Assembly: GCA_022600935.1 (NCBI GenBank)
Contig: JAHZJL010000223.1
Span: forward strand, 1-42,409
Direction: 5' to 3'
From: Gammaproteobacteria bacterium
GTDB taxonomy: Bacteria > Pseudomonadota > Gammaproteobacteria > Methylococcales > DRLZ01
DNA: 42,409 nt
A model generated the notes under the pieces. That model was not told the origin of the DNA. It made no database searches and saw nothing but the letters and a program-made list of their open reading frames with translations. The translations under genes and the position numbers were made by a program. This document shows, piece by piece, positions 1 through 42,409 of the stretch (positions are counted from its first letter, which is position 1; the number at the start of each line of letters is the position of its first letter).

Positions 1-279
1 AAGCGATATTAATTCAACTGGTTAAATAGGGTAAGGCACTTTATAGATTTGGCTGAAGCAAGTGAGTAATCAAGAAAGTCTTCAATTGAAATGTATGGTG
101 TACAGATTATCTACTTCTTATTAGCGGTAATATAATTGTACTTTATCCTGGGTTTTATTTATGATTAATACATAATTATAAATATATTGCAAACCTGTGC
201 ATTCTAATTGAATTTTCTTATTTAGAAGCCACACGAAACGGAAGTCATTTTTGCAACATCATTTAAAGGAGAATTGATT
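1..279. other. AT-rich non-coding left edge and leader of FG-GAP gene
   Basis: No credible open reading frame is visible on either strand. The stretch is very AT-rich, and several TATAAT-like strings occur between about 125 and 195, so no single promoter can be picked. The only firm signal is the ribosome binding site AAAGGAG at 265-271, which serves the gene starting at 280. Confidence 0.5.
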
Positions 280-3000
280 ATGAATAAAAATAACTTATCA
301 CCTTCCTACATTTCACATAAAAACATCTTCCCATCTGAAAATAAATTCCAACCTAATAATATAAAAACAGTACGCCAGCGTTTACGAAACACAATAATCA
401 CATGGATTGCACCACTTTTGGCCCTATCGCTCACCGGGATCGCGACTTCTGCTATTGCCAGGGATGCCATATTCGAACTCTCCAGCCTTGATGGACGTAA
501 TGGCTTTGTGATCAACGGCGATGAAGCTGCTAACGGAAGTCTAAGAATGGTAAATTCGGCAGGCGATGTCAATGGTGATGGGTTTAATGATGTGTTAATT
601 AGTGTTCGAGAGGCCACCTTCAACGGGAATGTATCTGGTGCTAGTTACGTCGTGTTTGGTGCCAGCGGAGCAGGGGCGAACGGCACGCTGGAACTATCCA
701 CGCTTGATGGCAACAATGGTTTTGTCATTCTAGGAGTGACAGTTGGTGACTTCTCAGGCTGGTCAATAAGCGCGGCGGGAGATGTTAATAATGATGGCAT
801 CGGTGATCTATTGATAGGCGCGCCAAGCGCTGATCCCAATGGATCTTTATCTGGTGCTAGCTATCTGGTATTTGGTGCCCGTAGCATCGGTTCTGGCGGT
901 GTTCTCGAGCTATCTGCGCTAGATGGTAGCAATGGCTTTGTGATTAACGGCGCGACAGTTGGTGACACTGCAGGAGTATCAGTAAGCGCAGCGGGTGATG
1001 TTAACGATGACGGTATCGACGACTTTCTAATCGGTGCGCCAACGAACGGATCTGGGCAGGGTACCAGCTACGTGGTATTTGGCGACATTAGTATTGGCAC
1101 CAACGGTGTACTAGAGTTGTCCACTCTTGATGGCAATAACGGCTTTTCGATTAACGGTGTGACAGTTGGTGGCAGATTAGGAGTATCAGTAAGCGCAGCG
1201 GGCGATGTTAACAATGACGGCATCGATGATCTGTTGTTAGGCGCTCCATCCGTTGATATCAATGATACTGACGTTGGTGCCAGCTATGTGGTGTTTGGTA
1301 CCAGCGGCGTAGGCGCTGGTGGCGTGCTGGAGTTGTCCTCGCTTGATGGCGATAACGGCTTCGTGCTCAACGGTTTTATAGGACATGACCAGTCGGGAAT
1401 GATAGTAAACGAAACGGGCGATATCAACGGCGACGGCATTGATGACTTATTGGTTGGTGCTCGACGCAGCAGTTTCGCCATATTTGGCGCCAATGGGATC
1501 GGCACAGGCGGTGTGCTGGAGTTATCCTCACTTGATGGTAGTAATGGATTTATGCTTAGTGGAATACTTAGCAGTTCAACCGCAGCGGTAAGCGGTGCTG
1601 GCGATGTTAATGACGATGGACTCGCTGACCTGCTGATTGGGTCTCGTCTCACTGATACCAATGGCAATCAAGATTCTGGTGCCAGTTACGTGGTTTTCGG
1701 TACCAGCGATGTCGGTGCCAGCGGCACACTGGATGTAACAACACTTGATGGTGACAATGGCTATGCAATCAATGGAGTAAGAACCGAGGATTTTTCAGGT
1801 AGTGCGGTCAGTACTGCTGGAGATATCAATGGTGACGGTATTGATGATCTGTTGATTTCTGCGCCAGGTGCCGACATCAACGATTTTGCTGGCGCCAGTT
1901 ATGTAGTTTTTGGTCAGAACCCTAACAATCCCGTACCTGTCATCTTAGAAACGCAAATTATAACGAGCTCTGATGATGCCGAAGAAAAATCAAGCGGCTC
2001 AGTGAATAGCAGAAGCAGCGATCTAGACCTCGGTGAAAAACTCGTTGGTCTGCGTTTTGCTGCGGTTAATATCCCTGCTGGAGCAATCATCACGCGTGCC
2101 TATGTACAATTTGATGCGGATGAATCAAATTCCAGCGTGGCTATGTTTGAGCTGGTGGGTGAAGCAAATGATAGTTCGTTACCGATTAGCCCCGCCTCAC
2201 AGAATATTTCGTCCAGAGCAAAAACAACCGCATCGACTACGTGGGCGCCTGACCCCTGGATCGCGGGCGATGCGGGAATACCGCAGCAGACAAGCGATAT
2301 CTCTGCAATTGTGCAAGAAATTGTCAAACGACCCGGTTGGTCGGGTGGAAACGCGCTGACCATTATTGTAAGCGGGAGCTCAGGGAAACGCGTCGCTGTG
2401 TCACACAACAAAAATCCAGCAGGAGCACCTTCTCTGCATGTGGAATACACTTTGGCGAATGGCTCGGTCGCCGATATACGTGTGGCAAATAACTTAGATG
2501 ACGCCGAAGAAAACGAGGATGGGTCCATTCAAAGAAACAGCAGCGATCTCGAACTGGGTTTTAATAAAACAAAACAGCAAACAGTTGGCATGCGTTTTAA
2601 CAGTGTAAATATTCCGCAAGGCTCGACGATTACTGCGGCCTATATTCAATTTCAAGCGGATGAAACAGATTCTGTGACAACAAACTTATTGATTGAGGGA
2701 GAAGCTACAGACCACGCGCAAGCATATGCATCCTTCATCGGAAATATCTCTTCAAGGAATCGTACCCAGGCTGCGATAGCCTGGACACCGCCACCCTGGA
2801 CATCCATAGGTGAGGCAGGCCCCAACCAGCAAACGCCGGATATTGCTTCGATTATTCAGGAAGTAATCGATCGCCCTGGCTGGTTGAGTGGTAATGCGCT
2901 TGGAGTTGTTGTCACCGGAAACGGTCAACGTACTGCGGAGTCTTATGATGGTATGCCAAGTGCAGCTCCTCTCCTGCATATGGAGTATATTTCACCGTAA
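280..3000 (+). CDS. Secreted seven-repeat FG-GAP (integrin-alpha-like) protein
   Basis: A 906-residue protein, probably exported. The ATG at 280 is chosen because AAAGGAG lies 8 nt upstream; an in-frame TTG at 274 is too close to that site. The N-terminus is long and basic, with a hydrophobic core at about residues 38-58 and a possible cleavage site near 60. Seven FG-GAP-like repeats of about 70 residues follow (about 65-546). Each has a calcium-binding-type loop of the form DxNxDGxxD (for example DVNGDGFND, DINGDGIDD) and a GASYVVFG strand. Two copies of a beta-rich domain follow at about 557-723 and 730-906. Each copy begins with a DDAEE motif and contains a WxxxPWxxGxAG-like segment and a PGWxxGNAL segment. 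The family suggests an extracellular beta-propeller for adhesion or ligand binding, but no substrate can be read. A clear hairpin terminator follows. Confidence 0.85.
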   Translation: MNKNNLSPSYISHKNIFPSENKFQPNNIKTVRQRLRNTIITWIAPLLALSLTGIATSAIARDAIFELSSLDGRNGFVINGDEAANGSLRMVNSAGDVNGDGFNDVLISVREATFNGNVSGASYVVFGASGAGANGTLELSTLDGNNGFVILGVTVGDFSGWSISAAGDVNNDGIGDLLIGAPSADPNGSLSGASYLVFGARSIGSGGVLELSALDGSNGFVINGATVGDTAGVSVSAAGDVNDDGIDDFLIGAPTNGSGQGTSYVVFGDISIGTNGVLELSTLDGNNGFSINGVTVGGRLGVSVSAAGDVNNDGIDDLLLGAPSVDINDTDVGASYVVFGTSGVGAGGVLELSSLDGDNGFVLNGFIGHDQSGMIVNETGDINGDGIDDLLVGARRSSFAIFGANGIGTGGVLELSSLDGSNGFMLSGILSSSTAAVSGAGDVNDDGLADLLIGSRLTDTNGNQDSGASYVVFGTSDVGASGTLDVTTLDGDNGYAINGVRTEDFSGSAVSTAGDINGDGIDDLLISAPGADINDFAGASYVVFGQNPNNPVPVILETQIITSSDDAEEKSSGSVNSRSSDLDLGEKLVGLRFAAVNIPAGAIITRAYVQFDADESNSSVAMFELVGEANDSSLPISPASQNISSRAKTTASTTWAPDPWIAGDAGIPQQTSDISAIVQEIVKRPGWSGGNALTIIVSGSSGKRVAVSHNKNPAGAPSLHVEYTLANGSVADIRVANNLDDAEENEDGSIQRNSSDLELGFNKTKQQTVGMRFNSVNIPQGSTITAAYIQFQADETDSVTTNLLIEGEATDHAQAYASFIGNISSRNRTQAAIAWTPPPWTSIGEAGPNQQTPDIASIIQEVIDRPGWLSGNALGVVVTGNGQRTAESYDGMPSAAPLLHMEYISP
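472..1917 (+). repeat. Seven tandem FG-GAP coding repeats (about 210 bp each)
   Basis: The coding sequence repeats seven times in tandem. Each unit opens with (V/T)LELS-LDG-NGF, continues with AGDVNxDGxxDLLIGAP, and ends with GASYVVFG plus a Gly-rich linker. Units 5 and 6 are the most diverged: unit 5 lacks most of the segment between the calcium loop and FG, and unit 6 lacks the GD before the core. DNA similarity between units 2, 3 and 4 is high, for example around gtaagcgcagcggg. This points to recent internal duplication. Confidence 0.85.
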
Positions 3001-3031
3001 AATAATTATTTTGTTATAAAACGAATCTTTA

Positions 3032-3066
3032 CTGATCGGCTAACAATTTAGCCGATCAGGTTTTAT
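3032..3066 (+). terminator. Rho-independent terminator after FG-GAP gene
   Basis: A perfect 12-bp inverted repeat (CTGATCGGCTAA at 3032-3043 and its complement at 3048-3059) encloses a 4-nt loop and is followed by GTTTTAT. It starts 31 nt after the stop codon at 3000. The T-tract is short but the stem is strong. Confidence 0.8.
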
Positions 3067-3107
3067 AGCGTAGGCTACGGCACTATAGTCAAATCTGGCT
3101 GGTAAAT

Positions 3108-3443
3108 ATGAATAAAATGATAGCTATATTGTTTGCGATATTTTGCTTTTCCACATCTGCTCTTTCAAAAAGCATAATGGGTTCTGGAATGTGGTTCTGG
3201 ATTATTATTGTTGTTGGCTTTGTAGTAGCTGTTAGTCAGTTTATTACCAAATTTCAATATTTTGGCGGGGTTATTGCCTGCCTGCTCAGTATTATCTCTA
3301 TCTGCGCAGTTTTATTTGGTTTGGTTGCTGCAACAATTGGTGGCTCATTCAAACTTAATGACAACGAATCGCTCTTACTATTTTTGTTTTTTATGATTGC
3401 TGTGTTTGGATTCACATTAGGCAGAATTAACAAAAAAGCTTAA
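3108..3443 (+). CDS. Small hypothetical membrane protein
   Basis: A 111-residue protein I do not recognise. Residues 1-20 look like a signal peptide or first membrane segment (ILFAIFCFSTSALSK). Further hydrophobic stretches lie at about 27-45, 51-75 and 87-104. Short polar loops separate them, and the C-terminus is basic (GRINKKA). The start at 3108 has no convincing Shine-Dalgarno sequence. The gene lies just after the terminator of the FG-GAP gene and converges on the giant gene at 3611. No function is inferred. It is a plausible real gene because of its consistent membrane-protein composition. Confidence 0.55.
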   Translation: MNKMIAILFAIFCFSTSALSKSIMGSGMWFWIIIVVGFVVAVSQFITKFQYFGGVIACLLSIISICAVLFGLVAATIGGSFKLNDNESLLLFLFFMIAVFGFTLGRINKKA

Positions 3444-3595
3444 ATTAGATAAGGAAACAAGTGATCAGATTCTTTGCATATCAATTATTCTGATCTCGTG
3501 GTCATGATCGCTTTGGTAATATCACTGAACAACTATTTTTTTATTCCATTGCCCAGTGATAGTTTCACCGCATAGCGTTAAAGATTTAAATCCTA

Positions 3596-3617
3596 TATTC
3601 TGACAGGCTGTTAATTC
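3596..3617. repeat. 22-bp flanking repeat, copy 1 (at stop of giant gene)
   Basis: The sequence TATTCTGACA, then GGC, then TGTTAATTC overlaps the reverse-strand stop codon of the giant gene at 3611-3613. A copy matching at 20 of 22 positions lies in the same orientation at 11367-11388, about 480 bp upstream of that gene's start. Together they bracket about 7.8 kb. Confidence 0.5.
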
Positions 3618-6600
3618 GATCGATCAATCGTAAAGTCCCAGGCAAACGAATCACAACCATCTTTACCATTTGGCCCTAAACCGACATAGATCGTATCGCC
3701 GCTATTGAGAGTCCCGAGGGTTCCGTCAAACGTTGTTTGACCACCACGATCATAGCTTTGACTTTGAATGAAAGTATCATTCACATAGAGCCTGACTTCA
3801 CTACCATTTCCGAAAGCGCAACCCGTGTGGGTTGCTTGGCTTTGTACGATACGATAGTTGCCTGCCTGACTAACCTGGTAAGCAGCAATCACGAATCGGT
3901 CAGCCGCTTGTCCTTGATTAACGCCACGTCCTGCGTGTCCACCAGTCGGTCGCATACTACCATAGGCAAGATCACTGGCGTCAGGGAGTCCACGGACACC
4001 ATCTGAATCATAGTAAATACCATTCCATTGTAGAGCAGTATAGTTGCTTGCCTGTCCAATCGGACCCGCGTTGTTCCACAGATATGACCAGCCTTGTGCA
4101 GGTGTCACACTGGTATAGTCTGCCTGATACACAGCAACTGTCTGACTGCCAGATAGACTCGCCACATCCCAGCTGATAGACACGCTATCATTTCCAGTTT
4201 GTCCATCGCTGACATTGATCGTGACAGTATAGAGCCCCGGTGTAGTTAGTGTTCCAGATACTACCCCTGAGCTGGTTATCGATAAGCCTGGCGGTAGACC
4301 CGTTGCGCTGAATTGCAGGGTATCACCATCTTGATCGCTAGCACTCAGTGTGAGGTTGATGGTATCAGCTTCGGTGTCATTCTGATTGCCTGGATCCGTT
4401 AGTATCGGCGGAGAATTTCCACTTGCTCCAGAGCGTTCGAGCATGTAGTCCCAAACAAAGCCATCGCACCCATCAGATCCATTCGGTCCTGCTCCGACAT
4501 AGATGGTATCACCTGCAACGAGGCTACCGATGTTCGCGTCGAATGACGTTGCAGAGGGACCATAAGCGTGTTGATTAATGAAGATGTTATTTGCATAGAT
4601 TTCGACAACACCACCAGTGCGGGTGCATCCATTATCAGTGACCTGACTTTGTACAATACTGTAGTCCCCAGAACGGTCGACTGTAAATGCAGCAATCACA
4701 TATCGGTCATCGATTTGACCTTGCGCGATACCGCGGCCTGGATGGCCTCCGTTTGATTTCATGCTGCCATAAGCGAGATCGGTTGCATCAGGTAGGCCGC
4801 GGGCCCCATCCGAATCGTAGTAACTGCCATTCGATAGCATAGCTATATAGTTACTGGCCTCACCGATTGGACCTTGTGCATTCCACAAATATTGCCATCC
4901 AGGTGCTGGCGTACTGGTTTGATAATCGCCCTGGTAATGCGCGACAACTTCTGAACTATCTGTATTGACTGTCCAGGTGAAACTCACGGTATCACTGCCG
5001 CCGCTTCCATCATCTACTGTTACGGTGACATTAGAACTGCCGATAGCAGTTGCGTTTCCGTTAATAATACCGCTGTTCAAATCGATACTAAGTCCAGCTG
5101 GTAGCCCATTTGCGCTGAAATTTAAAACATCACCATCAACGTCATCAGCACTGATTAGCAAGGATACATTGTTACCAATCGCACTGTTTTGATTGCCTGG
5201 ATTCGTTGCGACAGGTGGTGTATTCCCTTGTGTCACGGGATCAATAGTCCAGGAAAATGTTGCGCTATCACTGCCGTTATTGCCATCGGCAACTGTTACT
5301 GTAACCGTTGTTACACCACTCGTTATCGGTGAACCACTGATTACACCAGTATTACTGTCAATACCGAGACCAGTGGGTAACCCAGTCGTGCTAAAAACGA
5401 GTGTATCTCCATCAGGATCATTAGCACTGAGAGCAAGAGTAACGCTGTTTCCAACCACCGAGCTTTGATTTCCAGGGTTGATTAAAGATGGGGGTGTATT
5501 TGCTGAGGGATTCTCTGGTGCAGGTTCCTGTTGGTCAATCTGGCGTAAATATGAAACCAGTTGATTCAGTTCAGTGGTTGTCACTGATACATCTACATGT
5601 GCTGAAACAGCTTCAGCAAGCGAGGCAGCGGAGCCGTCATGCAAATAAGGTGCAGTTGCCCACAAGCCGCGCAATGTTGGTGTATCAAAACCCGTTAGTA
5701 CTCCACCGATTCGATTACCACTGGCAGGTTTTATCGTTCCAACATCATGTAATGACGCGCTCACGCTATCTGTAAATCCCTGACCTGAATGACATGTTGC
5801 ACATGCCTGGTTTATAAAAACAGTTTTACCTGCTTGGGCATTTGTAGTGAGTGTCCCATCAGGGTTGCGATCTGGACTCGTTTCAAAGTTCGTTAATGAG
5901 TTGACATATGCTGCCAAGGCATCAAGATCTGAACTTAAACCTTCTTTCGACGCTCCGAGCGGATCACTAGTCGCATTAAAATCAGCATTGGTCATCAATC
6001 CTGTGCCACCAGCGAAGTTTCGAATTTGACCTTCGAAATCATGGACTTCATCAAAATTTGCAGTCCAATGCACTGCGCCATGTTCGGGCCCACCTCGGCC
6101 ATTCAAGTCAATGGTATTACGTACACCCTCGCCAAATTGGGTGAAATCCCAGACACGACCATCATGTCCACCGTCATTGTGACACGAAGCGCAGCTCATA
6201 TAAGAGTCTCTCGCTAAACGTGGGTCGCGGGCATCATAAAAATGCTGTTTTCCCGTTAACACTTGTGCTGACAGTTGTTCGTTGGCAACAGTATTGAGTG
6301 TATTCAGGGTGGTGACATTCTGGGCATTTAAACTCACTTCTGTTAATAAATTACTAAGGTCGTGAACGGTTACAGAACGATCCATGAAATTATGAACATA
6401 GAGGGTTAAACCATCGGCAGAGAGTGCCAGGCCCTGAGGTGCTCTACCTACATCAAAGCGGACTAATTCAGCTTTTGAGTAATTATCAACGACAGCGACT
6501 TGACGGCTTCCTTCCAGCACAGAAAAAAAGTGGTTACCGGTTTTATCAAATAAGCCGGTAACAGCAACGCCTCCATTATCATGATCAATACGCGCAGCGT

Positions 6601-9600
6601 GATCTTCACTTTGACTTGCCAGGTCGATGCGCGATGATATGCTGCGGACACTTGTTTCAAATGTTAAGTTCTGACTATCACGCAATGTTCCGCGCAGAAT
6701 ATTATCCTGTTTAGAAGGCGCCCATGCCGACAACCCATCGGGTGAAATAACCATCGGGCCTAGATAATTCGGAATACCACGTCCGCTGTTCTCGGAATCG
6801 TTGCGATTACTATGGAGTAAAGAGATAGTGCCTGAGATCGCCATGTTCGAAGCATTGATTACAACTACTTCGGCACCTCCCTGGTCTACCTGTGGATTAG
6901 CACCATCTTCTCCAGGCAATAAAGGTGTTATAAAACGTGACACATAAATTTTACTACCGTCAGCGTTTATCGAGAAGTGACGCGGGTTTGGACCAACTCC
7001 TATTTCAGCGGTTTGCGACGAAGAAGACGTGTCGAAACGTAGTAATTTTCCGCTGGATTCCAATGAAATATACATCTTATTACTAGATGGATCGGCAGCA
7101 ATGCCAAATGGTCGTGAACCATTGGGTAGTGGAATTGTTTGTATGATGCTTAAGGATGACGCATCGATTATGCTGATGGATGCACTTTGACGATTTGTTA
7201 CCCAGACTGTTCCAGCTGTTGTCATCGCCAAACTGCGAGGGTTTTGTTCAACAGCAATTTCGGCGACTTTATTCATTGTCACGGCATCGAAAACACTGAC
7301 TGAGGCGTTATCTGGATTGACGTTCCAGATTCGATCATTACCTACTCTTGTTTGGTAGATAATGCTCATGGATTCAACAGCACGATTGATTGTCAATGGA
7401 GCATGAATCAATTGCAAAAACTGAGTTTGCTCAGTAGCTCCAGTGTCATCAGTTACAATCAATGTCACGATATAGCGCCCTGGACTGGAAAAACTATGCG
7501 TAATTATTGTCGAATTCGAAAATGCTGTTTCAGGGCTGTTATCTCCAAAATTCCACTTGTACCGTGGATTTAGTCCGCCAGTTGTTACTGCGGTATAATT
7601 GACCGATGAATTCACTGGTTGAGGTGAAGTCAATATCGGGCTCAATACCAGGGAAGGAGGGTTATTGACCGTCCAACTGAAGCTTGTGTTATCGGCACCG
7701 CCACGTCCATCGCTGACGTTTAATTCAATCGTAAAGCTTCCAGAATTTGTCAATATTCCGCTGATTATTCCAGTAGTACTGTTAATACTAAGACCAATCG
7801 GCAGGTTGATCGCGCTATAAACCAGCGAGTCCCCATCTCCATCACTGGCAACAATGTCAAGACTGATGCTGTCACCGATGATATTGGTTTGATTTCCTGG
7901 GCTTATGATTACGGGTGGTTGATTATTTTCTGCAATGGTAATAACAACATCATCAATCGCAGCTTCAACCATACTGCCACTATCATTATCAGCAGCCTCT
8001 ATCAGCAGATGTATTGTCTGGCCAGCAAAGCTGTTTAATGATCCAGAAAATACAGACCAGTTTGCTGCATCATTATCAGCCGCACCTCTTTCTTCGAGCA
8101 AAATTGTTGAATTGTTCCCAATCGCAGTGACTCGAAGATAATCGGCATTCGATGCATTATTCAGGTGCGCAAGATAGTAAGAGAATGCAATCGTCGCCTG
8201 GCTATCCAGCGGAATAAAGATATTTGGAGAACGTATCGAAGTTTTGCCGTTATCGATATCATGTGAGCCGACACCTGAACCTGCTAGTGCACCAGTTACA
8301 AGTGCGTTCTGTCCACTTGTTGTACTGTCGAGTTGATAAGTATTGCCATTATTACTGGTGCTTTCTGGATTGGCTCGTTCCCAGAGTCCGGTCGTTGCAG
8401 TATCGTCGCCATTGGGGTTTCTGAACCAGCCTTGGTCGCTTTCAAAGTCGTAATCAACCTCAAAACCGCCATTTGAAAGTACTGCCCACGCAAATGAAAC
8501 ATTCGCATTGGCAATGCTATCACTAATTGAAACACTAACATTGTAATTTCCAGCCGTTCCAGCGGCAATTGTGCCGGCTATTACACCAGTTGAATTATTA
8601 ATCGATAAGCCTGCTGGCAAGCCAGATGCACTGAAAGTCAAAGAGTCGCCATCTGGATCACTTGCTATTACTGGTAGCGATAAACTGTCACCTTCATCAT
8701 TTATTTGGTTGCCCGGATCTACGATTATCGGCGCATCGTTAGATACAAATGGGGATAAATATTGGCCATCAATCACACTACGATAACCATCTTGGTATTG
8801 CCAGGCAACCGCAAGATTATCACCACCAGTATTTTCCTTTTGCAGAGCTTCAATATAGTAGCGTTGGCCTGCTTGTAGAGTGATTAAGGTCGATTGCTGT
8901 TCAGGCAATTTGTCCCATTCGCGAGATGCAGCCCAGGTTGGAACACTCGCAACTGTCGTTGCTCCTGCTGGATCGGTACTGTTGCTTAATAACAATTGAC
9001 CGCCATCATCGCTGGCGATCCAAAAGCGATATTGCCCAGTTAGCGGTGGGTGGATGAATCCACGCATACGTGTACCGTATAGATCTCCCAGGTTGGAAGG
9101 TGCTTCAAAGGTATTTTGAGTATCGCTGCCTGTAGGATTATCTGGATAGTTTGGACTATTGGTTAAATCGGAAACTGAACCACCTGCAATAGTTGTCCAC
9201 CATTCACGCGTAATTTCGCCAGTTCCAGCGCCGGATGGAAATGATGAAATACGCAACAGTTTCGCAACCGAAGGGACTCCTTGCTGATCAATAGCATAGA
9301 GCATCCAGTACCCTGGCGTTAGAACATCAGGGTTGCTGTGCAAATCTAAAGAATATGAACCATTATTTACTGTAGCAAATGGAACTTCAAGAAAGCGCAA
9401 ATCTGAATTAAGGTTGTGCGTGGTCGCAGACATCTTAATCATAGTAAATCGTTCAATCAACGATGTTGCTGCAACGCTGATTGTTTCGCCATAGTGAACC
9501 TCTTCTGGAGCCGACGTAATACTTGGACGGGTTGCAAGTGACCCGTCATCATTAAACAAATAGGCAGGCGAATACACTTGTGAGTCTGGATGATCTGCGG

Positions 9601-10894
9601 AACAATTACATAAACCACCACCGCCAGACCATACACGACCGTCAAACATTAATAATGCTACCGAATGATAGTTTCTCGGTACAGCCATATCTGCAACTTG
9701 GCGCCATGAACCATCACTAGGATTCCAGATTTCCGGTGTAAAAATTGTTCCACTATCACTAAATTCAATACCAGATGTATTCCCACCAATAACCATGACT
9801 TCACCTGTCGGCAAAACCACACCATTGGCAAACTGGCGCGAGTGGTGCATAGACGTTTGCGTGGTCTGTTGTGGGGTCGCTCCATTGATATCAATGATTT
9901 TAACCTGGTTCGTACCGACAGCTGAACTTGAGCCATCGACAGCTCCGCCTGCAACGAGAATCTTACCTTCGTCGTACATCACTCCAACCGAGTATTTCGG
10001 ATACCAGGTATTTCTCGTTTGCGCATCGCTGACACTACCATTTCCATCGGTGTCAATCCAATTCATCCTCTCAGTGGGGCCAGAATGAAAAATTAAACCG
10101 TTGGGTGCGAGGTGGAGGTATGGTAACCAGTTTTGTTGATATCCAGGATAATCTAGGATTGGGCCTTGTAAATTTGCACCACTTAAAATTGACCAGCCTT
10201 GACCCGGTGTCCATAACTCGGGGTACTGGGCACCACGTTGACCGATTGCGGTAAACACCCGACCATTGGGTAACGCCAAACTACCAGCGTACCAACGCGG
10301 GTTGTTCATTTCATCGACGCGCTGCCATTGATTGGTACGATAATCAAAAATACTGGTATGAAACATTGTGGCAAGATTGCCCTGGTCACCGCCATTGACT
10401 ATAATCCGGCCATCTTCAAGCGTTGTTGGAATACCACAAAACATGGAATGATTCGCATTAGGCGTGGATATAAACTGTCCGGTTGCAGGATCCCAAACTG
10501 CACTATGGGTGAAGTTTCCACCAGTAAAAGATGTAGGATTGTTTCCACCCCATGCGACAATACGACCATCAGGAAGACTTGCAGCCGCTGCAAAAGCAAA
10601 CGACCACTGCACCACTGGCCCCCATTGACCGACAGAATTTGCTGGTCCCGAAATAGCACGGGCAACGGAGGCTGGTAATGCTAATGGCGCTTCATCTCGC
10701 TCCCGAGCTAACCGCGCTAACTTATAATCACCCTCAAGGTGACTATCGTTGCCCAAAATAGATACGTTATCTGAAAGAGAATGATCAATACCATTATGTG
10801 ACTGTACATAAGGTGAAATTGTAAAGAGCACAAAATAATAAACTATACAACGGGTAATGCATATTAAGTTATTGTTCTTTTTGATCATTGGCAT
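3611..10894 (-). CDS. Giant secreted galactose-oxidase-like / propeller / di-haem cytochrome fusion protein
   Basis: A 2427-residue exported protein. The ATG at 10894 is supported by AAGGAT about 9 nt upstream. Order of parts: hydrophobic signal segment about 10-32; galactose-oxidase-type kelch propeller and its C-terminal domain about 85-552; PA14-like 561-715; putative-Ig 719-808; MAM/CBM-like beta domain about 812-988; putative-Ig 993-1077; PKD about 1080-1165; YVTN-type propeller about 1175-1520; cytochrome c region 1540-1790 with CASCH (1568-1572) and CATCH (1698-1702); two putative-Ig domains 1800-1977; duplicated domain 1982-2155 and 2252-2427 with another Ig between. Aligned by motif to galactose oxidase, the copper and cofactor residues are C153, Y202, Y409, H410 and H493. 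The stacking Trp of galactose oxidase appears to be Arg220, so the substrate probably differs. The cytochrome part resembles the MauG / cytochrome c peroxidase superfamily (TPTLRGLWATAPYLHDGS). Inference: periplasmic or surface oxidase of alcohols, aldehydes or sugars with a built-in electron carrier. Confidence 0.85.
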   Translation of the reverse strand: MPMIKKNNNLICITRCIVYYFVLFTISPYVQSHNGIDHSLSDNVSILGNDSHLEGDYKLARLARERDEAPLALPASVARAISGPANSVGQWGPVVQWSFAFAAAASLPDGRIVAWGGNNPTSFTGGNFTHSAVWDPATGQFISTPNANHSMFCGIPTTLEDGRIIVNGGDQGNLATMFHTSIFDYRTNQWQRVDEMNNPRWYAGSLALPNGRVFTAIGQRGAQYPELWTPGQGWSILSGANLQGPILDYPGYQQNWLPYLHLAPNGLIFHSGPTERMNWIDTDGNGSVSDAQTRNTWYPKYSVGVMYDEGKILVAGGAVDGSSSAVGTNQVKIIDINGATPQQTTQTSMHHSRQFANGVVLPTGEVMVIGGNTSGIEFSDSGTIFTPEIWNPSDGSWRQVADMAVPRNYHSVALLMFDGRVWSGGGGLCNCSADHPDSQVYSPAYLFNDDGSLATRPSITSAPEEVHYGETISVAATSLIERFTMIKMSATTHNLNSDLRFLEVPFATVNNGSYSLDLHSNPDVLTPGYWMLYAIDQQGVPSVAKLLRISSFPSGAGTGEITREWWTTIAGGSVSDLTNSPNYPDNPTGSDTQNTFEAPSNLGDLYGTRMRGFIHPPLTGQYRFWIASDDGGQLLLSNSTDPAGATTVASVPTWAASREWDKLPEQQSTLITLQAGQRYYIEALQKENTGGDNLAVAWQYQDGYRSVIDGQYLSPFVSNDAPIIVDPGNQINDEGDSLSLPVIASDPDGDSLTFSASGLPAGLSINNSTGVIAGTIAAGTAGNYNVSVSISDSIANANVSFAWAVLSNGGFEVDYDFESDQGWFRNPNGDDTATTGLWERANPESTSNNGNTYQLDSTTSGQNALVTGALAGSGVGSHDIDNGKTSIRSPNIFIPLDSQATIAFSYYLAHLNNASNADYLRVTAIGNNSTILLEERGAADNDAANWSVFSGSLNSFAGQTIHLLIEAADNDSGSMVEAAIDDVVITIAENNQPPVIISPGNQTNIIGDSISLDIVASDGDGDSLVYSAINLPIGLSINSTTGIISGILTNSGSFTIELNVSDGRGGADNTSFSWTVNNPPSLVLSPILTSPQPVNSSVNYTAVTTGGLNPRYKWNFGDNSPETAFSNSTIITHSFSSPGRYIVTLIVTDDTGATEQTQFLQLIHAPLTINRAVESMSIIYQTRVGNDRIWNVNPDNASVSVFDAVTMNKVAEIAVEQNPRSLAMTTAGTVWVTNRQSASISIIDASSLSIIQTIPLPNGSRPFGIAADPSSNKMYISLESSGKLLRFDTSSSSQTAEIGVGPNPRHFSINADGSKIYVSRFITPLLPGEDGANPQVDQGGAEVVVINASNMAISGTISLLHSNRNDSENSGRGIPNYLGPMVISPDGLSAWAPSKQDNILRGTLRDSQNLTFETSVRSISSRIDLASQSEDHAARIDHDNGGVAVTGLFDKTGNHFFSVLEGSRQVAVVDNYSKAELVRFDVGRAPQGLALSADGLTLYVHNFMDRSVTVHDLSNLLTEVSLNAQNVTTLNTLNTVANEQLSAQVLTGKQHFYDARDPRLARDSYMSCASCHNDGGHDGRVWDFTQFGEGVRNTIDLNGRGGPEHGAVHWTANFDEVHDFEGQIRNFAGGTGLMTNADFNATSDPLGASKEGLSSDLDALAAYVNSLTNFETSPDRNPDGTLTTNAQAGKTVFINQACATCHSGQGFTDSVSASLHDVGTIKPASGNRIGGVLTGFDTPTLRGLWATAPYLHDGSAASLAEAVSAHVDVSVTTTELNQLVSYLRQIDQQEPAPENPSANTPPSLINPGNQSSVVGNSVTLALSANDPDGDTLVFSTTGLPTGLGIDSNTGVISGSPITSGVTTVTVTVADGNNGSDSATFSWTIDPVTQGNTPPVATNPGNQNSAIGNNVSLLISADDVDGDVLNFSANGLPAGLSIDLNSGIINGNATAIGSSNVTVTVDDGSGGSDTVSFTWTVNTDSSEVVAHYQGDYQTSTPAPGWQYLWNAQGPIGEASNYIAMLSNGSYYDSDGARGLPDATDLAYGSMKSNGGHPGRGIAQGQIDDRYVIAAFTVDRSGDYSIVQSQVTDNGCTRTGGVVEIYANNIFINQHAYGPSATSFDANIGSLVAGDTIYVGAGPNGSDGCDGFVWDYMLERSGASGNSPPILTDPGNQNDTEADTINLTLSASDQDGDTLQFSATGLPPGLSITSSGVVSGTLTTPGLYTVTINVSDGQTGNDSVSISWDVASLSGSQTVAVYQADYTSVTPAQGWSYLWNNAGPIGQASNYTALQWNGIYYDSDGVRGLPDASDLAYGSMRPTGGHAGRGVNQGQAADRFVIAAYQVSQAGNYRIVQSQATHTGCAFGNGSEVRLYVNDTFIQSQSYDRGGQTTFDGTLGTLNSGDTIYVGLGPNGKDGCDSFAWDFTIDRSN
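3614..4951 (-). repeat. Duplicated C-terminal domain of the giant protein
   Basis: Residues 1982-2155 (nt 4430-4951) and 2252-2427 (nt 3614-4141) are two copies of one domain of about 175 residues. Both contain PAxGWxYLWNxxGPIGxASNY, YYDSDGxRGLPDAxDLAYGSM, GGHxGRG, VxQSQxTxxGC and DTIYVGxGPNGxDGCDxFxWD. An Ig-like module separates them. Two Cys per copy may form a disulfide. The family is not recognised with certainty; it looks like a beta-sandwich carbohydrate-binding module. Confidence 0.75.
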
Positions 10895-11366
10895 GTGGCT
10901 TTTATCCTTAGATAATTATTATGTGAACCTGATTTCTCATGCAATAATCACACCATGATAGGTTTAACAACGTATTAGGTAATGCTTATGAGTTAAACTG
11001 TAAAAAATATAGACGCATAAAATTTTTTCAATCCTATTTAGTCTATCTGTTTTATGGCTTGATGCAGCTTATGGTCTTGTATTGCCAGCAATTAGGAAAA
11101 TATTCGCATTTAACCATCTGTTTACGGTAATAATGCAATCATTTCAATTATGTGATTAGAAAAAACTGGATAAGTGAATTTAATCAAATACAAACGTGTT
11201 TTAAGGGATAATTAGATGATAACAATTGGGAATTTATTCAAAAGATTCTCATGCTCTATGAAAACAAGAGTAATTAAGATTAACACAGTGAGAACATTAC
11301 CGAATATAACCAAGTAAGATGGAGCATCAATGTTCTCATACACTAGAGTTGATGATATAAGCCTTT

Positions 11367-11388
11367 TATTCTGACACGGTGTTAATTC
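11367..11388. repeat. 22-bp flanking repeat, copy 2
   Basis: The sequence TATTCTGACA, then CGG, then TGTTAATTC differs from the copy at 3596-3617 only at two positions in the middle. Similarity extends weakly to the left (AAnCCT in both). Same orientation. Confidence 0.5.
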
Positions 11389-11395
11389 AAATTCA

Positions 11396-11417
11396 GGGGA
11401 CACAATACGTAATTACC
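11396..11417. repeat. Possible REP-like / transposase-flank remnant
   Basis: The string GGGGACACAATACGTAATTA with its flanks resembles, from memory, a short sequence that recurs beside REP-associated tyrosine transposase (Y1_Tnp) genes in many proteobacteria. No transposase is visible here, so it would be an isolated remnant. The resemblance is recalled and not verified. Confidence 0.25.
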
Positions 11418-11557
11418 ATTGTTTTTCAGTAATTCATATTAAAACTTCAAAGCTCACAAGTATTATAAATTCAGCGTCCAGACGATGAATGAATGGAATA
11501 CTAATAAGGCGCTGGAGATTTTGTAGCTTATTTGTATTTAGTGTTTTTTAATGAAGT

Positions 11558-12010
11558 TTATTGCTCTTCGTAAACTCGATGTTTTGCCATGATGAAATCT
11601 GAGTGTGGGATATACAGCAGATTTGCAATTTTTCGAACCAGATATTCTTCCTGGGTATCCAGGTTGCCATCAATGAATGCGATTTTCCAAAGTGATTCAA
11701 TTAATTGCAGCTTTTGTTTCTGATTATATTCTTTGTTAATTAATGCTATGAAGCGGTAATCATCGGTTGCCTGTTGTCTGCTTTGCTCTGCAAGTTTGAT
11801 CAATTCACTTGCTTGTGAAGCAGTTAAGGAAAAAGTGTTTTGAACAAGCTCTAAAGTAGTGGTTTGTTCGTTATCTTCAATAATGCCGTCGATCAGCATC
11901 ATTTCCAGGAACAAGGCGGCGCAGGCTATTTGAAGTTTTTCTGTTGAAGAGTTTTCTGTAACTGATGGACTCAGGTGTTCGTCAAAGAACTTTTTTATGT
12001 GATTTAGCAT
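11558..12010 (-). CDS. TerB-like (tellurite-resistance TerB fold) protein
   Basis: A 150-residue, all-helical, soluble protein. Two internal segments carry the acidic pattern typical of the TerB-like fold: FLEMMLIDGIIEDNE in the first half and LWKIAFIDGNLDTQEEYLVR in the second half. In TerB these Asp/Glu residues line a metal-binding surface. The ATG at 12010 is chosen over the in-frame TTG at 12016; neither has a good Shine-Dalgarno sequence. The gene stands alone, with no other ter genes nearby, so tellurite resistance should not be assumed. Stand-alone TerB-like proteins of this size are common in Gammaproteobacteria and mostly uncharacterised. Confidence 0.75.
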   Translation of the reverse strand: MLNHIKKFFDEHLSPSVTENSSTEKLQIACAALFLEMMLIDGIIEDNEQTTTLELVQNTFSLTASQASELIKLAEQSRQQATDDYRFIALINKEYNQKQKLQLIESLWKIAFIDGNLDTQEEYLVRKIANLLYIPHSDFIMAKHRVYEEQ

Positions 12011-12772
12011 AATCAATATTGGAATTTGTATTTCGTATGGAAAATTTCAGTTGGATGGATAAGGCGATCTGTTTTGATGTATTGAAACAGGTGTACTTTA
12101 ATAAAAATAATAAAAAGAAAAGCGGGATTGGTCTTTGTGGACGCCTGTTTGTTGCTACCCAAGATTATCATTTGGCTGAGCGTAAAACAGGTAATTGATA
12201 GATCAAGCCGGTTTAAATTTCTGTTGGATGTGAGTTATTTTTTCTTGGATTTTACGTTTTTTGCTTGAAATTTCATAGATGTTTTGTTGATTTTATTGTT
12301 GTGGTATAGCGCATGATTGACGAAACCAGATCGTTAATCAATTCTGATTAATGTCACTGACTGCTTCGTAACGTTCTCAAAAGTGGGCTATTGAGTTCGC
12401 TCTTAATCGCTCAGCCGGGCTGTAAACAATTATTTTGTAATGCTTATTGCTTCTGTCTACTGGTCAGTCAAGCTGCTGCATCCAGTTAAACCAATGTCCA
12501 ATTGTTAAATAATGTAGCAGCTAAGTTCTATCTTAGAAAGATGGCATGAATCTGTCCCTGATGACCACTGGTTTTCGCAAATATTAGTGTTTTTGCAGAC
12601 TTGATTTATTTGCAAACAAAACACAAATGACGAGATTTTTTATACAAAAATGAATAATTATCTAAATAATTATAGAAGTATTTAGTTTAAGTAGTGCGCA
12701 TTACTCTATGATTTTATTCATAATTAGCAGACAATCCTAACTAACATATTTTTTGAAAATGTCAAGCATTAC
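12011..12772. other. Long AT-rich intergenic region before the dcw promoter
   Basis: About 760 bp without a credible gene on either strand. It contains many T- and A-runs, the paired string AATAATTAT twice near 12649-12671, and one notable stem. That stem is AGCTGCTGCAT (12471-12481) with ATGTAGCAGCT (12512-12522), 11 pairs including one G-U, around a 30-nt loop. A small CTAAG/CTTAG hairpin follows directly. No tRNA or known RNA family is recognised. Confidence 0.45.
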
Positions 12773-12777
12773 TTGAC
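12761..12777. promoter_or_regulatory. Dyad overlapping the -35 of the dcw promoter
   Basis: GTCAAG (12761-12766) and CTTGAC (12772-12777) form a perfect 6-bp inverted repeat with a 5-nt centre. Its right arm contains most of the -35 hexamer. It could be an operator, or chance in an AT-rich context. Confidence 0.35.
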
Positions 12778-12801
12778 TACAGGTGTTTAGATTTATATAG
12801 T
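12773..12801 (+). promoter_or_regulatory. Sigma70-type promoter of the dcw operon (Pmra)
   Basis: A -35 box TTGACT (12773-12778) and a -10 box TATAGT (12796-12801) are separated by exactly 17 bp. Transcription would start near 12808, about 50 nt before the mraZ start. The -35 overlaps the dyad GTCAAG-N5-CTTGAC (12761-12777). The -10 abuts the first MraZ-type box. Confidence 0.75.
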
Positions 12802-12845
12802 GGGGCTTAGTGGTGAAAAATGTTCTTAAGTGGTGTTTTTTGTTC
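12799..12845 (+). promoter_or_regulatory. MraZ-box array (candidate MraZ operator)
   Basis: TG-starting pentamers recur at exact 10-bp steps: TGGGG at 12801, TGGTG at 12811, TGTTC at 12821, TGGTG at 12831 and TGTTC at 12841. In E. coli MraZ binds TGGGN pentamers separated by 5 nt in this position. Here three boxes fit well and two are degenerate. The array spans the end of the -10 box and the untranslated leader, which suits autorepression by MraZ. Confidence 0.7.
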
Positions 12846-12859
12846 TCAGGTAGGTTGAA

Positions 12860-13315
12860 TTGTTTCGTGGTAACGCCTCGGTGGCGCTGGACAGCAAGGG
12901 ACGCATGGCGATCCCGACAAAATATCGCGACAAGCTCAAAGACGTTTGTGATGAGAGGCTTGTTGTTACGATTCACCCCAAGGACAAATGTCTGATGCTT
13001 TATCCATTGAATCAATGGGTGATTAAGGAAGAAACGTTGAACAATGTCAAAAGCCTGGATGTTAGGACTGCTAAGCTTCAACGATTTTTCCTTGGCAATG
13101 CGACTGATTGTGAAATGGATGGCCAGGGTAGGATTCTGATTCCTGAATCGCATCGAAACTATGCCGGACTGACTAAAAACCTGAGTCTGGTTGGGTTGGT
13201 CAACCGTTTCGAAATCTGGGATCGTGAGCAATGGGATACCGAAGGCGGAGTGCTCAATGAAGGCGATATTGACAATCTGGCCGACATTCCTGGCCTGGAG
13301 GAATTTACCTTTTAA
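12860..13315 (+). CDS. mraZ: Transcriptional regulator MraZ
   Basis: A 151-residue protein with two SpoVT/AbrB-like repeats typical of MraZ. The first is MFRGNASVALDSKGRMAIP near the N-terminus. The second, around residues 75-100, contains DGQGRILIP. MraZ is a ring-forming DNA-binding protein that represses the dcw operon by binding boxes in its own leader. The start is a TTG at 12860, which gives the conserved N-terminus MFRG; AGGTAGG at 12848-12854 is the ribosome binding site. The non-ATG start may keep the level low. It is the first gene of the operon, and its TAA overlaps the ATG of rsmH by one base. Confidence 0.96.
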   Translation: MFRGNASVALDSKGRMAIPTKYRDKLKDVCDERLVVTIHPKDKCLMLYPLNQWVIKEETLNNVKSLDVRTAKLQRFFLGNATDCEMDGQGRILIPESHRNYAGLTKNLSLVGLVNRFEIWDREQWDTEGGVLNEGDIDNLADIPGLEEFTF

Positions 13316-14259
13316 TGGAGGCATCGGGAAATAAGGATTTTCGCCATGCTTCTGTGTTGCTTTCAGAGTCAGTCAATGCGCTGCAAATCAGGCCGGAGGG
13401 GGTTTATGTTGATTGTACATTCGGTCGCGGCGGACACAGCGCGGCAATACTTGAGCAGTTAAATGATGCTGGCCGTTTGCTCGCGATTGATAAGGATGTG
13501 TCGGCTTTGGAGTCTGCGCAATGTCAACAATTACTAGATGATAACAGATTTCAAATAGAGCATGGCAGTTTTGCAAATCTTAAAAATTATATTGAAAAGC
13601 GCCAATGGATGGGCGGAGTTGATGGAATCTTGATGGATCTTGGTGTGTCATCTCCGCAGCTTGACAATGCCAATCGTGGCTTCAGTTTTATCCAGGACGG
13701 ACCGCTTGATTTGCGTATGGACCAGACTCAGCATCTCAGTGCTAAAGACTGGCTGGCAAAGGTTTCGGAAGACGAGTTGAAAATTGTGTTAAGAGAATTG
13801 GGTGAAGAACGTTTTGCTGGGCGCATTGCAAAAGCGATTATTGCCAGACGTGTCCAGTCGCCCATTGAAACAACTCTGCAGCTTTCAAGCCTGATTGAAG
13901 ATGTGGCTCCGGTTAGAGAGCGTAACAAGCATCCGGCAACCCGGACGTTTTTGGCGCTGCGTTTGAAAATCAATGGGGAGCTGGATGATCTGCAGAGCTG
14001 CCTGCCCCAGGCTGTTAACGCACTGTCCAATGGAGGTCGGTTAGTCGTAATTAGTTTTCATTCGCTGGAAGACCGCATTGTCAAGCGATTTATTCGTGAT
14101 CAATCCCGACCTGGCGATTGTGATTTGATGGGACGTAAAACAGATGATACAGCACCTGGTTTAAAAAAAGTCGGGAAAATCATCAAAGCTTCCAGAACAG
14201 AAATTAATGTTAATCGACGATCCAGAAGTGCTGTACTGCGAGTGGCTGAAAAATTATGA
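13315..14259 (+). CDS. rsmH: 16S rRNA m4C1402 methyltransferase RsmH (MraW)
   Basis: A 314-residue cytoplasmic enzyme that N4-methylates C1402 of 16S rRNA using S-adenosylmethionine. Visible signatures: HxSVLL at the N-terminus, the SAM-binding loop VDCTFGRGGHS (about 32-42), LAIDKD, GILMDLGVSSPQLD, a GPLDLRMD segment, and the C-terminal VVISFHSLEDRIVKRF. The length is usual for the family. It starts by TAATG overlap with mraZ, with GGAGG at 13297-13301 inside the end of mraZ. Its stop overlaps ftsL as ATGA, which suggests coupled translation. Confidence 0.97.
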   Translation: MEASGNKDFRHASVLLSESVNALQIRPEGVYVDCTFGRGGHSAAILEQLNDAGRLLAIDKDVSALESAQCQQLLDDNRFQIEHGSFANLKNYIEKRQWMGGVDGILMDLGVSSPQLDNANRGFSFIQDGPLDLRMDQTQHLSAKDWLAKVSEDELKIVLRELGEERFAGRIAKAIIARRVQSPIETTLQLSSLIEDVAPVRERNKHPATRTFLALRLKINGELDDLQSCLPQAVNALSNGGRLVVISFHSLEDRIVKRFIRDQSRPGDCDLMGRKTDDTAPGLKKVGKIIKASRTEINVNRRSRSAVLRVAEKL

Positions 14260-14528
14260 ATATCCGTTTGGTTGCCGTGTTGACATTACTGGTGTTTGGT
14301 TCTTCGCTGGGCGTTGTTTATGCCAAATTTAAATCACGAAGAATGTTCGATGAAATGCAATGGCTACGCAAACAGATACAGTCAGCAGAAACCGACTATG
14401 GCAATCTTCAGATCGAATACACCATGCTTGGTGGCAGAAACGAACTGGAGCGAAAAGCGATGAAGGAGCTTGATATGAAATATCCGGAACCAAAATCCAT
14501 CATTTATATTGGTCAACATGTTGAATAA
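14256..14528 (+). CDS. ftsL: Cell division protein FtsL
   Basis: A 90-residue bitopic inner-membrane protein. There is a very short cytoplasmic start, one membrane segment (about 5-23), then a periplasmic coiled-coil-like helix rich in Glu, Gln and Leu (about 30-75). FtsL forms the FtsQLB complex, which activates FtsWI at the septum. FtsL is poorly conserved in sequence, so the call rests on size, topology and position between rsmH and ftsI. Its start overlaps the rsmH stop (ATGA). Confidence 0.93.
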   Translation: MNIRLVAVLTLLVFGSSLGVVYAKFKSRRMFDEMQWLRKQIQSAETDYGNLQIEYTMLGGRNELERKAMKELDMKYPEPKSIIYIGQHVE

Positions 14529-16278
14529 TCGATCCAGCGAAAATCTAGCAACACGTCAGGCCGATATAACTGTCAAATATCGCTGGAGAAGTCGCTTTGT
14601 TTTTGGTCTTTATGTTCTGGCGATGGCAAGTCTTGTGCTGCGGGCAGCATGGTTGCAGTTTAATCAGGATCCCCGTTTGCTCAAGCAATTAACCCGGCAG
14701 CATCGGGAAACAGTCAGTATTGATATTGCACGCGGCAGAATTTTGGATCGACGTGGTGAAATTCTTGCCAGTAGCGCGCCAGTCAAATCAATTGCTCTCG
14801 ATTTGAAGCTGTTCAAACCAAACCCGGTCGCATTAGCCAGTCTGGCAAAAGTTTTGGATATCCCGCTTTCTTCGCTTAGTAAAAAAGTCATCAAACATCC
14901 TGATTCCCGTTATTTATTAATCAAGCGTAGAGTCTCGCCAGCTCAGGCCAGCAAGGTGAAAGCGCTTGGATATAAGGGTATTGTGATTGATCAGCGTTAT
15001 GACCGTTATTATCCATCAGGTGAATCTAGCGGACATCTGGTCGGTTTTATTGATAATGCAGGTCATGGCAAGGCAGGGGTTGAGCAGATCTTTGACGAAA
15101 TGCTTCAGAGTCAGCCCGGCTCGTATATTGTTTCTCGCGATCTCAAACGTCATCGGCTTGAAAATATCAAGGAAATTGAGCCTGTTCGAGGCGGACAGGA
15201 TATAGTTCTGGGCATCGATCAACGCCTGCAATACCGTGCGTACAGCGAATTGAAGCGCACCATGATGCATCATCAGGCCAAAGCAGCGTCATTCGTCATG
15301 CTCGATATCAATACCGGAGAAATTCTGGCACTGGCTAACTTGCCCGTGTTTAATCCTAACGATAAAACTGACCGGCAATACAAGCGTTATCGCAACCGGG
15401 CAATTACTGATGTTTTTGAACCGGGTTCGACCATCAAGCCATTTACTATCGCTTGTGCATTGCAGGCCGGTGTGATCTGGCCTGATTCAGAATTTGATAC
15501 AGCTCCGGGTTATATGAGGGTTGGTCGTAACCGGGTCAGGGATACGCACAACTATAAACGACTGGACACCAGTGGCGTATTGCGTAAATCGAGCAATGTC
15601 GGAACAACTCAAATTGCATTGGAACTGGAGCCGAAAACGCTTTGGGATTGCTTCCATCGGTTGCAGTTCGATCAGAAAACAAATGTTGATTTTCCCGGAG
15701 CGGCTGCCGGCAGTTTGCCTGCATATCAAGGCTGGGGACAGTTTGAGCAAGCCACACATTCATTTGGTTACGGTCTTAATACTACTTTGATTCAACTGGC
15801 TCATGCCTACGCAGCGATCGCCAATAACGGTATGGCTCCCGAGCTCAGTTTGTTAAAACAGGATACGACCCGCTATACAAAAATGCTGTCAGAAAAAACA
15901 GCAGATACCTTGCTACATATGATGGAACAGGTTGTCAGTGTCGAAGGCACCGCCAGACGCGCCAGAATTCCTGGTTATCGAGTAGCCGGCAAAACTGGCA
16001 CGGTACGCAAAACCAATGTATCGGGTGGTTATTCGCGTGACAACCACTTGAGTCTGTTTGTTGGGATTGTGCCGGTTGAGAAGCCCCGGTTCGTCGCAGC
16101 TGTGCTGGTTGACGATCCTCAAGAGAATGGATATTACGGTGGCGTTGTGGCGGCACCGGTGTTTGCCAATGTGATGAAGCAGGCTTTGTTAATGTATGGA
16201 ATCAGTCCAGACAAGATTGATAACAACCCGGGTGACATCCCGGTCACGATTGCGTCAAACGCGTTCGATTCTCACTGA
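14518..16278 (+). CDS. ftsI: Septal peptidoglycan transpeptidase FtsI (PBP3)
   Basis: A 586-residue class B penicillin-binding protein that crosslinks septal peptidoglycan with FtsW. The start is taken as ATG at 14518, overlapping ftsL by 11 nt; an in-frame TTG at 14509 is the alternative. Neither has a strong ribosome binding site, so coupling to ftsL is likely. A membrane segment lies at about 27-44. The pedestal begins with RGRILDRRGEILA. The transpeptidase has the active-site motif STIK (S304 to K307), SSN (358-360) and KTG (492-494). All catalytic motifs are intact. The C-terminal end (DNNPGDIPVTIASN) is short, as in enteric PBP3. Confidence 0.97.
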   Translation: MLNNRSSENLATRQADITVKYRWRSRFVFGLYVLAMASLVLRAAWLQFNQDPRLLKQLTRQHRETVSIDIARGRILDRRGEILASSAPVKSIALDLKLFKPNPVALASLAKVLDIPLSSLSKKVIKHPDSRYLLIKRRVSPAQASKVKALGYKGIVIDQRYDRYYPSGESSGHLVGFIDNAGHGKAGVEQIFDEMLQSQPGSYIVSRDLKRHRLENIKEIEPVRGGQDIVLGIDQRLQYRAYSELKRTMMHHQAKAASFVMLDINTGEILALANLPVFNPNDKTDRQYKRYRNRAITDVFEPGSTIKPFTIACALQAGVIWPDSEFDTAPGYMRVGRNRVRDTHNYKRLDTSGVLRKSSNVGTTQIALELEPKTLWDCFHRLQFDQKTNVDFPGAAAGSLPAYQGWGQFEQATHSFGYGLNTTLIQLAHAYAAIANNGMAPELSLLKQDTTRYTKMLSEKTADTLLHMMEQVVSVEGTARRARIPGYRVAGKTGTVRKTNVSGGYSRDNHLSLFVGIVPVEKPRFVAAVLVDDPQENGYYGGVVAAPVFANVMKQALLMYGISPDKIDNNPGDIPVTIASNAFDSH

Positions 16279-16289
16279 CAGGTTGATAA

Positions 16290-17840
16290 ATGCTGGCAAT
16301 GTCATGTTTCGATTCTGAGCAACGGTCGCAATTTGATTGCGAATCATTACTTGCCGGATTGAATCGTCATGCACATCTGACTCTGGACAGCAGAGCAATA
16401 CAGACGGGAGATATTTTTGTAGCAATTCCGGGTTTAAAAGAACATGGGCTTGTTTATGGTAAACAAGCCATTGAGCATGGTGCAAGTGCGGTAATTTACG
16501 ACCCTGCAGAGGGTGGTCATGCGTTAGCGCAAGTACTCGCTGGTGATCATACGGTATCGGTTCAGCTTTTGGAGCAGCCCCATTTAAAAGACCATATCGG
16601 ATTGCTGGCGAGTTCTTTTTATCAACATCCATCGCAGCACCTGGATGTGATCGGGATTACCGGAACCAACGGCAAAACATCATGTAGTCATTTCATCTCG
16701 CAAGCAATCACAGGCATCAGCAACACGAATTCATCCGCTCAGCCTTGCGCCTATATCGGAACACTGGGCTGGGGGCTTGAAGACAGGCAGCAAAACACGA
16801 TTAATACCACACCGGATACAGTGCAATTGCAGCGCATGTTGTCTGAGCTGAAACAACAAGGAGCAGGAAGTGTTGCCATAGAGGCGTCATCTCATGGGTT
16901 GGAGCAGAACAGGCTGCAAGGTACTCGTATCAGCGGTTCTGTGTTTACCAACCTGGGACGAGACCATCTGGATTATCACAAGACCATCGATCAATACCTT
17001 CATTCCAAGTTAAAGTTGTTTGGCTTTCCGGATTTAAAGTTTGCAGTGATTAATCAAGATGATGCAGTTTCTGAAAAAGTGATGTCTACACTGGATACGA
17101 ATGTCGAGCTGATTCGTTTTTCAACCAGAGCTGGAAATCGTTTAAGCAAAGATTGTTTAACAATTGATCACGTTGTTTATCATCAAAATCGTTTATCGTT
17201 TGATGTTTGTTACAGAGGGCAAGTGATACCGGCGACTGTACCGTTAGTTGGAGAGTTCAATATCTCCAATGTGCTGGCTACTATCGGTGTAATGAGTGGA
17301 CTTGGTTTTGAATTGGAAACTGCAGTAAACGCCACGCAGTTTATCAGGCCTGTACCTGGGCGCATGGAAAATATTACAGGAATCCAGCCATTTACAGTTT
17401 TAGTGGATTATGCACACAGCCCGGATGCATTGAGTTCCGTTTTGCACTCTGTCCGCCTGCATACCAAAGGCAAGATAGCACTGGTGTTTGGTTGTGGCGG
17501 TAATCGTGACCAGGGAAAACGTATAGAAATGGGGGCAATCGCTGCTGATCTTGCTGATTCTGTGGTGGTGACTGATGACAATCCGCGATTTGAAGACGGC
17601 GATCAAATTATTGGACACATCCTTGAAGGTCTTTCAGGACAACAGTTCACCGTGATCCGGGACCGAAAAACAGCGATTGAAACTGTAATTTCTCAAGCCC
17701 AACAAGGCGATACTGTTGTCATTGCAGGAAAAGGACATGAATCCTATCAGGACATTCAAGGTCAGCATTTTCCATTTGACGACAGGCAGATTGCCAGGTC
17801 TGCATTGAAGCTGAATACACTTATCGATCCGGAATCATGA
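16290..17840 (+). CDS. murE: UDP-MurNAc-tripeptide synthetase MurE (meso-DAP adding)
   Basis: A 516-residue Mur ligase that adds the third amino acid to UDP-MurNAc-L-Ala-D-Glu at the expense of ATP. The P-loop is GTNGKT (125-130). The DNPR motif (430-433, in TDDNPRFED) is the signature of enzymes using meso-diaminopimelate, so the wall is the Gram-negative A1gamma type. GKGHE near the C-terminus is also typical. The ATG at 16290 follows ftsI by 11 nt. The stop overlaps murF as ATGA. Confidence 0.97.
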   Translation: MLAMSCFDSEQRSQFDCESLLAGLNRHAHLTLDSRAIQTGDIFVAIPGLKEHGLVYGKQAIEHGASAVIYDPAEGGHALAQVLAGDHTVSVQLLEQPHLKDHIGLLASSFYQHPSQHLDVIGITGTNGKTSCSHFISQAITGISNTNSSAQPCAYIGTLGWGLEDRQQNTINTTPDTVQLQRMLSELKQQGAGSVAIEASSHGLEQNRLQGTRISGSVFTNLGRDHLDYHKTIDQYLHSKLKLFGFPDLKFAVINQDDAVSEKVMSTLDTNVELIRFSTRAGNRLSKDCLTIDHVVYHQNRLSFDVCYRGQVIPATVPLVGEFNISNVLATIGVMSGLGFELETAVNATQFIRPVPGRMENITGIQPFTVLVDYAHSPDALSSVLHSVRLHTKGKIALVFGCGGNRDQGKRIEMGAIAADLADSVVVTDDNPRFEDGDQIIGHILEGLSGQQFTVIRDRKTAIETVISQAQQGDTVVIAGKGHESYQDIQGQHFPFDDRQIARSALKLNTLIDPES

Positions 17841-19183
17841 TGCTGTTGAGCGAACTGGCCCATACTGTCAACGGAACCCTGCACGGGAAAGATGTCCTTT
17901 TTTCTGGTGTCAGCATTGACGGACGGACTATCAATTCCGGCGATTTATATGTGGCGATCAAGGGAGAGCGTTTTGACGGGCACCAATTTGTTGGGCAGGC
18001 AGCTCAGGCGGGTGCAGTCGCCAGCATGGTGGAGCAACAAGCCGATTCATTGAATGCTGCTGTCAGCGTTAAACAGACAAGGCAGGCATTGGGTCAACTT
18101 GCTAAACACTGGCGTCAGCGATTTGATTTTCCGGTAGTCGCGATTACCGGAAGCAACGGTAAAACCACGGTCAAAGAGCTGACAAACGCAGTGTTGAGCC
18201 AGCAATACAACACTCTGGCCACCAAAGGTAATCTGAATAATGAACTGGGTGTGCCGCTGACATTGTTAAGACTGAGAAATCAGCATGAAGCTGCTGTAAT
18301 TGAAATGGGTGCAAATCATCATGGCGAAATCGCTTACCTGACTGACCTGACTCAGCCTTCAATTGGCCTGGTGAATAATGCCGGGGCTGCGCATCTTGAG
18401 GGATTCGGAGATCTGGCCGGCGTTGCACAAGGGAAAGGTGAGATGTTTGCCAATTTACCAGCAACCGGAACAGCTGTGATTAATGCTGATGATGTATTCT
18501 GCGAAACCTGGAAAGAAATGGTAGAGCACAGAAAAATTGTGTTATTCGGATTGTCTGAACAAGCTGATGTGCGTGCTACAACAATCACATCCCGGTTCGG
18601 AATGACCAGTTTCCAGCTTGAATATCAGCAACGCAAACAGCCTGTACACATACCTCTCACAGGAAATCATAATGTAATGAATGCCCTGGCTGCTGCGGCA
18701 ATCGGAATTGAGTGCGGATTAAGCCTGAAGCAAATCAGCAAGGGGTTTGCAACTGTCAAGCCAGTCAGCGGTCGTATGCAAATATTGTCCGGGCTGAACC
18801 AGTCGATCATCATCAATGACTGCTACAACGCGAATCCAACCTCGTTCGAGGCAGCGTTAACAGCAATGCAGGACCTGGGTGAGGAGCGTTGGTGTGTACT
18901 TGGAGATTTTGGCGAGCTGGGCACAGACAGTGAATCTCTGCATAAAGAACTGGGCAGCATGGCTCATCGTTACGGTGTCAGTAAATTACTGGCCACCGGT
19001 ACATTCACAAAGCTGAGTGTCGAGGCTTTTGGTGAAGGCGCCGAATTTTTTGAATCCCGACACGAATTGATCAACATTCTCAAACAACAATTATACAAGG
19101 GGGTAGTGGTGCTGGTAAAAGGTTCACGAGCACAAAAACTGGAAACCATTGTCGAGGCATTGACCGATGAGAGTGCTGAATAA
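17837..19183 (+). CDS. murF: UDP-MurNAc-pentapeptide synthetase MurF
   Basis: A 448-residue cytoplasmic ligase that adds D-Ala-D-Ala to the tripeptide precursor. The P-loop GSNGKTT is at 105-111, followed by [15 protein letters not shown] and [10 protein letters not shown], both characteristic of Mur[16 protein letters not shown] marks the C-terminal domain. The start overlaps murE by 4 nt; a second ATG follows at once (17840). mraY begins 2 nt after the stop. Confidence 0.97.
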
Positions 19184-19185
19184 AT

Positions 19186-20268
19186 ATGTTGTTGTATTTA
19201 GCAGACTGGTTGAGTCAATTCGACAGTTTTTTTCAGGTTTTCCATTACCTGACCTTACGGGCAATTCTTGGTGTTTTAACTGCCTTGACCATAGCCTTGT
19301 TTGTCGGACCAACCATGATCAGGCGTCTTACAGTGCATAAAGTCGGGCAAACCATTCGTGAACTCGGACCTGAATCGCATTTTTCGAAAGCAGGTACACC
19401 GACTATGGGTGGTGCGTTGATACTGATTGCTGTGGTATTCAGCGTGATGTTATGGGGCGATCTTGAAAACCACCATTTGTGGGTATTGCTGGGCGTCACT
19501 GTTGGATATGGGGCGATCGGCTTCTGGGACGATTATAAAAAAATTACACTGGGAAATTCTGCCGGGCTTTCCGCCAGGTCAAAATTTCTATGGCAAACCA
19601 TCATTGGTGTTTTGGCTGCACTGGTTTTATATTCAGCAGCAAAATCCAACAGTGAAACACATTATATAGTTCCTTTTTTTAAAGATGTATTGCTGGATTT
19701 TGGACTTGGTTATGTGTTTATTACCACATTCACTATTGTCGGTTTCAGCAATGCTGTCAATCTCACTGACGGACTCGACGGGCTGGCGATATTGCCGGTG
19801 GTGATGGTCGGTGGGGCACTGGGAATTTTTGCTTATCTGACCGGCAACATCAATTTTGCCAAATACCTGTCAATTCCGTATATCTCGGGAATGGGTGAGG
19901 TGGTTGTCTATTGCGGGGCATTGGTTGGCGCCGGTTTGGGTTTTCTTTGGTTCAATGCTTATCCGGCGCAGGTGTTCATGGGTGATGTCGGGGCTTTGGC
20001 ATTGGGCGCGGCAATTGGTTTAATAGCAGTGCTGGTCCGGCAGGAAATTGTGTTGTTGATTATGGGTGGTGTGTTCGTGATGGAGACTGCATCGGTGATC
20101 ATCCAGGTCGTGTCATTTAAGTTGACCGGGAAACGTATTTTCAGAATGGCGCCATTACACCATCATTACGAATTGAAAGGCTGGCCTGAGCCAAGAATTA
20201 TTGTTCGTTTCTGGATCATTACGGTGATTCTGGTTCTGATTGGACTGGCGACACTAAAAATTCGGTAA
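19186..20268 (+). CDS. mraY: Phospho-MurNAc-pentapeptide translocase MraY
   Basis: A 360-residue polytopic inner-membrane enzyme that transfers phospho-MurNAc-pentapeptide to undecaprenyl phosphate, forming lipid I. About ten hydrophobic segments are visible. Catalytic signatures: the Asp pair in GFWDDYKK (D115, D116), [10 protein letters not shown] (192-201), [18 protein letters not shown], and the HHH motif at 325-327 in [11 protein letters not shown]. The length is identical to that usual for the family. It sits 2 nt after murF and 4 nt before murD. Confidence 0.97.
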
Positions 20269-20272
20269 TGCT

Positions 20273-21679
20273 ATGGCTGCTGCGTTGAAAACAATATCAA
20301 ATTCGCACATGAGCAAGCTCAGTCATACTGGTATCGATGTAGAATCACGAATCGTAATCGTCGGTATGGGTGTCACAGGGTTGTCGGTATTAAGATATTT
20401 AGTCGACCTGGGTATCACACCAGTCATTATCGATACCCGTGAGCAGCCTGATAATCTCCAACAGATTATTGAGATACAGCGGCGTTGTCCGGCTCTAGAA
20501 TTTGCAACAGGCAAGAAAGCGATTAACCATGTTTGTGACGCAACCCATGTTGTGGTGAGTCCGGGAATTTCATTGAAAACTCCCCAGTTGCAACATGCCA
20601 GAGAACAAGGTTCAGTGATTCTGGGTGATATCGATATATTTGCCCTGCAAGCAACTGCGCCGGTTATTGCAATAACTGGTTCCAATGGCAAATCGACTGT
20701 GACAACACTGGTTGGCAAAATGATTGAAGCAACCAATCACACTGTTGCTGTTGGCGGTAATATTGGCACCCCTGCTCTGGATTTGCTGTCTGACCCTGAA
20801 CCGGATTTTTATGTACTTGAATTATCCAGCTTTCAACTGGAATGTATCAGTCATCTGCGTCCGGCTGCCTCAGTAGTATTAAATATCAGTGCTGACCATA
20901 TGGATCGGTATGAGTCACTCCAGGAATACACATCAGCCAAGCTGGGTATTTATGAACACGCTCAAGTTATTGTGGAAAATGGTTGTGATGAACTGGCTCA
21001 GTCAGGAACTCAGTTGAATCAGACTCAGACCCGTATCCGATATGGCTTGAGTGACGATACTGGATGCAGTTTCAGAACGGGTTTTATTGAAGGCCAGGAA
21101 TGGATATTAATGGGCAATCAACCGTTGATACCATGTTCAGAAGTTGCCTTGCAAGGCCGCCATAACATCTCAAATAGCCTTGCTGCTCTGGCGCTTGTTG
21201 ATGCAGTCAGGCTTGATATCAAGACAGTATTGCCGGTATTACGCCAGTTTAGCGGATTGCCGCATCGTATGCAGCTGGTCAGTCAAACTGACGATATCAA
21301 ATGGTTCAATGATTCAAAAGCGACCAATATTGGTGCCTGCCAGGCAGCTTTGCAAGGCCTGTCTGAACCGGTGATTTTGATCGCCGGTGGAGATGCCAAA
21401 GGTGCTGATTTCTCAGAGTTTGCCACTCAGGTGTCAAAATATATTAAATACTTGATAGTTTTAGGAAAAGATGCAGAAAAAATTAGCACTGCGTTTAACC
21501 GGCTGGTTAATATTGAATGTGTCGATACAATCGATCAAGCTGTTCTGGTTGCAGACAGGGTAGCTGATGCAGGCGATACTGTATTGTTGTCACCTGCTTG
21601 CGCCAGTCTTGACCAGTTCAAAAATTATCAGGCTAGAGGCGATGCATTTGTGCAAGCTGTTCAGAGGTTATCTGCATGA
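20273..21679 (+). CDS. murD: UDP-MurNAc-L-Ala:D-Glu ligase MurD
   Basis: A 468-residue cytoplasmic ligase that adds D-glutamate to UDP-MurNAc-L-alanine. It has a Rossmann-like uracil-binding start (VIVGMGVTGLSVLRYL, about 28-43), the P-loop GSNGKST (136-142), ELSSFQLE, GRHNISNSLAALAL and LSPACASLDQFKNYQARG near the end. The N-terminus is about 12 residues longer than usual. An internal ATG at 20309 (Met13) is a possible alternative start, but the first ATG fits the tight 4-nt spacing after mraY. The stop overlaps ftsW (ATGA). Confidence 0.97.
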   Translation: MAAALKTISNSHMSKLSHTGIDVESRIVIVGMGVTGLSVLRYLVDLGITPVIIDTREQPDNLQQIIEIQRRCPALEFATGKKAINHVCDATHVVVSPGISLKTPQLQHAREQGSVILGDIDIFALQATAPVIAITGSNGKSTVTTLVGKMIEATNHTVAVGGNIGTPALDLLSDPEPDFYVLELSSFQLECISHLRPAASVVLNISADHMDRYESLQEYTSAKLGIYEHAQVIVENGCDELAQSGTQLNQTQTRIRYGLSDDTGCSFRTGFIEGQEWILMGNQPLIPCSEVALQGRHNISNSLAALALVDAVRLDIKTVLPVLRQFSGLPHRMQLVSQTDDIKWFNDSKATNIGACQAALQGLSEPVILIAGGDAKGADFSEFATQVSKYIKYLIVLGKDAEKISTAFNRLVNIECVDTIDQAVLVADRVADAGDTVLLSPACASLDQFKNYQARGDAFVQAVQRLSA

Positions 21680-22908
21680 GTGAGCCAATGACAGAACAAC
21701 GTCTTGCATTAAAACTGGGACAGAATCATTTCTATATCGACCCTCAGCTGGCAACTGTGGTAATTGCACTGCTGGTGATTGGTTACGTGATGTTAACTTC
21801 GGCATCGATTCACCTTACCGATGCCAAAAGCATGGGAATTAATCTTAAATTTGCACTCTCACAATTTATTCATATCACACTGGGCCTTGTCTTTGCGGTC
21901 ATCGCTGCCAGTCTGCCATTGTCCATTTGCCGCAAATATACGCCCTGGTTGTTTCTGCTCGGCATTATTCTGCTAATTCTGGTGTTTGTTCCGGGAATTG
22001 GTGCCCAGGTTAAAGGCGGTACGCGCTGGATCTCAATTTCCGGGTTCAGACTGCAAGCTTCGGAATTTTTTAAATTGTTTGTGATACTGTCCATGGCAGG
22101 GTTTATTTCCAAGAATCCAGACCGGATACAGGGTTCTATTTGGGGGTTTTTCAGAGCTAATGGCTGGAGCGCGATTCCCAAGGCATTAATCAGCCCTTAT
22201 GGAATGCTGATGATATGTTGCGCATTGTTAATGGCTCAGCATAATTTCGGGGCCACAGTAATTGTGTTGACCGCTGTGTTCGGCATGTTTTTTCTTTCCG
22301 GAATGCGCCTGGGAATTTTTGCAATCGGGTTTGCAAGTCTGACGGCTCTGGGGTCATTGTTGATCATGACTTCGGATTACCGGCGTGACCGGATTATCGG
22401 GTATCTAGACCCGTTTGCCGACCCGGAAGGAAAAGGATACCAGATTATTCAGGCCTTGCTGTCTTATGTCAATGGAGGCTGGTTTGGTGTTGGACTGGGT
22501 TCCGGTATCCAGAAAATGTATTACCTGCCTGAAGCACATACCGATTTTTTATTTTCGGTGGTTGGGGAAGAGCTGGGTTTTGTCGGTCTGCTTGTCATCA
22601 TGATTTTGTACGTCTTATTGATCAGGCGCATATTCAAAATTGCCATCAGCGCGCAACGCAATCAGCAAGAATTTGCCGCTGTAATGACTTATGGAATCGG
22701 ATTATGGATTGGAGTTCAATCATTTATCAACATGGGCGTTAACATGGGAATGCTTCCCCCCAAGGGCTTGACATTACCGCTGATGAGTTTTGGCGGAACC
22801 AGCATGATGGTAACGCTGGCTGCGCTTGGCCTGGTCTTCAGAGTGTTTCATGAAACAGTCGAGCAACACCAGGAATCGCCGGATTTTGAATCAGAGGTGA
22901 TGCAGTGA
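21676..22908 (+). CDS. ftsW: Septal peptidoglycan polymerase FtsW (SEDS family)
   Basis: A 410-residue inner-membrane protein with about ten membrane segments. It polymerises lipid II glycan at the septum in a complex with FtsI. Family signatures: KGGTRWISISGFRLQASEFFKL, the loop YYLPEAHTDFLFSVVGEELGFVG, INMGVNMGMLPPKGLTLPLMSFGG, and a cytoplasmic tail of about 25 residues. It overlaps murD by 4 nt at the start and murG by 4 nt at the end (GTGA). Confidence 0.97.
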   Translation: MSEPMTEQRLALKLGQNHFYIDPQLATVVIALLVIGYVMLTSASIHLTDAKSMGINLKFALSQFIHITLGLVFAVIAASLPLSICRKYTPWLFLLGIILLILVFVPGIGAQVKGGTRWISISGFRLQASEFFKLFVILSMAGFISKNPDRIQGSIWGFFRANGWSAIPKALISPYGMLMICCALLMAQHNFGATVIVLTAVFGMFFLSGMRLGIFAIGFASLTALGSLLIMTSDYRRDRIIGYLDPFADPEGKGYQIIQALLSYVNGGWFGVGLGSGIQKMYYLPEAHTDFLFSVVGEELGFVGLLVIMILYVLLIRRIFKIAISAQRNQQEFAAVMTYGIGLWIGVQSFINMGVNMGMLPPKGLTLPLMSFGGTSMMVTLAALGLVFRVFHETVEQHQESPDFESEVMQ

Positions 22909-23981
22909 CTGCATCGATCATGATTGCATCGGGCGGAACCGGAGGCCATGTGTTTCCGGCGCTGGCTGTTGCCGATGATTTGCGAACCAGTGGCATCAAT
23001 GTCACCTGGCTTGGAACACAACACGGTATGGAAAATCGTGTTGTTCCAGAAGCCGGAATTCCCTTGGATCAAATTTCTGCATCGGGTTTCAGAGGTAAGG
23101 GAGTTCTGGGTAAATTCAAAGCGATTCAAGGGTTGTTGTTGAGTTGCATTCAGGCATTCAGAATTCTGCGTCACAGAAAACCAGGGTTGTTATTGGGTAT
23201 GGGTGGTTTTGTAACGGTTCCCGCTGGAGTTATGGCTTATTTACTCCGCATTCCGGTTGTCATACATGAACAAAACCGTGTTGTGGGTACTGCCAACCAG
23301 TTGCTCAAACTGATAGCAAGACGAATCATGCAGGCATTTCCTGATGCATTTCCTGACAAATACCATGCGATATTTACCGGGAATCCTTTACGAAAAACGT
23401 TTATTGATAAAGGTATTGACAAGTCACCAACTGAATCCTCTGAAGGTCGTACACATCTATTGATTGTTGGCGGCAGTCAGGGTGCAAAAACCCTTAATCA
23501 AGTCATTCCAGGCGCGATTGCCGAGTGTGCATTAACCGATATTGATATCATCCATCAATGTGGTGAACAGTGGCTGGATGAAACTCAAAACAGTTATCAG
23601 CAACATAATATCGATGCACAGATTGTCACATTTTTCGACAATATGGCTGAACAATATCAATGGGCAGATATCGTGATATGCAGAGCTGGCGCCATGACCA
23701 TTAGTGAGCTATGTGCTGTTGGATTACCGTCAATTCTGATTCCTTATCCACACGCAATTGATGATCACCAAACCCGCAATGCGGACTATCTGGTCGATGC
23801 TGGAGGTGCCATTTTGATTGCTGACAAGGATTTGACAGAACAGTCACTGGCTCAACAATTTTCAGCTTTACTGGCAAATCCGTCACGTTTGGCAACGATG
23901 CGAAATGCGGTAAAAAGTCTGGCAAAACCGGATGCCACCAAACACGTCGCTGATATCTGCAAAGAGGAAATGCAGGCATGA
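22905..23981 (+). CDS. murG: Lipid II synthase MurG (UDP-GlcNAc transferase)
   Basis: A 358-residue peripheral membrane GT28 enzyme that adds GlcNAc to lipid I, giving lipid II. The glycine loop GGTGGHVFPALAVA is at about 10-23. Other signatures: GMGGFVTVPAG, IHEQNRVVGTAN, VGGSQGAKTLN, and the UDP-GlcNAc-binding CRAGAMTISELCAVGLPSIL with YPHAIDDHQTRNA. The start is GTG at 22905, fixed by the GTGA overlap with ftsW. The stop overlaps murC as ATGA. Confidence 0.97.
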   Translation: MTASIMIASGGTGGHVFPALAVADDLRTSGINVTWLGTQHGMENRVVPEAGIPLDQISASGFRGKGVLGKFKAIQGLLLSCIQAFRILRHRKPGLLLGMGGFVTVPAGVMAYLLRIPVVIHEQNRVVGTANQLLKLIARRIMQAFPDAFPDKYHAIFTGNPLRKTFIDKGIDKSPTESSEGRTHLLIVGGSQGAKTLNQVIPGAIAECALTDIDIIHQCGEQWLDETQNSYQQHNIDAQIVTFFDNMAEQYQWADIVICRAGAMTISELCAVGLPSILIPYPHAIDDHQTRNADYLVDAGGAILIADKDLTEQSLAQQFSALLANPSRLATMRNAVKSLAKPDATKHVADICKEEMQA

Positions 23982-25432
23982 TTGCTGTCGATACAAAAAT
24001 TAAATGGCCGGGAATGGATCGTATCCAGCAAATCCATTTTATCGGTATTGGCGGTTCCGGCATGAATGGAATTGCAGAAGTCATGCTGAGCCTTGGATAC
24101 CGGGTGTCAGGTTCAGACCTCTCCGAGAATGCTGCAATCCGTCGTTTACGGACTCTTGGCGCAAGAATTTATTCCGGGCATCATCCCAAAAATCTGGAGG
24201 ATGCCGATGTCGTGGTGAAATCGACCGCGATTGACAATTCCAATCCAGAACTACAAGCGGCTATCCAACGTAAAATTCCGGTAGTTCCCCGTGCCGAAAT
24301 GCTCGCCGAATTAATGCGATTCCGATTTGGAATTGCTGTTGCGGGTACCCATGGCAAGACCACAACAACCAGTTTGACTGCAAGCATTTTAACTGTTGCG
24401 GAACTGGAGCCAACTTATGTTATCGGCGGGCGCTTAAACCATTCAGGCACTAATGCACAACTTGGCCAGAGTGATTACCTGGTCGTTGAAGCCGATGAAA
24501 GCGATGGATCATTCATGTATCTGTCGCCAATGATGGCAGTTGTGACCAATATTGATGAAGATCACCTGGAAACCTATGGTGGAGACTTTCAACGATTGAA
24601 ATCAGTGTTTGTGGATTTTCTTCATCAGGTTCCGTTTTATGGCAGAGCGATAGTCTGCATTGACGATCCTGGTGCAAAAAGTATTCTTCAGGAAATTTCC
24701 AAGCCGACGATTACCTATGGATTTAGTGAAGACGCTGATATTCGCGCTGTCAATGTGCGCCAGAACGGTTGGCAAACTCAGTTTGATGTTGTTAGAGCAC
24801 AGGGCGAAGAGATTGAAATCAGCCTGAATCTTCCGGGTAACCACAATGTATTGAACGCTCTGGCTGCGATCGTTGTGGCCATTGAGCTGGGCGTCGACAG
24901 CAGACAGATTAAAAAAGCACTGGCTGAATTTCGCGGAATTGGCAGGCGTTTGCAAATTAACGGTGAAAAGATTCCGGTTAATCGAGGTCATGTGTTACTG
25001 GTTGATGATTATGGTCATCATCCAAGAGAGATCTCAGCAACTCTGCAAGCTGTCAAAGCCGCATGGCCAACTCGACGACTGGTTCTGGTGTTCCAGCCAC
25101 ACCGGTTTACCCGTACCCGGGATTTGTTTGATGATTTTGTACAGTGTCTGTCCGATGTCGATCGCTTGCTGTTGCTGGATATTTATTCCGCTGGAGAACA
25201 GCCCATTCAAGGTGCCGATAGTAAAGCGTTAGCCAGGGCTATAAGAAATCGTGGACAAGTCGATCCTGTGTTTGTCTCGGATCAGGAGCAACTGCATGAA
25301 ATTCTATCTCCTTTGTTGGAAGATAATGATGTTGTATTGACCATGGGTGCAGGCAGCATCGGCCAGATTGCCGCTGCTCTTCCGGAACAGCTCCGTCAAA
25401 AACAGCCTCCGGTTTTGGGGGTTATACATTAA
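23978..25432 (+). CDS. murC: UDP-MurNAc:L-alanine ligase MurC
   Basis: A 484-residue cytoplasmic ligase for the first amino acid of the stem peptide. It has the N-terminal uridine-binding HFIGIGGSGMNGIAEV (20-35), the P-loop GTHGKTT (123-129), EADESDGSF, NIDEDHLETYGG, DDYGHHPREI and FQPHRFTRT, all diagnostic of MurC. The ATG overlaps the murG stop by 4 nt. The TAA shares one base with the murB ATG. Confidence 0.97.
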   Translation: MIAVDTKIKWPGMDRIQQIHFIGIGGSGMNGIAEVMLSLGYRVSGSDLSENAAIRRLRTLGARIYSGHHPKNLEDADVVVKSTAIDNSNPELQAAIQRKIPVVPRAEMLAELMRFRFGIAVAGTHGKTTTTSLTASILTVAELEPTYVIGGRLNHSGTNAQLGQSDYLVVEADESDGSFMYLSPMMAVVTNIDEDHLETYGGDFQRLKSVFVDFLHQVPFYGRAIVCIDDPGAKSILQEISKPTITYGFSEDADIRAVNVRQNGWQTQFDVVRAQGEEIEISLNLPGNHNVLNALAAIVVAIELGVDSRQIKKALAEFRGIGRRLQINGEKIPVNRGHVLLVDDYGHHPREISATLQAVKAAWPTRRLVLVFQPHRFTRTRDLFDDFVQCLSDVDRLLLLDIYSAGEQPIQGADSKALARAIRNRGQVDPVFVSDQEQLHEILSPLLEDNDVVLTMGAGSIGQIAAALPEQLRQKQPPVLGVIH

Positions 25433-26370
25433 TGGTTAAACAATCAGAAGCATTCGCCGAACAAATGTCCGACTCTTCCCGGAACAAGACACAATTTGAA
25501 AAAATTCGCTTTAATGAAGCGCTGGCTAAATATACCTCATGGCGCATAGGAGGACCGGCCGACCAGTATTTCCGTCCTGCTGACAAAGAAGAGTTGAGTT
25601 TATTTTTGAAGCAACTAGACCCTGAACTAGCAGTCTTTTTTCTGGGGGCAGGCAGCAATCTGTTGATTCGTGACGGCGGCATTCGTGGTGTTGTCATTCA
25701 TTTGCGCAGAACGATGGATCAAATCACTCTGGAAACCAGCAACCGGATTTATGTGGAAGCAGGTGCCGGTTGTCCTCAGGTTGCCAGATTCTGTCAGAAA
25801 AATGGATTATCCGGAGCCAGTTTTATGGTTGGAATACCCGGTTCGATTGGTGGCGCATTAGCCATGAATGCTGGCGCTTTTGGCGGTGAAACCTGGGAAT
25901 TGGTTGACTCTGTTGAAGTGATGGACCGTCAGGGTAATCGGCAATGGTTGCCTGCTTCTGCGATCAAAGTCGGCTACCGTAACGTTGAGTTACCGGAACA
26001 GCACTGGATTGTGGCTGCACGCTTTATTTTGTCTGAAACAGACAGTGTCGATCCGGCAATGATCGAGAACTTGCTTGAGCGCAGGCGAAACAGTCAACCG
26101 ATCAGCGTGCCGACCTGCGGATCCGTGTTCAAAAATCCTGAAGGTGGATTTGCCGCACAGTTGATCGAGCTCTCCGGATTGAAAGGTTATCGCCTGGGTA
26201 ATGCGAGAGTGTCAGAAAAACATGCCAATTTTATTGAAAATACCGGTGGTGCTACTGCCAGTGACATAGAACTACTGATAGAGCTGATCCGTGAACGTGT
26301 TGCAACTGATCATGGAATTCATCTGGAGAGCGAAGTTCGAATCGTCGGTGAAGGTTTGACAGATGAATGA
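25432..26370 (+). CDS. murB: UDP-N-acetylenolpyruvoylglucosamine reductase MurB
   Basis: A 312-residue FAD enzyme that reduces enolpyruvyl-UDP-GlcNAc to UDP-MurNAc with NADPH. Signatures: TSWRIGGPAD (35-44), LGAGSNLLIRDGG (71-83), GIPGSIGGALAMNAGAFGGE (134-153), and the catalytic Ser231 in CGSVFKNP. By length and motifs it belongs to the shorter (type II) class, not the E. coli type I class. Its place between murC and ddl is common in proteobacteria outside the enterics. It has a longer N-terminal lead (about 25 residues) than most. It overlaps ddl by 8 nt. Confidence 0.96.
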   Translation: MVKQSEAFAEQMSDSSRNKTQFEKIRFNEALAKYTSWRIGGPADQYFRPADKEELSLFLKQLDPELAVFFLGAGSNLLIRDGGIRGVVIHLRRTMDQITLETSNRIYVEAGAGCPQVARFCQKNGLSGASFMVGIPGSIGGALAMNAGAFGGETWELVDSVEVMDRQGNRQWLPASAIKVGYRNVELPEQHWIVAARFILSETDSVDPAMIENLLERRRNSQPISVPTCGSVFKNPEGGFAAQLIELSGLKGYRLGNARVSEKHANFIENTGGATASDIELLIELIRERVATDHGIHLESEVRIVGEGLTDE

Positions 26371-27331
26371 TGCTGATACCCAGTTGCCAGTACATGATTT
26401 CGGACGCGTTGCAGTGACTATGGGAGGCATCGCGGCAGAACGGGATATTTCCCTGAAAAGTGGTCAAGCCGTATTGTCCGCCTTGCTTGAACAGGGTATC
26501 GATGCCTTCGGAGTCGACATTGACAGCAACCCGATTGAAACCTTACAGCAATGTGAATTTGACCGGGTATTCAATATTGTTCACGGCCGTGGTGGTGAAG
26601 ATGGAATACTGCAAGCAGTTCTGGAGGCGATGAACAAACCGTATACAGGAACCGGCGTGCTTGGATCGGCGCTGACCATGGATAAATACAAGACTAAATT
26701 ATGCTGGCTGGCTAACCAGTTACCGACTCCGGATTGTGTCGTCATGAAAACTGCTGATGATATACGCAAAGTCACTGCACAGCTGGGTTACCCGGTGATT
26801 GTAAAGCCTGTCAGAGAAGGATCGAGTCTGGGCATGAGTAAAGTTGACTCTGAACAACAGCTGCAAGAAGCCTGGCGACTTGCCTTGAAGTACGATGACC
26901 AGGTGATGGCAGAACAATGGATTACAGGCGAGGAATATACTGTTGCGATATTGGATAACCAGGCATTACCGATGATACGCCTGGAGACTCCAAACCTGTT
27001 CTATGACTACCAGGCAAAATATTTTTCCGATTCGACCCGTTATCACTGTCCTTGTGGATTGGCTGAGCAGGAAGAGGAAAAATTGCAGACACTGGCTTTG
27101 CAAGCCAGTGTACTTGTCGATGTCAGCGGATGGTGTCGAGTCGATTTACTGATTGATGAGCAGGCGAACCCCTGGTTGATTGAAGTCAATACGGTTCCCG
27201 GCATGACGGATCACAGCCTGGTGCCAATGGCGGCAAGACAAGCCGGTATTGAATTCAATACATTAGTAAGGCGAATCCTGCAAACCAGCGTGCATTCGGA
27301 GCAACAAAGCGAGGTTATCCAGTCATGGTAG
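26363..27331 (+). CDS. ddl: D-alanine--D-alanine ligase
   Basis: A 322-residue ATP-grasp enzyme that makes D-Ala-D-Ala for MurF. Signatures: MGGIAAERDISLKSG near the N-terminus, HGRGGEDGILQ, YTGTGVLGSALTMDKYKTK, VKPVREGSSLGMSKV for ATP binding, and SGWCRVDLLID with LIEVNTVPGMTDHSLVP for metal and substrate binding. The length is usual for DdlB. It overlaps murB by 8 nt and ftsQ by 7 nt. Confidence 0.96.
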   Translation: MNDADTQLPVHDFGRVAVTMGGIAAERDISLKSGQAVLSALLEQGIDAFGVDIDSNPIETLQQCEFDRVFNIVHGRGGEDGILQAVLEAMNKPYTGTGVLGSALTMDKYKTKLCWLANQLPTPDCVVMKTADDIRKVTAQLGYPVIVKPVREGSSLGMSKVDSEQQLQEAWRLALKYDDQVMAEQWITGEEYTVAILDNQALPMIRLETPNLFYDYQAKYFSDSTRYHCPCGLAEQEEEKLQTLALQASVLVDVSGWCRVDLLIDEQANPWLIEVNTVPGMTDHSLVPMAARQAGIEFNTLVRRILQTSVHSEQQSEVIQSW

Positions 27332-28062
27332 CCAGAGTCTCAGATCGTGCTGCAGACAATCAAGTTGAAGCGCCAGAAGGACGAGGTCTCCGAGGTTTGA
27401 TGACTGTCGCCCTGATCGTGGTTTTATCAGCATTGTTTGTTTCAAGATATTCGCAATCTGCGCTTCCGGTTCGTCAGTTTTTGCTGGAAGGAACGTTTCA
27501 ATATACAAGCGCGGAAAAACTGCAGTCAATGATTGATGAGCATTATCAAAACGCAGGGCTTTTAAGCATTGATTTAATGCAGCTGAAAACTGATATTGAA
27601 TCCATACCCTGGGTTAAAAATGTTGAGTTGGAACGTATCTGGCCAGATGCTATTCGTATACAGGTGAGCGAAAAAAGACCTTATCTGAGATTCGGAAATG
27701 ATAAAATGATTGATGTTGACGGCATCGTGTTTACTCCAGAATCCACTCAAAAATTTTCCACATTACCTCGTTTGGACTTACAACAGCCATTTACAGCGGA
27801 GCTTTTTAAAGCATACCGTGATATGGAGCATTTGCTTGTTGACAATGGCTATGAAATCAAACGCTTTCTTATTACTGCCCAGAATGACTGGGCACTGGAA
27901 TTAAGTGACGATATACGCATTAATATCGGCCAACACAAACCATTGCAAACATTTAAACGTTTTATCAAGGTCTTGGCGTTGATTGATTCCCATGGTTCGC
28001 GAAAAATACAGTCGGTGGATTTGAGGTACGAAAAAGGCCTGGCCGTCAGTTACAAACACTGA
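27325..28062 (+). CDS. ftsQ: Cell division protein FtsQ
   Basis: A 245-residue bitopic inner-membrane protein of the FtsQLB complex. A basic cytoplasmic tail comes first, then a membrane segment at about 27-44. A POTRA domain follows at about 48-116 (VRQFLLEGTFQYTS to WPDAIRIQVSEKRPYLRF). The periplasmic beta domain contains the typical DVDGIVFTPE and LPRLDL. It overlaps ddl by 7 nt. A 117-nt gap follows before ftsA, so the tightly packed part of the operon ends here. Confidence 0.95.
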   Translation: MVARVSDRAADNQVEAPEGRGLRGLMTVALIVVLSALFVSRYSQSALPVRQFLLEGTFQYTSAEKLQSMIDEHYQNAGLLSIDLMQLKTDIESIPWVKNVELERIWPDAIRIQVSEKRPYLRFGNDKMIDVDGIVFTPESTQKFSTLPRLDLQQPFTAELFKAYRDMEHLLVDNGYEIKRFLITAQNDWALELSDDIRINIGQHKPLQTFKRFIKVLALIDSHGSRKIQSVDLRYEKGLAVSYKH

Positions 28063-28179
28063 CAAAGCTCTAGGTGCTGGCTGGCCAAAGATACATGCAG
28101 TAAAGGTGAGTTCGAATTGGAAGTAGATCATGCAGGTTTGTTGTTTTACAGCGGGGGTGATGACTAATATGAGGGAGAG

Positions 28180-29424
28180 ATGGCTAAGAAAACCGAAAAA
28201 AATATAATCGTTGGACTGGATATCGGAACATCCAAAGTCGCGGCTATTGTCGGTGAAGTGAATTTAGATGGCGATGTCGAAATCGTAGGATTGGGTCAAA
28301 GCCCGTCTCGAGGTCTCAAGAAAGGGGTTGTGGTTAACCTGGAGACGACTGTCAATTCCATTCAGCGCTCAGTTCAGGAAGCAGAGCTGATGGCAGGATG
28401 TGATATCAAATCAGTGTATGTCGGTATTGCGGGCAGTCACATTCAGAGCCTCAATTCACATGGCATCGTTGCAATAAGCAACAAGGAAGTGAGCCAGAGC
28501 GATGTCGACAGAGTTATCGATTCAGCCCGGGCAGTTGCAGTGCCGGCAGATCAGAAAATTTTGCATGTGTTACCGCAGGAATTTGTGATTGACGGCCAGG
28601 AAGGAATCAAAGAGCCAGTCGGGATGTCAGGGATTCGCCTGGAGGCCAAAGTGCATATTGTGACTGGAGGAGTCAGTGCGGCCCAGAACATTGTCAAGTG
28701 TATCGAACGCTGTGGATTGAAAGTGGAAGATATTGTTCTTGAACAATTGGCATCTTCGATGTCGGTGTTGACTGATGATGAAAAGGAATTAGGTGTCTGC
28801 CTGGTCGACATTGGTGGTGGAACCACGGATATTGCGGTCTTCACACATGGCGCTATACGACATACTGCAGTGATTCCTATTGCCGGTGATCAGGTCACCA
28901 ACGATATTGCAGTGGCATTACGGACTCCAGGGCAGAATGCTGAGGAGATCAAGATCAAATATGCGTGTGCGCTGACCCAACTTGCCAAACTGGAAGAGAC
29001 ACTGGAAGTGCCGAGTATTGGAGAACGTGCACCAAGACAAATATCACGACAGGCTCTGGCGGAAATTGTCGAGCCGCGTTATGAGGAATTGATCCATCTG
29101 GTACAGGCTGAGCTACGACGTACCGGATTTGAAGACTTGATTGCTGCTGGTGTTGTGTTTACCGGAGGCAGTTCAAAAGTACCGGGATTGGTTGAGTTGG
29201 CGGAAGAAATTTTTCATATGCCGGTGCGATTGGGGATTCCGCAATTTGTAACAGGGTTGGTCGATGTGGTTCGCAACCCTGTGTACTCAACCGGAGTCGG
29301 AATGGTGATTTATGGGGATAAAAACAGGGAGCAAGGAGGCGGAAATATATCTGTCAGTCATGTGGACAGTTCAAAAGAGAGTATCTGGGCAAAAATGAAG
29401 AGTTGGTTTCAGGGGAATTTTTAG
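28180..29424 (+). CDS. ftsA: Cell division protein FtsA
   Basis: A 414-residue actin-like ATPase that tethers FtsZ to the membrane and recruits late divisome proteins. ATP-binding signatures: VGLDIGTSKVAAIVGE (12-27) and CLVDIGGGTTDIAVF (about 207-221), then VFTGGSSKVPGL. The C-terminal SIWAKMKSWFQGNF is the amphipathic membrane-targeting helix. The start is well set by GAGGGAGAG just upstream. The 117-nt gap after ftsQ may hold an extra promoter, as in other bacteria, but none is clear. Confidence 0.97.
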   Translation: MAKKTEKNIIVGLDIGTSKVAAIVGEVNLDGDVEIVGLGQSPSRGLKKGVVVNLETTVNSIQRSVQEAELMAGCDIKSVYVGIAGSHIQSLNSHGIVAISNKEVSQSDVDRVIDSARAVAVPADQKILHVLPQEFVIDGQEGIKEPVGMSGIRLEAKVHIVTGGVSAAQNIVKCIERCGLKVEDIVLEQLASSMSVLTDDEKELGVCLVDIGGGTTDIAVFTHGAIRHTAVIPIAGDQVTNDIAVALRTPGQNAEEIKIKYACALTQLAKLEETLEVPSIGERAPRQISRQALAEIVEPRYEELIHLVQAELRRTGFEDLIAAGVVFTGGSSKVPGLVELAEEIFHMPVRLGIPQFVTGLVDVVRNPVYSTGVGMVIYGDKNREQGGGNISVSHVDSSKESIWAKMKSWFQGNF

Positions 29425-29572
29425 TATCAGGGATAAAGAGTCAGCGTCTGCGGTTCATTTACGCAATAAAGATTCAGAAATTGATCAGAATGTATTGAAT
29501 CATGGACTTGAGCAGGTTTTACAGTAACCGTTAATCAAATATTGAATGAATTGAGTTTTGGAGGATTGAGTA

Positions 29573-30733
29573 ATGCAATTTGAAGTTGTCGACCCATATG
29601 CATCAAATCATGCTGTCATCAAGGTTATTGGTGTCGGTGGAGGTGGTGGTAACGCAATTAACCATATGATTGATAAAGGTATGGTTGATGTTGATTTTAT
29701 TTGTGTGAATACCGATGCCCAGGCATTGAAAAGCACTAACGCTAAAACAGTATTGCAACTAGGCGGTGAATTGACCAAAGGTCTGGGTGCCGGAGCTGAT
29801 CCGGAAGTCGGACGCGATGCAGCACTTGAAGACAGAAGCCATATCGAGGAAATTCTTGAAGGCACTGATATGGTATTTTTAACCTGTGGCATGGGTGGCG
29901 GAACCGGAACAGGCGCTACACCCGTAATTGCCGAAATTGCCAAGGAAATGGGAATTCTCACAGTCGCCATTGTTACCAGACCGTTTTCCTTTGAAGGCAA
30001 GAAACGCCAGAAAATCGGAGATGATGGCATCAAGAAACTGAGTGAATTTGCAGATTCGGTGATCACGATTCCCAATGAGAAGCTGTTGCCGGTATTGGGC
30101 CGTGATGTATCGCTGATCAAAGCATTCAATGCCGCTAATGATGTCCTGCTGGGCTCAGTTCAAGGTATCGCTGATTTAATCACAAACCCGGGTTTGATCA
30201 ATGTTGACTTTGCCGATGTCAAAGCTGTCATGGCTGAAATGGGACGCGCAATGATGGGAACAGGCAATGCATCTGGCGATCATCGTGCTCGTGAGGCTGC
30301 TGAAAAAGCGATTGGAAGTCCATTGCTTGATGATGTCGATGTTAAAGGTGCAATCGGTGTATTGGTTAACGTCACCAGTTCCGGTGATTTGAGCATTGGT
30401 GAATTCAATGACGTTGGAGACATGGTGCGCGGTTTTGCTTCTGACGATGCAACCGTGATTATCGGTACTGCAATCAATCCGGAACTTAACGGTGAAGTAC
30501 GAGTCACAGTCGTTGCTACAGGTCTGGAAAAAGATGCAGCGGCAGCAGGTGAACCTAATTTACAGGTTATCCATCGTAAAAATGATGGAGAAGTTGATTA
30601 TGGAGCTCTGGAGCGCCCGACTGTCCTGCGTAACAAGCCAGAACAAATTAACAAACGCGCCAAAGAAATGCCCAAGGAACTTGATCTGGAAATGCTGGAT
30701 ATTCCAGCCTTTTTAAGACAACAAGCGGATTGA
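29573..30733 (+). CDS. ftsZ: Cell division GTPase FtsZ
   Basis: A 386-residue tubulin homologue that forms the Z-ring. The nucleotide-binding start is VGGGGGNAINHMI (21-33). The tubulin signature GGGTGTG is at 108-114. The T7-loop NVDFADVKAVM follows GLIN. The conserved C-terminal peptide LDIPAFLRQQAD (375-386), which binds FtsA, ZipA and ZapD, is intact and ends the protein. GGAGG at 29560-29564 is the ribosome binding site. The gene stands 148 nt after ftsA, and a large hairpin follows 17 nt downstream. Confidence 0.98.
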   Translation: MQFEVVDPYASNHAVIKVIGVGGGGGNAINHMIDKGMVDVDFICVNTDAQALKSTNAKTVLQLGGELTKGLGAGADPEVGRDAALEDRSHIEEILEGTDMVFLTCGMGGGTGTGATPVIAEIAKEMGILTVAIVTRPFSFEGKKRQKIGDDGIKKLSEFADSVITIPNEKLLPVLGRDVSLIKAFNAANDVLLGSVQGIADLITNPGLINVDFADVKAVMAEMGRAMMGTGNASGDHRAREAAEKAIGSPLLDDVDVKGAIGVLVNVTSSGDLSIGEFNDVGDMVRGFASDDATVIIGTAINPELNGEVRVTVVATGLEKDAAAAGEPNLQVIHRKNDGEVDYGALERPTVLRNKPEQINKRAKEMPKELDLEMLDIPAFLRQQAD

Positions 30734-30750
30734 TGGCCTATAATACGTGT

Positions 30751-30784
30751 ATCAGGGCTCTAAATTGGAATTTGGAGTCCTGAT
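30751..30784 (+). other. Strong 16-bp hairpin between ftsZ and lpxC
   Basis: ATCAGGGCTCTAAATT (30751-30766) pairs with AATTTGGAGTCCTGAT (30769-30784). There are 14 Watson-Crick pairs and two G-U pairs, with almost no loop. No T-run follows on either strand, so it is not a classical terminator. It may be a transcript-stabilising or processing element behind ftsZ, or a partial terminator. Confidence 0.6.
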
Positions 30785-30975
30785 CACAATCTGACTGAAA
30801 GACATCGATAAACCGGCCAGGATATCAACTGTATTATTGCAGTAGTGTCTGTTACATATGAATTTTATTTTGTTTGCCGACAGTGAAGGTTTATCGCCAG
30901 TAGGATTCGTGTTTGATTTGACTGTTGAGTGTTTGCCTCACAGATTAACCAGTATTATAAGGACTAGCGGAGTAG

Positions 30976-31890
30976 ATGGTTAGACAGAAAACCTTGAAGA
31001 ATTCAATTCGGGCTACTGGCGTTGGTTTACATACCGGCGAAAATGTGGAAATGACGTTCAGACCTGCACCACCTGATACAGGGATTAAATTCAGGCGGGT
31101 CGATTTGGACACTATTGTCGAAATCCCTGCCAAACCGGAAAATGTCGGCGATACAACATTATCGACAACCCTGATGAATGGCGATGCACGTGTTTCAACT
31201 GTTGAACACTTGCTGGCAGCTTTTTCAGGACTTGGTATCGATAATGCTATTGTTGATATCAACACAGCTGAAATCCCGATTATGGATGGCAGCGCTGGTC
31301 CCTTTGTGTTTTTATTGCAGTCTGCAGGTATACAACAACAAAACGCGGTCAAGACTTATCTGCGCATCAAACGCAGAATCATGGTCAGAGACGGTGATAA
31401 ATGGGCTTGCCTGGAGCCGTTTGATGGATTCAGAGTGACATTTACCATTGATTTCGATCATCCGGCTTTTGATGACGAAGCCAGCACCGCCAGCATTGAT
31501 GTGTCTGCAATGACATTTATCAAGGAAATCAGCCGCGCTCGCACATTTGGATTCATTCATGAGCTGGAACAACTCAAGCAGCATAATCTGGCGCTGGGAG
31601 GCAGCTTCGATAATGCTATCGTGGTTGACACACAGCGCGTATTGAATGAAGACGGACTACGTTATGTGGATGAATTTGTCAAACACAAGATTCTCGATGC
31701 TATCGGAGACTTGTATCTGCTCGGACACAGCCTGATCGGGGAATTCAAAGCCTATAAATCCGGCCACAGCCTGAATAATCAATTACTGATGAAATTGATC
31801 AGCATGCCCGAGGCCTGGGAAATTGTCACCTCAGAAGGTGCATTAAGCCCTCATATGATCTACCACGAAGCGGCAGTAGCAGCGGGCTGA
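30976..31890 (+). CDS. lpxC: UDP-3-O-acyl-GlcNAc deacetylase LpxC
   Basis: A 304-residue cytoplasmic zinc amidase for the committed step of lipid A synthesis. Zinc ligands are H78 (in TVEHLL), H237 and D241 (in [10 protein letters not shown]). The general base Glu77 and His264 (in KSGHSLNNQ) are also present. The numbering is within one residue of E. coli LpxC. The start at 30976 gives the usual N-terminus and has CGGAG upstream. A 242-nt gap after ftsZ, including the hairpin, suggests its own promoter. The gene converges on the dciA-like gene. Confidence 0.97.
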
Positions 31891-31997
31891 TATTCCGTGT
31901 TCAGGTAGATTTTCAGACATTCGATGTTTCAACATATCAGGCAACTCTTAACAGCTTAATTGAGCTGCGACTATTACCAGAATTTAATGCTTAGTAT

Positions 31998-32459
31998 TCA
32001 CGCTCTTCTGGATCGCAAGGTTTGAGCCAGATGCTTGAGTTTTGCTCCAAGCTGTTGGTCTGTTACGTGTTTTGCACTGTCTTCAATCATATCAATTGTG
32101 TTATGAGACGGCACAATAGTGTGCGAGGAATGAGTTGCTTGCGAAGCACCTGTCTGAGTCACCATTACCCTGAATTTTACTGTGCTGAACTGATATCCGG
32201 ATTGGCTGTCATTGACTGCGTTAAGTATTTCCGATTGGTAAAACCGGAGCTGTGATATCCAGACCGCTGAATGGCTGTAAATTGTTAATTGATTGTAATT
32301 GACACTGCATCCCAGGCATTGACTGACAAGATTTTCCGGTATTACAGACCTGACTATAGTCATAATTTGCTGATGTTTGACCAACGTCTGCTTCATCTTT
32401 GATAAAACAGGGTGCCCAGAGATCATAACCTGATTGACAGAAGGTGCAGTTTTTTTCAT
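31998..32459 (-). CDS. dciA: DciA-like (DUF721) protein
   Basis: A 153-residue protein of the DUF721/DciA type. In bacteria lacking DnaC, DciA loads or operates the DnaB replicative helicase. The recognisable part is the N-terminal half: helices around IMTIVRSVIPENLVSQC, then LTIYSHSAVWISQLRFYQSEIL, the core DUF721 pattern. The C-terminal half is low-complexity and polar until a terminal helix (QQLGAKLKHLAQTLRSRRA). The call also rests on position: in Pseudomonas and other gammaproteobacteria a reverse-strand DUF721 gene sits between lpxC and secA. No good Shine-Dalgarno sequence precedes the ATG at 32459. Confidence 0.75.
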   Translation of the reverse strand: MKKTAPSVNQVMISGHPVLSKMKQTLVKHQQIMTIVRSVIPENLVSQCLGCSVNYNQLTIYSHSAVWISQLRFYQSEILNAVNDSQSGYQFSTVKFRVMVTQTGASQATHSSHTIVPSHNTIDMIEDSAKHVTDQQLGAKLKHLAQTLRSRRA

Positions 32460-32826
32460 AGTGCAGTAATGATTTTAATCAGTACTTTTAAATCATTCAG
32501 CTTGTATTTCAGTAAACACAGCCAATACTGGTTGAATTCACTTCAAACAATCACTACATATACCAGACCATAGTGATCACGATGCGTGATAGTTGAACAA
32601 ACCATTCATATATTGGTTACAATATACTGTTTTAGTTTTTAATTGTGCTGTTGGTCAATGTTGATAGATGTTTTCAATAAGGCTGGCAGGGTGAAGGCTT
32701 TTGCATGATTGAAAACCTCTGCTTCTGTTACAAGCAAACAGGTCACTTGCAGCGTGATCTTAAAGTATTGCTCCATAGTGTAACAGATACGTTTCATTGT
32801 TAATGACTTCTAAATGGAAAAGATAA
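32460..32826. other. Divergent intergenic region between dciA and secA
   Basis: A 367-bp AT-rich stretch with no gene; no secM-like arrest peptide is visible. It must hold the promoters of both divergent genes, but no -35/-10 pair with proper spacing stands out. It contains overlapping dyads at 32573-32590. A weak GGAAA precedes the secA ATG. Confidence 0.5.
32573..32590. promoter_or_regulatory. Overlapping dyads upstream of secA/dciA
   Basis: The palindrome GTGATCAC (32573-32580) overlaps a second inverted repeat, ATCACG-ATG-CGTGAT (32576-32590). They lie 114 bp from the dciA start and 237 bp from the secA start. They may be a protein-binding site for a shared regulator; the identity is unknown. 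Confidence 0.3.
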
Positions 32827-35553
32827 ATGCTGGGTAAGTTGGGGAAAGCGATCATAGGCAGCCGCAATGATCGATATATCAAGAAAAAGCAAAAAATTGT
32901 CAAAGCCATCAATGCGCTGGAACCAGAACTTGAAAAACTGTCCGATGACGAATTAAAAGCCAAAACTGATCAATTCAAGTCACGTCTTCGTGCAAACGAA
33001 ACACTAGATCAATTGTTGCCTGAAGTGTTTGCCGTTGTCAGGGAAGCATCCAGGCGTACTCTTGGAATGCGTCATTTCGATGTTCAATTGATTGGTGGCA
33101 TGTCATTGCACGATGGCAAGATTGCCGAGATGCGTACCGGTGAGGGTAAAACCCTTGTCGCGACCTTACCAGCCTATTTGAATGCCCTTGCCGGAAACGG
33201 CGTACATGTTGTCACTGTCAATGATTACCTGGCCCAGCGTGACGCTGAATGGATGGGACAATTATACGGCTTTCTGGGGATGACAACCGGAGTCATCATT
33301 GGTGAACTCAATAACGAACAACGCCGCGAATCGTATGCCGCAGATATCACTTACGGCACCAATAATGAGTTCGGTTTCGACTATCTGCGCGACAACATGG
33401 CGTTCAGCCTGGATCAGAAAGTCCAGCGTAAGCTGCACTACGCAATTGTTGATGAAGTCGATTCAATTTTAATTGACGAAGCCCGGACACCGCTGATTAT
33501 TTCCGGTCCTACAGATGATCAGACCGACTTGTATGTGCATCTCAACAAACTCGTACCACTGCTGAAAAAGCAGGAAGAAGAAAACGGTCCGGGTGATTTC
33601 ACCCTGGATGAGGAAGCCAAGCAAGCCTATCTGACTGATGAAGGACATATTAATCTGGAAACCTTGCTGGTTGAACATGATTTACTGGCTGAAGGCGAGA
33701 GTCTGTATTCACCGCAAAACATTTCCCTGATGCACTATGTCAAGGCTGCTTTGCGAGCACACATGGTGTTCAAGAAAGATATTGAATACATCGTTCGTAA
33801 TAACGAAATCATGATTGTCGATGAATTCACCGGTCGGGTCATGGCCGGGCGGCGATGGTCGGAGGGCTTGCACCAGGCGATTGAAGCCAAGGAAGGGGTG
33901 CCGATCCAGAAAGACAATCAAACGCTTGCATCCATTACTTTTCAGAATTATTTCCGAATTTACAACAAATTATCCGGCATGACCGGTACTGCAGATACAG
34001 AAGCCTTTGAATTGCAACAGATTTACGGGCTTGAAGTGATTGTTATACCGACGCATAAACCAATGGTTCGAGAGGATCATGGAGATCTGATCTACATCAA
34101 TAAGCATGACAAATACCAGGCTGTTGTTGATGACATCAAAGACTGCATCAAGCGAGGTCAACCAGTTCTGGTCGGAACTGCATCAATTGAAGATTCCGAG
34201 TATCTCTCTGCATTGCTCAAACAGAACAAAATCAAACATGAAATCCTCAACGCCAAACAGCATGAGCGTGAAGCGCATATCATCGAGCAAGCTGGTGTGC
34301 CAGGCGCAGTAACTATTTCCACCAGCATGGCGGGCCGGGGTACCGATATTGTTCTGGGTGGCAATCTGGAAAAAATGATTGCTGCGCTGGGAGACAATGC
34401 ATCAGAAGCACAGACTGAAAAACTACGTGAACAATGGCAGCAGCAACATAACAAGGTTGTGGAGCTGGGTGGGCTGCATGTTATTGGTTCCGAACGGCAT
34501 GAGTCAAGACGTATTGACAACCAGTTGCGTGGCCGGTCCGGTCGCCAGGGTGATCCAGGCTCATCACGGTTTTATCTGTCTCTGGAAGACGATTTGATGC
34601 GGATTTTTGCATCCGAGCGCGTCGCTGTGATGATGCAGAAACTGGGCATGGAGCCTGGTGAAGCTATCGAGCACCCCTGGGTAACTCGTGCCATCGAAAA
34701 TGCCCAGCGCAAAGTTGAAGGACGCAATTTCGACATCCGTAAACAATTGCTGGAATATGACAATGTCGCTAACGACCAGCGCCGAGTTGTATATGAGCAA
34801 CGTGATGAATTGATGGCATCCGAAGATATCAGCGAAACCATCAAAGCGATTCACTATGATGTCGTCAAGGATATTTTCGAAAGCCATATTCCGCCGCAAA
34901 GTATGGAAGAGCAATGGGATATCAAAGGGCTTGAAGAAGAACTGGAATCCAATCTGGGATTGACGGTATCAGCTCAAACGATGCTGGATCAGGATGATTC
35001 ACTGGATGACAATGGCTTGTACAAACAGATTTTGAAGCAAGCCGAAGATAGCTATGCCGACAAGGAACAGCAAGCCGGTCCTGACGTGATCCGCCATTTT
35101 GAAAAAGTTGCAATGATGCAGGTTCTCGATAACGCCTGGAAGGAGCATCTGGCAGCGATGGATCACTTGCGTCAGGGTATTAATTTACGTGGTTATGCCC
35201 AAAAAGACCCCAAGCAGGAATACAAGCGCGAAGCCTTTGCCATGTTCCAGTCAATGCTGGATAACATCAAACAGGAAGTCATCAGCATTGTCTCAAAAGT
35301 GCAGGTTAAAGCCGATGAAGAAGTCGTCGCAATGGAACAGGAAAACCGGACTGACGAGGCGGCTCTTGAGTTCCAGCATGCTGAGGCGGGATCTGCGCTG
35401 GATAATCCGGACATGGATGGGGAACAAGCCGCTCCTGCCCTGAATGAGGAACAACGCCCGTTTGTCAGGGAATCCCAGAAAATTGGCCGAAACAGTCCCT
35501 GCCCTTGTGGCTCCGGTAAGAAATACAAGCAATGTCATGGTAAATTATCCTGA
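32827..35553 (+). CDS. secA: Preprotein translocase ATPase SecA
   Basis: A 908-residue motor ATPase that drives secretory preproteins through SecYEG. Walker A is GEGKT (105-109) and the DEAD-like motif is DEVD (209-212). The second ATPase half contains [26 protein letters not shown]-like ([15 protein letters not shown]) and [15 protein letters not shown]. The C-terminal zinc finger is [13 protein letters not shown], with C892, C894, C903 and H904; it binds SecB. The length is that of proteobacterial SecA. It stands alone, with 367 bp before it and 97 bp before argJ. Confidence 0.98.
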
Positions 35554-35650
35554 TTTCTGTATTGATCATCAGTGAAATTGATGCGTAGTTTTTGATACAG
35601 TATTCAGAAATAGGAATCCTCAAGTTACACCATTTAACTCTATTACACCT

Positions 35651-36853
35651 GTGACCATATCTGCTGAACCCGGGCCAGTTAAAGGCATCCGCTTGGGAAC
35701 CGCCAGTGCCGGCCTGTATAACAAACAACGCGATGATGTTCTGATTATCGAATTAACACTTCAGTCATCGACTGCTTTGGTGCTGACTCGAAACGCTTTC
35801 CAGGCCGCTCCTGTCACGATTGCCAGAAGGAACAGTGCACACCCTGCCCGATTTCTCGTTATCAACGCTGGGAATGCCAATGCGGGTACTGGCCAGCAAG
35901 GTCTGAACAATACCGAGCATATTTGCGAATATGTTGCGAAACAAACCGGATGCGAGAGTCAACAAATCCTCCCTTTTTCCACTGGAGTAATCGGACAACA
36001 ACTCCCGCTTGACTTAATCAGGACAGCCATTCCTGTCGCTATCGATCACTTATCACCTGATGGCTGGTTAGCGGCTGCTCAAGCCATCATGACCACTGAT
36101 ACCCGGGTTAAAATAGCTTCGTGCAATTTTCAGATTGCGGGCCAAACCTGCCAGATCACCGGAATCGCCAAAGGCTCGGGAATGATACATCCCGATATGG
36201 CAACCATGCTGGCTTTTGTGGCAACTGATGCCTCAGTGCCACAAGCTGTTTTGCAAAACTGTCTGGATGAAGTAGTCGGTGACACATTCAATGTGATTAG
36301 CGTGGATGGGGATACATCCACCAATGATGCATGTGTTTTGATGGCTACCGGACAAGCTGGAAATACAGAGATTGAAGCAGGCAGCGCTGAATATCAACAA
36401 TTAAAAGATGCAGTTTTTGGAGTTTGCGCATCACTTGCCGAGCAGATTGTGCGCGATGGAGAGGGCGCGACCAAATTCATCAGGATTCAGGTTGAATCAG
36501 CGTTGAGTACAGAGGAAGCCAAAGTTATTGGTAAAACCATTGCAGGGTCTCAGCTGGTAAAAACTGCGTTTTTTGCATCTGATCCGAATTGGGGTCGAAT
36601 TCTCGCAGCTATCGGTCGCTCTCCTGTTGAAAATCTTGATGTCGCTCGAGTATCCATCTGGTTAAACGAGGTCAATATTCTGCAAGATGGCAATCCATAT
36701 CCGAATTATCGAGAAGAGGATGGTCAGCGTGTTATGAGTTGTTCCGAAATAACAATACGGGTGGCACTGCAACGCGGTAAAGCCCAGGCAACCATTTTAA
36801 GCTGTGATTTGTCATACGATTATGTCAAGATCAACGCAGACTATCGGACTTGA
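35651..36853 (+). CDS. argJ: Bifunctional ornithine acetyltransferase / N-acetylglutamate synthase ArgJ
   Basis: A 400-residue arginine-biosynthesis enzyme. It moves the acetyl group from N-acetylornithine to glutamate and, in bifunctional forms, also uses acetyl-CoA. It is an Ntn-type protein that cleaves itself between A184 and T185 (in PDMATMLAF), making two chains; T185 is the nucleophile. NAGNANAGTG, FSTGVIG, ISVDGDTSTND and SDPNWGRILAAIGRS are present. The start is a GTG at 35651 that places the usual GPVKGIRLG near residue 8. No ribosome binding site is visible, so the start is less sure. It lies after secA, as in Pseudomonas. Confidence 0.95.
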   Translation: MTISAEPGPVKGIRLGTASAGLYNKQRDDVLIIELTLQSSTALVLTRNAFQAAPVTIARRNSAHPARFLVINAGNANAGTGQQGLNNTEHICEYVAKQTGCESQQILPFSTGVIGQQLPLDLIRTAIPVAIDHLSPDGWLAAAQAIMTTDTRVKIASCNFQIAGQTCQITGIAKGSGMIHPDMATMLAFVATDASVPQAVLQNCLDEVVGDTFNVISVDGDTSTNDACVLMATGQAGNTEIEAGSAEYQQLKDAVFGVCASLAEQIVRDGEGATKFIRIQVESALSTEEAKVIGKTIAGSQLVKTAFFASDPNWGRILAAIGRSPVENLDVARVSIWLNEVNILQDGNPYPNYREEDGQRVMSCSEITIRVALQRGKAQATILSCDLSYDYVKINADYRT

Positions 36854-37014
36854 TGCGTTAATTCGGTCATTCATCAACAAAAAGCAGTCAATCCATTCGC
36901 TCAATCTAAAACATTTTGTAATAGTCACGCCAAAACATTCCTTGATTCTGGTGGCTGACGCATCTTAGTGGTATAACCATTACAAACAGCAAACTCAAAG
37001 ACCGGGGAAAAGCC

Positions 37015-37614
37015 ATGTCCACTGTTAAAATTCTGCCTGTTCTGAGTGTATTCATTGTCGTTCTAGGTTTAACCGGTTGCGCCAAAAAGCTACCTGAATC
37101 TGACGATTCAGTGGTTCTGGAGCCGAAAACTTCGAGTTCACAAGATCGGCCTTCTATCGATTACAGCAACGACCCTATTCCTCCAGCCACCCTTGAAGTG
37201 GCAGATACGCATCTAAGGCTGGTGCGAATGATGGAAGGCGGTGCATGCAAGAACCAGAAAGAAGGCGTTAAGGGCGTATTTCTGGTGTATTCCGACCCCG
37301 ATCAAGTCACCCAGATCAGGAAACAAAAAGGTGATGCCGTGTTTTCGGTTTTTGAGCAGGAAATTCAGGATTTATCTCTGGATGCCCTCAATCATGCAGT
37401 ACAGGCAATTGAATTTACCATTGACCCGTTTGCGCTTGATCTTGATGATGCCCAGGAGAAAGTATTTATCAGGCTTGCCAAAGCATTTCAAAACGAGATT
37501 GCCAATAATATTCAGCAATTTCAGGAAAAATATCATTTATCCATCGCCGTCATTCCATTTCGCAGGACATTTGAATTTTATCTTGGCGAGTGCAATCTCT
37601 CGCAAATTGATTAA
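37015..37614 (+). CDS. Hypothetical lipoprotein
   Basis: A 199-residue protein with a lipoprotein signal peptide: a short basic start, a hydrophobic stretch at 5-19 and the lipobox LTGC, with lipidation expected at C22. Mature residues begin AKKLPESDD; there is no Asp at +2, so outer-membrane sorting is likely. Residues 23-60 are polar and probably disordered. The rest is mainly helical, with an Asp-rich patch (FALDLDDAQEKVF) and two further Cys. The GGGG at 37004-37007 serves as ribosome binding site. No family is recognised. It stands alone between argJ and the Nudix gene, and may share a transcript with either. Confidence 0.8.
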   Translation: MSTVKILPVLSVFIVVLGLTGCAKKLPESDDSVVLEPKTSSSQDRPSIDYSNDPIPPATLEVADTHLRLVRMMEGGACKNQKEGVKGVFLVYSDPDQVTQIRKQKGDAVFSVFEQEIQDLSLDALNHAVQAIEFTIDPFALDLDDAQEKVFIRLAKAFQNEIANNIQQFQEKYHLSIAVIPFRRTFEFYLGECNLSQID

Positions 37615-37729
37615 ACACAATGTCGATAACGAGTGTTGTTGAAATCTAACTCAACAGGTCAACACATCAGTTTTGCAGGGCGGCGACATTGTAATGTCGC
37701 TCAACTGCATTGGGTTGACGAGTCTATAT

Positions 37730-38674
37730 ATGCTTAAAGTTGTCGTTGGTGTTTTGTTTAACCAACATGATGAAGTGTTGATTTCCAGGCGTCATCAGGA
37801 TGCTCACCTGGGCGGGATGTGGGAGTTTCCCGGCGGAAAATATGAGCTTGGAGAATCTGCTTTGCAGGCATTGCAGCGTGAACTGAATGAAGAAATTGGC
37901 ATTTCAATCATGAAAGCCGAGCCCTTGATTCAGGTTCAACATCAATATCCGGAACGCCATGTTTTACTGGATGTCTGGATGATCCGGCAATACCGGAACC
38001 AACCATTCGGACGAGAAAATCAAGCCTTGCAATGGGTCAGGCCAGATCGATTGAACGATTATCAATTGCCACCTGCAGATATGCCGATTATCAAGGCAAT
38101 TCAACTGCCCCGTTATCTGGTTATTCTCGATGCAGATCATTTGTCCCCTGAATTACTGTCCAAACAAATAAAACATAATCAGGAAAACCATCAATGCATG
38201 TTCTGGTTGCGAGCCAAAACCCTGGGGCTGGGTCAATATCAGGCATTGGCAGATACGCTGTTAACTGTCAGCCGAAGTTGTGGTTCGCGACTGCTATTGA
38301 ACAGCGGTGTCGAACATGTACAGGAATCAGGGGCTGATGGATTGCATTTATCGGCATCACAAGCTGCTAGTTTGGGTAAACGTCGATTACCACCGAACAA
38401 GGTACTTGGAGTATCCTGTCATAATGCTCAAGAGTTGGAGCAAGCGCAAATGCTGGACGCTGATTATGCAGTCTTGTCTCCAGTCAATCATACTCGCTCC
38501 CATCCGCAAGCAAAACCGCTGGGATGGCAAGTGTTTTCAAGTCTTGTGCAGAACTGCAATTTGCCTGTCTATGCTTTGGGAGGGCTTGATCATGTTGATA
38601 TGCAATCGACATGTCAACATGGAGCGCAAGGGTTGGCAGGTATTGGCTGTTTTCAAATATCCGAATTGGTGTAA
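37730..38674 (+). CDS. Nudix (MutT-like) hydrolase fused to a ThiE-like domain
   Basis: A protein of about 314 residues when started at ATG 37730, which gives the MutT-like N-terminus [10 protein letters not shown]; upstream in-frame starts at 37694 (ATG) and 37673 (TTG) are possible. The N-terminal half is a Nudix hydrolase with a complete box G-x5-E-x7-RELNEEIGI (about 36-58), which cleans oxidised nucleotides such as 8-oxo-dGTP in MutT. The C-terminal half (about 130-314) resembles thiamine-phosphate synthase: [23 protein letters not shown] and GLAGIGCF. This fusion is widespread in Gammaproteobacteria. Whether the ThiE part is active is unclear. Its last 22 bases overlap the reverse-strand yacG. 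Confidence 0.9.
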
Positions 38675-38871
38675 TCAGATTCATCGAGCAAATCGATGTC
38701 TGGCTCGCCAGCAATGCGATGCCCTTCAGATGCCCAATCACCCAGGTCTATGAGTTTGCAGCGCTGACTGCAAAATGGCCGGTAAGGCTCACTAGATGAC
38801 CATTCCAATAGTTTATTGCACGTTGGGCAGTTGACTGTTTTTTCCTTGGAATCGGGTTTCATAGCAGGCAT
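38653..38871 (-). CDS. yacG: DNA gyrase inhibitor YacG
   Basis: A 72-residue zinc protein. Zinc ligands are C15, C18, C34 and C38 (CPTC and FCSQRC), followed by the hallmark [15 protein letters not shown]. YacG binds GyrB and inhibits gyrase. The C-terminal tail is acidic, as usual. A start at Met4 (38862) is an attractive alternative because it would form an ATGA overlap with the zapD stop. It is the last gene of the reverse operon coaE-zapD-yacG and overlaps the 3' end of the convergent Nudix gene by 22 bp. Confidence 0.93.
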
Positions 38872-39626
38872 TTAGTCAGGCGAAATTCGATATCTTCTTC
38901 AATTAAAACCGGGCGGCGTTCAACTGATTTGCTCAGAAAGCGGATGGTAAACCGGTGCTTTCCACCGCTGATCTCAGGGAAAACGGGTAACGAATTGTCA
39001 ATGCTGGCCCGAATCAGCTGATAAGGCCGCGATTGGTCCAGGGTCGCCTGAAAAAATCCACCCATTGCCAAGACCTCTTCAGGAACAGTGCTGCCACGCA
39101 ACATATTCATCAACAGGTCAATACCCAGTTGAATTTCAGATAGTGAATCCACCCAGGTCTGAATATCATCCTGGCGTTGTTCACTTGTCTGCTCCAGCCA
39201 ACGCTGGAACCAGGGCAAATCGAAACCGAATTTCCCACCTGGAATTGGGGAACGCAATGCGATACTTTGCAGAAAATCATGTTTGATAATCGACCCGCCA
39301 ATTTTGCCCTTAACTTCTGACAATTCACGTCGAACATGGTTAACGCGATCCAGTAGCTGATTTAATGCACTTGAGTTGACGTGTTGATTTTCTGATAGCT
39401 TTTCCAGCATGATCGAGTTTTTATCCAGCTCTTTTAGCAACTCGGATTTGACATCATTACGGGTCAGTACATTTAAAATTTCCAGAAAAGTGTCAATCAG
39501 CGCACGGGCATCCCATGAGCTGTTTCCGTTGCGGAAGTATTCCATCTGTAAAAAGAGCTGCTCTAATCGCATCAACAGACGGATGCGCTCGGTCAGTGGA
39601 AATTCGAAATGGATCAGGTCGCTCAA
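38859..39626 (-). CDS. zapD: Cell division protein ZapD
   Basis: A 255-residue cytoplasmic protein that bundles FtsZ through its C-terminal peptide. Signatures: [19 protein letters not shown] at the N-terminus, a mainly helical first half to about residue 130, then a beta-rich second half with [18 protein letters not shown] and ENS-like [18 protein letters not shown]. The start is a TTG at 39626, 6 nt after the coaE stop, which gives the standard N-terminus. It overlaps yacG at the end. Its partner FtsZ lies in the same window. Confidence 0.93.
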
Positions 39627-39632
39627 ATTGGG

Positions 39633-40256
39633 TTAGCCCTGCATCGTTGCCAGTGAAAGGTATAAATTGTGCAGTTTTTTAACGTCTTGTTCAAGATCGG
39701 TTGTCGATTCGGATGTATTAATAATAGCATCATCGGCCAGTTTTAACCGGTTTTCACGACTGGTTTGTCGGGAAACCATTAATTCAGCATCGTGCTGGTT
39801 GATGAGGTCTCGTTTTACGATGCGCTGAATTTGCACTGATTTTGGGCAATCGATGACCAAAATGCGATCAAACCGGTCAGCGCTGCTGGTTTCATGCATT
39901 AACGGCACAACAGCTATTGCGTAAGTGCAGGATTGTTGCGAATACCAGATTTCCAGAGCATCAAAAATCAATGGATGCAGAATGGCTTCCAGAGCTGTTT
40001 TATCGGAATCAGAATGCATGATGCGTTCTCGAAGCCAGTGCCGATTTAACGATCCATCAGAATTCAGGCAGTCTTGACCAAAATATTTGATAATAGCCTT
40101 GTAACCAGGCTGGCCGGGTTGTCTGAGGCTGCGAGCAAGATCATCTGTATCGACAACGGGTGTTCCCAGGGTTTCAAATATCCGGGCAACTGTGCTTTTG
40201 CCGCTCCCGATACCACCTGTCATCCCCACTTTCAGCATATCAGAGGAGTTTAGCAT
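39633..40256 (-). CDS. coaE: Dephospho-CoA kinase
   Basis: A 207-residue P-loop kinase for the last step of coenzyme A synthesis. Walker A is GGIGSGKS (14-21), followed by PVVDTDDLAR and HPLIFDALEIW. VVPLMHET and DCPKSVQIQRI are also typical. The first ATG at 40256 and Met7 at 40238 are both possible starts; neither has a clear ribosome binding site. It is the first gene of a reverse operon with zapD and yacG. The pilD gene that often precedes it is absent here. Confidence 0.95.
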   Translation of the reverse strand: MLNSSDMLKVGMTGGIGSGKSTVARIFETLGTPVVDTDDLARSLRQPGQPGYKAIIKYFGQDCLNSDGSLNRHWLRERIMHSDSDKTALEAILHPLIFDALEIWYSQQSCTYAIAVVPLMHETSSADRFDRILVIDCPKSVQIQRIVKRDLINQHDAELMVSRQTSRENRLKLADDAIINTSESTTDLEQDVKKLHNLYLSLATMQG

Positions 40257-40549
40257 AATTGAAACTGCGGGTTGATACGCTTTGAGTCAGTCAATACTGT
40301 TCAACTTATAATTCATGGCAATACGATCAACTATCAAACTCACACAAGTAGCAAGATGGTCAGCGATTATCGCCATGCAATCTAAATTCAATTTTTATAG
40401 AAAATATTGAATCCAGTTTCCTCTCTCATGCGTAATAAGTATTAACAGCAGGAAATCAAGTCGATACAAGAGTCACTGAATGCGTGACAAGCATCTGTAT
40501 TCCTGTGATAACAAGACATCAAAACAAATGAAACGGAAGGGTCTTATTA
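40257..40549. promoter_or_regulatory. Divergent intergenic region coaE / ECF sigma
   Basis: No gene. It holds two similar strings, ATGCGTAATAAG (40428-40439) and ATGCGTGACAAG (40480-40491), upstream of the sigma gene. The first is preceded by TGAATCC (40409-40415), which loosely recalls the TGATCC -35 element of ChrR-linked sigma factors. A self-regulated ECF promoter may lie here, but this is weakly supported. Confidence 0.25.
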
Positions 40550-41134
40550 ATGTGTGTGGTCGATTCTGATATTGATTATCAGATTCTTGCATCGATACAG
40601 GAAGGCGAGAAATCGGCCTTAGCTGCACTATATGATCGGCATCATCGCTGGATGCTGGCAGTTGCTGTGCGGATTTTGAACAATCGCAACGATGCAGAGG
40701 ATTTGCTGCATGATGTATTTGTTGAAATCTGGAGCAAGGCAGGCAGTTATGATAAGCAACGCGGTACTGTGCCAAGCTGGCTGGCGGTTAAAATCAGAAG
40801 TCGTGCTTTGGATCGATTGCGATCATTGAAAACAATGAAGAAATATGTGATCGAGACATCTGTCGATGATGCGCTTCTGCAAGTGGCTTCAAAATCAACT
40901 GTGGATGCAGGTGTCATGATCGATCATGAACTGGCCAGATCATTAATGAGCAGGCTTTCTCCAGTCCAACAAACAGTGCTTGAATTCAGTTATTTCAAAG
41001 GATTGTCTTGTCAGGAGATTGCCAGTCATTGTCAAATGCCTTTGGGAACTGTCAAAACAGGATTGCTGAGAGGCGTGCAAGCGTTAAGACGCGAAATAAA
41101 AAAAACACAGGTTGGCAAACATGCAAGTCGATGA
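40550..41134 (+). CDS. ECF RNA polymerase sigma factor (RpoE/ChrR-type pair)
   Basis: A 194-residue sigma-70-family factor with regions 2 and 4 only. Region 2 is about 25-93 (ALYDRHHRWMLAVAVRILNN, DAEDLLHDVFVEIW, SWLAVKIRSRALDRLR). Region 4 is about 127-183 with the helix-turn-helix LSCQEIASHCQMPLGTVKT. Family signatures (EDLLHDVFVEIW) suit the ECF group paired with ChrR-like anti-sigma factors, where the signal is often singlet oxygen or other oxidants. GGAAGG at 40535-40540 is a good ribosome binding site. The 3' end overlaps the next gene by 14 nt, so the two are co-translated. Confidence 0.92.
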   Translation: MCVVDSDIDYQILASIQEGEKSALAALYDRHHRWMLAVAVRILNNRNDAEDLLHDVFVEIWSKAGSYDKQRGTVPSWLAVKIRSRALDRLRSLKTMKKYVIETSVDDALLQVASKSTVDAGVMIDHELARSLMSRLSPVQQTVLEFSYFKGLSCQEIASHCQMPLGTVKTGLLRGVQALRREIKKTQVGKHASR

Positions 41135-41786
41135 AACAGTTTTAATTGAATACGCTCTCGGGATACTTGACCCTGTCAATATGCAGACAGTTGAGCAAGC
41201 TGTAGAGCGTTCGAAAGATCTACAATCTGAATTAGCATCAATCATGGAATCATTGCAGATTGTCGCTGTTGCCGAGCAACCGGTGGATGCTTCGCAGCAG
41301 TTACGCAACAAGGTGTTGTCCGTCACTGGAGCAGAACATCAAAATCAATTTTCCGGTTTCATAGGACGATTCGCAAAATTATTTGATCTGAGCAATACAC
41401 GGTCTGATGAATTACTCGCCAAAATACAAAACAAGACCGATCCAGCCTGGCAGTCAATACCATTTCCGGGAGTGACTATTTTGAAATTCGATGGAGGTCC
41501 GGCTGTTTCTGCTGCAACGTGTGGAATAGTCGCAGTATCCTCAGGAACCTTGTTTCCAGCGCACAGACATACCGCAGATGAAGCAATGATGGTATTGCAG
41601 GGCGAAGCGATTGATGATGGCGGCAACCTGTTATCAGTTGGCGATCAGTGTCTGTTTAAAGCCGGCAGCAGTCACAGTTTTCGTGTGATCAGTGATCAGT
41701 CGTTTATTTTTGGCGTCGTGTTGCACAAAGCTAATCAATGGTTATGGTTAAAAACACTGTTAGACATCTTCAGGCTCAGGACCTAA
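41121..41786 (+). CDS. Cupin-type anti-sigma factor (ChrR-like)
   Basis: A 221-residue protein. The ATG at 41121 is chosen over the TTG at 41112 because AGGTTGG lies 5 nt before it. Residues 1-70 resemble an anti-sigma domain (LIEYALGILDPVNMQTVEQAVE), but the H-x3-C-x2-C zinc ligands of ChrR-type ZAS domains are missing. Residues about 110-205 form a cupin with all four expected metal ligands: H148, H150, E154 (HRHTADE) and H185. In ChrR the cupin senses oxidative signals and the N-terminal domain holds the sigma factor. Inference: it inhibits the sigma factor encoded just upstream, by a zinc-free interface. Confidence 0.85.
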   Translation: MQVDETVLIEYALGILDPVNMQTVEQAVERSKDLQSELASIMESLQIVAVAEQPVDASQQLRNKVLSVTGAEHQNQFSGFIGRFAKLFDLSNTRSDELLAKIQNKTDPAWQSIPFPGVTILKFDGGPAVSAATCGIVAVSSGTLFPAHRHTADEAMMVLQGEAIDDGGNLLSVGDQCLFKAGSSHSFRVISDQSFIFGVVLHKANQWLWLKTLLDIFRLRT

Positions 41787-41839
41787 GCGTCTCTCTCATA
41801 GCGCTTGGCAGTATATTTCAACAGTCAGGGCGATGCAGG

Positions 41840-42409
41840 CTAGCATGTTGAGGTACAGCAGTCGGGTTCTCGCACGCAGCGACAGCCAACAACAGCCAGC
41901 AGCGCACCGATAACTGGAGCGATCATGTAAATCCACAGCGATGTCAATTGCATGGATGCAATCGCTGGCCCCAGTGAACGTGCCGGATTCATCGATGCAC
42001 CAGAGATTGGCCCGGCGAACATGGCTTCAAACATCACCACAGAACCGATGGCAATGCCTGCGGTAATGCCTTTTTCCTTGGCTCCGGTCGAAACTCCCAA
42101 AATTACAAACATCAGCATAAATGTCAGAATAATCTCGAGTAAACATGTTTGCTCGATTGATCCGGCGGGTCGAGTTGAACCAAGTAGTTCATGTTCAGGA
42201 AATAAAGCCAGTAAGCACAAACTCGCCAGGATGGCTCCCAGACATTGGCTAACGATATATGGAATTGCCAGTTTCATCGAAAATCGTCTGGCTGCAACAA
42301 ATCCTAGCGTTACAGCCGGATTTAAATGTGCACCTGAAATATCGCCAAGAGTGTAAATCATAGCCATCACTACCAGGCCAAAAGTCACTGCAATCCCCAC
42401 ATGGGTGAC
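41840..42409 (-). CDS. Aquaporin / MIP family channel (5' end cut by window edge)
   Basis: The reading frame stays open to base 42409, and the first visible residues (VTHVGIAVTFGLVV) belong to the end of helix 1 or start of helix 2. The N-terminus is therefore outside the window, and the GTG at 42400 is not a real start. The visible 189 residues hold both NPA boxes (SGAHLNPAVTLGF and SGASMNPARSLGPA) and the other membrane helices. This is enough to call a water or small-solute channel of the inner membrane. The Arg after the second NPA (selectivity filter) is present. The C-terminal tail is unusual: GCRCVREPDCCTSTC, with five Cys. It converges on the anti-sigma gene, 53 bp away, with no clear terminator between. 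Confidence 0.92.
   Translation of the reverse strand, partial: VTHVGIAVTFGLVVMAMIYTLGDISGAHLNPAVTLGFVAARRFSMKLAIPYIVSQCLGAILASLCLLALFPEHELLGSTRPAGSIEQTCLLEIILTFMLMFVILGVSTGAKEKGITAGIAIGSVVMFEAMFAGPISGASMNPARSLGPAIASMQLTSLWIYMIAPVIGALLAVVGCRCVREPDCCTSTC

Follow-up and report, generated by a model that had tools for sequence, protein, structure and literature searches.

Haem peroxidases have been described as partners of copper-radical oxidases (CROs) in fungi and in Streptomyces. In fungi a haem peroxidase brings an AA5 alcohol oxidase from its inactive Cu(II) state to the active radical by one-electron oxidation (PMC9770985), while maturation of the Streptomyces oxidase GlxA requires Sco together with DtpA, a haem peroxidase for which removal of H2O2 has also been proposed (PMC4736821). 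It is still an open question why CROs reach full activity only with a peroxidase, and what the source of that peroxidase is in nature; these pairs provide partial answers. The partners are separate molecules, since the paired genes of Colletotrichum and Magnaporthe encode two secreted proteins, of which the peroxidase belongs to class II and is not a di-haem c-type protein (PMC9770985), and the Streptomyces peroxidase is a DyP protein of its own. Hydrazine synthase beta-gamma (5c2v) is known to combine a YVTN propeller with a CcP-like di-haem unit behind it, and has no CRO attached.

In the window analyzed here, a stretch of 42,409 nucleotides, a single gene joins an AA5 oxidase domain to such a YVTN-di-haem unit. 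Each part belongs to a known family, and the preliminary description of this DNA had noted that the combination was not familiar as a characterised enzyme. In line with this, no description of a CRO-haem fusion was found in the literature searched, although most subscription journals lay outside the coverage of that search. A natural covalent fusion would make the question of the peroxidase requirement directly testable within one polypeptide.

Architecture of the fused protein and its oxidase domain

The fused gene occupies positions 3611..10894 on the minus strand, as do all features given below, and its product was delimited as a single open reading frame carrying Pfam and NCBIfam domains. 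The frame starts with ATG, contains no internal stops and encodes 2,427 residues, in agreement with the single polypeptide proposed earlier. It adjoins a cell-division cluster of gammaproteobacterial type (mraW, ftsI, mur genes, ftsW and ftsA, then lpxC and secA). A basic start followed by a hydrophobic run at about residues 9-31 gives the N-terminus a signal-like character (residues 1-32; 10799..10894), which rests on hydropathy only, and no other strong transmembrane stretch was found by this measure. The signal-like stretch is followed by the CRO domain, a PA14-like domain, He_PIG modules enclosing an unannotated domain at about residues 808-986, a PKD domain, the YVTN propeller, the di-haem domain, further He_PIG modules and two copies of an unannotated repeat.

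The CRO domain (residues 78-550; 9245..10663) has the bacterial galactose oxidase 9g8h as its nearest solved relative, with 40% identity (phmmer E 1.5e-97). Its structural model, based on 26 sequences and with a mean pLDDT of 91.9, matches the AA5 galactose oxidases of Fusarium (1gof) and Pseudoarthrobacter (9g43/9g8h) with TM-scores of 0.91-0.92 at 33-40% identity, and shares with them the Kelch propeller and the E-set domain (GO-like E-set, PF09118, E 2.5e-18). Thus the region does adopt a galactose-oxidase fold in prediction, and the full residue set for a Cys-Tyr radical copper site that had been read from its motifs is borne out. All five residues align with the copper and radical residues of galactose oxidase, and none of them varies among the 26 domains aligned. 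They are C153 in MFCG (10436..10438) as predicted thioether partner, Y202 in RWYA as predicted cross-linked tyrosine (W201-Y202, 10289..10294), Y409 and H410 in RNYHS (9665..9670) as axial tyrosine and first histidine ligand of copper, and H493 in TTHN (9416..9418) as second histidine ligand. A cross-link between Cys153 and Tyr202 is predicted on the basis of alignment and modelled fold, and the presence of copper and of a radical is likewise inferred.

Despite this overall similarity, the domain differs from galactose oxidases in its pocket. A tryptophan/arginine pair marks galactose oxidases (PMC11267884), and the alignments place R220 and a glutamine at the positions of W290 and R330, so that a galactose oxidase sensu stricto can be ruled out; in the relative at locus L060 the galactose-type pair is apparently present. 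Moreover, a tryptophan immediately precedes the cross-linked tyrosine in 24 of the 26 domains, an arrangement not shared with the galactose oxidases. The consecutive Trp-Tyr (W509-Y510) of the fungal AA5_1 aldehyde oxidase FgrAldOx supplies its second-sphere tryptophan (PMC13094651), and W201 may by comparison play this second-sphere role in the manner of AA5_1. The absence of the W/R pair together with the consecutive Trp-Tyr leads us to predict an alcohol/aldehyde oxidase without galactose specificity, its substrate being inferred from these positions alone. However, GlxA and FgrAldOx are more distant overall, in sequence as well as in modelled fold (TM-scores of merely 0.81-0.83 at 18-20% identity) than the AA5_2 galactose oxidases, and the GlxA equivalog NF052501 is not met (158.9 bits, with 800 required).

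The propeller and the di-haem domain

The YVTN beta-propeller (about residues 1187-1530; 6305..7336) is recognized by the NCBIfam model TIGR02276, which supports the propeller suspected ahead of the haem sites; its structural model consists of many short strands, with 1l0q and hydrazine synthase beta (5c2v_B) as best Foldseek matches. The adjoining di-haem domain of the CcP/MauG superfamily (residues 1535-1800; 5495..6292) scores above the cut-offs of PF03150 (CCP_MauG, 33.8 versus 25.6 bits), PF21419 and PF00034. A profile of 22 relatives of this haem module matches hydrazine synthase beta and gamma, bacterial CcP and MauG among PDB entries, and both 5c2v_B and 5c2v_C were matched in profile and fold searches. 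The NCBIfam model for a hydrazine synthase beta-gamma fusion was not met (73.5 bits versus a curated cut-off of 1,250). When the model of propeller and haem domain together was submitted to Foldseek, propellers dominated the result and the haem domain was not placed by fold. The alignment used for structure prediction left out two plasmid rows.

Two CxxCH motifs some 1,070 residues beyond the oxidase site had been reported in the preliminary description, and they are found at residues 1568-1572 (6179..6193) and 1698-1702 (5789..5803), the first lying 1,075 residues after H493. The domain that holds them is of cytochrome type and has di-haem CcP, MauG and hydrazine synthase gamma as relatives. 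Neither motif varies across the 24 sequences aligned, and their spacing is 127-132 residues in all fused proteins compared; the first is predicted to bind the peroxidatic haem and the second the electron-transfer haem. The domain also shares with the CcP/MauG/MbnH superfamily (PF03150) a PYxHDG motif and an invariant tryptophan between the haem motifs, and the 22-row haem-module alignment shows no variation at an HW pair (1609-1610), at E1616 or at D1619.

The fused proteins depart from this superfamily at one axial ligand position, in addition to carrying a propeller and a CRO in front of the haem domain. In an ungapped alignment to 3o5c/1iqc, H1766 (5597..5599) falls on the position of the axial Met of CcP and the axial Tyr of MauG-type enzymes. 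We take this position to be that of the distal ligand of the E haem, a Met in CcP. It is a histidine in every fused protein aligned, while tyrosine is present in the separate MauG-type enzymes whose genes adjoin those of some relatives. Neither the Met expected of a classical bacterial CcP nor the Tyr by which MauG/MbnH ligate the six-coordinate haem on its distal side is thus present, and the MauG/MbnH equivalog scores (55.9 versus 443.85 and 47.7 versus 362.85 bits) are not reached. Judged from alignments and profiles, the domain is a member of the CcP/MauG superfamily but cannot be classed with either the classical CcPs or MauG. Since His replaces both Met and Tyr at the E-haem position, peroxidase chemistry cannot be assumed.

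Recurrence of the fusion and its genomic context

A misassembly joining two genes, which would have undone the earlier proposal, can be ruled out, as can chance; none of the three outcomes that would have counted against that proposal was encountered, as far as alignments, profiles and modelled fold can show. Residues 376-2427 are encoded once more, at 89% identity, on another contig of this genome bin, either as a paralogue or as a strain variant. The same module order, within a single frame, was recovered from at least a dozen further assemblies of Pseudomonadota, Verrucomicrobiota and Myxococcota, so the domain order sought in other genomes recurs in independent assemblies of three phyla and the covalent link between the two predicted catalytic regions is real. 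In-frame fusions were found at Verrucomicrobiota loci L016, L017 and L019, at the Myxococcota locus L026, at gammaproteobacterial loci (L021, L022, L023, L025, L062-L064 and L103-L105) and, in a cultured Comamonadaceae strain, on a complete plasmid (L060), where the product (UST56369.1) is named discoidin domain-containing protein. The frame at L103, with 1,616 residues, is shorter than the present one. At L024 and L067 the oxidase and haem halves are split between neighbouring frames that overlap, which may reflect sequencing frameshifts. All haem-module relatives with at least about 47% identity and a preserved N-terminal side are accompanied by a CRO, either in the same frame or, in these last two cases, immediately upstream. 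More distant haem modules occur without a CRO (L027-L030, L061, L065 and L066).

The two modules appear to have different histories. In a tree of 44 CRO sequences the distribution of fused proteins needs six state changes, of which four are forced by well-supported branches, and a single clade of fused CROs was rejected (AU test, p=3.4e-7). Joining the CRO of L060 with that of L105 was likewise rejected (p=1.6e-5), as was joining L062 with L063 (p=1.1e-13). In the haem-module tree, on the other hand, the fused proteins all lie on one side of a branch with a support of 69/85, and L105 and L060 fall into one well-supported group. Since the haem modules of the fused proteins cluster while their CROs do not, it appears that a haem module of one type acquired different CROs, by joining or by exchange at its upstream side, and the partnership would have persisted despite changes of CRO type. 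Exchange or repeated joining of CRO domains on a constant YVTN-di-haem module is the simplest reading of these phylogenies, although losses could account for part of the pattern and are not excluded.

In addition, we counted SCO, YtkA-like, MbnP or MauG-type genes within 4.5 kb. Such copper-loading neighbours accompany 11 of 21 fused genes, compared with three of 28 CRO-only genes, in each case SCO, and none of seven haem-only genes, and a MauG-type gene adjoins nine of the fused genes and none in either control group. These counts are indicative only, because the flanks were unequal and in the controls often short, and some of the fused loci are close relatives. Among the fused loci, L022, L025, L026, L064 and L107 have a YtkA-like gene together with a MauG-type gene, L060 and L105 have SCO, separated at L060 from the fused gene by a hypothetical gene, and at L016 and L024 the neighbour encodes MbnP-like and MbnH-type parts joined in one protein (identified at L024 through similarity to L016). 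For the fused gene described here, no copper-loading neighbour was found within the window; its own genome encodes a SCO-MauG fusion on another contig (L074:7487-9343). A search of this genome for MbnP gave no match, and neither did the control, so that the result does not show MbnP to be absent.

Possible roles of the haem domain

The recurrence of the fusion, often beside copper-delivery genes, suggests that the haem unit either activates a peroxide-making CRO or uses its peroxide. The earlier idea that the haem part could consume H2O2 or carry electrons away stays plausible. We put at roughly 0.5 the probability that the product is a bifunctional oxidase-peroxidase in one chain, secreted or displayed at the cell surface, whose haem domain carries out H2O2 chemistry in the service of the CRO, with activity as well as metal and haem content being inferred. 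By analogy with known CRO chemistry, copper loading would be followed by cross-linking of Cys153 and Tyr202, and the mature site would oxidise a primary alcohol or aldehyde group while reducing O2 to H2O2. The di-haem domain might then react with this H2O2 at its N-terminal haem, oxidise the resting Cu(II)-Tyr site by one electron to the active Cu(II)-Tyr radical, and also use up surplus H2O2. Built-in activation and peroxide handling is the best-supported reading because a domain of a peroxidase superfamily shares one chain with a CRO, because copper-loading genes lie near the gene in relatives, and, by analogy, because haem peroxidases already serve CROs in fungi and Streptomyces; the complete oxidase site and predicted fold, the invariance of both haem motifs and the recurrence in three phyla also count in its favour. 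On the other side stand the distance between the domains, the histidine at the E haem and the lack of a copper-loading neighbour in the window. From the end of the CRO to the start of the propeller, 208-661 residues intervene across members, with a domain separation of 616 in the present protein, and direct contact has not been shown.

More tentatively, and with rather less confidence than would be needed to call it probable, the fused proteins may form a new class of self-contained CRO/di-haem enzymes, in which a radical copper site making H2O2 and a His-ligated di-haem partner keeping the radical active share one chain, and which would have spread by exchange of oxidase domains on a constant haem module, with dedicated copper-loading genes beside it in many lineages. 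Self-activating oxidases of this kind would serve biocatalysis, and the neighbouring MbnP-MbnH and YtkA-MauG pairs, which are poorly understood copper-protein pairs, would gain a candidate client enzyme.

The histidine at the E-haem position also suggests a low-spin electron-transfer haem, and a covalent tether fits an electron relay. The di-haem domain could accordingly pass electrons from the reduced CRO site to an external acceptor, in which case the protein would act as an alcohol/aldehyde dehydrogenase that forms little H2O2; genes with 5, 8 and 8 CxxCH motifs on the contig of the fused locus L023 would be in keeping with such a route. However, no conserved cytochrome or quinone partner was seen beside the gene, the first haem retains features of the CcP superfamily, and O2 is the acceptor of published CROs, and we therefore regard such a relay as unlikely, if still worth considering.

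A somewhat poorer case can be made for a di-haem domain that is a catalyst in its own right, such as a RoxA-like oxygenase or another substrate-oxidising haem enzyme, with the fusion merely co-localising two activities on the same polymer. The RoxA-like cytochrome model PF21419 exceeds its Pfam cut-off (31.1 versus 26.7 bits), and the YVTN-di-haem unit exists also without a CRO. The second haem of RoxA is bis-His ligated, which likewise speaks for an independent catalyst. Nevertheless, the PF21419 match spans just 27 of 39 positions, and the haem modules of the fused proteins form a group of their own that is tied to CROs. A RoxC model yielded 19 versus 900 bits.

Superfamily membership and the need of GlxA for a haem peroxidase during maturation (PMC4736821) would also permit a MauG-like maturase that makes a protein-derived cofactor, for example by assisting Cys-Tyr cross-linking in the CRO to which it is fused. 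This we consider quite improbable, since the axial Tyr of MauG is His in all fused proteins aligned while the separate MauG-type enzymes next door keep the Tyr. To judge from the title of a study cited in PMC6405878, Tyr294 at this position in MauG is tied to the bis-Fe(IV) state, and for cofactor biogenesis in CROs it is copper that has been reported as a requirement (PMC13094651), both of which argue against a maturase. Finally, inactive domains can occur in large secreted multi-module proteins, but that either the CRO or the haem domain is a structural, non-catalytic remnant is hardly credible given that the five CRO residues are unchanged across 26 domains, as are the two haem motifs across 24 sequences.

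The PA14-like, Ig-like, PKD and repeated C-terminal modules may act as spacers or in polymer binding. Of the PA14 and Ig-like modules noted earlier, the Ig-like ones are confirmed by Pfam as He_PIG, whereas the PA14-like domain (residues 606-708; 8771..9079) stays just below the cut-off of PF07691 (E 4.5e-5, 23.7 versus 24 bits). A PKD domain (residues 1091-1160; 7415..7624; PF18911, E 1e-17) precedes the propeller, and two He_PIG modules (about residues 1804-1977; 4964..5485; PF05345) follow the di-haem domain. The unannotated C-terminal domain is present in two copies that are 59% identical (residues 1983-2154, 4433..4948, and residues 2253-2427, 3614..4138), and a PDB search with this repeat gave no convincing relative. 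The domain between the He_PIG modules of the N-terminal part (about residues 808-986; 7937..8473) is without a Pfam match of its own and has homologous stretches, 44-56%, in L012, L013, L047, L048 and L050.

Copper-loading-type genes

A small YtkA-like protein paired with a MauG-type di-haem enzyme recurs among the compared loci, in L022 (16082-18307), L025 (1589-3281), L026 (8629-10267), L064 (12758-14384) and L107 (8396-9877), and the small partners of these pairs have an HxW motif in common. The arrangement is similar to that of the MbnP-MbnH pair, but the fold of the partner differs. In L016 and L024, MbnP-like and MbnH-type domains are joined within one protein (L016:4421-6127; L024:1067-2959, assigned in L024 by similarity to L016), which is encoded immediately upstream of the oxidase-haem fusion. 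In the window's own genome, a single protein combines a SCO1/SenC copper-chaperone domain with a MauG-type di-haem enzyme (L074:7487-9343, contig G000:C151); its gene and the window's fused gene lie on separate contigs, and the protein is a candidate helper for copper enzymes.

Further neighbours and modules without the oxidase

In L023, genes with 5, 8 and 8 CxxCH motifs (L023:1456-7201) were observed upstream of a fused gene, and these possibly encode multihaem electron-transfer proteins. The window's fused gene is adjoined on the opposite strand by a large FG-GAP repeat protein (274-3000, plus strand). YVTN-di-haem modules lacking the copper-radical oxidase were present at L065:8777-12565 and L066:6831-11765, where they are preceded by long N-terminal regions bearing a Big_5 Ig domain, carry Gly at the E-haem ligand position and are adjoined by a conserved small gene.

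C-terminal repeat and second copy

The C-terminal domain of the window protein occurs in two copies (window 3614-4138 and 4433-4948) that are 59% identical to each other. This repeated domain, for which neither a Pfam match nor a convincing PDB relative was found, might represent a polymer-binding module. The window's genome bin contains the fused gene once more (L002; G000:C89:243-6398), either as a paralogue or as a strain variant; this copy is 89% identical and is truncated where its contig ends.
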